Source: a virus. Taken from it: a DNA stretch of 34,550 nt. Both the position numbers and the translations under genes were made by a program. Positions 1-34,550 of this stretch are shown in pieces. The stretch is taken from the IMG/VR virus record IMGVR_UViG_3300036766_000187, positions 1 to 34,550 of that record; one strand, 5' to 3'. The notes under the pieces are model-generated. The model searched no databases and had not been told where the DNA came from. It saw nothing but the letters and a program-made list of their open reading frames with translations. Position 1 is the stretch's first letter. Each line of letters begins with the position of its first letter.

Positions 1-128
1 CAGCCCCCGACCCTCCCGACCTTGCCGACCTCGCCGACCCCACCGGCCACGCCGACCCAGCCGACGGCCCAGCCCCCGATCTCGCCGACGGCCCAGCCGA
101 CGACCCCGCCGACCATACCAGCATCGCT
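1..128. repeat. GC-rich short-unit repeat array (left part)
   Basis: Degenerate 9-12 bp units built from GCCGACC and GCCCCCGACC type words. It matches the array at 34287-34550 and ends in a related tail (ccgaccataccagcatcgct here, ccgaccacaccgacatcgct at the right end). This suggests one array interrupted by the window ends, itself made of two related halves. The minus strand is rich in GGG runs. Long open frames across it are low-complexity and are not called as genes. Confidence 0.85.
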
Positions 129-165
129 ATACCAAATAGCCGTAAAGCTCACGGTTGCCCCCGCG

Positions 166-459
166 TTATTTTTTTGGCCGTGCTTTGCCGGCAATTACGG
201 CATCTACAGCGCTCATGGGCACAATAATTATGCCGAGCGGAACGTCCTGCCACTGGTCAATATTTTTCTCAGACGGCGACAAATCGCCAGTCTGGTACGC
301 CGCAACGGCGTCAGACAGTACGATGCATGTCTCGTCTACATAGCTCACACTTCCGTGCCACTGTTGGCGCGAGCCAATGATGAAAACTTGGCGGCCCTGC
401 GTCGCGGCCGCTACGGCTAAGCTCTGAATGTGTGTTGCAATGTTCGTGTTCATGGTCAT
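166..459 (-). CDS. Small beta-rich protein of the MoxR/VWA operon
   Basis: A 97-residue protein of unknown function. Its ATG overlaps the stop of the VWA gene as ATGA, so it is translationally coupled and is the third member of the MoxR-VWA set. The sequence alternates hydrophobic strands with short turns (QVFIIGSRQQWHGSVSYVD, then PLGIIIVPMSAVDAVI). That pattern suggests a small barrel such as an SH3- or LSm-like fold, but this is inference from pattern only. It ends in a basic tail (ARPKK). Downstream on the same strand lies the GC-rich repeat array and, if the molecule is circular, the excisionase-like gene. A second ATG two codons in is possible. Confidence 0.8.
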   Translation of the reverse strand: MTMNTNIATHIQSLAVAAATQGRQVFIIGSRQQWHGSVSYVDETCIVLSDAVAAYQTGDLSPSEKNIDQWQDVPLGIIIVPMSAVDAVIAGKARPKK

Positions 460-1568
460 TTTGATGCTCCTATCGTTGGTAAGTAGATTGTTGTGCCGAC
501 TGCCGCTACGCCGGCGGCAGTGAATAGCCAGATTATTTCGGCGTCTGGGTAATTTTTTGGGTACGCGCCCTGCCCGTCCGTGACGTAGATAATTGCCACC
601 GGATCGTACTGTTCTGATGCCAGGAGCGCAGGGGCAAAATCCGTGCCGCCGCGCCCAGGGACGCTCGTAACCGCGTAGTGCTCGCCTGGTGCAATCGTAT
701 CAACGCGCTGTACGCGGGCGTCCGCGTAAATCACAACGGTCTGGGTGGGTCGGCACTGGTCAACACATGCGCGGGCCTCCTCGATAGCCGTGGATATTGT
801 TTCAAGGTCCATGCTCCCGCTGGTATCAACGCAAATTACCAGCGGCCCGCACGCGTTGGCGTATGTGGCAGGCCGCAGTTCACCGCGTGCCAGACCCCGC
901 CGCGCCAGTCGCGCCCATGTGGTATCCTCTGCCCCGGCGGCACGGGTCAAATGGTGTGCCAATAACTCGCGCCACGGGATCGTGGGAGCTAGCGCGGCGG
1001 TCAGCGCCTCTTCAGCCGATCCCGACAATTTTCCGGCGCGCGCCAAATCGCCCAATACCGCCGCCGTTGCCTCGCGCCACACGCCGGCCTCACCCTCGCC
1101 GGCCTCACTCTTGCCGTCCGAGACCTCGCCGCAAGACGCGCCGCCGCCGCAATCCTCAGGCAATAGCGCATAGATTTCTTCCGCGCTTAATCCCTCGTAA
1201 CCGGGGTCAGCGAGGGCACTAGATGGGAGCGTCACCCCGGCCGCCAGCAGGATCAGATTGATCGCATGGTCCGCCGCGATATTCCAGCGCCGTGGATCAC
1301 GCGACCCACGGCGTAGGTGATGGAGTAGACCACAGTGCAACGACTCATGGATCAGTACGCCGACCCGCTCGGCGGGCGATAGCGCCAACCACCACGCCGG
1401 CCTAATCCACAAGTGCGCGCCGTCCGTACAGGCGGTCTGTAGATGTAGGTCGTGGCCGTCGGCCAACAGAACAGGATATAATCGTAGAGCCAGCGCCGAC
1501 CACCACGGATGATCTAGCACCAGCCGCGTGCGTGCCGCCGCTACTGTCGCGATAGTCGCGGCGCTCAT
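456..1568 (-). CDS. DUF2201-like protein: HExxH domain plus VWA (MIDAS) domain
   Basis: About 370 residues from the ATG at 1568, which overlaps the MoxR stop (ATGA); this coupling is why the start 45 bp upstream is not used. The N-terminal half has a HESLH motif (residues 74-78) followed by an NIAADHAIN segment, as in the putative zinc-metallopeptidase domain of the DUF2201 family. A Gly/Glu-rich linker follows (about 140-165). The C-terminal half is a von Willebrand A-like domain with a complete MIDAS: DTSGS (248-252), Thr309 in GRGGTDF, and Asp331. In bacteria such proteins are commonly paired with MoxR AAA+ ATPases, as here, and are thought to act together in remodelling or metal-dependent maturation. 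Substrate and proteolytic activity are unknown. Confidence 0.88.
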   Translation of the reverse strand: MSAATIATVAAARTRLVLDHPWWSALALRLYPVLLADGHDLHLQTACTDGAHLWIRPAWWLALSPAERVGVLIHESLHCGLLHHLRRGSRDPRRWNIAADHAINLILLAAGVTLPSSALADPGYEGLSAEEIYALLPEDCGGGASCGEVSDGKSEAGEGEAGVWREATAAVLGDLARAGKLSGSAEEALTAALAPTIPWRELLAHHLTRAAGAEDTTWARLARRGLARGELRPATYANACGPLVICVDTSGSMDLETISTAIEEARACVDQCRPTQTVVIYADARVQRVDTIAPGEHYAVTSVPGRGGTDFAPALLASEQYDPVAIIYVTDGQGAYPKNYPDAEIIWLFTAAGVAAVGTTIYLPTIGASK

Positions 1569-2572
1569 CCAATCACCAGCTTGCCGAGCGGGCCAGACGC
1601 TAGCGCCGACCATTCCTGTGACAGAACTAGACCCGGATTTTTGGCGATTGCGTCGCGCAACACTAGCGCCGCGTACTCGCCCAGCCCAATTTTATGCAAC
1701 CGGTCCGCTGCGCGCAGTACCTCCGACCGATGCGCCACGTCCGACGCCCGCCACGCGAGCGACGCCGCGAGCGCGTAACAGGCGCTGGGTGATGTCGGTT
1801 TTTTTATCGACTCGGGGTCGGCCAGCAGCTTGTCGATATCCGGCAGACCGCTGGCAATCGCCGCATACGCGGTAAACTCTGTCGCCGCCGCCTCCCCCAC
1901 AATCCCGGACAGGTGATCACGGCCAACCTGCGCGCCGCTCAGGAGCAGTCGGGATGCCTGCGCCCACGACCGGGGGCAGGCATAGGGCCGGGTGGCGTCA
2001 ACCTGTGGATCAAATTGGTGTAGCAACGGCGTCCGGAACCGCAAAAAACCGACCACCAGCTCGTGGACCCCCTCCGGCACCGCCCACGCCAGCCACTGCT
2101 GGAGGTCGGCCTGTACGTTATACACCGCGCAGCGCGAGATCAGGTGCGACAGGACTGCACCCGCCCCCGCACGATCCTCCCGGCGATTGGTCGCCCCCGC
2201 CACGGCCACGCAATCCGGCAGGGCAAACTCGCCAATCCGCCGGGAGTACAGTAACGGCGAGATTGCCGCCTGCACGGACGGCGACGCCTGACCAATCTCA
2301 TCGACTATCAGTAGGGTCGGCGTGGTTGCAGCAACAACGTCGGCAATATCCCCGATCAACAGGCGCTGTAGGCGCTTGGTGTTAAGGTCGGGCACGTGCA
2401 GGCCGCCCACGTCCGCGCTATCCAGCGAGGGTGCGTGCAGCGTGATGCAGGCCCGGTGATGCAGCACGGCGGCCTGTTCCAGAATTGCGGTTTTCCCCAC
2501 ACCAGGGGGACCGATAAGTAGCGGCGTGATGCCGGCCGCCAAGCAGTCTGATACTAGTTTTAATGTGTCCAA
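1565..2572 (-). CDS. MoxR-type AAA+ ATPase
   Basis: A 335-residue AAA+ ATPase starting at a TTG 4 nt after a GGAGG site; no ATG fits near this site. Walker A is GPPGVGKT (21-28), Walker B is LLIVDEIG (87-94), sensor 1 is GATNR (126-130), and SHLISR (about 142-147) supplies the likely arginine finger. These place it in the MoxR group, ATP-driven ring chaperones that work with VWA-domain partners. The next gene encodes such a partner and overlaps it by 4 nt. The C-terminal half (helical, CPRSWAQASRLL) is the expected lid. A MoxR/VWA pair in a phage early operon is uncommon; the substrate (host protein, virion or metal centre) cannot be read from sequence. Confidence 0.9.
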   Translation of the reverse strand: MDTLKLVSDCLAAGITPLLIGPPGVGKTAILEQAAVLHHRACITLHAPSLDSADVGGLHVPDLNTKRLQRLLIGDIADVVAATTPTLLIVDEIGQASPSVQAAISPLLYSRRIGEFALPDCVAVAGATNRREDRAGAGAVLSHLISRCAVYNVQADLQQWLAWAVPEGVHELVVGFLRFRTPLLHQFDPQVDATRPYACPRSWAQASRLLLSGAQVGRDHLSGIVGEAAATEFTAYAAIASGLPDIDKLLADPESIKKPTSPSACYALAASLAWRASDVAHRSEVLRAADRLHKIGLGEYAALVLRDAIAKNPGLVLSQEWSALASGPLGKLVIG

Positions 2573-2574
2573 GT

Positions 2575-2587
2575 GACCTCCAAGGTC
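2575..2587 (-). promoter_or_regulatory. Palindromic RBS element 1 (MoxR)
   Basis: On the minus strand GACCTTGGAGGTC, arms GACCT/AGGTC around TGG, placing the GGAGG Shine-Dalgarno inside a possible hairpin. It lies 4 nt before the TTG start. The same word precedes four other leftward genes. Confidence 0.6.
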
Positions 2588-2611
2588 GTTGTCGTTGTCG
2601 TTAAATCAGTC

Positions 2612-2815
2612 TCAGTCCCTATCAGGCTGGTAGCAGGCCAGAGTACCCGCCCTTGGCAGGCGCAAGCATAGCTCGCCACGCTCGTGCGCCTGACTCTCCT
2701 GTTCGCACTCCGCATCGGTGTTGCAGGCCCAGGCTTGCTCCAGGTCTTGGCCGTCCGTCCACGCAATCACTGCCACAGCGGCTGCGCACCCGATCAACAC
2801 CAGTCCGGGGCGCAT
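2612..2815 (-). CDS. Small Cys-containing protein with N-terminal hydrophobic segment
   Basis: A 67-residue protein starting at the ATG at 2815, which overlaps the preceding stop by one base (TGATG) and follows GGGAGGTC; a start further upstream would run through the previous gene. Residues 4-18 (GLVLIGCAAAVAVIA) form a signal peptide or membrane anchor. The remainder has four cysteines in CNTDAEC, LC and ACYQPD contexts, suggesting a small disulphide-stabilised periplasmic domain. No family is recognised. It sits just upstream of the MoxR gene in the leftward operon. An exported role is inference. Confidence 0.72.
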   Translation of the reverse strand: MRPGLVLIGCAAAVAVIAWTDGQDLEQAWACNTDAECEQESQAHERGELCLRLPRAGTLACYQPDRD

Positions 2816-2985
2816 CACAAGACCTCCCGCGCGGCACGCACAGCCCGCTGTAGCGGCTGCAACTTGTGACGCTCTATCGCGGCCCTGATCTGGGACACTA
2901 GACGTGGGTCCGGCACATAGGCCGGGACAACCGGGCACGTGATGGCCTGTACCGCTGAGGCAAACTCTTTTTTGTTCACGATCAT
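2815..2985 (-). CDS. Small hypothetical protein of the leftward operon
   Basis: A 56-residue protein beginning MIVNKKEF at the ATG 5 nt after GGAGG in palindromic element 2; an ATG four codons upstream lies inside the ribosome-binding site and is rejected. The sequence is mostly helical and basic (RAAIERHKLQPLQRAVRAAREVL). No domain is recognised. Its TGA overlaps the next ATG, so translation of the two small proteins is probably coupled. Confidence 0.7.
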   Translation of the reverse strand: MIVNKKEFASAVQAITCPVVPAYVPDPRLVSQIRAAIERHKLQPLQRAVRAAREVL

Positions 2986-2988
2986 TTT

Positions 2989-3001
2989 GACCTCCAAGGT
3001 C
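2989..3001 (-). promoter_or_regulatory. Palindromic RBS element 2
   Basis: GACCTTGGAGGTC on the minus strand; flanking bases extend it to TGACCT-TGG-AGGTCA, six paired bases per arm. The start codon of the 56-residue gene is 5 nt past GGAGG. Confidence 0.6.
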
Positions 3002-3018
3002 AGTAAAAGTCTGTCGTG

Positions 3019-3312
3019 CTATCCGGTTACTTCCTGTACTGACACAATAAAAAAGTAACCCGTATCCGTTTCAGCCCCGGAAAGTGTGCCGGTCCAGCCA
3101 AGGTGTTGCATGAACTCTTGTGCAACAGCTTCGTGGGCATCACTCCCGCTTAATTCATACGGGTAAGAATAAGTCTTGTTTAATTTTGGAAAGACACTTC
3201 GATACGCTTTAATGCGAGCGCCTCTCATATTGCTAGGGGAAATGTATTTCGTGACAATTCCCGGACCATAAATAGTGTTTTTTCTCACTTTAACTTCTTT
3301 TTGGGTGTTCAT
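3019..3312 (-). CDS. First gene of the leftward operon, hypothetical
   Basis: A 97-residue protein of unknown function. It starts at the ATG 6 nt after the GGAGG of palindromic element 3, about 28 nt downstream of the predicted transcription start. The sequence is basic at the N terminus (KEVKVRKN) and shows mixed alpha/beta character (YFFIVSVQEV near the end). It contains no recognised motif. As the promoter-proximal early gene it could act in take-over or regulation, but that is position-based inference. It is more AT-rich than the MoxR and VWA genes downstream, which hints at a separate origin. Confidence 0.8.
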   Translation of the reverse strand: MNTQKEVKVRKNTIYGPGIVTKYISPSNMRGARIKAYRSVFPKLNKTYSYPYELSGSDAHEAVAQEFMQHLGWTGTLSGAETDTGYFFIVSVQEVTG

Positions 3313-3316
3313 TTTT

Positions 3317-3329
3317 GACCTCCAAGGTC
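3317..3329 (-). promoter_or_regulatory. Palindromic RBS element 3
   Basis: GACCTTGGAGGTC on the minus strand, immediately upstream of the 97-residue gene, with GGAGG 6 nt from the ATG. Confidence 0.6.
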
Positions 3330-3346
3330 TGTTTGTACTGATATTG

Positions 3347-3374
3347 ATTATCTACTAATGTCATACGTTGTCAA
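3347..3374 (-). promoter_or_regulatory. Leftward early promoter
   Basis: On the minus strand a perfect -35 TTGACA (3374-3369) is separated by 16 bp from GATAAT (3352-3347), a 5/6 match to the sigma-70 -10 box. The predicted start near 3340 gives a leader of about 28 nt containing palindromic RBS element 3. The -35/spacer region resembles that of the promoter at 34275. Confidence 0.75.
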
Positions 3375-3405
3375 CATATATCTCTATTCAATGTTTTTAT
3401 GGTAT

Positions 3406-3420
3406 ATAGATATAATCTAT
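3406..3420. promoter_or_regulatory. Operator-like palindrome overlapping a rightward -10 box
   Basis: ATAGAT-ATA-ATCTAT, perfect 6-bp arms. It contains TATAAT (3411-3416) reading rightward; the -35 is weak (TTCAAT, 18 bp away). A regulator bound here could affect both this site and the leftward promoter about 35 bp away. Which protein binds is unknown. Confidence 0.4.
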
Positions 3421-3422
3421 TG

Positions 3423-3495
3423 GTTAGTGGTTACGTGTAAACCACCAGGAGGCGCTCAAAAAAGAAGGCCGCTACCCTGCAGGCCCCTTTTTATT
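3423..3495 (+). ncRNA. Candidate short RNA with 5' hairpin and weak terminator
   Basis: If the TATAAT at 3411 is used, a transcript of about 70-75 nt would begin near 3423. It would open with a hairpin (GTGGTT at 3427-3432 pairing with AACCAC at 3440-3445), then an unpaired CCAGGAGG, an A-rich stretch, and a GGCC...GGCC hairpin followed by a T-run (3488-3492). There is no reading frame of note. The weak -35 and short terminator stem make this tentative. Confidence 0.3.
3461..3495. terminator. Weak, possibly bidirectional terminator
   Basis: GGCC (3467-3470) pairs with GGCC (3482-3485). The hairpin is flanked by CCCCTTTTTATT on the plus strand and reads GGCCTTCTTTTTT on the minus strand. The stem is short, so efficiency is doubtful. 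Confidence 0.35.
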
Positions 3496-3908
3496 GTGCC
3501 GTAGGCGCTCAGGCGTTAGCCTGTTCGGTTTGACCTTTGATTTTGGTTGGATGCGTTGGGGATAGCGTCTCCCCTCCCCTGCCTAATATTTAATCACTCG
3601 TCAACCTAAGCCCTGTCAGTTGGGCAACCAGCTCCCTGCCCTTGGCAACCACCCTCCCTGCCAAACCCTCGTGCCATCAGCGTGCATTGGCGGTCGGGTT
3701 GTACTCGGGCTACGTACTCCGGATGATGACTCGGTGGCGATGGGGGGGAAATAGTGAGTGACGTCCCCGTCTCCCCCGCCCCAAAAAAAATATTCACCAA
3801 AAACAAAAAAACCCATGCCAGAAGCGGGCACCATGATGAAGCGTGGTTGGCCCGGAAACCGTGGGATGGAGGGAACGGAAGTGTAGTGAGACGAAGGACA
3901 TCGGCGGG

Positions 3909-3929
3909 TGACGATGATGTTTATCGTCA
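3909..3929. other. Stem-loop A with GATGTTT loop
   Basis: TGACGAT (3909-3915), loop GATGTTT, ATCGTCA (3923-3929): seven perfect pairs. The same loop and a covarying stem occur at 4147-4167. Confidence 0.6.
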
Positions 3930-4068
3930 TTTGACTGCCGATTCTGTTAAGGGTTTTATATCAAATAGGACAACATTCTGTCCCATAGCCAAACCCCCAG
4001 CACACACCGTGGGATTTAGATTCATGCTCCGTTTGACTCTGTTGCCACCGTTCTGTGTTGCGTGGCCT

Positions 4069-4167
4069 TGGCTTTGAGCCAGTCGTGCTGACCGGTGGGT
4101 TGGTCAACAAGTAGAGTTTCATGGTTGCTGGCATGAATTCCAGCCTGGTCGATGATGTTTATCGACC
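4069..4167. other. Cluster of four stem-loops ending in stem-loop B (GATGTTT loop)
   Basis: Successive hairpins: TGGCT-TTG-AGCCA (4069-4081), TGACC/GGTCA (4089-4106), GCTGG/CCAGC (4127-4144), and GGTCGAT-GATGTTT-ATCGACC (4147-4167). The last shares its loop with stem-loop A and differs by compensatory pair changes. No protein-coding sense is visible. It may be a structured RNA or a protein-binding DNA region. Confidence 0.45.
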
Positions 4168-4283
4168 ATTACCCGTCCGGGGATTAGACGCGGTGTTCCT
4201 CAGAGAGGGTCTGATTGCTCAGGCTCAGCTCTGATATCGGTAAAGGTATGCCTTCGGTAGAATCATTGCAATAGGCGATGGAC

Positions 4284-4320
4284 AAAAAAGAGGCCAGACC
4301 CCGCTACGCAGTGACTGGCC
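4284..4320 (-). terminator. Rho-independent terminator (minus strand)
   Basis: On the minus strand GGCCAG (4320-4315) pairs with CTGGCC (4297-4292), followed by TCTTTTTT. It would stop leftward transcripts, such as one from the reverse-oriented gene at 4967-4728, before they reach the control region. Confidence 0.6.
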
Positions 4321-4448
4321 GAATGCCCTAAATGTTGCCCCTGATAGCGGTGACCTTGGAGTGAGCCGCTGCGCCGGGGCCGCGCACACCGTTGGAGGAT
4401 GCGAGCCAAGTATGATACATAACCCTGGCCGGAACAAGGTGGTGAGGC

Positions 4449-4643
4449 ATGGCAAAGTCCAAAAAGAAGAAAGAACAACCGCAGTGGAATGCGGGCCTTG
4501 GCAAACGGCCCCGTCACTACGTTCAGGACATCATCGAAAAATCCACCCGCAAGGAACGGGCCTCCCTGCTGGAAGAGGTTCCGTCGGAGTACCGGACATG
4601 GGTGGAAGAGTCCGTCAAGGATTATTATTGGAGAAGAGGTTGA
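4449..4643 (+). CDS. Small basic hypothetical protein
   Basis: A 64-residue protein beginning MAKSKKKKEQ with a Lys-rich N terminus and a charged helical body (YVQDIIEKSTRKERASLLEE, ending DYYWRRG). A GGTGGTGAGG sequence precedes the ATG. Its TGA stop lies inside the first copy of the 51-bp repeat, so the repeat has probably replaced or fixed its end. No family is recognised; nucleic-acid binding is only suggested by charge. Confidence 0.65.
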   Translation: MAKSKKKKEQPQWNAGLGKRPRHYVQDIIEKSTRKERASLLEEVPSEYRTWVEESVKDYYWRRG

Positions 4644-4704
4644 CTTACCGGTAACATACTCTCAGAATCAGTGCTCATCACTGACAGTGGAGCATCACGT
4701 TCCA
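4634..4704 (+). repeat. 51-bp promoter-like repeat, copy R1 (71 bp shared with R3)
   Basis: The core 4634-4684 is identical to R2 (5121-5171) and R3 (6823-6873). It reads as a promoter: TTGACT (4640-4645), 17-bp spacer beginning with the palindrome TTACCGGTAA, CAGAAT (4663-4668), then hairpin TCAGTG-CTCAT-CACTGA. A further 20 bp (4685-4704) is shared with R3, and 4686-4725 matches 7256-7295 in the lipoprotein gene with one mismatch. Downstream it runs into an antisense gene, so this copy drives nothing obvious. Confidence 0.85.
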
Positions 4705-4727
4705 ATGACAAATGAACAGATCATCAT

Positions 4728-4967
4728 TTACTTACCATCTGGCCGCTTGTCCATGCCCTTCTCGGCCAGCATCTCGGCCACATCGTCAACGTGCAGGCAG
4801 TCAACCATACAGGCACCGCTTGGTTGCTGTATGGTCGCAATACTGCCGTTGCAGTAGTCATTACCGGGTTCGGCGCTATGCAGCACACCGAAAGAAACAA
4901 TCTTGCTGCCTGCCAGTTGCACAATCTTGTCGCCGTTCTTTGCTTCTCTGCCGTTTCTGTAGTGCAT
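4728..4967 (-). CDS. Reverse-oriented small hypothetical protein
   Basis: A 79-residue protein on the minus strand in an otherwise rightward region. GAGGTT lies 7 nt before the ATG. It starts MHYRNGREAKNGDKIVQLAG and ends MDKRPDGK. The Asn-Gly-x-x-Ala-x-x-Gly-Asp-x-Val opening suggests a small beta (SH3/KOW-like) domain of a kind common in phage hypothetical proteins; function unknown. It lies between repeats R1 and R2 together with the tail of a truncated neighbour, so the segment looks imported and inverted. The terminator at 4320-4284 would end its transcript; no promoter is evident. Confidence 0.72.
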   Translation of the reverse strand: MHYRNGREAKNGDKIVQLAGSKIVSFGVLHSAEPGNDYCNGSIATIQQPSGACMVDCLHVDDVAEMLAEKGMDKRPDGK

Positions 4968-4968
4968 T

Positions 4969-5120
4969 TTATTTAACCTCGATGAGATAACGATTGTCCT
5001 GCAAATTATCCGGCGTTACCTTCAGCGCCGGGCCTAAATCCGGGATCGGTTCTTTCGGGACATCGTCCCCACAAGATGAACCAGCATACCACAATGAACC
5101 AGCATACCACACCGGCACCA
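4969..5120 (-). pseudogene. C-terminal remnant of a gene cut off at repeat R2
   Basis: On the minus strand an open frame without its own start runs out of R2 and ends with a protein-like tail (DDVPKEPIPDLGPALKV, then NRYLIEVK and stop). The next gene's ribosome-binding site overlaps its end, as in a normal operon. The missing 5' part coincides with R2, so a breakpoint there removed it. An 18-bp tandem repeat lies within it (5076-5111). Confidence 0.5.
5076..5111. repeat. 18-bp tandem repeat, two copies
   Basis: ATGAACCAGCATACCACA occurs twice in direct succession (5076-5093 and 5094-5111). Part of the second copy (GCATACCACACC, 5102-5113) is an exact inverted repeat of 5179-5190 at the methyltransferase start, so a 12-bp inverted repeat flanks R2. 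Confidence 0.8.
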
Positions 5121-5171
5121 AAGAGGTTGACTTACCGGTAACATACTCTCAGAATCAGTGCTCATCACTGA
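5121..5171 (+). repeat. 51-bp promoter-like repeat, copy R2
   Basis: Identical to the cores of R1 and R3. Predicted -35 TTGACT and -10 CAGAAT are 17 bp apart, and the hairpin TCAGTG-CTCAT-CACTGA ends 15 bp before the methyltransferase ATG, with CTTGGAGGT between them. It is the probable promoter of the methyltransferase. Confidence 0.8.
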
Positions 5172-5186
5172 GCTTGGAGGTGTGGT

Positions 5187-6944
5187 ATGCGCTATTTAAG
5201 CCTGTTTTCAGGCATCGAAGCCGCCAGCGTGGCGTGGTATCCGCTTGGATGGGAGTGTTGTGCTGTTGCCGAGATTGAGCCGTTCCCGTGTGCCGTATTG
5301 AGACACCACTACCCAGGCGTTCCGAATCTTGGCGACATAACAAAAATAACACACGAACAGATAGCGGTACTCGGGAAGATCGATCTAGTGGTTGGCGGGT
5401 TTCCATGCCAGGACGTTTCGGTAGCCGGGGAAAGAGCGGGGATGAAAAATGAAGACGGAAGCACAACACGATCTGGACTTTTTTTCGACGCCATGCGGAT
5501 CATCGAATGGATCGGTCCGCGATGGGTCGTCATCGAGAACGTCCCAGGACTGTTCAGCAGCAACGGCGGCCGAGACTTTGCTGACGTGGTTGGAGAAATG
5601 GCTGGGTGCCAGTTTGACGTACCGGCCGGCGGATGGATCAATTCCGGTGTCGCAGTCGGTCCGCTCGGACTCGTCGAATGGACGGTACTGGATGCGCAAT
5701 ACCACGGACTGGCACAAAGACGCCGCCGTGTGTTCCTTGTCCGAGATTCTGGAAACTGGTCAGATAGACCGCCGCTATTTCTTGAGCCCTACCGCTTGCA
5801 GGGGCATCCTGCGCCGCGCCGCGAAGCGGGGCAAAGACCTGCCCCCACTATTAGCGCGCGCACTCAAGGCGGTGGCGGACTCGGAACCGACTTCGATTTA
5901 GACGGGGGGTTTATTCCCGTGCCGCATGCCGACACTTCGCCAGCACTAAAGGCGCGGGATGGAAAAGGCCCGTCAAGTGACGGTGACGGTGACGGTGCAA
6001 TTCTCATTCCAATGCTTGCCCATGAGCCAATTGCCTTCGACTGTAAGGTATCCGGACAAAATGGTTTTGGAGTCGGCGAGATTGCGTCAACGATGCGCAG
6101 CATGGGCCGTTCCGGTTCGCACCAGAGTGGTGGCGGACATCTGGCCGTGGCCATTCATGAAAACCAAAAAGGATACGATGATGCCATCCCACAAGAAAGC
6201 CACGCCGGAACGCTTCTGTCAGGAGTGCAAGAAGCAATTGGAACGAAAGCGTTCGCCGAATGGGGACTTGGAATACTTGATTCACTTCAATGCTCGCAAG
6301 TTCTGCGACAGGCGATGCATGGCAGCGAACTTCGGCCGGCGACATTCTCCCGTAGTTGGGTGGTCTGCTGCGCACTCGGTAGCCCGGTCTCTCGTTCCGA
6401 AGGGGCCATGCAATCGCTGCGGGAAGCCTGCGGCGAGGGATGTCCATCACAAGGATGGAAATCACTTGAACAATTTGCTGATGAACTTGGAGCGTATTTG
6501 TCGGAGTTGTCACAGTCTGGAGCACAAGCGGAAAGGCTCATGCGAGATTTGTGGCAAACCGATGAAGGGACTGGGCTATTGCGAAAAGCATTATCAGCGA
6601 TTCAAGAAGTATGGAGATCCGCTATCGCTCAAAATGGATCAGCACACGCCGATTATCAGGTCAGAAGATTGATCCCGACGGAATGTGAATTTTTGCAGGG
6701 ATTTCCTCGTGGGTTTTTGGACATCACGATTCGCAACAAACCAGCAGCAGATGGCCCGAAATATAAAGCCCTTGGAAATAGCTTCCCTGTTACGGCCGTG
6801 CGGTGGATTGGTGAACGCATAAAAGAGGTTGACTTACCGGTAACATACTCTCAGAATCAGTGCTCATCACTGACAGTGGAGCATCACGTTCCAAAAGAAA
6901 TCACAGGAGAAAGAAATGAGCACATCAGTGTCCACACGAAATAA
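5187..6944 (+). CDS. DNA C5-cytosine methyltransferase with extended target-recognition region
   Basis: A 585-residue C5-MTase starting at the ATG after GGAGGTGTGGT. Motif I is LSLFSGIEAA (4-13), motif IV GGFPCQ with catalytic Cys74, motif VI ENVPG (117-121), motif VIII QRRRRVF (177-183), motif IX TECEFLQGFP (about 498-507) and motif X YKALGNSFPV (about 529-538). The gap between motifs VIII and IX is about 310 residues, far longer than usual, and residues 324-495 are dual-coding with an HNH gene in another frame. From residue 546 on, about 40 residues are encoded by repeat R3 and what follows, so the natural C terminus was probably RWIGERIK. Likely role: methylating phage DNA against host restriction. 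Specificity cannot be read from sequence. Confidence 0.9.
   Translation: MRYLSLFSGIEAASVAWYPLGWECCAVAEIEPFPCAVLRHHYPGVPNLGDITKITHEQIAVLGKIDLVVGGFPCQDVSVAGERAGMKNEDGSTTRSGLFFDAMRIIEWIGPRWVVIENVPGLFSSNGGRDFADVVGEMAGCQFDVPAGGWINSGVAVGPLGLVEWTVLDAQYHGLAQRRRRVFLVRDSGNWSDRPPLFLEPYRLQGHPAPRREAGQRPAPTISARTQGGGGLGTDFDLDGGFIPVPHADTSPALKARDGKGPSSDGDGDGAILIPMLAHEPIAFDCKVSGQNGFGVGEIASTMRSMGRSGSHQSGGGHLAVAIHENQKGYDDAIPQESHAGTLLSGVQEAIGTKAFAEWGLGILDSLQCSQVLRQAMHGSELRPATFSRSWVVCCALGSPVSRSEGAMQSLREACGEGCPSQGWKSLEQFADELGAYLSELSQSGAQAERLMRDLWQTDEGTGLLRKALSAIQEVWRSAIAQNGSAHADYQVRRLIPTECEFLQGFPRGFLDITIRNKPAADGPKYKALGNSFPVTAVRWIGERIKEVDLPVTYSQNQCSSLTVEHHVPKEITGERNEHISVHTK
6178..6672 (+). CDS. HNH homing-type endonuclease nested in the methyltransferase gene
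   Basis: About 164 residues in a different frame from the surrounding methyltransferase. AAAGGA precedes the tandem ATGs at 6178/6181; an ATG at 6157 is an alternative. Three Cys-rich modules are intact: FCQEC...FCDRRC, CNRCGKPAARDVHHKDGN followed by CRSCH, and CEICGKP...YCEKHYQRF. HHKDGNHLNN and the flanking CxxC pairs are the HNH catalytic core; the last module is a zinc-finger DNA-binding tail seen in phage HNH proteins. Its TGA falls exactly where methyltransferase motif IX begins. It probably nicks or cuts DNA to spread itself. The surrounding methyltransferase frame remains open throughout, which is unusual. Confidence 0.85.
   Translation: MMPSHKKATPERFCQECKKQLERKRSPNGDLEYLIHFNARKFCDRRCMAANFGRRHSPVVGWSAAHSVARSLVPKGPCNRCGKPAARDVHHKDGNHLNNLLMNLERICRSCHSLEHKRKGSCEICGKPMKGLGYCEKHYQRFKKYGDPLSLKMDQHTPIIRSED
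6823..6893 (+). repeat. 51-bp promoter-like repeat, copy R3 (71 bp shared with R1)
   Basis: The core 6823-6873 is identical to R1 and R2, and the extra 20 bp to 6893 is identical to R1. It is translated in frame as the methyltransferase tail (KEVDLPVTYSQNQ...). It is also placed as a promoter for the gene at 6916, with CAGGAGA upstream of that ATG. Confidence 0.85.
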
Positions 6945-7203
6945 AGCCATCCAAGCAAGCCCCGCTATCATGCGCCAGGCTATGCAGGAAGCGGGATACC
7001 AACAACGGATAACTGATCTCGAACGTCAGCTTTCCGAAGCCTGCCAACAGCGAGACCGGGCGATCAGTAACCACATGGGAGCGGTTGAAGAGCTGGCCGA
7101 AGCCCGTAAAGCAATCCAAGAGGCCGGCGAGATTGTGCATACGGGCGCAAAACTGGACGCAATGCGGGTGGCTGAGATCGATGGCATGAAGGCAAAACCA
7201 TGA
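6916..7203 (+). CDS. Coiled-coil hypothetical protein
   Basis: A 95-residue, strongly helical protein. Residues about 30-80 form a coiled coil (RITDLERQLSEACQQRD, then EELAEARKAIQEAG). It starts at the ATG after CACAGGAGAAAGAA, downstream of promoter-like repeat R3, and its first 29 nt overlap the extended methyltransferase end in another frame. The next gene overlaps its stop (ATGA). No family is recognised. Confidence 0.75.
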   Translation: MSTSVSTRNKAIQASPAIMRQAMQEAGYQQRITDLERQLSEACQQRDRAISNHMGAVEELAEARKAIQEAGEIVHTGAKLDAMRVAEIDGMKAKP

Positions 7204-7394
7204 ACAGAATTAAGTGGCCACTCATAGCCTGTGTTTTACTTATATCTGGATGCGGAGTGGAGCATCACGTTCCAATGACAAACGAACAGATCATCGCAGA
7301 AGTTAGAAAATGTGAGAAGGCGGGTTTATCGGGACATTCGTATCTGAACCTGGATTTTCGGACATTCGCCATTGAATGCAGGGCAAAACAATGA
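7200..7394 (+). CDS. Small lipoprotein
   Basis: A 64-residue protein with a lipoprotein signal peptide (MNRIKWPLIACVLLISGC) and lipobox LISGC, so it should be lipidated at the Cys and membrane-anchored. The mature part is only about 46 residues and mostly helical (MTNEQIIAEVRKCEKAG). Codons for VEHHVPMTNEQII match a 40-bp copy beside repeat R1, including its internal ATG, so the signal peptide may have been joined to an older cytoplasmic protein starting MTNEQII. It overlaps both neighbours by 4 nt. It could be an outer-membrane lipoprotein acting in superinfection exclusion, but that is speculation. Confidence 0.78.
   Translation: MNRIKWPLIACVLLISGCGVEHHVPMTNEQIIAEVRKCEKAGLSGHSYLNLDFRTFAIECRAKQ
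7256..7295 (+). repeat. 40-bp segment duplicated beside R1
   Basis: Matches 4686-4725 with a single synonymous difference (AAC here, AAT there). Its first 18 bp also match the end of R3 (6876-6893). It lies inside the lipoprotein gene and links that gene to the mobile repeat family. Confidence 0.8.
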
Positions 7395-7567
7395 AAATCA
7401 TCTTGTCTCGCTTGTGGTTGTACGCCGTGATGGCGTTCCTGTGTGGGTCCGGTTTCCTTGGCTACATGATCGTCTGGCGATACACCGGTTGGAACTGGGC
7501 GCTACTGTTCGTGATCCCCTCGACGTTGACGATCGTGTCCCTGCGGACGTTGCGGTGGCTGTCATGA
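7391..7567 (+). CDS. Small two-helix membrane protein
   Basis: A 58-residue protein, ATG overlapping the previous stop (ATGA). Two hydrophobic stretches, LYAVMAFLCGSGFLGYMIV and WALLFVIPSTLTIVSL, are separated by an aromatic-rich turn (WRYTGWN), predicting two transmembrane helices with a basic end (RTLRWLS). No family is recognised. Its place between a lipoprotein and an exported protein suggests a small envelope-directed gene group. Confidence 0.75.
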   Translation: MKIILSRLWLYAVMAFLCGSGFLGYMIVWRYTGWNWALLFVIPSTLTIVSLRTLRWLS

Positions 7568-7854
7568 ATAGAACCTCCCTGATTGTTCTGGTATGGATGT
7601 CGGTAGCGGCGGTCGTATGGGCAGGACTGAGAGCCGAGTCGTCCCCCGCCAACGCGCTCGTCAAGCCTGCCGATCTTGTCTGCTACGACATCCATTCCAC
7701 TTCGCTCGACAAGGAAGGCTGGCATCGCTCTACCATTGACGAACGCGGTTCAGCGTATCGGTGGCGGGAGGTCCGGTCACTCGAATGCTACGATGTCCTG
7801 AATCCATCCAGGTCGTGGTCTGTCACGGAACGCTGGTACAGGAGAAAGACATGA
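7564..7854 (+). CDS. Exported or membrane-anchored hypothetical protein
   Basis: A 96-residue protein whose ATG overlaps the previous stop (ATGA). Residues 5-21 (SLIVLVWMSVAAVVWAG) form an uncleaved signal or anchor. The rest is soluble and charged, with two cysteines (DLVCYD and SLECYD) in similar contexts and repeated Trp/Tyr, suggesting a small disulphide-linked periplasmic domain. No family is recognised. It is coupled to the next gene by another ATGA overlap. Confidence 0.72.
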   Translation: MNRTSLIVLVWMSVAAVVWAGLRAESSPANALVKPADLVCYDIHSTSLDKEGWHRSTIDERGSAYRWREVRSLECYDVLNPSRSWSVTERWYRRKT

Positions 7855-8138
7855 AAGTCAGAACCAAGGCATCCCGGAATACCGACCCCTCCACGTCCCA
7901 CGACGCCGAGACGTTCATCAACCAGTCTGGCAGACGGGACATACAGCAGCAGAAGGTCATCAAGCTGGTGAAGGACTTCCCGTGCCGAACGGCATCGGAA
8001 CTGTCATCCGTCTCGGATCTTGACCGGTATCAGATTCAAAGAAGGCTATCTGATCTGGATGGACTGAAGGTCCGAAAGGACAAGGCGAGACGGTGCAAGA
8101 AGACGGGCAGGACGGCGGTGACGTGGCGCTGTGTCTGA
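7851..8138 (+). CDS. Winged-helix DNA-binding protein
   Basis: A 95-residue basic protein. The opening (KASRNTDPSTSHDAE) matches a pattern common at the start of small phage winged-helix proteins. A helix-turn-helix follows (TASELSSVSDLDRYQIQRRLSDLDGLKV), with a basic wing (RKDKARRCKKTGRTAVTW). It sits two genes before TerL, so a regulatory role or a small-terminase-like role are both possible; the position favours the latter only weakly. The start overlaps the previous stop by 4 nt. Confidence 0.75.
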   Translation: MKVRTKASRNTDPSTSHDAETFINQSGRRDIQQQKVIKLVKDFPCRTASELSSVSDLDRYQIQRRLSDLDGLKVRKDKARRCKKTGRTAVTWRCV

Positions 8139-8451
8139 CTATTCTCTCTACATTAAGGCGTTCGCCAAGCTGTGGCCGGGGCTCGTGACGGAATTCCGCT
8201 TTGCGCCACCGCGACGCTGGCGTTTCGATCTGGCGTGGCCGGACAGGATGTTGGCCATGGAGATCGAGGGCGGGACATGGGTATCCGGTCGCCATACCCG
8301 TGGGAAGGGCTACCTGAACGACCTTGAAAAATACAACGAAGCCGTCATCCTGGGGTGGCGGCTATTGCGCGTAACTCCCCAGATGCTGAGAGATGGGACG
8401 GCCACGGTTCTACTTGAGAGGATTTCAAATGGACAATCACACCAGGATTGA
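8131..8451 (+). CDS. PD-(D/E)xK-type endonuclease-like protein
   Basis: A 106-residue protein starting at a GTG that overlaps the previous gene by 8 nt. The RFDLAWPDRMLAMEIEGG segment (about 31-48) gives the Asp...Glu-x-Glu core of small Vsr/DUF559/VRR-NUC-like nucleases. The later EKYNEAVILGWRLLRVTPQ is the helix-strand that usually follows in these folds. It may cut branched or modified DNA during packaging or recombination; the exact subfamily is uncertain. It lies upstream of TerL and overlaps the next small gene by 23 nt. Confidence 0.75.
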   Translation: MSDYSLYIKAFAKLWPGLVTEFRFAPPRRWRFDLAWPDRMLAMEIEGGTWVSGRHTRGKGYLNDLEKYNEAVILGWRLLRVTPQMLRDGTATVLLERISNGQSHQD

Positions 8452-8614
8452 TGTCGTCGACACCGGTCCGCTGAATGAGTTGGTGCGTATCGAGGTCATG
8501 AACGCGCTTCGCGGTTACGATCAAGTCATGTCCGTTATCCCCGGTCACCCGGAACGGATGGCTGCCGCCTTGGCGACGGTCAGGCACTACGGAATTCAGT
8601 GGTACGACTCTTGA
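8429..8614 (+). CDS. Small acidic hypothetical protein
   Basis: A 61-residue protein beginning MDNHTRIDVVDTG at the ATG 7 nt after GAGAGGA. Mostly helical (LNELVRIEVMNALRGYDQVM), ending in an aromatic tail (HYGIQWYDS). It overlaps the nuclease-like gene before it and the terminase start after it, so translation is tightly linked. No family is recognised; the position just before TerL is compatible with a terminase accessory role. Confidence 0.65.
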   Translation: MDNHTRIDVVDTGPLNELVRIEVMNALRGYDQVMSVIPGHPERMAAALATVRHYGIQWYDS

Positions 8615-10380
8615 CCGCGAAGTTCTCCAAGAAGCAGTTCATTCGCTTCTGTGAAGCCCTGACAATTGATTCCAAGGAGAAGGGATTGGTTCCGTTGCGT
8701 CTCAACGGGGCGCAGCTTTACTTCGTGGACCAGATGATCGAGGGGCTGAATGAGGGGATACGGCGCTTCACGGTCCTGAAGGGCCGTCAGCTCGGCATAT
8801 CCACGATCAGTTTGGCGCTCGATCTCTATTGGAACTTTAAGCACCCCGGCTTACAGGGAACGCTCGTCACCGACACGGAAACGAACCGCGAGAACTTCCG
8901 CTCCATCCTGACCGGCTACATGACCTCGCTGCCGAAGGAATGGCGAATCCCGGTACTGAAACACAACCGCACCCTGATGATGCTGGCCAACCGGTCCCGG
9001 TTCATCTATCAGGTGGCGGGAACGCGGGCGAAGGGGTCGCTCGGGCGCGGAACCGCCGTGAGTTTCATGCACGCGACTGAATGTTCGAGTTGGGGAGACG
9101 AAGACGGTCTGGCCTCCTTGCTGGCAACGCTGGCCGAAACCAATCCACAGCGCCTGTATATATTTGAGTCTACGGCGCAGGGCTACAACATGTTCCACAC
9201 GATGTGGGAAGAAGCCAAGAAGTCGGTTACGCAGGCCGCCATCTTCATAGGCTGGTGGCGCAACGAAGGTTATTCCGTTCCCCGAGACAGCAACATCTTC
9301 AAGGTTTACTGGGACGGTTCACTCGATTCCGAGGAAAGGAAGTGGGTGCGCGAGATCAAGCAGCTCTATGACTTCGACATCACCCCGGAACAGATCGCGT
9401 GGTATCGGTGGAAGAAGGTGGACGTGGCCAGTGACGGAAAGATGGCGGAACAGGAATACCCGCACACGGAGCGGTACGCATTCCAGTTGACGGGATCGCA
9501 GTTCTTCACCAGCGAGAAGCTGACGGAAGTCTTCCGGGTTGCCAAGAAAGATGAGTTCTCTTCGTTCCGGTACTTGTTCGGCGAGGACTTCGACCAAACC
9601 GAGATCAGGTCCGCCAGTGCCGAGAACGATGAACTCCGCATCTGGGAATTCCCGAAGCCGCACGGCATCTATGTCATTGGCGCAGACCCGGCCTATGGTT
9701 CGTCGGACTGGGCCGACCGGTTCGCCATCCAGGTGTTCCGTGCCTACGCGGACGGCATCGAGCAGGTGGCCGAGTATTGCACGGACTCCATCAACACCTA
9801 CCGGTTCGCGTGGGTGCTCGCGCACCTCGGCGGCGCTTACCCGAACACCCATTACAATCTGGAAATCAACGGTCCCGGGCAAGCCGTCTGGAACGAGATT
9901 CAGAACATCAAGCGCAAGGCGTCGATCTTGAAGGACGGACATTCGAAGAGCATCTTCAACGTCGCCGCCGGGATGCGGGAGTATCTCTACAAGCGCGTGG
10001 ATAGCTTCTCTTCAGGCGGCTTCGCCCGTCATACCGTCATGGATCGGAAGTTCAAGGAACGCATGATGAACGGGTACAAGGACTATTTCGAGCGCGGCAT
10101 GTGCACGATACGGTCGGTGGAGTTGCTGGAGGAAATGCACAGCATCGTCCGCAAGGACGGGACCATCGAGGCATCGGGACGCGGTAAGGATGACCGGGTG
10201 ATTGCGGCGGCGCTGGCCGTGGTCATGTGGAACGATCAGGTCCGGTTCCAGCTTGCCGCCCGTGGCGAGACAAGGAACGTTTCCCGCAACCGGGATTCGG
10301 TTTCAGAAGACGGCAAATCGAACGACAATGCCGTATCGACCAACATCCGCGACTACCTAAGAAACATAGGCATGAAATAA
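8599..10380 (+). CDS. terL: Terminase large subunit
   Basis: About 593 residues. The GTG at 8599 or the TTG at 8611 (overlapping the previous TGA) could be the start. The N-terminal ATPase has a Walker A-like KGRQLGIST (61-69) and a Walker B region VSFMHATECSSW. The C-terminal RNase H-like nuclease shows VIGADPAYGSSDWADRFAI, the EINGPG motif and GRGKDDRVIAAALA, which supply the metal-binding acidic residues. It packages DNA into the prohead through the portal, whose gene lies four genes downstream. A small subunit is not obvious next to it. Confidence 0.93.
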   Translation: MVRLLTAKFSKKQFIRFCEALTIDSKEKGLVPLRLNGAQLYFVDQMIEGLNEGIRRFTVLKGRQLGISTISLALDLYWNFKHPGLQGTLVTDTETNRENFRSILTGYMTSLPKEWRIPVLKHNRTLMMLANRSRFIYQVAGTRAKGSLGRGTAVSFMHATECSSWGDEDGLASLLATLAETNPQRLYIFESTAQGYNMFHTMWEEAKKSVTQAAIFIGWWRNEGYSVPRDSNIFKVYWDGSLDSEERKWVREIKQLYDFDITPEQIAWYRWKKVDVASDGKMAEQEYPHTERYAFQLTGSQFFTSEKLTEVFRVAKKDEFSSFRYLFGEDFDQTEIRSASAENDELRIWEFPKPHGIYVIGADPAYGSSDWADRFAIQVFRAYADGIEQVAEYCTDSINTYRFAWVLAHLGGAYPNTHYNLEINGPGQAVWNEIQNIKRKASILKDGHSKSIFNVAAGMREYLYKRVDSFSSGGFARHTVMDRKFKERMMNGYKDYFERGMCTIRSVELLEEMHSIVRKDGTIEASGRGKDDRVIAAALAVVMWNDQVRFQLAARGETRNVSRNRDSVSEDGKSNDNAVSTNIRDYLRNIGMK

Positions 10381-10877
10381 TGGAGAAGCAGGACATACGC
10401 CGTCGCTTGAACGTGATGGTGTATACGAAGCGGATCACGAAGAAGTTCATCGAGGAGCAGTCCGGCCTGCCGATGGAGAACATCAACCGGGCGCTGGAGG
10501 GGATCATCTCCGACAGGGATGTTTCCCGCTTCACCACCTATTTCAAGGCGCTGGACGCTGGTCGCCTGATCAAGTTCGCGCACCAGAATCGGGACGTCCG
10601 CCCGCACCGCAGTCCCGATACCGTGCTGGTGAACGAGATCGCGTGGCTGGCGTGGCAACTCAGCCAGCGCGGCATCCGTGTTTACTTCAAGAACAAGATC
10701 AGGCTACTGGAGACGCGCAAGCAGAACCTGCTCTATTACTCCTACGACAGTCGCCTGAAGCAACTCCTCTACAAGGAGTTCAAGGAGAAGTACCCGAAGG
10801 AAAAGATATGGTTCCATGACCATTGGAACGCCCGGAAATGGGTCGAGATCATCGGCCTGATCGAGGAGGATCATTGA
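10380..10877 (+). CDS. Hypothetical protein between terminase and portal
   Basis: A 165-residue basic protein whose ATG shares a base with the TerL stop (TAATG). The N terminus looks like a helix-turn-helix (TKKFIEEQSGLPMENINRAL), followed by helical segments and a Tyr/Trp-rich C terminus (KIWFHDHWNARKWVEIIGL). No named family is recognised. The position suggests a packaging or head role; DNA binding is inferred only from the helix-turn-helix-like stretch and charge. Confidence 0.75.
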   Translation: MEKQDIRRRLNVMVYTKRITKKFIEEQSGLPMENINRALEGIISDRDVSRFTTYFKALDAGRLIKFAHQNRDVRPHRSPDTVLVNEIAWLAWQLSQRGIRVYFKNKIRLLETRKQNLLYYSYDSRLKQLLYKEFKEKYPKEKIWFHDHWNARKWVEIIGLIEEDH

Positions 10878-11323
10878 GCATCAGGCGTCGCGTTGCCGTG
10901 AATCCCGGATTCAATGTCCGGGAGTGGCGGCTGGCTGTTCTGGAGCGTGGGCACCCGACGTACCGCAATGCGGTGGTGATGCGTGGAACCGTGCATTTCA
11001 TCCGTAAGGTCAAGCGGGTGCAGCGTCTTTACACCGACCACGGGAACTTCTGGTTCAAGTGGTTCATGGATCGCATCCCCCCGAACGTCCGTTCCGGGGA
11101 CGTGATTACCATCACCGGCAACCTCGAAACCATGAACGCCGGGACGTTAATCCTGATTACGGATGCCCTTCTCATCCCCGAGGGATACAAGGGATTGATG
11201 CAGGATTTGACGAAAGCGATTACTAACCATATCCTTGACCCCAAGACCTACATTGACCGTGGAGAAATCTCGGATGTCGAGGATCAAAAAGGACTACCGG
11301 TGTCTGGCTCACGGGAACTTTGA
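10874..11323 (+). CDS. Hypothetical protein, OB-fold-like
   Basis: A 149-residue protein beginning at a TTG that overlaps the previous stop (TTGA); no ATG is available in this region. The middle resembles an OB-fold strand set (RSGDVITITGNLETMN, then GTLILITDALL), as in proteins that bind single-stranded nucleic acid. The N terminus is basic. The next gene overlaps its end by 50 nt in another frame. Nucleic-acid binding is inference. Confidence 0.72.
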   Translation: MSIRRRVAVNPGFNVREWRLAVLERGHPTYRNAVVMRGTVHFIRKVKRVQRLYTDHGNFWFKWFMDRIPPNVRSGDVITITGNLETMNAGTLILITDALLIPEGYKGLMQDLTKAITNHILDPKTYIDRGEISDVEDQKGLPVSGSREL

Positions 11324-11669
11324 GTCCACCAAGCCAGTCTGCCCGCATGGGTGCAACACCGTCACCCGCATTCACTTGTCCGCCCCAGCCGTTCACACGT
11401 CCGGACGATCCGCCCGGATTGACTCGACGCTCAACGGACTCGCCTCACAGTACAACCTGACCGACCTCAGTAACCGGAACGGGTCCGTGGCCAGTTCCAT
11501 GCCCATGAGACCGACCGGAGGATTGCAGGCCGGTTTTGTCCCCATGGGCAACAACCCGACGCAGACCATGGCCCAACACGGACTCCTGCCGGGCAACGCA
11601 ACGGCCGACTACAAGTTCACTGGGCCGGTCCCGAGTTCAGATTCCATTGCTCACAAGAGTAACCGCTGA
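11274..11669 (+). CDS. Small protein with N-terminal Cys/His cluster
   Basis: A 131-residue protein starting MSRIKKDYRC after GTGGAGAAA. CLAHGNFESTKPVCPHGC (10-27) has the spacing of a zinc-binding knuckle. The rest is Gly/Pro/Met-rich and probably disordered (SSMPMRPTGGLQAGFVPMG). It overlaps the preceding gene's end and its stop shares a base with the portal ATG (TGATG). Phage proteins of this type beside the portal are usually minor virion or assembly proteins; the function is not established. Confidence 0.75.
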   Translation: MSRIKKDYRCLAHGNFESTKPVCPHGCNTVTRIHLSAPAVHTSGRSARIDSTLNGLASQYNLTDLSNRNGSVASSMPMRPTGGLQAGFVPMGNNPTQTMAQHGLLPGNATADYKFTGPVPSSDSIAHKSNR

Positions 11670-13276
11670 TGCTGATCCCGAAAGACGACGATGAAAGGGA
11701 AATTCTTTTCAATGACGTGATTATGAAGTGCATGGTGTCTCGCAACGAGCGTTCCGGCGAGTACGAGCGCATGCGTAATTACTACATGATGGGCACCGAG
11801 GACGGCAAGGAATGCCCGTTCAACAAGATCAACCCGCACATCGACCTGCTGACCGCCTTCTTGTTCGCCTCGGAAACCACGAAGTTCAGTATCTCCATCG
11901 GAGCCGCCGTCCCGGAAGAAGAACACAAGAAGGTCGGTGCCCTGTCGGAAGCGGTGATGGATGAGTGGTTGCGCGGCGGCGTGGACAAGACATTCTCGGA
12001 GGCGGTCACCTGGTCCTCCGTCTACAACTCCTGTTTCGTCAAGCTGATCTGGGAACACGGCATCAATCCGTACATCGTTGAACCGCAGATGATTGGCGTG
12101 CTGCGCGAAGACCTGCCCTACACCGACCGTCAAGAAGCCTTGGCCCACAAGTATTACATCACTCGCAGCGAGCTGAACCGGAAGCTGGCCCCACACCAGA
12201 ACCGGGAGCTGATCATGCAAAGGCTGTCCGCCGTCCGCCGGGAGATGGAGCAGGAACCCTCAGGCGTGCAGCGTCTGGTAATGTCGGCCTCATCGCCCAA
12301 CATGATCGGCGTCATCGAGGGTATGCCGCAGGGAACCGGTTACCGTCCCCGCGTGGGCGAAGAACTGATCGAGATGACGGAGCTGTGGGTGTGGGACGAT
12401 GAGGAATCCGACTACCTGACCGTCACCATGGCGGATCCCGGTATCGTGATCTACGACCGCAAGAATGTATTCCTGTCTGGCGAGCTGCCCTATGTTCAAG
12501 TCTGCCCGAACCCGCTCTATAACTACTACTGGGGCGCGTCCGAGGTCAACAAGCTGACCAAGTTACAGGACTGGCGCAGCCGTCGCATGGGACAGATCAG
12601 TGACCTGCTCGGACGCCAACTCAGGCCGCCCCGGTCCTTGAACGGCACCTTCGGCATTCTCGACGAGAACAACTTCGCGCTCGACCGTGAAGGCGGTATT
12701 CTGTCGTTCAGTGACCCGATGGCGAAGATCGAGGAGTTCAAGCCGAACATGCCGCAGGACGTATTTTCGGAGATTCACGAGATCGACAACATGTTCAACG
12801 AGGCATCTGGCCTGACCTCCATCATGCAGGGCGGTGGCGAGCGCGGTGTTCGCACCAGCCGTCAGACTTCGGAGCTGGCGCGGTTTGGGTCGGCCCGCGC
12901 CCGCAAGCGGGCACTGGTGATCGAGGACGCGCTCGAAAAGATCGGCACGCTCTGTCTCAAGATGATCCAGAAGTATGATGCGCGCAAGCTGCTGGATGAT
13001 GGCGGTCAGCCCTTCATTGCCAAGCAGTTCACCAGCGACTACGTGCTCAAGGTGGACGCGCATTCCAGCAGCCCGATCTTCGTGGAAGACCAACGTGATC
13101 TGGCCTTCTCCCTGTTCGAGGTTCAGGCCATCGATAAGGAAACGCTGATCGAGATGTGCAGCCCGCCGTCCGTGCACCTGCTCAAGCAGCGCCTCAAGAG
13201 GATGGAAGAGAAGGAAGCGCAGCAGCAGCAGGCGCAGGTCGCTGCCGAGGCGAAGTCCGGAGAGAAGGGGGAATAG
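11669..13276 (+). CDS. Portal protein
   Basis: A 535-residue protein with the usual portal size and location after TerL. It opens with an acidic helical segment (RNERSGEYERMRNYYM) and has the characteristic middle region (LWVWDDEESDYLTVTM, then NPLYNYYWGASEVNKL), in which portal proteins thread the DNA channel. A C-terminal helical, Gln-rich tail follows (KEAQQQQAQVAAEAKSG). It forms the dodecameric ring at one capsid vertex and docks TerL and the adaptor. Assignment is from order, length and general pattern. Confidence 0.85.
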   Translation: MLIPKDDDEREILFNDVIMKCMVSRNERSGEYERMRNYYMMGTEDGKECPFNKINPHIDLLTAFLFASETTKFSISIGAAVPEEEHKKVGALSEAVMDEWLRGGVDKTFSEAVTWSSVYNSCFVKLIWEHGINPYIVEPQMIGVLREDLPYTDRQEALAHKYYITRSELNRKLAPHQNRELIMQRLSAVRREMEQEPSGVQRLVMSASSPNMIGVIEGMPQGTGYRPRVGEELIEMTELWVWDDEESDYLTVTMADPGIVIYDRKNVFLSGELPYVQVCPNPLYNYYWGASEVNKLTKLQDWRSRRMGQISDLLGRQLRPPRSLNGTFGILDENNFALDREGGILSFSDPMAKIEEFKPNMPQDVFSEIHEIDNMFNEASGLTSIMQGGGERGVRTSRQTSELARFGSARARKRALVIEDALEKIGTLCLKMIQKYDARKLLDDGGQPFIAKQFTSDYVLKVDAHSSSPIFVEDQRDLAFSLFEVQAIDKETLIEMCSPPSVHLLKQRLKRMEEKEAQQQQAQVAAEAKSGEKGE

Positions 13277-13277
13277 C

Positions 13278-13370
13278 GTGTCCGTCGATGTCTCGGGGAC
13301 CGCAGAAGTTAACGCAGTGCTATATTCAAGTTATGTGCAGAGTGCAGAAACTGTAAGGAGAACGACATGA
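13278..13370 (+). CDS. Possible 30-residue peptide
   Basis: A short frame starts at a GTG after AAGGGGGAA and ends in TGA overlapping the next ATG (ATGA). It encodes MSVDVSGTAEVNAVLYSSYV and ten more residues. Its last codons contain the AAGGAGA of the following gene, so translation could couple the two. Support is only the ribosome-binding site and the overlap. Confidence 0.4.
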   Translation: MSVDVSGTAEVNAVLYSSYVQSAETVRRTT

Positions 13371-13834
13371 GCGGCAATGTATCAGTACAGTACAATTCAA
13401 CGATCCAAAAGGGTCCGGACGGACTGCCTTTACCGGAAACCGGAAAGTCTTCAGCGGGCATCGCGATCATTGCCGACGCGCCCGGCGGCATTTCCAGAAT
13501 CCGACAAGAAGCCGCACTCGGCGCGACTGCCGTTACGTTCACCTGGCCGTCCCCAGGTATTTCTGCCGTGAAACTCTTTGTGGCTTCTGAAGCCGCAGGA
13601 ACAGCAGAACTTCCGGCAGCGGTGGCTTACTGCATCGATCCGCCGAATCAGGCGGTTCGAGATTCGTGGTTGACGGCTGGCGATTCTATCTCTGCTGACT
13701 CGAACATGCTCATTGCCTTTGCTGACAAGGAGAATGAAAAGCTTGTTTTCACTTCTCCGATCACGACTCTTGGGTTGATTCGCCTCTGGGGATCGCAGAC
13801 ATTAACCGCAATCGCCGTCGGCGTGGAGGTGTAG
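13367..13834 (+). CDS. Small virion-type protein between portal and capsid genes
   Basis: A 155-residue protein after TAAGGAGAACGAC. It is rich in small residues and beta-forming segments (ATAVTFTWPSPGISAVKLFVA, and SPITTLGLIRLWGSQTLTAI), typical of surface or decoration proteins. No named family is recognised. It heads a three-gene block that interrupts the usual portal-to-capsid order and is followed with a 1-bp gap by two related larger proteins. Confidence 0.72.
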   Translation: MSGNVSVQYNSTIQKGPDGLPLPETGKSSAGIAIIADAPGGISRIRQEAALGATAVTFTWPSPGISAVKLFVASEAAGTAELPAAVAYCIDPPNQAVRDSWLTAGDSISADSNMLIAFADKENEKLVFTSPITTLGLIRLWGSQTLTAIAVGVEV

Positions 13835-13835
13835 C

Positions 13836-14603
13836 ATGCTAATTCGTCCTTACTCTGACTCCAGTTTATTCGCCGCCAATAACCCCTGCGACGCAACCAC
13901 GGCCAATTTTCCAGCAGTAAAACATTTTTGGAAATGCGCAGAAACATCCGGCACCACGCTTACCGACGTGATGCGAGGATTGGTGTTAAGCGGTGCCGAT
14001 TCCATGACGTTCGGAACGAACTATGTCGTTCCGAATAGAACTTCAGCGGCGCAAGCTACAAAAACCGGAACAATCGTAGCACCGAATGGAAAACCGTTTT
14101 TGTTTATGTCTGTTATGGCTGGGACTACCGCTGGTTTTGGTATTGGCGATACGCTTAATGGACCCTGCCTTGCACTAGGACAGTTGGCAGCGAATCCGAT
14201 TTTGAATATTAATACTGGTATTTACCCCGGGACCGCCTACACAAGCGGTGGTGCGACTATTTATGGAAGAGGGTTGTACGTCAGCGATTATAACAACGCT
14301 TCCGGCATGCAGACATTGGAATGTACCGCCACTTCTACTTATTCGGCGAAGACGGCCACGACTACTGCCGACACAACCCCGTCAACAGCAGAGGCATTGA
14401 GTGTCAGTAATTTATCCACCCTGGAGGGTACGCTAGGAAAATGGTCCTGCGGCGTTACTGTTACGGCTCTGTATGGCGCTGCATTGATCGTGTTTAGCGC
14501 TACACCAACAGCTTTGTTCCTGCAAAGCATTATGACGTGGCACACCTATCAATGGGCAAATGGAAACAAGAGACTCTATCCAGGGTTGAGGGGAGTAGCT
14601 TAA
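13836..14603 (+). CDS. Surface-type protein, copy 1 of a related pair
   Basis: A 255-residue protein, beta-rich and full of Thr, Ser, Gly and Ala, as expected of a fibre or lectin-like jelly roll. The KHFWKCAETSGTTLTDVMRG segment (about 29-48) parallels KHFFPCDKLVNGNIIDVKGN in the next protein, and both end with a Trp/Gly-Lys-Arg-x-(Leu/Ile)-Tyr-Pro pattern (NKRLYPG here, IREIYPKAG there). Base composition is more AT-rich than the flanking head genes. Receptor or host-surface binding is inferred from composition only. Confidence 0.72.
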   Translation: MLIRPYSDSSLFAANNPCDATTANFPAVKHFWKCAETSGTTLTDVMRGLVLSGADSMTFGTNYVVPNRTSAAQATKTGTIVAPNGKPFLFMSVMAGTTAGFGIGDTLNGPCLALGQLAANPILNINTGIYPGTAYTSGGATIYGRGLYVSDYNNASGMQTLECTATSTYSAKTATTTADTTPSTAEALSVSNLSTLEGTLGKWSCGVTVTALYGAALIVFSATPTALFLQSIMTWHTYQWANGNKRLYPGLRGVA

Positions 14604-15422
14604 TTGAATTCGGCGAGGTCGGTAACGCCTTGGACTGGTGTTAATAATAGTTGGAAAGACTCAACTGTTTGTAAGCATTTTTTCCCTTGTGACAAGTTGG
14701 TCAATGGAAATATTATTGATGTGAAGGGCAATCTTATTGCCCAGGCCAACAACAATCGTGGCGGATTTTTATTGGATTCCTCTGAGAAATCTGTACTCGC
14801 CATGGGCTACGGAACCGAGTCAACGGCATTGTTGGTTTCTGGGTCGTGGGAAACTTTACCTACGAACAAGGCCGCTTTATTCATGTGTGCTGGCTACATA
14901 GACAACACGTACACCATAGATTATCAGATACGCTGCGCCATTGGTGACATCAATAACGATTTAGAAAACGCCACTTCGCAGGGATGGGGATTGGCAGATG
15001 GAGCAACCGCTGTCTTCCAACACGTAGCAATGCGTGGAGAAACGTATAAGAGTTCTTCTTCATCTTATACCGGATGCGAAAACACAGCGGTAGGGGCGGC
15101 TTCGACAGGCGTTACGTTGGCGCAAAATTCCTATTTTATCAGATACGCCATTTACCAGCCCGGCGTTCAGGTTGAGTCTAAATTTCTTACTCTTGCTGGA
15201 GCCGTATCGATTGATAGCACCACGTTACGCGGGGCCTTCCTGGATCAGGGTGGGGCGAGTTTCACCAATTCGTTTCGTATGAGTGGTTTTCGTTGTGCCG
15301 GAATCGCCCTTTATTATTTCCAAACTTCTACGGTCCCATCCGATTATATTACTGCCGTAAACTATAACGGTGCCCTGTGGAAGAGAGGGATAAGAGAGAT
15401 TTATCCGAAGGCTGGATGGTAG
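14604..15422 (+). CDS. Surface-type protein, copy 2 of a related pair
   Basis: About 272 residues if the TTG right after the previous stop is used (GAGGGGAG upstream). The first internal Met is 67 residues in and would cut off the conserved opening. KHFFPCDKLVNGNIIDVKGN and the closing KRGIREIYPKAG match copy 1, so the two arose by duplication and then diverged strongly. The fold is predicted to be beta-rich and extracellular. Alternatives are a concanavalin/LamG-like carbohydrate-binding domain or a head fibre. Confidence 0.7.
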   Translation: MNSARSVTPWTGVNNSWKDSTVCKHFFPCDKLVNGNIIDVKGNLIAQANNNRGGFLLDSSEKSVLAMGYGTESTALLVSGSWETLPTNKAALFMCAGYIDNTYTIDYQIRCAIGDINNDLENATSQGWGLADGATAVFQHVAMRGETYKSSSSSYTGCENTAVGAASTGVTLAQNSYFIRYAIYQPGVQVESKFLTLAGAVSIDSTTLRGAFLDQGGASFTNSFRMSGFRCAGIALYYFQTSTVPSDYITAVNYNGALWKRGIREIYPKAGW

Positions 15423-15462
15423 AAGGGCTACAAGGTTATTACTCCGTATTCCGGGGTGGCAA

Positions 15463-15487
15463 TAAATAAATGTTGCACTTATACGCT
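15463..15487 (+). repeat. 25-bp direct repeat, copy 1
   Basis: Identical to 15884-15908 at the end of the RHH gene, 421 bp downstream. It contains TTGCAC and the half-site TTATACGC. Copy 2 includes the RHH stop codon (AAATAA), so copy 1 looks like a remnant of the same gene end. Confidence 0.85.
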
Positions 15488-15546
15488 GCGTCGGTGATTC
15501 GCAAGATTGCGGAACGGCTGAGCTAATCCTGCCGGTTGTTGCAAAT

Positions 15547-15578
15547 GTGTATAATCTGAGTATTATCAGTTTATACGC
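15547..15578 (+). promoter_or_regulatory. RHH gene promoter with 32-bp palindromic operator
   Basis: A 32-bp interrupted palindrome runs from GTGTATAATCTGA to TCAGTTTATACGC, with 11 of 13 outer positions paired in each arm. It contains the TATAAT -10 box (15550-15555), and the predicted start near 15562 is at its centre. A repressor bound here would block transcription, which suits autoregulation by the RHH protein. The -35 is weak. Confidence 0.65.
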
Positions 15579-15599
15579 ATTTATCCAGGAGACCGCACT

Positions 15600-15890
15600 A
15601 TGAGCCAAATGAACCGCCTTAATTTCGATTACACCACCGAAGGCATGGAGCAGCTCGATGACCTCAAAAAGAAGCTTAAAGTCGGCAGCCGTGCCGAAGT
15701 GGTGCGCTACGCGCAGGGCATCCTGAATTGGGCCGTCCAGCAAGCAGAACAAGGCAACCAGCTTATTTCTGTCAACAGCAGCTCCGGCACGGTCAAGGAG
15801 CTCTCCGTGCCGCCGCTCGAAGAGATTCGCTCACACGCACTCAAGCACGCCGCTCACTTGGACATGGCCGTGCTTGCAGTGGGTAAATAA
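15600..15890 (+). CDS. Ribbon-helix-helix type regulator
   Basis: A 96-residue protein after CAGGAGA. The N terminus fits a MetJ/Arc-like fold: a beta strand (MNRLNFDYT), helix (GMEQLDDLKKKLKV), turn (GSRAEV) and second helix (VVRYAQGILNWAVQQAEQG). Such proteins bind DNA as dimers through paired strands. It has its own promoter embedded in a long palindrome and lies between 25-bp direct repeats that carry the same half-site, so it is probably autoregulatory and may also control the next promoter. As a single-gene cassette in a structural region it looks like a moron. Confidence 0.75.
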   Translation: MSQMNRLNFDYTTEGMEQLDDLKKKLKVGSRAEVVRYAQGILNWAVQQAEQGNQLISVNSSSGTVKELSVPPLEEIRSHALKHAAHLDMAVLAVGK

Positions 15891-15908
15891 ATGTTGCACT
15901 TATACGCT
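15884..15908 (+). repeat. 25-bp direct repeat, copy 2
   Basis: Identical to 15463-15487. It begins inside the last codons of the RHH gene and continues through TTGCAC (a possible -35) and the TTATACGC half-site. Confidence 0.85.
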
Positions 15909-15922
15909 TTATTGTGTATATA
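15894..15922 (+). promoter_or_regulatory. Candidate promoter of the capsid module
   Basis: TTGCAC (15894-15899), a 17-bp spacer containing TTATACGC, then TATATA (15917-15922). The match to consensus is moderate. Transcription would start near 15930, just before the palindrome at 15942, giving a leader of about 155 nt to the 14-residue peptide. Confidence 0.45.
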
Positions 15923-15941
15923 TTTTTTGAACATTAACGAA

Positions 15942-15953
15942 GTGAGCGCTCAC
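15942..15953. promoter_or_regulatory. Perfect 12-bp palindrome GTGAGCGCTCAC
   Basis: A complete 12-bp palindrome about 20 bp downstream of the candidate -10 box. Its core equals the symmetric LacI-family operator core. A binding protein is not identified in the window; a host repressor is possible. Chance occurrence cannot be excluded. Confidence 0.45.
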
Positions 15954-15991
15954 ACCCATTGGATAAGAACACGTTGATGACTGGTTGTTCT

Positions 15992-16067
15992 GTTCCGGGA
16001 AGGTTTTCCGCTTAAGCGGGATGACAGCCCGGAATAGACGGGCGAGAACCGGGCTTAAACCCGGAAC
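15992..16067 (+). ncRNA. Multi-stem structured leader RNA
   Basis: An outer stem GTTCCGGG (15992-15999)/CCCGGAAC (16060-16067) encloses two hairpins: TTCCGC-TTAA-GCGGGA (16006-16021) and GCCCG-GAATAGA-CGGGC (16027-16043). A competing hairpin CCGGG/CCCGG (16049-16064) uses the outer stem's 3' strand, so two folds exclude each other. The element ends 6 nt before the AGGAG of a 14-codon gene. It fits a regulatory leader; no known riboswitch class is recognised. Confidence 0.5.
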
Positions 16068-16084
16068 TTCAGAGGAGAGCAACT

Positions 16085-16129
16085 ATGGCCCGCAAGTCTC
16101 GGCGTGGTAAGCGCAAAGCCAAGCGCTAA
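16085..16129 (+). CDS. 14-residue Arg/Lys-rich peptide
   Basis: ATG...TAA encoding MARKSRRGKRKAKR, preceded at good distance by AGAGGAGAG. Nine of 14 residues are Arg or Lys. It lies between the structured leader and a strong terminator upstream of the head genes. Two readings are possible: a leader peptide whose translation controls the terminator, or a tiny nucleic-acid-binding product. A related basic tail (KKRNLSRRAKRGG) ends the 46-residue protein at 17063. Confidence 0.6.
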   Translation: MARKSRRGKRKAKR

Positions 16130-16136
16130 GCAATAC

Positions 16137-16174
16137 GGGGGGATCGGGGATTCCCAGTCCCCCCTCTTTTATTT
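16137..16174 (+). terminator. Strong intrinsic terminator or attenuator
   Basis: GGGGGG (16137-16142) pairs with CCCCCC (16159-16164), with inner GGG/CCC pairing possible, followed by TCTTTTATTT. It stands between the 14-residue peptide and the next head gene, so downstream expression needs read-through or another promoter. Confidence 0.8.
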
Positions 16175-16197
16175 AACAGGAATTTCAGGAGGCTGAC

Positions 16198-16656
16198 ATG
16201 CCATTAAACGTCGTCCAAAGCCGTCTTTCCAATGTGCAGCCGGCCCAGCTTTATCAGCAGGGCGTGGTTGGTTTCCGCCGTCTTCTCGGTGTTTTGTACG
16301 GCGCGAACATGAACGTCACGACCGACAACGCCATTCCCATGGTGCTGGTCCCCGAGATCGCTGCCGGGACAGCCCGCTACATCGTGCGCGGCGTGCAGGT
16401 CACGAACGCCTCGATCTCGCTGACGACCGCCGCTGGTGGTTTTTACACCGCCGCCTCGAAGGGCGGGTCGGCAGTCGTCGCTTCGACGCAGGCTTACTCG
16501 GGCCTGACCGCCACCACCAAGAACCTTGATTGCACGCTGGCCGCTGTGGCGGGCACGGACATCAGGACGGAAGGCACGCTGTACCTGAACCTGACGACTG
16601 GTCAGGGCGCAGCCGCTACGGCTGACGTTTACATCTGGGGGGAGATTCTTCCTTGA
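16198..16656 (+). CDS. Small structural protein (head decoration-like)
   Basis: A 152-residue protein after TCAGGAGGCTGAC. It is Ala/Thr/Gly-rich and beta-rich (RYIVRGVQVTNASISLTTA, then TADVYIWGEI), the usual look of a head decoration or minor capsid protein. It is the first gene after the terminator and precedes scaffold- and capsid-type genes. No named family is recognised. Confidence 0.72.
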   Translation: MPLNVVQSRLSNVQPAQLYQQGVVGFRRLLGVLYGANMNVTTDNAIPMVLVPEIAAGTARYIVRGVQVTNASISLTTAAGGFYTAASKGGSAVVASTQAYSGLTATTKNLDCTLAAVAGTDIRTEGTLYLNLTTGQGAAATADVYIWGEILP

Positions 16657-17066
16657 GTGATACGGACTTCAAGGATGCCCCGGAGACAAGCTGGCTCAGG
16701 GAGAAACTGACTGGCGCGAAGGGGTCTGTGACGGGTTCGCAGAACAAGGCGGAAGCGGAAGCCTTGAAGGAACTAGACACTCCCTCGACGGGAGAACCCA
16801 TGTCTCCGGCGATGGGAGAAGAAGGCACGGCGCATCCGAAGCCAATGGGCGGAACACCCGGCGGCGCTCCAGACCTCCATCTGAATCACGTTAACTCAGC
16901 AGTGAGTTCACTTGAACAGGCGTTGACCGCCGTGGGCAGCAGCTCCGCCGCAGGTCGCGCCATCCTCGATACGCTCAGAACCTTAAGCAAACACTTCGGC
17001 GACAAGAAGGCTGAAACACCTTCGGTTGCCCCTGAACTTCGCAGCCTGATGGGGGGGCAGAAATGA
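16653..17066 (+). CDS. Disordered/helical virion protein, paralogue 1
   Basis: A 137-residue protein from a TTG that overlaps the previous stop (TTGA). The first 75 residues are low-complexity and Gly/Pro-rich. Residues about 80-115 form a helical domain (AVSSLEQALTAVGSSSAAG, then ILDTLRTLSKHFGDKK) clearly related to the protein at 17200 (AITMLERALPSLGSHTEDG, then VLTSLKALSKHFGETK). It is probably a minor head or portal-associated protein; the role is unknown. Confidence 0.72.
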   Translation: MSDTDFKDAPETSWLREKLTGAKGSVTGSQNKAEAEALKELDTPSTGEPMSPAMGEEGTAHPKPMGGTPGGAPDLHLNHVNSAVSSLEQALTAVGSSSAAGRAILDTLRTLSKHFGDKKAETPSVAPELRSLMGGQK

Positions 17067-17203
17067 ACATATTCAGAACACCAGGATCAGGTTCCGGAGC
17101 CGGTGTCGGCGGCAAGCCGATCGGACCGGGTAACGCTCCGCGAACCAATGAGCGCAAGAAAAGAAACTTGTCCCGCAGGGCCAAGCGGGGTGGCTTTAGA
17201 TGA
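17063..17203 (+). CDS. 46-residue Gly-rich basic protein
   Basis: Starts at an ATG overlapping the previous stop (AAATGA) and ends in TGA overlapping the next ATG, so it is coupled on both sides. The N-terminal half is Gly/Pro-rich (PGSGSGAGVGGKPIGPG) and the C-terminal half is strongly basic (ERKKRNLSRRAKRGGFR). It lies between two paralogous genes. A nucleic-acid-contacting virion peptide is plausible but unproven. Confidence 0.65.
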   Translation: MNIFRTPGSGSGAGVGGKPIGPGNAPRTNERKKRNLSRRAKRGGFR

Positions 17204-17607
17204 GCATGCCCCCAGACCAGATGGCCGCAATGATGGGCGGACAAGAACCGGGAGCCGGTGCACCGCAATCCGCGCCCGCACCGGGATCAGCGCCGAGTGG
17301 TGCGCCCATGTCCACGCCGCAGCCAGCCGAAGGCCAGAAGCAGGAAGCCATCGTGAACGTGCAGATGGCGATCACCATGCTGGAGCGGGCTCTGCCGTCG
17401 CTCGGCAGCCACACCGAGGACGGACAGATTGTCCTGACCTCACTCAAGGCGCTCTCCAAGCACTTTGGCGAAACGAAGTCGCAAGACCTGATTCCTGCTG
17501 AGTTGCAGATGATGATGCAGCAGGCCCAGCAACCGGGGCAGGCACCGGGGCAGGCATCGCCCGGAGCAGTCCCGGCCCCTACCAGTCCATCACCCGGAGG
17601 TATTTAA
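17200..17607 (+). CDS. Disordered/helical virion protein, paralogue 2
   Basis: A 135-residue protein, ATG overlapping the preceding stop. A Met/Pro/Ala-rich start (PPDQMAAMMGGQEPG) leads to a helical domain shared with the gene at 16653, including LSKHFGE/LSKHFGD, then Gln-rich and Pro-rich tails. The pair with a small basic gene between them indicates local duplication. The function is probably structural. No signal peptide or catalytic motif is seen. Confidence 0.72.
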   Translation: MSMPPDQMAAMMGGQEPGAGAPQSAPAPGSAPSGAPMSTPQPAEGQKQEAIVNVQMAITMLERALPSLGSHTEDGQIVLTSLKALSKHFGETKSQDLIPAELQMMMQQAQQPGQAPGQASPGAVPAPTSPSPGGI

Positions 17608-17608
17608 C

Positions 17609-17794
17609 ATGTCCAAAGAATTCATGTACCCGAAGGCCGGGTCGATCCGTAACCCGCTCGACAACGGAAAGACCAACGGCGTGATTGTTAACCCGCCCCG
17701 CATGGGTGAGTTCGGCGGTCTCAACAAGTTCAAAGAAAAGAGTGGTCCGTACAAGAACGACAAGACCATCAAGAAGCCCGGCGGCAGTCGCTAA
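17609..17794 (+). CDS. Small basic structural-region protein
   Basis: A 61-residue protein starting MSKEFMYPKAGSIRN, with GGAGG 8 nt upstream. Pro-, Gly- and Lys-rich with little secondary structure (NPPRMGEFGGLNKFKEKSG). No family is recognised. It lies directly before the scaffold-like gene, so a small head-assembly role is a guess from position. Confidence 0.68.
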   Translation: MSKEFMYPKAGSIRNPLDNGKTNGVIVNPPRMGEFGGLNKFKEKSGPYKNDKTIKKPGGSR

Positions 17795-17809
17795 ACGGAG
17801 GAAATGACC

Positions 17810-18325
17810 ATGAGCCTCGAAGACATTGACGACGAAACCCGCGATGAACTGGCACAGCTTGCCAACAAGCTGGCGAACAGCCCGTCCACCCGTAACGAGT
17901 TCCTGAGACTGGCGAGAAAGGCCAGTCCGGATATGTCGATTCCGGAACTGGACATGCAGGACAACATGAACGCGGCCATGAAGCCGTTCCAAGACAAGAT
18001 CAGCTCTCTTGAGAATAAGCTTTATGAGAAGGAAGTCACCGACAGAATTATGTCCAATCGTCAGAACTTGATCGACAGCGGCAAGATCAGCCGTGAGGAC
18101 ATTCCGGAGATTGAAAAGCTGATGGTCGATAAGAAGATTCCGGATTACAACACGGCGACTGAATTCTACCGTCTCCAGAAGGAATCCGCGAAACCCACAC
18201 CGGGCATGTACCAGCCGAAAACGCCCATGGTGGATGTGAAGAAGATCGGCAACAACCCAACGATGTGGGCGCGCGACGAGGCCAGTAAGGCGATTAGCGA
18301 ACTCATGCAAAATCGCAACCACTAA
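17810..18325 (+). CDS. Scaffold-like head assembly protein
   Basis: A 171-residue acidic, helical protein immediately before the major capsid gene, the usual place of a scaffold. Of two in-frame ATGs six bases apart, the second (MSLEDIDDETRDEL) is 8 nt from GGAGG and preferred; the first is only 2-3 nt away. A coiled segment (MKPFQDKISSLENKLYEKEV) lies mid-protein and a helical C terminus (RDEASKAISELMQNRNH) may contact the coat. Assignment is by position and character. Confidence 0.65.
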   Translation: MSLEDIDDETRDELAQLANKLANSPSTRNEFLRLARKASPDMSIPELDMQDNMNAAMKPFQDKISSLENKLYEKEVTDRIMSNRQNLIDSGKISREDIPEIEKLMVDKKIPDYNTATEFYRLQKESAKPTPGMYQPKTPMVDVKKIGNNPTMWARDEASKAISELMQNRNH

Positions 18326-18336
18326 AGGAGCAAACC

Positions 18337-19353
18337 ATGAGTTTATTGGGCACAGGCATTATCCCGACTGGAGCCGTCGGCGCAGAACTTACTAACGTCA
18401 CGCGCCGCGCGTTTATTCCGAAGATGGTCGTGCAGCTTTACAACAGCACCCCGCTGTTTGCGGCGCTGCTGTCGAACTCGCAGACCGCGTATGGCGGTGT
18501 ATCGAGCATCACGGCACCGGTGCAGGGTCAGCAGTTCGTGACCGCGCAGTGGTCCGGCTACGACGGCAGTTTCAACCAGCCGTCCGTGCAGCAGGGCGCG
18601 TTCAACGCGGAGTTCAACCTGAAGCTCATGGTGACCCCGATTCCGTTCCTCGGGATGGAAGGCGCGGTACAGCTCGACCACACCGTCATTCCGCTGATCG
18701 AGGCGCGCATGAACGACGCCACGAACACGATGATGGACACGATGGCGACGGCGCTGTACAACAACACCACCAACAACTCGGCCTTCATCGGTCTGCCGGG
18801 AGCCATCGACGATGGCACCAACATGGTGACCTACGGCAACATCAACCGTAACACTAATGTCTGGTGGAAATCGAAGGTGTACGCCGCCGGTTCGATCAAC
18901 CCGACCCGCGCCAACGTCCTTCAGTACATCAGCGGCACCGTCAAGAATGGCGCGGAACTGCCGACCTTCGGCGTTTGCGGCTTCGGCACCTGGACACTGC
19001 TGGCACAGGACTTCGTGGCACAGGAGAGTTATCAGATCACGCCGGGCGCATCGTTCGATTCCGGTGCGTCCAAAGAAGGCGGCCCGCGTGCAGCGTTCCA
19101 GGCTCTGATGGTAGGCGGCATTCCGATTTACGCCGATCCGTACTGCCCGGAAGGTTCGCTGTACCTCATTAACAGCAACTACCTGAACCTGTATGTCCAT
19201 GAACAGGCCAGCTTCGCCTTCACCGGCTTCCACAGCACCGTCCCGAATTTCCAGCTTGGGTATGTCGGCGCGGTCTGCACCATTGCGGAACTGGTGAGCG
19301 TCAAGCCGAAGTCGATGAGTCGTGTCAGCGGCTACAATTCTTTGACCCTTTAA
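18337..19353 (+). CDS. Major capsid protein
   Basis: A 338-residue protein after AAAGGAGCAAACC. Length, position after the scaffold-like gene, and strong GC-rich optimal codon use fit the coat protein. The body is alpha/beta with conserved-looking segments (RAFIPKMVVQLYNSTPLFAA near the N terminus, FHSTVPNFQLGYVGAVC near the C terminus). No protease gene is nearby and no long delta domain is apparent. The coat fold (HK97-type) is assumed from tailed-phage context. Confidence 0.82.
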   Translation: MSLLGTGIIPTGAVGAELTNVTRRAFIPKMVVQLYNSTPLFAALLSNSQTAYGGVSSITAPVQGQQFVTAQWSGYDGSFNQPSVQQGAFNAEFNLKLMVTPIPFLGMEGAVQLDHTVIPLIEARMNDATNTMMDTMATALYNNTTNNSAFIGLPGAIDDGTNMVTYGNINRNTNVWWKSKVYAAGSINPTRANVLQYISGTVKNGAELPTFGVCGFGTWTLLAQDFVAQESYQITPGASFDSGASKEGGPRAAFQALMVGGIPIYADPYCPEGSLYLINSNYLNLYVHEQASFAFTGFHSTVPNFQLGYVGAVCTIAELVSVKPKSMSRVSGYNSLTL

Positions 19354-19365
19354 GGAGATACCACC

Positions 19366-19881
19366 ATGTCCATTATGAAAATTGGTGTAGCCGGTTCCAG
19401 CTTCCAGACGGAAATCAGCTACGCGACCTTCAAGGCTTCCGTCACCAGCATCACGCTGACCGGCGCGTTGGCGACCGTGGTCGCCACGGCACACGGCCGG
19501 GCCGTGGGCGATATCGTGACGTTCTCGGGCGTGACGGGTGTCACCGCTCTGAACATCACGCACTGGCAGGTGGCTTCGGTTACGGACGCCAACACCTACA
19601 CCTTCGTCAGCACCCTGACCGGCACCGCGGCGGGCACGATCATTCAGGAGCCGATTGTTCTTCCTGGTATCGGGCAGTGGATTTGCATCACGGCTGCCAA
19701 CTGCGTCGTGGAATACAACCCGGATAACACCGGCGTGGTCAGCCTTACGGGCGGCACTAGCTCGACGTGGCGCTCGCTGGTCGCGGCATCTAGCGGTGGT
19801 GGATTTGAAGCGGACGGATCAGGTATCCGCATCCGGTTCAACGGCACCACGGCAACCAGCACCTTCTCGCGCTGGAACTAA
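19366..19881 (+). CDS. Capsid-associated decoration-like protein
   Basis: A 171-residue beta-rich protein after TTAAGGAGATACC. The HGRAVGDIVTFSGVTGVTAL and ANTYTFVSTLTGTAAG segments match a small beta domain often found in phage head and tail surface proteins. The C terminus is Gly/Ser/Thr-rich. Its place right after the coat gene suggests a decoration or head-fibre protein. Confidence 0.7.
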   Translation: MSIMKIGVAGSSFQTEISYATFKASVTSITLTGALATVVATAHGRAVGDIVTFSGVTGVTALNITHWQVASVTDANTYTFVSTLTGTAAGTIIQEPIVLPGIGQWICITAANCVVEYNPDNTGVVSLTGGTSSTWRSLVAASSGGGFEADGSGIRIRFNGTTATSTFSRWN

Positions 19882-19905
19882 TCTTCTTTAGCGGAGGAAG
19901 AAAAA

Positions 19906-20244
19906 ATGATCTTCGTCAAGAACACGAACTCCTTTGTGTTCCGTGGCCGCTACGATGGTGTGGATATTGAGTTCCCCATCAACGAGCGGGTGCCGATCGG
20001 CAATGAGGCCGCACGGCATATCTTCGGATTCGGGGATGAGGACAAGACGCCGGTACTGGTCAAACAGGGATGGTGTATCGCCTCCAACAAGACCGAGGAC
20101 GGCCTGCGTATTCTGAACCGGTTTGTGTTCAGTCAGGAAGACCCGGTGCCGGCCGAGGAGAAGGACAAGGAGAACACGGATAACATCCCGAAGTTCGCCG
20201 CCCGCATGAAGAGCCGGGCCGCTCATGTAGAAGAAGTGGCCTAA
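19906..20244 (+). CDS. Small head-region hypothetical protein
   Basis: A 112-residue protein after GGAGGAAGAAAA. The N-terminal half is beta-rich (SFVFRGRYDGVDIEFPI) and the C-terminal third is highly charged (EEKDKENTDN). No family is recognised. It sits between capsid and adaptor genes, so a head-completion role is likely but unproven. Confidence 0.7.
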   Translation: MIFVKNTNSFVFRGRYDGVDIEFPINERVPIGNEAARHIFGFGDEDKTPVLVKQGWCIASNKTEDGLRILNRFVFSQEDPVPAEEKDKENTDNIPKFAARMKSRAAHVEEVA

Positions 20245-20258
20245 GGTAGGGGGTATGC

Positions 20259-20885
20259 GTGACTGTACTGTCGGATTACATTACCCAGTGCCAAAGGCTG
20301 CTGCATGATGCCAGTCAGAACTTTTGGTCGTCTTCCGAGCTAACGGACTACATCAACGAAGGCCGTCGCCGGACGGTTTCTGACACCAAGTGCCTGCGTT
20401 CCTTGCAGACGCTTAACCTGGTGGCCGGGCAGGAACTGTATCAGTACACCGCCCTGCCGTCGGGCTCCGTCACCATCGACATCCTGAACATCACGGCCAT
20501 CTGGGGGCAGCAGCGCATCCCCCTGCGCTACATGTCGTTCACGGAATTCAACGCCAACATGCGTCCGTGGCTGGCCTATCAGGACATCCCCGCCGTGTTC
20601 TCGATCTACGGCCAAGGATCGTTCTACATCGGTCCGCAGCCTAGCCAAGCCTATGTCTGCGAGGTCGATACCGTCATCATGCCGAACTCGCTGGTGGACG
20701 ACACCACGGTTGAGCAAATCAACTATCCCTACACGTCCTGCGTCGCTTACTACGCCTGCCATCTTGCCAAGTTCAAGGAGCAGAGTTATTCAGAGAGCGA
20801 CAAGTTCATGGACGAATACACCAAGAAGCTGAGGCAGAGCGCGTCCGCGACGATGGCCCGGAGAATTCCGAATGCCTTCCGTTAG
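20259..20885 (+). CDS. Head-tail adaptor protein
   Basis: A 208-residue protein starting at a GTG (MTVLSDYITQCQRLLHDA). The N-terminal helical pattern with SSSELTDYINEGRRR is typical of gp4/gp6-like head-tail connectors of podoviruses, which extend the portal ring. Later segments are beta-rich (SFYIGPQPSQAYVCEVD) before a final helix. The next gene overlaps it by 14 nt. The order capsid, adaptor, large tail protein supports the call. Confidence 0.75.
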   Translation: MTVLSDYITQCQRLLHDASQNFWSSSELTDYINEGRRRTVSDTKCLRSLQTLNLVAGQELYQYTALPSGSVTIDILNITAIWGQQRIPLRYMSFTEFNANMRPWLAYQDIPAVFSIYGQGSFYIGPQPSQAYVCEVDTVIMPNSLVDDTTVEQINYPYTSCVAYYACHLAKFKEQSYSESDKFMDEYTKKLRQSASATMARRIPNAFR

Positions 20886-22377
20886 CGCCAACAAGGAAAT
20901 ATCCCCCCGGAAAGTAAAGGTTCTCCGCGACTTCAAAGGGATGAACACGCAGGCCACTCGCTACGCGATTGGCGATGACGAGTTCTCGTGGCTGGAGGGC
21001 GCGTTCCCCATCGGTTCGGGGAACCTGAGAACCGTGCCGGGGCCGTCTGCTATTCTGGCAACGCTGACCGGCGAGACCATCAATTACATGGCTGGCCACA
21101 ACATCAACAACACGGACTATCTGTTCTGTTTCTGTGTGTCCGGCGCGGCGTATCAGATCCGTCTCACAGACTATACCGTCACCAAGTTTGCCAACGCCGG
21201 AACCTTTACGTCCATTGGTCCCGCCATCGACCAGTGGAAGAATGAACGCATCGTTATCATCGACCCGAACAACGGCTATTTCGATTGGAACGGGACGACG
21301 CTGACGACCATCGCCGCTGGCACGAAAGGCACAACCATCTCCACGTTCGCAGGCCGCGTGTGGATCGGGCAAGGGCGCACCATCACGTTCACGGACGCCG
21401 CCAGCTATACCAGCTTCGCCGGGGCCGGTGGCGCGATCACGTTCTCGGATTCATCCTTGCATTCAGGCATCACGGCCACGTATTCCGCCAACGGATTCCT
21501 GTACGTGTTTGGCGTATCGAGTGTGAATGTTGTGGGTGACGTGAGAGTATCGGGCGGCATTACGCTGCTCTCGAACGTCAACCTGACGGCCTCCATCGGC
21601 ACCGGGTTCTTCAATACCGTGACCCCGCTCGGTCGCAACATCGAGTTCATGAACCGGTACGGCGTCTTCGCCATACGCGGGGCCATCGCTAGAAAAGATT
21701 CCGATGAGATCGACGGAACGATCAATCTGATTGATTTCACATCATCCGTTAGTGCCGGACAGGTGATGATCTTCAACCAACTCTGCGCGGCGTTCCTCGT
21801 CAATTACCAGGACGTAGGCAGTACGCGCAGAATCCTGCTGGTGAGATCAGGCGATCCGAGCGGTTCACCCATCTGGTTCGTCTCCGCACAGGGCGCGTCC
21901 CTGACGCTGGTCTGCCCGGCCATGGTGTCTGACACGCCGACCCTGTACGCCACGGATGGACTGAATATTTACAAGATGTTCGCGGACTCGACGATCCCTG
22001 TCTCCGTCAAGATACAGACGAAGCTCTGGGACATGGGCGACCCGATCACGAGCCATCAGGCGCTCAAGATGGGCGTCGGCTTCACCGCCCCCGGCGTGGT
22101 AATCACCCTGAACACCAGCGTCGATACCGAAACGGGCGGCAACAGTTACGTGACGTCCGGAGCCGGAACACTGAACTGGGTCAACAATCTCGGCAACACG
22201 ATTACGTTCGTCAACAACTCAAGTCAGCCGCTCACGTGGATAGCGGGCGGCTATCTGTTCCTGAAACAGGACGTGTCGAATATCGGTAAGTACCTCGGCT
22301 TTACCTACACGGCGACGATTCCCGTCACCACATTCAATGCCATAATGATCGAATACGCAGATCGCGTGAGGTGGTAA
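20872..22377 (+). CDS. Large tail protein (nozzle/propeller-like)
   Basis: A 501-residue, beta-rich protein with recurring short strand-turn units (DFKGMNTQATRYAIGDDEF, WLEGAFPIGSGNLRTVPG, and FAGRVWIGQGRTITFTDA). This pattern fits the propeller-like tail hub or nozzle proteins of short-tailed phages. It directly follows the adaptor and precedes the fibre gene. It should form the short tail tube through which DNA leaves. Exact homology is not established. Confidence 0.75.
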   Translation: MPSVSANKEISPRKVKVLRDFKGMNTQATRYAIGDDEFSWLEGAFPIGSGNLRTVPGPSAILATLTGETINYMAGHNINNTDYLFCFCVSGAAYQIRLTDYTVTKFANAGTFTSIGPAIDQWKNERIVIIDPNNGYFDWNGTTLTTIAAGTKGTTISTFAGRVWIGQGRTITFTDAASYTSFAGAGGAITFSDSSLHSGITATYSANGFLYVFGVSSVNVVGDVRVSGGITLLSNVNLTASIGTGFFNTVTPLGRNIEFMNRYGVFAIRGAIARKDSDEIDGTINLIDFTSSVSAGQVMIFNQLCAAFLVNYQDVGSTRRILLVRSGDPSGSPIWFVSAQGASLTLVCPAMVSDTPTLYATDGLNIYKMFADSTIPVSVKIQTKLWDMGDPITSHQALKMGVGFTAPGVVITLNTSVDTETGGNSYVTSGAGTLNWVNNLGNTITFVNNSSQPLTWIAGGYLFLKQDVSNIGKYLGFTYTATIPVTTFNAIMIEYADRVRW

Positions 22378-22378
22378 A

Positions 22379-23233
22379 ATGACCAAACCCGTAACAATCT
22401 CCAACACATTCGCAACGCAGTCCGGCAACGTACCGGCTTCGCAGATCGACGCCGACTTATCGGCACTGGCAGCCGCCGTCAATGACCCGGCCACCTACAC
22501 CAACTATGCCGTGGACACGGGCGGCGCGAACGCCTACGTCATCACCCTGAATCCGGCCCCGAGTACGCAGGCATCATTGGTCGGTGTGCCCATCACCTTC
22601 AAGGCCGTCAACGCCAACACCACGGCCTCGACGCTTAACATTAATGGACTTGGTATTGTCAACATTAAGCATAATGACGGAACCGCCCTGAATTCAGGGG
22701 AGATTCCGGCTAACAGCATGGTGGTGGCGCTCTACGACGGAACTAACTATCAGATTCAGAATCCATCAACGAGTCTCGTTAATCTCGTTGGCGGTCAGAT
22801 AAAATTCCCCAGCACTCAGATCCCCTCCGCTGATGTTAATACGCTGGATGACTATGAGGAGGGGACTTGGACGCCTTCATTAGGAGGCACCACAACTTAT
22901 TACACCCAGCAGGGAACATACACAAAGATAGGCAACCGCGTGTTTGTGGAGGGAACGATATATGTAAATGCAATAGGCACAGGGTCCACAACCACCGTCC
23001 TTGGTTTACCGTTCACGTCTGCGGCGACACCATCCGGCTCTCACTACTACCCCGGTGCTGTTGCATTTTCCTCTGTACTCGCGACGGCTGTTGTCTCAGT
23101 AGAGGCTATGGTTATCCCAAACGTAAGCTACATTCAGTTCTTGGCCCGGACTGTGGCCAGTATAACCTCAGGCATAATCGCGCTGTTTCAGAGTAGTACG
23201 CAAATTTCATTCTCCGTAAGCTATAGGGTGTGA
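22379..23233 (+). CDS. Tail fibre or spike protein
   Basis: A 284-residue protein. The N-terminal half carries motifs common in phage fibres (LNINGLGIVNIKHNDGTAL, and PANSMVVALYDGTNYQI), followed by the frequent DYEEGTWTPSLGG...YTKIGNRVFVEGTI segment of receptor-binding trimers. The C terminus is beta-rich and probably the host-contacting tip. No depolymerase catalytic motif is visible. The start shares context with the previous stop (TAAAATG). Confidence 0.82.
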   Translation: MTKPVTISNTFATQSGNVPASQIDADLSALAAAVNDPATYTNYAVDTGGANAYVITLNPAPSTQASLVGVPITFKAVNANTTASTLNINGLGIVNIKHNDGTALNSGEIPANSMVVALYDGTNYQIQNPSTSLVNLVGGQIKFPSTQIPSADVNTLDDYEEGTWTPSLGGTTTYYTQQGTYTKIGNRVFVEGTIYVNAIGTGSTTTVLGLPFTSAATPSGSHYYPGAVAFSSVLATAVVSVEAMVIPNVSYIQFLARTVASITSGIIALFQSSTQISFSVSYRV

Positions 23234-23607
23234 TGATATATGAAGTCCTTCCAGCTAGTCCGCCATTGCCCATGAACATCGACTGGACACGCGAGCTAGG
23301 CAGTCTGAACGATCAGCAGGACCGTGGTCAGTTCCTGATGGAGCATGGCTTCACGCACGAGACGATCTATACGACCTTGCTCGGCACGGGTGTGACCATC
23401 AATCATTATCCGTTGTTCGAGATTGAGGAGGAGGAGACGTGGCTGGTGTCGCACATGCAGGAACACGTCAGCATCGCCAACGCCATCAACGTGGATATAG
23501 GTTTTGATTTGACTAATGTAGACTTGCATGACAACGAAACAACTGGTGTGTGGATGCAGCTACACGCCGCCCTGCACTCGCAGATAGACCAGTCGTTAGG
23601 ACTGTAG
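23233..23607 (+). CDS. Small acidic hypothetical protein after the fibre
   Basis: A 124-residue protein; the ATG at 23233 shares a base with the fibre stop (TGATG), and a GTG just before it is an alternative. Acidic, with EIEEEETWLVSHMQEHVS and an LHDNETTGVWMQLHAALH segment. No family is recognised. A position between fibre and internal proteins suggests a fibre chaperone or small tail protein. Confidence 0.7.
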   Translation: MIYEVLPASPPLPMNIDWTRELGSLNDQQDRGQFLMEHGFTHETIYTTLLGTGVTINHYPLFEIEEEETWLVSHMQEHVSIANAINVDIGFDLTNVDLHDNETTGVWMQLHAALHSQIDQSLGL

Positions 23608-23615
23608 GAGGAAAG

Positions 23616-24779
23616 ATGGGATCACTGAGAAAGGCACTGAGAAAGCTGGACCCGTTCAAGAAGGGCATCGTGAACCCGCTTGGCGGCGTTCTCCAGAAGC
23701 AGGCACGTAAGGTAGGTGATCCGTTTTCAGAGAAGAACACGCCCGCCTCTCTGAGAAGAGCAGAACGGAAGTTCGGCTGGGCGTCACCCGGCGTTTCCAC
23801 CCGCAGGGTGATGGGCACGCTATCCAGCGGGAAAGGACTGTTCCACCGCAACCTCAAGGGCAACCTTGCCAAGACGCGCGAGGCGCACGCCATTCAGGAA
23901 GATCAGTCCGGGAACACGGCCAAAGCTTTCGCCGACGCCGAGGCGAAGATGAAGTCTGGTGATCCGGCGGTGAGGGCGCAGGGCATAGCGGATTACAACT
24001 TCCAATCAAAGGACGCGCACAAGCTCGCTTTGAAGCATGGGAAGCAGGCGGTCAAGGCGGGACTCATGGCTGAGTCGCTGGTATCGGGATACGGGGCAAT
24101 GACTGGAGGGGAGACTGCCGCTGGAGGGGGGGCTGCCGCTGGAGGGGTGACAACGGCAGCCGACGAGGCCAATTTAGCGAATCAGCTAGACGCTGCTCAA
24201 CAAACGGCGCAAGCCGCCCAGAATGCTAAAAATGTTTCACAGACCTCAAACTGGCTGAAAACAGCAGGCGGCGCACTAAAGACAGCCGCCCCCTATGTTG
24301 GAGTAGCAGCCGGTGTCCTCGCCAAGAAAGGCGGAAAAGACGGAACGGGTGGCGCGGCCTCCGGCCAGATCGGCCAGATCAGCGCACAGGAACAGGCGGT
24401 CGGGAATCAGTTGTTGCAGGACTATCAGAACGGCAAGCTCCAGCCTGCCGATCAGGCAGCGATTGATCAGTTCAAAACGCAGTCTCGTTCGCAGATGAAT
24501 CAATATCTGTCCAACGCCGGTATCTCGGACTCGACGATGGCGCAGGAAGAGATGGCGAAGATCGATCAGAATGCGATGATCATGTATGGGAAGTTCCGTT
24601 CACAGACCTTGACCGCCGGACTGGCGGCACTGAACCCGGCCATGACGGGGTTTTCCATTCTCGCCAATCAGCAGATTAAGGCCAACACGGATTTGACCAA
24701 TGCGTGGGCAACGGGGTCGAGCGCCTTCATGCAACTGCTGGCAGCCGCCGCCACAAGCTCAAGCACCACAACAGGGTAA
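23616..24779 (+). CDS. Internal virion (ejection) protein 1
   Basis: A 387-residue protein from the ATG after GTAGGAGGAAAG; earlier in-frame starts lie inside the previous gene. The N terminus is basic (LRKALRKLDPFKKG). The middle is Ala/Gly-rich (GGETAAGGGAAAGG) with possible membrane-active helices (YVGVAAGVLAKKGG), and the C terminus is Ala/Thr-rich. This is the usual composition of podovirus internal proteins that enter the host envelope ahead of DNA. The role is inferred from composition and order. Confidence 0.7.
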   Translation: MGSLRKALRKLDPFKKGIVNPLGGVLQKQARKVGDPFSEKNTPASLRRAERKFGWASPGVSTRRVMGTLSSGKGLFHRNLKGNLAKTREAHAIQEDQSGNTAKAFADAEAKMKSGDPAVRAQGIADYNFQSKDAHKLALKHGKQAVKAGLMAESLVSGYGAMTGGETAAGGGAAAGGVTTAADEANLANQLDAAQQTAQAAQNAKNVSQTSNWLKTAGGALKTAAPYVGVAAGVLAKKGGKDGTGGAASGQIGQISAQEQAVGNQLLQDYQNGKLQPADQAAIDQFKTQSRSQMNQYLSNAGISDSTMAQEEMAKIDQNAMIMYGKFRSQTLTAGLAALNPAMTGFSILANQQIKANTDLTNAWATGSSAFMQLLAAAATSSSTTTG

Positions 24780-24788
24780 GGAGGGGCC

Positions 24789-25751
24789 ATGGCACTAGAC
24801 TTCAACAACATCAGCCCGGACAACCAGATGAATCCGTCCGGCAGCAGCCCCAGCGCGGGGCTACTGCGGTCGCTGAGCATTGATTACGGTGTCGGCGCGC
24901 CACAGATGCCGAAGGCACCCGCTGCTGCCCAGCCTGCTGCTGCTGCCCAGCCTGCTGCTGCTGCCCAGCCCGCTGCCGCCGCTCAGCCTGCCGCTGCACC
25001 GGGCGGCGATATCAAGGCAGGGCTTAGTGACGTCAACAAGATGGCGGATGAAGCCGCGAACGTGCCGATTCCGGGGAAGGCCGATCTTCCTGAATTCCAC
25101 CCGACGCCGCTGGTGAAGCCGAACGAGTTTCAGAACATCTTCGGCATGGCGCTGGCCTTCGCCGCGCTGGCCGGGGCTTCGTCCAGAACGCCCATGACCG
25201 CCGCCCTGAACGCCTTCAGCGGGGCCGTGAGCGGGCACATGCAGGGACGCCACGATCTGGCCGAGCAGGAACTGAAGACCTTCAAGGTCAAGACGGATCA
25301 GGCCCTTGAGAAGTACAGGGAGAATCTGGATCAGTACAAGATGATCCTGGACAACAAGAGGATGCGCATCGACGAGAAGTATAGAGCGATGGACATGCAG
25401 GCTCGCATCAATCACGACTACGCGATGCTGGAGAGCCTTAAAAGCAAAAGCGTGAATACGATGATGGCCCAGATCAACAGAGGGCACGAAAGCATTGTCA
25501 AGTTGAAAACCGGGGCCGATAGCGTTCTGGTTAAGGCGCTGGCCGCTGCTGGTGCCGACAAGAAGAGGCAGGCGGAAGCAAGGGCCAGTTACAAAGATAC
25601 GCTAGAGCGGATACAGGAACTTGATCGGATGGAAGCTGTCGCCCAAGCAGGGCGCGGCGTAGCGGGCCCGGGTGCGGCGGCATTGGCGGCTCCGGCAGGA
25701 GCGCAGGAAGCCGCTCCGGCAGGATGGCAGAAAATTGATCTTACGAAATAA
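24789..25751 (+). CDS. Internal virion (ejection) protein 2
   Basis: A 320-residue protein after AAGGAGGGGCC. It contains four tandem AAAAQP-type units (about 39-62), then an amphipathic region (GMALAFAALAGASSRTPMTA), then a long coiled-coil-prone helix (ALEKYRENLDQYKMILDNKR) typical of proteins that line an ejection channel. The next gene's ATG overlaps its stop (TAATGG). Function is inferred from order and character. Confidence 0.7.
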   Translation: MALDFNNISPDNQMNPSGSSPSAGLLRSLSIDYGVGAPQMPKAPAAAQPAAAAQPAAAAQPAAAAQPAAAPGGDIKAGLSDVNKMADEAANVPIPGKADLPEFHPTPLVKPNEFQNIFGMALAFAALAGASSRTPMTAALNAFSGAVSGHMQGRHDLAEQELKTFKVKTDQALEKYRENLDQYKMILDNKRMRIDEKYRAMDMQARINHDYAMLESLKSKSVNTMMAQINRGHESIVKLKTGADSVLVKALAAAGADKKRQAEARASYKDTLERIQELDRMEAVAQAGRGVAGPGAAALAAPAGAQEAAPAGWQKIDLTK

Positions 25752-28700
25752 TGGAAGAAAAGTGGGAGTCGCCAGACGAACTGTACCGGAATCACTCCGG
25801 GCAGTACGTCGCGACCATCGGCGGGGAGAACTGGAAGGTAGACCAGCTTGAGAAGAACGAGCAGGGGAAGTATCGGCTGATCCGTGGCGCTCGCCACTTC
25901 GATGAGCCGGAAGAACAAAAGACTTATGACGAAGCCAGTCAGCTCGCCAAGAAACTCAGTACCGGCCAGAAGATCGGGGCACGCGGATTAAGAGAAGCGT
26001 TCAGCCTGGTGCGCGGCATCCGGCAGGCGTATACCTCCGGAGAGAAGGGCGAAGAGCTGGAGAAGCGATATCGTAAGGGCCGCATCCTCGATAAGGCGCT
26101 GGAAGATGAAATGGGCTGGAAGTCTTCACTAGCGGCGAACGTGGTTGGCAGCATTGCCGATCCGGTCACAGCACCGGCCCTGTTCATGAAAACCCCGGCG
26201 ACCGCTCTCAAAGCGGTCTTTCAGGGTGCTCGTGTCGGGTCCTTGCAGGGCGGTCTCGGAGAAAAGGAAGAAGGCGAAAGCCGCCTTAAGAAGGCCGGAG
26301 TGCAGGCGCTGGAGACAGGCGGGTTCTTTGGTGTTCTCAGCAAGGGCGCGAATGCGCTGACGAGGGCCGTTGGCCCGACCGTCGCCAAGGCGCTGGGCCG
26401 CGAGGAATACAAGCCGCCCAAAGCGATGCCGTGGCTGGTGGAAGACAAGATACCGCCCAACATCCGCGATACGTCGTGGGGACGGCGCATTATGGCGGAG
26501 ACCATCCCCGAGGAGGGGATGGCGAGGGACGCGATAGAAAAGTCGAGAACCATCCCCGAGCAAGACACGAAGTTCGTGGGACCGCACGAGCGCGATCCGT
26601 TTGCTGTTGAGAAGCCTGGTAGATTCTTCGTGAAGCCTAAGGAATATCTGGAACGCTGGTTACCGGACGCCATGTTCCGCACCCAGAACGCGCACGAGAT
26701 CAACAAGCTTCGCGGCTGGAAGATGGCGAATTACTGGAGCGGGAGAACGGAAGAACTGGGAGCCAAGCTCAACATTCCCAAAGATGAAGTTAACGATATG
26801 CTGCGCCATCGTCTGGAACAGGACGAAACGGGCGCGCTGGCCGGTCGCTACGGTGAGCACCACAACCTTCAGCCCGTGACGTTGCCGAAGGAACTGGAGG
26901 ACTTCTACCAGAAGGAACACAAGCCGCTCATTCAGGACATGGCGAGGATTGTCCTGTCTCTGAAGAAGAAGGGGACCGTGCTGCCGGAAGAAATCAAGGA
27001 GTTCGCGGAAGGCTATTTCCCGCACGCGCCCATCGAGAGAACGCCCTGGTATCAAACCTTCAAGGAAGGCGGGGCCGTTCCGGAAAGCCGATTCTCTGGT
27101 TCGGAGTTCGTGCGCCAGTTTAAGACCAGCGACCCATCAATGAAGTCGCAGAAGATCAAGGCGATTGAATCAACCTCACTCGATCCGAATGCCCCTGCTG
27201 AACGGCATATCATCCACGAGGCCGGCGGGAAGATATCGGTATACAGGGAAGGCGCACTGGAAAAGTTCGGAAAGCTACACGATGCAACGCCGGAAGCCTT
27301 GGAGGCAGGAGGGCTGTCTCCGCACGAACTGGACGGAAGGAAGGTGGTAGACGGGCAAGGCCGCATCTGGAAGATCGTGAACGCGACGCTGGACGAAAAG
27401 GAAGAAGCCACGAATCAGCGGTACATCAAGGACACCAGCACGCTATTGACCATGAAATGGCTGGCGCTGAAGCGCGTTGAGAACGAAACACGGTTCGTGG
27501 ACCTGTTCAAGGAGACGCCGGAGTTCATGGCGCTGTCCGTTGCCAAGAGCAGGCAACCCCTCGGCGCACCGCCCGGTATGTCCGCGACGAAACTCTGGAA
27601 CTTCCACGACCGATACTTCGACACCCGCATCGCGGAGATTCTGGACAACTTCGCCGGAAGGACTGAGGGCGGGATGCTGCGCGCCGCTCAGGCGGCCAAC
27701 AACTTCCTGGTACGCTCGATCTTCTGGAACCCGCAGCCGCACGACATGAACATCCTGTCGCACTGGATCAACCAGCGCGGATTAACGTCATGGATATTTC
27801 CGAAAGACTACATGGAATTGTCCCGTTCACTGCCGGAGGCCATCAAGAGCGTGATGGTGCAGGACGAAACCTACTTGACATTCATGCGCGAAGGTGGCGC
27901 TACCATGGCGAACCACATCTTCAACAAGGAGATGCAGGATCATCTGGTGCGTATGTCGGGCGATATTCTGAAGAAAGACCCGGCGTTTAAGGAATTCGCC
28001 AAGGAAGTCGGCTACAAGAACCATGCCGAATTCATCAAGGCGTGGTATGCGAACGCCAACAAAGGACTTTGGATTCCTTCGGACGTGATGGCGTTGCAGG
28101 CCGTCATGGAATATATGAAGAAGTACAAAGTGCCGATGCGGGAAGCCATCTACCAGGTCGAAAGGCATCTGCCGAACTACCGTGTCGATGCCCGCATGTT
28201 CGGAACCACCTCAACCGGGCAGTGGGGGCGGGCAGGACGCATCGCCTCGCAGGCCATGACAACCTCGTGGCTGTCCTCGTTCGGCCGTTATCATTATGGC
28301 GTCGTGCGCTCTTACTCATCGACCGTACAAGATACCGCCGCCATGCTGAAAGGTCTGTCCAAGTTCAAGAAGCCGACCGGGCAGCAGGCGCACAGCATGG
28401 ATCAGCTTGCCATGATGATGGTGCAGCTCGGCGTCATGTACCCGCTCTATTCCAACTGGTGGAAGGAAGTCACCGGCAACGATCATGCCGACGTGGCAAG
28501 GTTCGGCGCGGAACGTCTGCCGCAGTCGATCTATGAAGTGGCCAAAGGGGAGCGCCCAGCCGCATGGACAATGATGGAGATGTTCACACCGTCCCCCGCC
28601 GCGAAGTTCGGGATTGAGGTGATGTCAGGCGGCAAGTCGATGATGACCGGGCAGCCGATTGCCCATCCCTCTGACATCAAGGAAGCTCCTCTCTTGTTCG

Positions 28701-29086
28701 GAAAGGACGTAGGAGGCTATCTGGCCTCGCAGGTCGCGCCCTTCCAGTCCGCTGGCAGGCTATACGGCGAGAAGGACACGCCGGGGCAGTTCTTGTTGCG
28801 CCAGATAGGCGTCAAGAGTCCGACAGAGAAGCAGGTTTCGGTTGGCGAGAAGGCAAAACACAGTGAAGAGAAGCGGGACATCAAACGGCGCGGCAAGGAA
28901 TACGATAAGCTCCCGGAATGGATGCGCCCGTCCGAAAAGGAAGAAGCGGCTGGCGAGGAATGGGAAGTCCCGGAAGAGTTGGAGCGTAACGAAGCTGGCC
29001 AGTACAGGGCACTCAAGGACGGGGAATGGGTGAAGGTCAGGGAACTGGTGAAGAGCAGCGAAGGCAGATACATGTTCAAGAGATGA
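25751..29086 (+). CDS. Large internal virion (ejection) protein 3
   Basis: An 1111-residue protein, the longest in the window, in the place of the T7 gp16-type ejection protein. A short module at the N terminus (WESPDELYRNHSGQYVA then GKYRLIR) recurs at the C terminus (WEVPEELERNEAGQYRA then GRYMFKR). Between them lie long helical stretches and amphipathic segments near residues 650-900. No transglycosylase or protease catalytic motif could be identified with confidence. It should enter the cell with the DNA. Confidence 0.75.
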   Translation: MEEKWESPDELYRNHSGQYVATIGGENWKVDQLEKNEQGKYRLIRGARHFDEPEEQKTYDEASQLAKKLSTGQKIGARGLREAFSLVRGIRQAYTSGEKGEELEKRYRKGRILDKALEDEMGWKSSLAANVVGSIADPVTAPALFMKTPATALKAVFQGARVGSLQGGLGEKEEGESRLKKAGVQALETGGFFGVLSKGANALTRAVGPTVAKALGREEYKPPKAMPWLVEDKIPPNIRDTSWGRRIMAETIPEEGMARDAIEKSRTIPEQDTKFVGPHERDPFAVEKPGRFFVKPKEYLERWLPDAMFRTQNAHEINKLRGWKMANYWSGRTEELGAKLNIPKDEVNDMLRHRLEQDETGALAGRYGEHHNLQPVTLPKELEDFYQKEHKPLIQDMARIVLSLKKKGTVLPEEIKEFAEGYFPHAPIERTPWYQTFKEGGAVPESRFSGSEFVRQFKTSDPSMKSQKIKAIESTSLDPNAPAERHIIHEAGGKISVYREGALEKFGKLHDATPEALEAGGLSPHELDGRKVVDGQGRIWKIVNATLDEKEEATNQRYIKDTSTLLTMKWLALKRVENETRFVDLFKETPEFMALSVAKSRQPLGAPPGMSATKLWNFHDRYFDTRIAEILDNFAGRTEGGMLRAAQAANNFLVRSIFWNPQPHDMNILSHWINQRGLTSWIFPKDYMELSRSLPEAIKSVMVQDETYLTFMREGGATMANHIFNKEMQDHLVRMSGDILKKDPAFKEFAKEVGYKNHAEFIKAWYANANKGLWIPSDVMALQAVMEYMKKYKVPMREAIYQVERHLPNYRVDARMFGTTSTGQWGRAGRIASQAMTTSWLSSFGRYHYGVVRSYSSTVQDTAAMLKGLSKFKKPTGQQAHSMDQLAMMMVQLGVMYPLYSNWWKEVTGNDHADVARFGAERLPQSIYEVAKGERPAAWTMMEMFTPSPAAKFGIEVMSGGKSMMTGQPIAHPSDIKEAPLLFGKDVGGYLASQVAPFQSAGRLYGEKDTPGQFLLRQIGVKSPTEKQVSVGEKAKHSEEKRDIKRRGKEYDKLPEWMRPSEKEEAAGEEWEVPEELERNEAGQYRALKDGEWVKVRELVKSSEGRYMFKR

Positions 29087-29095
29087 GGATGAATA

Positions 29096-29386
29096 ATGGC
29101 TAGACCCAAGAAACCAGCCCCCGACGAGATCGAGCACCGCGTCTACACGCCGGAACCGGACACCAAGCCCCTCGAAAAGATCATCGAGGAGAAGCTGCGC
29201 CGTATACTTGCAACGGACTCCGAACCCGACAAGAATACCCTTACCGCCATCAATACGGCGATCAAGTTCGTGGCGGTGCAGCACAAGATCAGCGAGGCCC
29301 AGTGGGGCGAAAACTTCATGAAAGATGACCCGGAGGATGAAGAGGATGGAACAGATCGAAATGAGTCTGGCGGTAAAGCTGGTTAA
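29096..29386 (+). CDS. Small acidic protein, possible terminase small subunit
   Basis: A 96-residue protein beginning MARPKKPAPDEIEH, with helical centre (EKIIEEKLRRILATDSEP, then TAIKFVAVQHKISEAQWG) and an acidic tail (DDPEDEEDG). In T7-like phages a small maturase of about 90 residues sits in the lysis region, and this gene has that size and position. Other phage proteins share the MARPKK start, so the call is weak. It overlaps the next gene by 41 nt. Confidence 0.6.
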   Translation: MARPKKPAPDEIEHRVYTPEPDTKPLEKIIEEKLRRILATDSEPDKNTLTAINTAIKFVAVQHKISEAQWGENFMKDDPEDEEDGTDRNESGGKAG

Positions 29387-29564
29387 TGCAGGACTGAAAC
29401 TTCTGCGACAGAGGATGCTGAGGCTGCTGGCCTTGTTGTTGACGTTTGTTTTGTTTGCGTGGTGCGTGTGGCAGCCGGAACCATTCAGGATCGTGTCGGC
29501 GTCGATCTTCGGGTTTATCGGCTATATGATGACGAAACAGGATGAAGAGGGAGGTGTCGAATGA
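29346..29564 (+). CDS. Small membrane protein (holin-like)
   Basis: A 72-residue protein starting at the ATG 9 nt after GGAGG. Residues about 26-44 (LLALLLTFVLFAWCVW) and 50-62 (IVSASIFGFIGYMM) make two hydrophobic segments, with a basic stretch before (LKLLRQRMLR) and an acidic end (KQDEEGGVE). It could be a holin or antiholin of the lysis cassette that follows. Confidence 0.65.
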   Translation: MEQIEMSLAVKLVNAGLKLLRQRMLRLLALLLTFVLFAWCVWQPEPFRIVSASIFGFIGYMMTKQDEEGGVE

Positions 29565-29746
29565 GCGCGTTTTTCAAGTACAGCTATTGCTTTGACAGGC
29601 CCGGTGCGCCGGTGAAGAACCATACCAACACGGTCCCGGCCGTGAGCATGAAAAAGCCGTCTGAGGCCCCCGTCACCTTGGGGGCGCGGCAGTTCGTGCC
29701 GACCTATGAGTTCTCGCCCGGCCATAATGGGATCAAAAAGCCCTGA
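29561..29746 (+). CDS. Small hypothetical protein of the lysis region
   Basis: A 61-residue protein, ATG overlapping the previous stop (ATGA). Pro-rich and largely unstructured (CFDRPGAPVKNHTNTVPAV, ending SPGHNGIKKP). No membrane segment or motif is seen. No family is recognised. Confidence 0.6.
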   Translation: MSAFFKYSYCFDRPGAPVKNHTNTVPAVSMKKPSEAPVTLGARQFVPTYEFSPGHNGIKKP

Positions 29747-29748
29747 TT

Positions 29749-30087
29749 ATGGATGACACGCTGATGGTCAAGGCGCTAGCGGGGATCGCCAGCGCCCTTT
29801 CGGGACTGCTCTGGTGGCTGTGGCGAACAGACCGCACCGAGCAGAATGACAGGATTCATTCCATGGAGGTGCGTATGAACGACAGCGAGTCAGACAGGAT
29901 ATCGCGGGAGGAATTCAATTCTCTGGCGTCGTCGATCCGTAACGAGTTCAGAGGAGAGCATTCCAAGATCATTGAGGAAATGCGCAGCAGCAACGTGTCG
30001 ATCCGGATGGAGTTACGGGACGGGACGCGGGCCATTACGGACCGCATCGATAGGCTGATCGAAGTGAGGGTGAATGGCATCTCGTAA
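29749..30087 (+). CDS. Membrane-anchored coiled-coil protein
   Basis: A 112-residue protein with an N-terminal membrane segment (LMVKALAGIASALSGLLWWLW, in two overlapping parts) and a long charged coiled coil (about 30-105). One membrane helix plus a coiled coil just upstream of the endolysin fits an inner-membrane spanin or holin-associated protein. The endolysin start lies inside its last codons (14-nt overlap). Confidence 0.68.
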   Translation: MDDTLMVKALAGIASALSGLLWWLWRTDRTEQNDRIHSMEVRMNDSESDRISREEFNSLASSIRNEFRGEHSKIIEEMRSSNVSIRMELRDGTRAITDRIDRLIEVRVNGIS

Positions 30088-30463
30088 ACTATCTGACTTG
30101 GATCCCGCTGTCCGTGATAAGTGCATCAGTCATTTGAGGCTGTGCCGTACCGCCGGTATCGATGTCCTGGTGACCTGCACGTGGCGCAGTAACGAGGAGC
30201 AGGCTAGCCTTTATGCCAGAGGGCGTACTGTCCTCGGGACCATCGTAACCAATGCCCGTCCCGGCGAGTCTAACCACAACGTCATGAAAGACGATCTGCC
30301 CGCCGCCCGCGCCTACGATGTGGTGCCGCTGCGGGACGGCAAGCCAGTCTGGGACGCGGATGACCCATTGTGGGAACGAATCGGGAAACTCGGCGAAGAA
30401 GTCGGGATGCGCTGGGCCGGGCGGTGGATACGGTTCAAGGAATTCCCCCACTTTGAGGTGTAG
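30074..30463 (+). CDS. Endolysin, M15 (VanY/T5-type) L-alanyl-D-glutamate peptidase
   Basis: A 129-residue enzyme of the T5-endolysin type. Zinc-ligand positions fit His68 (in ESNHN), Asp82 (in AYD) and His126 (in FPHFE), with Glu108 and Glu128 nearby. TCTWRSNEEQASLYARGR (34-51) is the conserved substrate-side segment of the family. It cleaves the peptide stems of peptidoglycan. No signal peptide is present, so release needs a holin, and candidate holins flank it. It overlaps the previous gene by 14 nt. Confidence 0.88.
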   Translation: MASRKLSDLDPAVRDKCISHLRLCRTAGIDVLVTCTWRSNEEQASLYARGRTVLGTIVTNARPGESNHNVMKDDLPAARAYDVVPLRDGKPVWDADDPLWERIGKLGEEVGMRWAGRWIRFKEFPHFEV

Positions 30464-30466
30464 AAA

Positions 30467-30571
30467 ATGGACAAAGAAGAATTTGAGGCACGTGTTTCTT
30501 TGTTCTTGGCGCTGGTCGCCGTTGTGCTGCTGGTAATGATCTTGCTGGCGGCCTTTGGCCTGCCATCCTGA
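30467..30571 (+). CDS. 34-residue single-pass membrane peptide
   Basis: ATG after GAGGTGTAGAAA, three bases past the endolysin stop. After an acidic start (MDKEEFEARV) residues 11-31 are almost entirely hydrophobic (LFLALVAVVLLVMILLAAFG). It is too short for a folded domain. A pinholin-like or holin-accessory role is likely from position. Confidence 0.65.
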   Translation: MDKEEFEARVSLFLALVAVVLLVMILLAAFGLPS

Positions 30572-30583
30572 GAGAGGTGAAAC

Positions 30584-30808
30584 ATGAAATGGGTAATCGG
30601 TAGTATCAAGTCCAAGACCTTGCAGTTCTTCGCGTGGGCAGGTGCCCTTGTGCCCGTGCTCGCCGCGTGGCTGCCTGAGATTCAGGCCAGCATCCCACAG
30701 ATCCGTGGCTACGTGCCGGACAACCTGTACAAGTGGGCATTTGTCGCCTGCGTCGTGGGCGGGATATTCCTGCGGCTCATCACCAGCAAGCCGATAAAAC
30801 AGAAGTGA
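30584..30808 (+). CDS. Holin
   Basis: A 74-residue protein after GAGAGGTGAAAC. Two membrane segments (FFAWAGALVPVLAAWL and WAFVACVVGGIFLRLI) are separated by a short loop, and the C terminus is basic (TSKPIKQK): the class II holin layout. It lies just after the endolysin. It should form the pore or trigger lesion that releases the endolysin. Confidence 0.72.
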   Translation: MKWVIGSIKSKTLQFFAWAGALVPVLAAWLPEIQASIPQIRGYVPDNLYKWAFVACVVGGIFLRLITSKPIKQK

Positions 30809-30811
30809 ATA

Positions 30812-31342
30812 ATGAATTACTTATACACATTCATTGCAGGAGCCTTTATAGGGGTAGCCGCCCTGTTTGTCTGGCAGAAGCCTGTCGAAAAGGCCGAACC
30901 TGCCGCCGCTGAGCAGGTGCAGAGCGATGGATCATTAGTTCTTGCCCGTGATGCCACCGCCGCCAAGCCTGTAGCGCCACCACGGGCACCACAGGGCGGC
31001 AAGCCAATACGGTCAGATACCGTCACGGTCCGTCCTACACGGACTGATTGCCCGGCCTGTACCGTCAATTTGTTGACGGTTGAGATGAAGGACGGGAGTC
31101 ATCGTGTTGTTGCCAATAGCCCGGATGGCACTGTTATATCTGGGATCGATATCCCGCTCGTACCCATTAATACTGTACGCCAACACGTCTGGGCTGCCGG
31201 CGTAAGCCGTGGGACTGGCCAGGGGGCATGGGGACTGTTCGTAGATCGTGATCTCGGCCCCCTCAGATTAGGTGGTGAAGCCAATAAAAACGGATCAGGT
31301 CAGTATGAAGCCAGGTTCCGACTTGGGTTTGTATTTCAATGA
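30812..31342 (+). CDS. Membrane-anchored protein at the end of the lysis cassette
   Basis: A 176-residue protein with an N-terminal anchor (YTFIAGAFIGVAALFVW), a Pro/Ala-rich linker, a CPAC pair and a beta-rich C terminus (GQYEARFRLGFVFQ). The position after the holin suits a spanin-like envelope-bridging protein, but the C terminus resembles an outer-membrane strand rather than a known spanin. It ends 4 bp before the converging exonuclease gene with no terminator visible. Confidence 0.65.
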   Translation: MNYLYTFIAGAFIGVAALFVWQKPVEKAEPAAAEQVQSDGSLVLARDATAAKPVAPPRAPQGGKPIRSDTVTVRPTRTDCPACTVNLLTVEMKDGSHRVVANSPDGTVISGIDIPLVPINTVRQHVWAAGVSRGTGQGAWGLFVDRDLGPLRLGGEANKNGSGQYEARFRLGFVFQ

Positions 31343-31346
31343 GAAA

Positions 31347-32222
31347 TTATCCTTTCACATCATCGATTCGCCAGCTGGAGACTCCCTTCTTTCGGTACTG
31401 CTCAAGATCAAGTCCGGTCAGCTCAGGCACCTTCGCGTAATCCACAGTGCCCTTCCTGAACACGTTCTGTACCCGCAGCCCTTGGCCTTGACAGGCGCTG
31501 TGGCCATCGCACATGGCGATCAATGACTTCTTCGCCTCGTCAACAACAATCTCAGCCGCCTTGAGGTTGACGATTGCCGTCCTGTATCGGCTCGCGGCCA
31601 GAATCCAGTCGTCTCCCAGCATCGGCGTGATGTCGCCATCGGAGGCGGCGGGCGGGCTGAACTCCTCGATATGCTTCCAGAACGTCGCCCACTGGTGTAC
31701 CAGTAGCGTCCGGTAATACAGATCCGGTAAAACTACGCTGGTCCAATGAGGCTCGCCCTCAACGTCCACCACGAACAGGCATTTATCCGCGCCCGACACC
31801 AACAGCAAATGCTGAATCTGAGCCATGTAGTGCGGCTCTATCTCGCCTCTGAGAGCGGCTTTCCACGTGTCCCCCTCGGCGCTCATGGGATTTTTGATTT
31901 CCAGGATCGTCTTGCCGTCCGGCGAAATGCCGTCGAAGGACCCAATCAGATGCCCCATCACGCCAATCGCTGGGCTGAAATCCATACCCATACTGGCGAC
32001 CACGCTCGCCCTGGTGATCGGCTCGCGGGCCAGACCGCGAGCCATGGCCGGGTTCTGTTTCTGCGGCGCGTCCTTGCCCGCCTTGAGCCGCCAGAGTTTC
32101 AGCCATGTGTCCGGCTGATACTTGGCGCAGCCCATAATGCACGCGGCCTCGCTGGAGCCGCCATGCACGCGGCGTAACTCCAGCCATTCCGAAGACCCCT
32201 GTTTCAATTTGACAAAATTCAT
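31347..32222 (-). CDS. YqaJ-family exonuclease (lambda Exo-like)
   Basis: A 291-residue nuclease beginning MNFVKLKQGSSEWLELRR at the ATG that overlaps the 29-residue gene stop (ATGA). The family core is clear: GGSSEAACIMG, GSFDG with Asp97, EIK with Glu108 and Lys110, and HYMAQIQH with Gln135/Gln137. It degrades one strand of double-stranded DNA to give 3' tails for the annealing protein encoded upstream in the same operon. It is the last gene of the leftward operon. Confidence 0.92.
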   Translation of the reverse strand: MNFVKLKQGSSEWLELRRVHGGSSEAACIMGCAKYQPDTWLKLWRLKAGKDAPQKQNPAMARGLAREPITRASVVASMGMDFSPAIGVMGHLIGSFDGISPDGKTILEIKNPMSAEGDTWKAALRGEIEPHYMAQIQHLLLVSGADKCLFVVDVEGEPHWTSVVLPDLYYRTLLVHQWATFWKHIEEFSPPAASDGDITPMLGDDWILAASRYRTAIVNLKAAEIVVDEAKKSLIAMCDGHSACQGQGLRVQNVFRKGTVDYAKVPELTGLDLEQYRKKGVSSWRIDDVKG

Positions 32223-32308
32223 TCTCCACCCCCGAATTTGTTGATAATAGCGCCGACCAGCAGAGCCACGACGACCGACACCACGACCCACACCAACATT
32301 GGCATCAT
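32219..32308 (-). CDS. 29-residue single-pass membrane peptide
   Basis: On the minus strand an ATG follows the previous stop by 4 nt. The product is MMPMLVWVVVSVVVALLVG followed by AIINKFGGGE, and its TGA overlaps the exonuclease ATG. Nearly all residues 4-21 are hydrophobic. The coupling on both sides supports a real small gene; function unknown. Confidence 0.55.
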   Translation of the reverse strand: MMPMLVWVVVSVVVALLVGAIINKFGGGE

Positions 32309-32312
32309 GGTT

Positions 32313-32588
32313 CTAGCCCGCCTGTTTACGCATGAAAACAAGGTCTGCATAACCTTTCACCTTGTCCCGGCCCCGCGCCAGATCTCCACGCGCTTCAGCC
32401 AAGTTGGCTATCTCGCTCGCCGCAAAGTAGGCGGGCAACTCATTGGCAATCAGCAGCCCCAGCGCGACGCCATTAAAGTATGCTTGCGTACCCTTCCAGT
32501 AATCCGAGTTGTCCACGCAGGATGTATCACGCCAGTGATTGGTGGCGCTGCTTTCGAGCCGCTCCATCGTTGTCGGAAATGTTTTCAT
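32313..32588 (-). CDS. Hypothetical protein of the recombination operon
   Basis: A 91-residue protein from the ATG overlapping the previous stop (ATGA); an upstream in-frame start would lie in the preceding gene. Contains a helical, Ala-rich segment (GVALGLLIANELPAYFAASE) and a basic end (KVKGYADLVFMRKQAG). No family is recognised. Confidence 0.68.
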   Translation of the reverse strand: MKTFPTTMERLESSATNHWRDTSCVDNSDYWKGTQAYFNGVALGLLIANELPAYFAASEIANLAEARGDLARGRDKVKGYADLVFMRKQAG

Positions 32589-32803
32589 AGCTGCCCCCAG
32601 GTTGCGCTGTAGTGGTCCGGCCCGTTGTTTAACTGGCACTTGCAGTCTCGCAAGTACTTGGCGCGACAGGTCGGGCAGGCCTCCACCTCGTTAAACGTGG
32701 CCATCAGCGATTCCGACCACGCCTCGTACTCAGCGCGCTCGTTTGCTGTCATGGCCGCGAACGGGTCGCGGTCGTCGGGTTGCTGCATGTCTCGTTCGTT
32801 CAT
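32585..32803 (-). CDS. Small Cys-cluster protein
   Basis: A 72-residue protein whose ATG follows GGAGG of palindromic element 4 by 7 nt. The first half is acidic and helical. CPTCRAKYLRDCKC (about 43-56) has the spacing of a single zinc knuckle. No family is recognised; nucleic-acid or protein contact is inference. Confidence 0.7.
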   Translation of the reverse strand: MNERDMQQPDDRDPFAAMTANERAEYEAWSESLMATFNEVEACPTCRAKYLRDCKCQLNNGPDHYSATWGQL

Positions 32804-32808
32804 GGTGT

Positions 32809-32821
32809 GACCTCCAAGGTC
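32809..32821 (-). promoter_or_regulatory. Palindromic RBS element 4
   Basis: GACCTTGGAGGTC on the minus strand, extended by flanks to TGACCT-TGG-AGGTCA, as in element 2. It serves the Cys-cluster gene at 32803. Confidence 0.6.
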
Positions 32822-32853
32822 AGGTAAGTGAGTACTACCGTTAAAAACTACTG

Positions 32854-33246
32854 TCAGAAAGGGATTTCGTCGTTTAGATCAGGTTCGTCCGAGCGTTCCG
32901 CAACCTGCTTTTCGGGCCTGTAGTCGCCGACCTCGGTTTTGAACGCCTGGATCGAGGTGTAGTAGACCTTGACACCATCGGCCCCGACCTTGGTCGAGGT
33001 CTGGATTTTGCCCTCAACCCGCACCACGTCGCCCTTGCGGATTTTGGCGATCAGGTCAGAGGACTCGCCGAACGCGGACACGGAATGCCATTCCGTCCTT
33101 TTCTGTGCCGCGCCCTGCGCGTCGGTCCAGCTTTCTTCCGTGCAAATCGACACGTTCGCCCACTTTGCCCCGGTCTTTGTTTTGCCGGACTTGGCCTCAC
33201 GGCCAGCGACGCCTTTGATGATGGCCTTATTGATGTAATCGTTCAT
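32854..33246 (-). CDS. ssb: Single-stranded DNA-binding protein
   Basis: A 130-residue OB-fold SSB. The N-terminal MNDYINKAIIKGVAGREAK and the RTEWHSVSAFGESSDLI, RKGDVVRVEGKI segments are the usual SSB strands, and the C terminus ends in the acidic-hydrophobic tip DLNDEIPF that recruits partner proteins. The start follows AAGGTG and overlaps the annealing protein's stop by 4 nt. It protects single strands made by the exonuclease and assists annealing. Confidence 0.92.
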   Translation of the reverse strand: MNDYINKAIIKGVAGREAKSGKTKTGAKWANVSICTEESWTDAQGAAQKRTEWHSVSAFGESSDLIAKIRKGDVVRVEGKIQTSTKVGADGVKVYYTSIQAFKTEVGDYRPEKQVAERSDEPDLNDEIPF

Positions 33247-33908
33247 TTTTTCACCTTGTCGGTCAGTATTTTGTGGGCGTGGATGAATTTCGATGCCGGG
33301 AAACTCTCCACGCTGGAAGCCCCGTAGAAATTCAGAAATTTTTCGTGGTCCGTTTGAGTCTCGGATAGCATAACCCCCAAAAGGATGGCTTGTTCTGGCG
33401 TGATGATGCCCGGCGCGTCCTGCCCGTCCGGATCAGGTTGATCATCTCTGTATTTCGAGCCGTCCCAGCGGCCCATGTAGATGTCGGCCCCGACCCCGAG
33501 CATCTTTAACGCGACGGATAAGGCGTCCGTCGTGGCCATTTTGTATGCCTCATCATTGGTACGTAGACCTGATTTCTCCTGCGCGATCAGCATGCTGCCT
33601 CCGATCCCAGGCACTGGCTCAGACCACATCACCTCTGCGCGCCCGTCTCCTGACACGACGATCGGCAATCTGACCGATACCGACACTTGAGCGAACGCCG
33701 CCATCTGTCCGTCTGTGCCTGGCTCCAGCCAATACCTGTCAATTGTGTACTTCCAGCCGACGCCGCACGGTCCAAGCTGCTCAGTAATGGCCTGATAGCG
33801 CCACTGCGGGTTGATGTCGGTCATGCCGACCAGACGGCCGCCACGAATCTGTTTCAGAGCGGATTCAGGCGGACGTTTTACTGCGTCCCACAAGCTCAGG
33901 TTGTCCAT
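33243..33908 (-). CDS. Single-strand annealing protein (Rad52-superfamily-like)
   Basis: About 221 residues from MDNLSLWDAV; an ATG 18 nt upstream lies inside the GACCTTGGAGG ribosome-binding site and is rejected. Segment GGRLVGMTDINPQWRYQAI followed by GVGWKYTIDRYWLEPG, and later RTNDEAYKMATTDALSVALKMLG, fits the Rad52/Sak/DUF1071-type annealing core. With SSB and the YqaJ exonuclease it makes a complete two-component recombination module. The exact subfamily (Erf, Sak, DUF1071) is uncertain. Confidence 0.82.
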   Translation of the reverse strand: MDNLSLWDAVKRPPESALKQIRGGRLVGMTDINPQWRYQAITEQLGPCGVGWKYTIDRYWLEPGTDGQMAAFAQVSVSVRLPIVVSGDGRAEVMWSEPVPGIGGSMLIAQEKSGLRTNDEAYKMATTDALSVALKMLGVGADIYMGRWDGSKYRDDQPDPDGQDAPGIITPEQAILLGVMLSETQTDHEKFLNFYGASSVESFPASKFIHAHKILTDKVKK

Positions 33909-34029
33909 AAAATCCTCCAAGGTCATTGTTAGTTGTCACTATCACTAAATACACCGGCCAGTCGTCAAATCCTACTTTGTATACCTGACCGTCCTGAGCG
34001 GATACCTGCTCTCGCTCGTCAAAAATCAA
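33865..34029 (-). CDS. Possible small protein between HTH and annealing genes
   Basis: A 54-residue frame starting at a TTG that overlaps the previous stop (TTGA), a coupling used elsewhere in this genome. The sequence DGQVYKVGFDDWPVYLVIV looks protein-like. It overlaps the annealing gene by 44 nt. AGAGG is very close to the start, so translation is doubtful. Confidence 0.35.
   Translation of the reverse strand: MIFDEREQVSAQDGQVYKVGFDDWPVYLVIVTTNNDLGGFYGQPELVGRSKTSA
33914..33924 (-). promoter_or_regulatory. RBS element 5 (half-palindrome)
   Basis: GACCTTGGAGG on the minus strand; here the last arm bases differ (AT in place of TC), so the palindrome is broken while the ribosome-binding part is kept. 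GGAGG is 5 nt before the annealing gene's ATG. Confidence 0.55.
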
Positions 34030-34238
34030 AACCTCTTTACACGCCCTGACATCCATTTGTCTAGCTCGCCCCGCTCATAAAAAACCTTGTTGCCAACCTT
34101 GATGTACGGCGGTCCTTTCTTGTCCGTCCGGCTCCGGTCCAGCGACCGGACAACCCTCAAAGACCTCTGGCCGAACGTGTGACCTCGCTCGGTGAGATAG
34201 TCGGACGCCTCACGCTCCGTTATCCAAAGTGGATTCAT
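34026..34238 (-). CDS. Excisionase/MerR-like HTH protein
   Basis: A 70-residue protein. WITEREASDYLTERG (5-19) and RSLRVVRSLDRS form a helix-turn-helix of the HTH_17/excisionase type, followed by PPYIKVGNKVFYERGELDKWM, the common wing and closing helix of these proteins. It could be an excisionase or a small regulator; no integrase is in the window, so regulation is likelier. The ATG lies about 8 nt after a near-perfect promoter, so the mRNA would be almost leaderless. Confidence 0.8.
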   Translation of the reverse strand: MNPLWITEREASDYLTERGHTFGQRSLRVVRSLDRSRTDKKGPPYIKVGNKVFYERGELDKWMSGRVKRF

Positions 34239-34246
34239 AGTTAATC

Positions 34247-34275
34247 TATATACTCTGATGTATAACGTTTGTCAA
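34247..34275 (-). promoter_or_regulatory. Promoter giving a leaderless HTH mRNA
   Basis: On the minus strand a perfect -35 TTGACA (34275-34270) is 17 bp from TATATA (34252-34247). The predicted start is about 34240, and the ATG is at 34238, with no Shine-Dalgarno. The spacer resembles that of the promoter at 3374-3347 (AACGTTATACATC versus ACGTATGACATT). Confidence 0.75.
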
Positions 34276-34286
34276 CCAAGATCACA

Positions 34287-34550
34287 CCCGACCCTGCCGC
34301 CGACCATCCCGGCCCAGCCGCCGACCATCCCGGCCCAGCCGACGACCCAGCCCCCGACCCAGCCACCGGCCCAGCCGATGGTCCTGCCCCCGACCCTGCC
34401 GACGGCCCAGCCGATGGCCCTGCCCCCGACCCCGCCGACGGCCCAGCCACCGGCCCAGCCCCCGACCCTCCCGACGGCCCTGCCACCGGCCCCGCCCCCG
34501 ACCCTGCCGATGGCCCAGCCCCCGACCACGCCGACCACACCGACATCGCT
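34287..34550. repeat. GC-rich 12-bp repeat array (right part)
   Basis: About 20 units of 12 bp of form GCC-NNC-GRC-CCN, for example GCCCCCGACCCT and GCCGACGGCCCA. Most unit differences fall at the same third-base positions. The plus frame reads Ala-x-(Asp/Gly)-Pro repeats, and two minus frames are also open with low-complexity Gly/Ala/Ser/Trp products. Minus-strand GGG runs are frequent. It joins the left array if the molecule is circular. Confidence 0.85.

Follow-up and report, generated by a model that had tools for sequence, protein, structure and literature searches.

How can a complete endonuclease gene sit inside another protein-coding gene, in a different reading frame, and leave the outer gene readable from end to end? 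Mobile endonuclease genes usually occupy intergenic positions or are carried by an intron or intein that splices, an arrangement that spares the host gene. In the virus record of 34,550 bases analyzed here (hereafter referred to as the window), a whole HNH endonuclease gene is concealed in another frame of a DNA methyltransferase (MTase) gene that is read through it, and this was found to be so in dozens of lineages.

The host gene matches PF00145 and has the conserved motifs in order, and is on these grounds predicted to encode a C5-cytosine DNA methyltransferase. Its features are as follows:

5187..6944, plus strand: predicted C5-cytosine DNA methyltransferase ORF, 585 aa, running through the insert (PF00145, E 1.8e-43; PHROG 116, E 1.2e-75)
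5187..5756, plus strand: MTase motifs I-VIII, catalytic core, residues 1-190 (conserved in the MTase alignment; AlphaFold pLDDT mostly >90)
5757..6180, plus strand: variable/target-recognition linker, also present in HNH-free MTases (alignment; spacing between motifs VIII and IX)
6660..6707, plus strand: motif IX (VRRLIPTECEFLQGFP), the first codons of which double as the last HNH codons (RSED) and stop
6762..6821, plus strand: motif X region (alignment; pLDDT about 90)
6823..6894, plus strand: 72-nt dispersed repeat, the source of many of the last MTase codons

The spacing between motifs VIII and IX ranges from 234 to 1101 nt among HNH-free MTases. In the AlphaFold model of the MTase the core is confident, and the segment overlapped by HNH is mostly of pLDDT <50. 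The 72-nt repeat, which contains TTGACT and is possibly a regulatory repeat, occurs near gene ends, with full copies at 4634-4705 and 6823-6894, an 81% copy at 5121-5192 and a part copy at 7256-7295.

The HNH gene lies wholly within the 585-codon MTase gene, one frame ahead of it (+1 relative to the MTase). Its reading frame is open from position 5959 and ends with a stop codon at 6670-6672; the gene would be 171 codons long from ATG 6157 or 163 codons long from ATG 6181. The latter appears the likelier start, since the MPSHKKATP encoded there matches the family sequence MPAHKKPTP and an AAGGA lies upstream. The following features were assigned:

6181..6672, plus strand: predicted HNH endonuclease gene of 163 aa in frame +1 of the MTase, with ATG 6157 as the alternative start (AlphaFold mean pLDDT 90; PHROG 1271, E 9.8e-13; weak Pfam HNH/DZR_2)
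6169..6173, plus strand: Shine-Dalgarno-like AAGGA, 7 nt upstream of ATG 6181 (by sequence; enrichment of such sites is given below)
6217..6318, plus strand: zinc module 1, C13, C16, C42 and C46 (invariant or nearly invariant columns)
6409..6525, plus strand: catalytic core with zinc knuckles, C77, C80, D87-V88-H89-H90, N97-N98, N102, C107, C110, H111 and H115 (invariant or nearly invariant columns)
6541..6591, plus strand: zinc module 3, C121, C124, C134 and H137 (HNH alignment)

The HNH-core residues H89, H90, N98, H111 and H115 are in the second module, together with C77/C80/C107/C110. Conservation of catalytic residues and zinc-binding cysteines, which are kept down to about 30% identity, identifies the product as a predicted HNH endonuclease. 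The Pfam HNH match is below threshold (16.7 bits versus the curated cut-off of 21.4), and PDB sequence and fold searches with HNH gave no confident match. The profile of PHROG 1271, a group of phage HNH endonucleases, describes a longer protein (361 positions) and aligned with the core and the N-terminal Cys module over residues 9-121. An earlier note on this DNA had placed the HNH gene at MTase codons 324-495, which equals ATG 6157 to the stop; the three Cys-rich modules that it described were all found and are conserved in the alignment, and the stop that it located at motif IX falls within the VRRL-I codons. Elsewhere in the window, 456-1613 and 1565-2572 (minus strand) hold a gene pair coding for a DUF2201 metallopeptidase/VWA-like protein and an AAA ATPase; PHROGs calls its first gene an HNH endonuclease, for which Pfam gives no support.

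Searches with the MTase and with HNH were run against IMG/VR, GTDB genomes and GenBank phages. All 60 HNH relatives found at E<1e-20 after removal of duplicate contigs were examined. The MTase frame, which lies two bases past that of HNH, was stop-free over HNH in 58 of the 60. The expected number of stops was calculated by randomizing the synonymous codons of each HNH, so that both the protein and the codon use are preserved. Over the 58 nested loci no stop was seen in the MTase frame versus 418 expected, while the unused third frame of the same loci contained 327 stops versus 310 expected. These loci include 28 long lineages with less than 72% HNH identity, which contribute about 201 of the 418 expected stops (per-locus expectations summed over the 28). 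For L086 and L118, the only two non-nested relatives, 8 stops were counted in each, versus 6.9 and 8.9 expected. GC content ranges from 0.35 to 0.63 across loci, and composition thus fails to explain the open frame. A chance open MTase frame is ruled out by the stop count. For the window HNH alone, 5.5 stops are expected, and about 1 in 1000 synonymous recodings leaves the MTase frame stop-free; the earlier note, which put the chance at roughly 1 in 4000, was right that the frame is open beyond chance.

Shine-Dalgarno pairing upstream of the HNH starts was also stronger than elsewhere in the same genes (−5.8 versus −3.2 kcal/mol; p 4e-10, 58 loci). We conclude that HNH and MTase are a real gene pair and that the MTase frame is kept open. 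No homologue was found to combine a disrupted reading of the overlap in one frame with an intact reading in the other, the finding that the earlier note had named as refuting it; some loci have an MTase split outside the overlap with a whole HNH, and others a deleted HNH with a whole MTase. A profile scan of the MTase frame, performed in search of the insert without HNH, found 17 loci, of which only contig L183 was new, with HNH intact; the rest were nested contigs already in the set. At L053:2204-3447 there is a tandem pair of HNH copies, with the MTase-frame reading open in each and the MTase fragmented.

The insert follows the target-recognition region and precedes motif IX. In 34 of the 58 loci the HNH stop begins exactly 10 nt past the first base of the VRRL V codon, and the end of HNH with its stop is therefore written in the conserved motif IX of the MTase. 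When near sister genes with and without HNH are compared, similarity returns within about 20 nt of the HNH stop; in the pair L017/L029, for example, it amounts to 88% over 537 nt from position 5062, the HNH stop ending at 5059. The left border of the insert is blurred because the linker is variable.

The distribution of HNH is patchy. Our first set of MTases without HNH ("empty") was biased, having been partly fetched by a motif IX pattern, and frequencies were taken from a sample picked by the MTase N-terminal part, in which HNH was found in 0 of 80 MTases. On a tree of MTase N-terminal parts the nested and empty states change 20 times, compared to 29.7 times in shuffles, and 6 of the 20 changes are forced by strongly supported branches. 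Near sister pairs, one nested and the other empty, are L010/L030, L017/L029 and L055/L026. The nearest relative of the window MTase by its N-terminal part (L011, 77%) is without HNH; the nearest relative of the window HNH (L082, 78%) lies in an MTase with 48% N-terminal identity. Presence is thus patchy at one homologous site, with close empty alleles, as in homing endonucleases. Plasmids gave no match.

Two empty MTases carry relics of HNH (E 4e-7 for L015 and 1e-7 for L029), and the MTase frame is open in both. The relic in L015 is 20 codons long and reads, in the HNH frame, MPAHRKPTP followed directly by DQHTPVCRSED and a stop; judging from this sequence, it is two HNH ends joined by an in-frame deletion. 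In L029 the HNH tail is retained. HNH copies can therefore be lost through in-frame deletion. Candidate relics in L028 and L161 were not counted, their weak scores being explained by the motif IX codons alone.

The best explanation of these data, and in our judgment a probable one, is that of a mobile and probably homing HNH gene, with an insert through which translation of the host gene continues. An HNH gene with its own ribosome-binding site sits in the C5-MTase gene; the ribosome translating the MTase would pass straight through the insert, so that the enzyme gains about 160 residues, probably loosely structured, and a second ribosome would initiate internally and produce the HNH protein. 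We infer that this protein is a homing endonuclease that would cut MTase alleles without HNH, its gene being copied in at repair and the 3′ flank converted along with it, and that HNH may persist because the host gene stays unbroken. The earlier note had proposed, as one of two possibilities, that HNH invaded a variable linker and was retained only where both frames stayed open, a proposal that agrees with the 58 two-frame loci, the position of the insert ahead of motif IX and behind the target domain, the patchy sisters and the relics of in-frame deletion; its claim that the host gene is unbroken was borne out for the reading frame.

Similarities of HNH and MTase are correlated (Mantel rho 0.59-0.75, p 0.0005), and consequently vertical descent with loss could account for much of the history, which speaks against homing. 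HNH similarity tracks the C-terminal part and 3′ flank of the MTase (rho 0.75) above the N-terminal part (0.59), and motif IX of the type E[FAI]LQGF was found in 27 of 46 nested versus 0 of 74 independently sampled empty MTases. Both co-conversion of the 3′ flank and old linkage fit these observations.

Alternatively, HNH and the MTase may be functional partners, such as a restriction-modification-like pair or an MTase with a Vsr-like repair nickase, that nesting keeps together and co-expressed. In the dcm-vsr pair of E. coli a nuclease gene overlaps the end of a C5-methyltransferase gene; that overlap is short and terminal, not nested, and Vsr is not an HNH enzyme. The close HNH relatives are all in C5-MTases, and their correlation with the MTase C-terminal part also speaks for partnership. 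At L086:2899-4363 (Spirosoma lacussanchae) a related HNH overlaps the last 32 nt of an intact C5-MTase ORF without being nested in it, an arrangement that would suit partnership and counts against translated-through homing. However, related MTases mostly do without HNH, as the independent sample shows, its presence is patchy between sister genes, and it has been cleanly deleted in frame with the MTase retained. In addition, the HNH relative in L118 stands alone, without an MTase, and L122 has a more distant HNH inside a DNA polymerase ORF. We consider partnership unlikely.

Somewhat less likely still is overprinting with a gain of function, in which the shadow frame of HNH now serves the MTase as a functional segment (for example, for extra target recognition) and is selected for its amino acids. 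Identity in the MTase frame of the overlap is 0.340 versus 0.290 in the synonymous null. Against this first null z was about 20, but a phantom-frame control made of non-overlapping codons was raised as well (z 8.3); the excess identity is 0.061 in the MTase frame versus 0.032 in the control. Individual positions are prominent, above all this one:

6261..6263, plus strand: MTase-frame Trp 359 (TGG), sharing bases with HNH Asn27/Gly28 (W in all but one of 28 divergent lineages, 27 in number)

It is preserved through a conserved wobble T while the HNH residue varies. On the other hand, wobble identity at shared fourfold codons of divergent pairs is the same inside the overlap (0.372) as outside it (0.374), the overlapped segment is of low structural confidence, and sister MTases manage without the insert. 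Evidence on amino-acid selection in the MTase frame is divided, with the identity excess and W359 in favor and the equal wobble identity against. Given the raised control and the equal wobble identity, just a partial selection signal is claimed: part of the MTase-frame residues may also be selected.

It is very improbable that HNH alone is functional, the MTase being dead and its open frame a by-product of chance or composition. In about 11 loci separate ORFs carry motifs I-VIII and IX-X, split outside the overlap, which places MTase function in doubt there and counts against translated-through homing too; the insert in the MTase frame is also predicted to be mostly unstructured. Assembly errors are a possible source of the split MTases, or these may still act as two-chain enzymes in the manner of M.AquI. 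Breaks between motifs VIII and IX are tolerated in the two-subunit C5 methyltransferases M.AquI and M.EcoHK31I (PMC3404938), where the break region is that of the split loci and involvement of an endonuclease gene is not described. As a general account, a functional HNH in a dead MTase is refuted by the 0 versus 418 stops, with the unused frame as expected, and 33 loci have the N- and C-terminal MTase motifs in a single uninterrupted ORF.

That the insert is a self-splicing element, either a group I intron carrying HNH or an intein, is the least credible reading: group I introns commonly carry HNH genes and a conserved enzyme is interrupted here, but Rfam intron families have zero matches within 5000-7300, the insert is almost all HNH coding, which leaves no room for a ribozyme, a Pfam scan of the MTase reading gave only PF00145 and a sub-cutoff DUF3243, with no intein family, and an open MTase frame would be unnecessary if the insert were spliced.

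A hidden gene of this kind has been described before. The ShiLan domain, first described in 2023 (PMC9957025), is an insertion in the mycobacteriophage methylase gp65 that hides an out-of-frame HNH; no intron or intein is involved, and the authors argue for homing (Arsenault, Gosselin and Gogarten 2025, PMC11855218). Both ShiLan (genome JN020143 was used for comparison) and the window family have an entire out-of-frame HNH gene, flanking zinc fingers included, within a phage methyltransferase gene, a stop-free host frame, a disjunct, patchy distribution and a poorly folded host-frame insert, and in both an intron or intein signature is absent. They differ in methyltransferase class, HNH subfamily and frame. 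ShiLan gp65 is an N6/N4 methyltransferase (PF01555), while the window family is in C5 enzymes; ShiLan HNH scores 11.7 bits against the window-family profile, in the core only; and it is in frame +2 of its MTase rather than +1. By these sequence comparisons, the window family is independent of ShiLan. No ribosome-binding site is reported for ShiLan, whereas Shine-Dalgarno sites are enriched in the window family, and the cases of that report are mainly from mycobacteriophages, as compared to 58 contigs from diverse viruses here (PMC11855218). The kind was thus published in 2025, and the window family is an independent and far broader instance of it, indicating a strategy widespread beyond the mycobacteriophages that dominated that report. 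Pacc40 gp60 (PMC11855218) and the Applejack methylase (PMC12613952), likened by description, also have an out-of-frame HNH in a phage methylase gene. The methylases of mycobacteriophages Beem, Phoebus and Dallas were considered as counterparts of the ShiLan methylase and rejected, being a different gene.

Five MTases have another out-of-frame HNH, at motif VIII, composed of HTH-like repeats and HNH_3:

L018:2160-2930, second hidden HNH
L037:1700-2302, second hidden HNH
L047:1556-2158, second hidden HNH
L106:1885-2493, second hidden HNH
L239:3445-4068, second hidden HNH

This HNH (HNH_3 domain PF13392, E 3e-8 in L037) is unrelated to the first family. The MTase reading over it uses the opposite relative frame and has 0 stops (about 19 expected), with 13 to 27 in the third frame. 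Four of the five MTase ORFs (L018, L037, L047 and L106) contain both hidden HNHs. ShiLan HNH scores 50 against the profile of the second HNH and has the same relative frame. These features suggest that translated-through HNH genes arose more than once.

At L122:3252-3656 a distant HNH is out of frame in an ORF (1385-4258) with UDG and family A DNA polymerase domains, and the polymerase frame is stop-free over it; this is a single case. We raise tentatively, as a possibility that we do not yet favor, that translated-through out-of-frame HNHs are a general class of mobile genes with several origins: at least two unrelated families would occupy different sites, in opposite frames, in the same C5-MTases, a distant relative would occupy the polymerase ORF, and in old copies the shadow reading may be starting to come under selection, as at W359.

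The nested loci are a well-supported case of extended two-frame coding in phages, and they offer ready material for measuring selection on both frames. Standard annotation overlooks such nested genes. In Staphylococcus phage CUB-EPI_14 (L152, ON325435) the sole annotation at 2851-4656 is a DNA-cytosine methyltransferase, and the HNH nested there, at about 4010-4480, goes unannotated. In Komagataeibacter phage phiKX1 (L153, LC644975), the record of which gives short hypothetical proteins only at 2860-4509, and neither an MTase nor an HNH gene, these positions hold a C5-MTase ORF with a nested HNH.

Follow-up and report, generated by a model that had tools for sequence, protein, structure and literature searches.

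The 14-codon ORF ahead of the head genes in the window (the whole stretch of DNA analyzed here, a 34,550-base virus record in which portal, terminase, and major head protein are recognizable) belongs to a conserved family of very short polybasic genes that occupy the portal-capsid interval in a large clade of uncultured tailed phages. This assignment is well supported; selection, position, and tandem copies together argue strongly that genes of this kind exist at 166 distinct loci, a wider set that includes contigs found by a pattern scan. The microgene product is probably a working phage protein rather than a mere switch before the capsid genes, and the first-pass annotation, which had proposed a candidate attenuator at this place, saw something real and read it too narrowly.

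Polybasic microgenes between portal and capsid

In the window, the portal protein gene (11669..13276, + strand; PF23899 SU10_portal, E 6.9e-8; phrog_1216) forms the upstream border of the portal-to-capsid interval, and the major head protein gene (18337..19353, +; phrog_9953, E 8e-37) provided the anchor for finding relatives. Between them lie the microgene (16085..16129, +), encoding MARKSRRGKRKAKR, its terminator, and then a gene for a 152-aa protein (16198..16656, +) that has no family match in PHROGs or Pfam and 14 relatives among viral contigs. The nearest named phage records are MW202825 and MW202753, two uncultured genomes from Manatee Spring with 71–73% identity to the window in the capsid and 50–53% in the portal. 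The named phage record collection yielded no isolate with a clearly related capsid, the next matches being weak (Mx8, E 8e-4; MW202803, E 0.01); the capsid had no match in the plasmid records searched, and its matches in MAGs were five contigs from different phyla, probably binning noise and thus no basis for assigning a host. The window also holds several repeats at a distance from the interval. A 72-nt sequence containing TTGACTTACCGGTAACATACTC occurs in three copies at 4634, 5121, and 6823 with 81–100% identity, perhaps as shared promoters, and an operator-like 20-mer around TGACCTCCAAGGTCA occurs in five copies (at least 75% alike) near both record ends, at 2571, 2985, 3313, 32805, and 33248. 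The ends themselves (1–119 and 34279–34532) have a common repeat sequence in 12- and 24-nt steps, 60–75% alike, which may indicate a join or a terminal repeat.

Relatives were gathered by the capsid protein and by the 16198 protein, giving 254 records, 239 of them with a capsid match; the microgene survey used 170 of these 239 (window included, some contigs present twice), the rest having less than 1.9 kb upstream. Filtering for an ATG start, 8 to 24 codons, at least 40% Lys plus Arg, and a ribosome site, we found one or more microgenes in the portal-to-capsid interval of 138 of the 170 loci and of 100 of the 122 distinct ones, these 100 carrying a single copy in 38 cases, two in 44, and three in 18. 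Since 32 of the 170 loci are without an ATG microgene by this filter, a figure that somewhat overstates absence because the filter misses a GTG-start copy in L100 and less basic 20-mers in L172 and L251, heads of this type can evidently do without the peptide. In L172, L251, and L171, the first microgene upstream of the capsid gene is replaced by a 20-residue gene of lower basicity (MYKQPTMPMKRVTPRRTKRT and similar).

A scan by pattern only, with a degenerate MARKxRKxRKxRK-stop, matched at least 120 contigs. Of the 120 contigs examined, all had an expected neighbor in the expected order and 0 had the wrong order, with portal or terminase upstream in 109, a homologue of the 17200-gene or of the capsid downstream in 111, and both sides in 100. 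Microgene density was 1.52/kb within the interval (446 in 293,025 bp) and 0.0063/kb outside it (32 in 5,084,819 bp), a ratio of about 240 with copies not removed; this density, like the 142-row capsid tree and the pseudoknot and co-occurrence counts given below, includes pattern-scan contigs, i.e., loci that were in part chosen by the microgene pattern. On that tree, microgene absence needs two changes, and the window falls within a supported 7-row set, all with the microgene and all without the pseudoknot; in another tree, the window clusters with L002 and L018. Within the 4 kb upstream, distant capsid relatives (Mx8, MW202803, and a TM7 phage) had no microgenes, bar two chance ORFs inside larger genes. 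Gene finders commonly omit ORFs of 10–15 codons, and such ORFs are too short for family-library scans (proteins of <20 residues). The GenBank annotation of MW202825 and MW202753 has opposite-strand hypothetical ORFs over the microgenes (L096 8246–8506; L097 4740–5038).

The microgenes are mostly 10–15 codons long and often contain a repeated triplet of small residue, Arg, and Lys; the 104 distinct peptides have a median of 13 residues and a median Lys plus Arg content of 60%, with acidic residues at 3 of 1334 positions. Across 180 genes, pN/pS was 0.48 in frame versus 1.35 and 1.34 in the other two frames, as estimated from related, partly saturated pairs, and amino-acid-level constraint is seen in the reading frame only, as protein-coding genes require. 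The Lys and Arg codons are mixed (CGC, CGT, AAG, AAA; AGA and AGG are rare), Lys and Arg interchange between relatives, and charge is kept in many columns. Given this mixture, the ORF offers no run of codons able to sense one amino acid, and codon mixing together with Lys/Arg interchange at kept charge supports a functional polycation and argues against a starvation-sensing leader. Very short, strongly basic, and located in the capsid module, the family resembles small basic nucleic-acid-binding virion peptides in these three respects.

Leader and terminator of the window's microgene

The leader's candidate promoter, read from the sequence, is TTGCAC-N17-TATATA at 15894..15922 (+), with TGTG before the second hexamer; it is letter-for-letter identical in contig L082, resembles the consensus only, and was unreported by a sigma-70-type scan. 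Between it and the leader lies a perfect 12-bp palindrome, GTGAGCGCTCAC (15942..15953), which is operator-like, kept in L082, and matched once versus 0.01 expected in shuffles, the pattern having been picked after sighting. Upstream, a 25-bp direct repeat, TAAATAAATGTTGCACTTATACGCT, at 15463 and 15884 (421-bp spacing) flanks a cassette (15463–15908) that contains promoter-like sequence and a gene for a 96-aa protein (15600–15890, phrog_8557); the near-identical L082 has a single copy of the repeat and is without the cassette.

Folding energies and shuffles mark out a structured 5′ leader (15990..16067, +). Its best fold pairs 15990–15999 with 16028–16037, 16006–16011 with 16016–16021, and 16049–16053 with 16060–16064. 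The first-pass annotation had described an 8-bp outer stem enclosing two hairpins and a competing hairpin that uses its 3′ strand, and all of these are present: GTTCCGGG (15992–15999) can pair with CCCGGAAC (16060–16067) over 8 bp with two hairpins inside, and the hairpin ACCGGGCUUAAACCCGGA takes the 3′ strand of that stem. The energies favor the competitor, and the outer-stem form is the minor alternative, at −34.5 kcal/mol when forced versus −37.0 kcal/mol for the best structure and with a pair probability of about 0.009. Compared with shuffled sequence, the fold gave z = −3.25 over 86 nt, with 1 of 200 shuffles as good, and z = −3.93 over 206 nt including the terminator, with 0 of 200 as good.

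The 5′ part of the leader, scanned as a pattern against viral contigs, occurred in one other contig, the near-identical IMGVR_UViG_3300032275_000228 (L082/L254). Over 15884–16260, four bases separate this contig from the window (16015, 16069, 16077, and 16081). None of them touches a main stem of the best structure, and 16069 belongs to a weak closing pair with a probability of about 0.5. A helix of the 206-nt fold that masks the Shine-Dalgarno sequence (15984–15991 with 16076–16083) was considered and rejected, as the L082 changes at 16077 and 16081 break two of its pairs with no compensation. Conservation of the stems in relatives, which the first-pass reading would predict, was not borne out: by inspection, the leaders of L002 and L252 differ from that of the window, and in L018 and L003 the microgene starts almost directly after the upstream gene. 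The L002 (1792–1816) and L252 (3586–3612) microgene leaders have, by inspection, a 9-bp hairpin in common whose arms (GGCUGCAUA/UAUGUGGCC and GGCUGAUUU/AAAUUGGCC) differ in a complementary way; its loop contains CCU, which could pair with the ribosome site.

A stable fold with two nearly equal alternatives might suggest a new class of ligand-sensing leader RNA, a riboswitch controlling the operon, but we consider this very improbable. The Rfam 15 covariance models gave 0 matches in the window at gathering level and implausible matches only in permissive scans, and the leader is found in two contigs versus 166 distinct microgene loci. With no Rfam match and one other contig, the leader was rejected as a conserved riboswitch.

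The ribosome-binding site AGAGGAG (16071..16077, +; AGAGGAT in L082) precedes the microgene, and an intrinsic terminator (16137..16174, +; identical in L082) follows it. The terminator stem (16137–16164, −21.5 kcal/mol) begins 7 nt after the stop codon and is followed by the T-rich tail TCTTTTATTT; a simple consensus scan of 14000–18500 found 5 terminator-like sites versus 4.7 expected and is uninformative on its own. The order of ribosome site, Arg/Lys-rich ORF, terminator, and head genes is present in the sequence just as first described. A translation-coupled attenuator would give this layout a regulatory meaning: a ribosome at the microgene stop would block the terminator 7 nt on, head transcription would follow microgene translation, and the leader would tune initiation. 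We regard this as plausible for the window taken by itself, though rather unlikely. The 7-nt offset is suitable, the two leader forms are just 2.5 kcal/mol apart, and a sigma-70-type scan from the terminator to the head protein gene found no promoter-like site on the + strand. According to PMC4824070, translation in E. coli almost fully repressed an intrinsic terminator located a few bases past a stop codon, and termination was near maximal beyond 30 bp; the same paper states that efficient termination can occur within a coding region's first 100 bp. The stem in the window ends about 80 nt past the microgene start codon, at which point the ribosome may still be trailing.

The comparison with relatives also weighs against attenuation. 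Stop-to-terminator spacing is not kept, being 7 nt in the window versus 18 nt in L252, and L002 has a different hairpin pair; the layout as a whole is not conserved. The leader is unconserved, whereas the peptide is under constraint at the amino-acid level and recurs, frequently as tandem copies, at many loci that have no leader of this type. In 195 of 279 loci, a pseudoknot and TTGAC box stand in place of the terminator. The ORF lies closely before an intrinsic terminator, as in attenuators, but no codon run or tract for a regulating metabolite was found in it. In the folds computed here, with two leader sequences to compare, the alternative pairings sit 5′ of the ORF or over the ribosome site and leave the terminator arms unused. 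The attenuator reading is partly supported. What survives of the proposed attenuator before the capsid genes is therefore its layout in the window, its 7-nt spacing, and the lack of a promoter-like site found downstream; its generality fails with an unconserved leader and a peptide conserved without it.

The 3′ boundary in relatives

On their 3′ side, the microgenes are followed by T-tailed terminators in the window and L252 and by paired hairpins in L002. A filter found a hairpin and U-run after the last microgene in 16 of 100 stretches, and by inspection both stem and loop of the hairpin behind the stop codon differ among loci (GUAA, GCAA, UUUU, UUCG, UUAGU), the feature to set beside the fixed-loop boxA/boxB hairpin of lambda N. 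Where the window has its terminator, most relatives have an H-type pseudoknot ending a few bases before TTGAC. Helix 1 has 4–8 bp, the first loop 0–4 nt, and helix 2 5–9 bp, these ranges being the finder's limits; there is usually no base between the helices, and the third loop is often A-rich. An unanchored finder scored 75 of 100 stretches better than all 50 shuffles, a few of them judged spurious (window, L252, L099). The match in the window uses the terminator stem, and a stricter whole-genome scan found none, so a pseudoknot in the window was rejected.

Anchored on TTGAC, the pseudoknot was found at 195 of 279 loci in 78 distinct strings, of which a few look implausible (e.g., L018, L100, L172). 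Counted at distinct TTGAC sites, it occurred at 113 of 489 in the interval versus 62 of 3000 (2%) elsewhere and 80 of 2260 in shuffles, the per-locus chance rate being somewhat above the per-site rate because loci average more than one TTGAC each; the energy limit is passed on the reverse strand too at 20 of the 113 sites. Among 46 selected examples, pair types differed on both sides at 13 of 14 helix positions, a degree of covariation that is overstated because the finder selects pairing sequences; when 23 stretches were aligned with MAFFT blind to structure, the helices were misplaced and the alignment yielded no usable covariation count. The complete genomes L373 and L374 each have one sense-strand pseudoknot in the interval, and L373 has two further matches inside the portal gene. 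Rfam gave no match in 14 relatives, a permissive scan giving implausible matches only. The TTGAC box resembles a −35 element and may start the head operon, although a −10 element or hexamer behind it was not enriched over shuffles.

Among distinct loci, pseudoknot and microgene were both present in 125, the microgene alone in 41, neither in 29, and the pseudoknot alone in 2; of these two exceptions, L025 has a microgene by the interval survey, and the L172 match sits on a T-run terminator. This linkage is weak evidence because microgene absence amounts to two tree events and some of the loci had been retrieved with the microgene pattern. The same reservation applies to the idea that an Arg-rich peptide binds its own transcript, in the manner of lambda N or of an autoregulator, acting on the hairpin or pseudoknot to control head-gene termination or translation. 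Arg/Lys-rich peptides do adjoin structured RNA in most relatives and co-occur with the pseudoknot, but the helices vary and mainly their architecture is kept, a pattern more in line with a mechanical role than with sequence-specific binding, and the pseudoknot is missing from the window, L002, and L252, all of which carry microgenes. A 14-mer also leaves no room for the rest of N. We consider RNA binding of this kind quite unlikely.

In the microgene-free L102, L105, L128, L136, L251, and L172, a GGGCA...TGCCCC hairpin and T run, then TTGAC, occupy the same place; by eye, this order is seen in 6 of 8 microgene-free stretches and is less clear in L047 and L049. Given a T-tailed hairpin at the pseudoknot's place in these relatives, the pseudoknot is most simply explained as marking where the upstream transcription unit ends on its 3′ side. 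A stronger proposal is a two-part module, in which tandem genes for polycations of 10–15 residues and a covarying, single-copy H-type pseudoknot would together set head-operon transcription or join in genome packaging, the window being a variant with an ordinary terminator at the pseudoknot's place. This we think unlikely. If true, the module would be an RNA-peptide element, and its genes would rank with the shortest protein genes that selection maintains. We found no description of the microgene family or of the pseudoknot in the literature as judged by titles and abstract openings, and the pseudoknot beside the microgenes is a clear target for RNA-structure and 3′-end work.

Proposed role and comparison with known systems

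The explanation we prefer, tentatively and with a little less than even confidence, is that the microgene encodes a polybasic head-module protein from a short, dose-set transcript. We infer that the peptides would be made in large amounts late in infection and would neutralize nucleic-acid charge in or around the assembling head, perhaps by coating DNA. In the window, the microgene would be the first cistron of the head operon, after the promoter-like site, structured leader, and ribosome site. The terminator would end most transcripts and leave the peptide in excess over the head proteins, and read-through, possibly aided by a ribosome stopping 7 nt before the hairpin, would supply the head genes. 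For most relatives, this boundary is formed by the H-type pseudoknot with its A-rich third loop, followed by the TTGAC box; the pseudoknot is most likely mechanical, serving as a stable 3′ end or an insulator. If the peptides are packaged, the counter-ions of tailed-phage DNA would come in part from the phage's own genes, a point relevant to the containment of pressurized DNA in capsids.

The pseudoknots of the preQ1-I and SAM-II riboswitches and of the T4 gene 32 leader are likewise H-type. The pseudoknots described here resemble them in having two interlocked helices, usually with no base between, and an A-rich third loop, but they have no Rfam match, vary in helix sequence, are not found in the window, and stand after a gene and before the TTGAC box, outside the leader. 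The window's layout, with a short-ORF stop a few bases before an intrinsic terminator and an operon behind it, resembles pyrBI-type attenuation as presented in PMC4824070, in which a ribosome near a leader stop codon represses the terminator. Unlike in pyrBI, the microgene peptide is itself conserved and multiplied, spacing and terminator are unconserved, and there is no codon run for a single amino acid. In T7 gene 10 and M13 gene VIII, a dose-setting terminator follows a many-copy product and some polymerases pass it. Such an arrangement is predicted for the window from its sequence, whereas most relatives have the pseudoknot and TTGAC box instead. Protein J of phiX174-like microviruses and adenovirus protein mu are small basic DNA-binding virion peptides, and the gene for protein J sits in the capsid module. 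The microgene peptides are like them in being very short and mostly Arg/Lys and small residues. Protein J belongs to an ssDNA phage and mu to an animal virus, and such proteins exceed the microgene peptides in length or are released from a precursor; the microgenes, known here from genes alone, are 10–15 codons long, often tandem, and carried by tailed phages.
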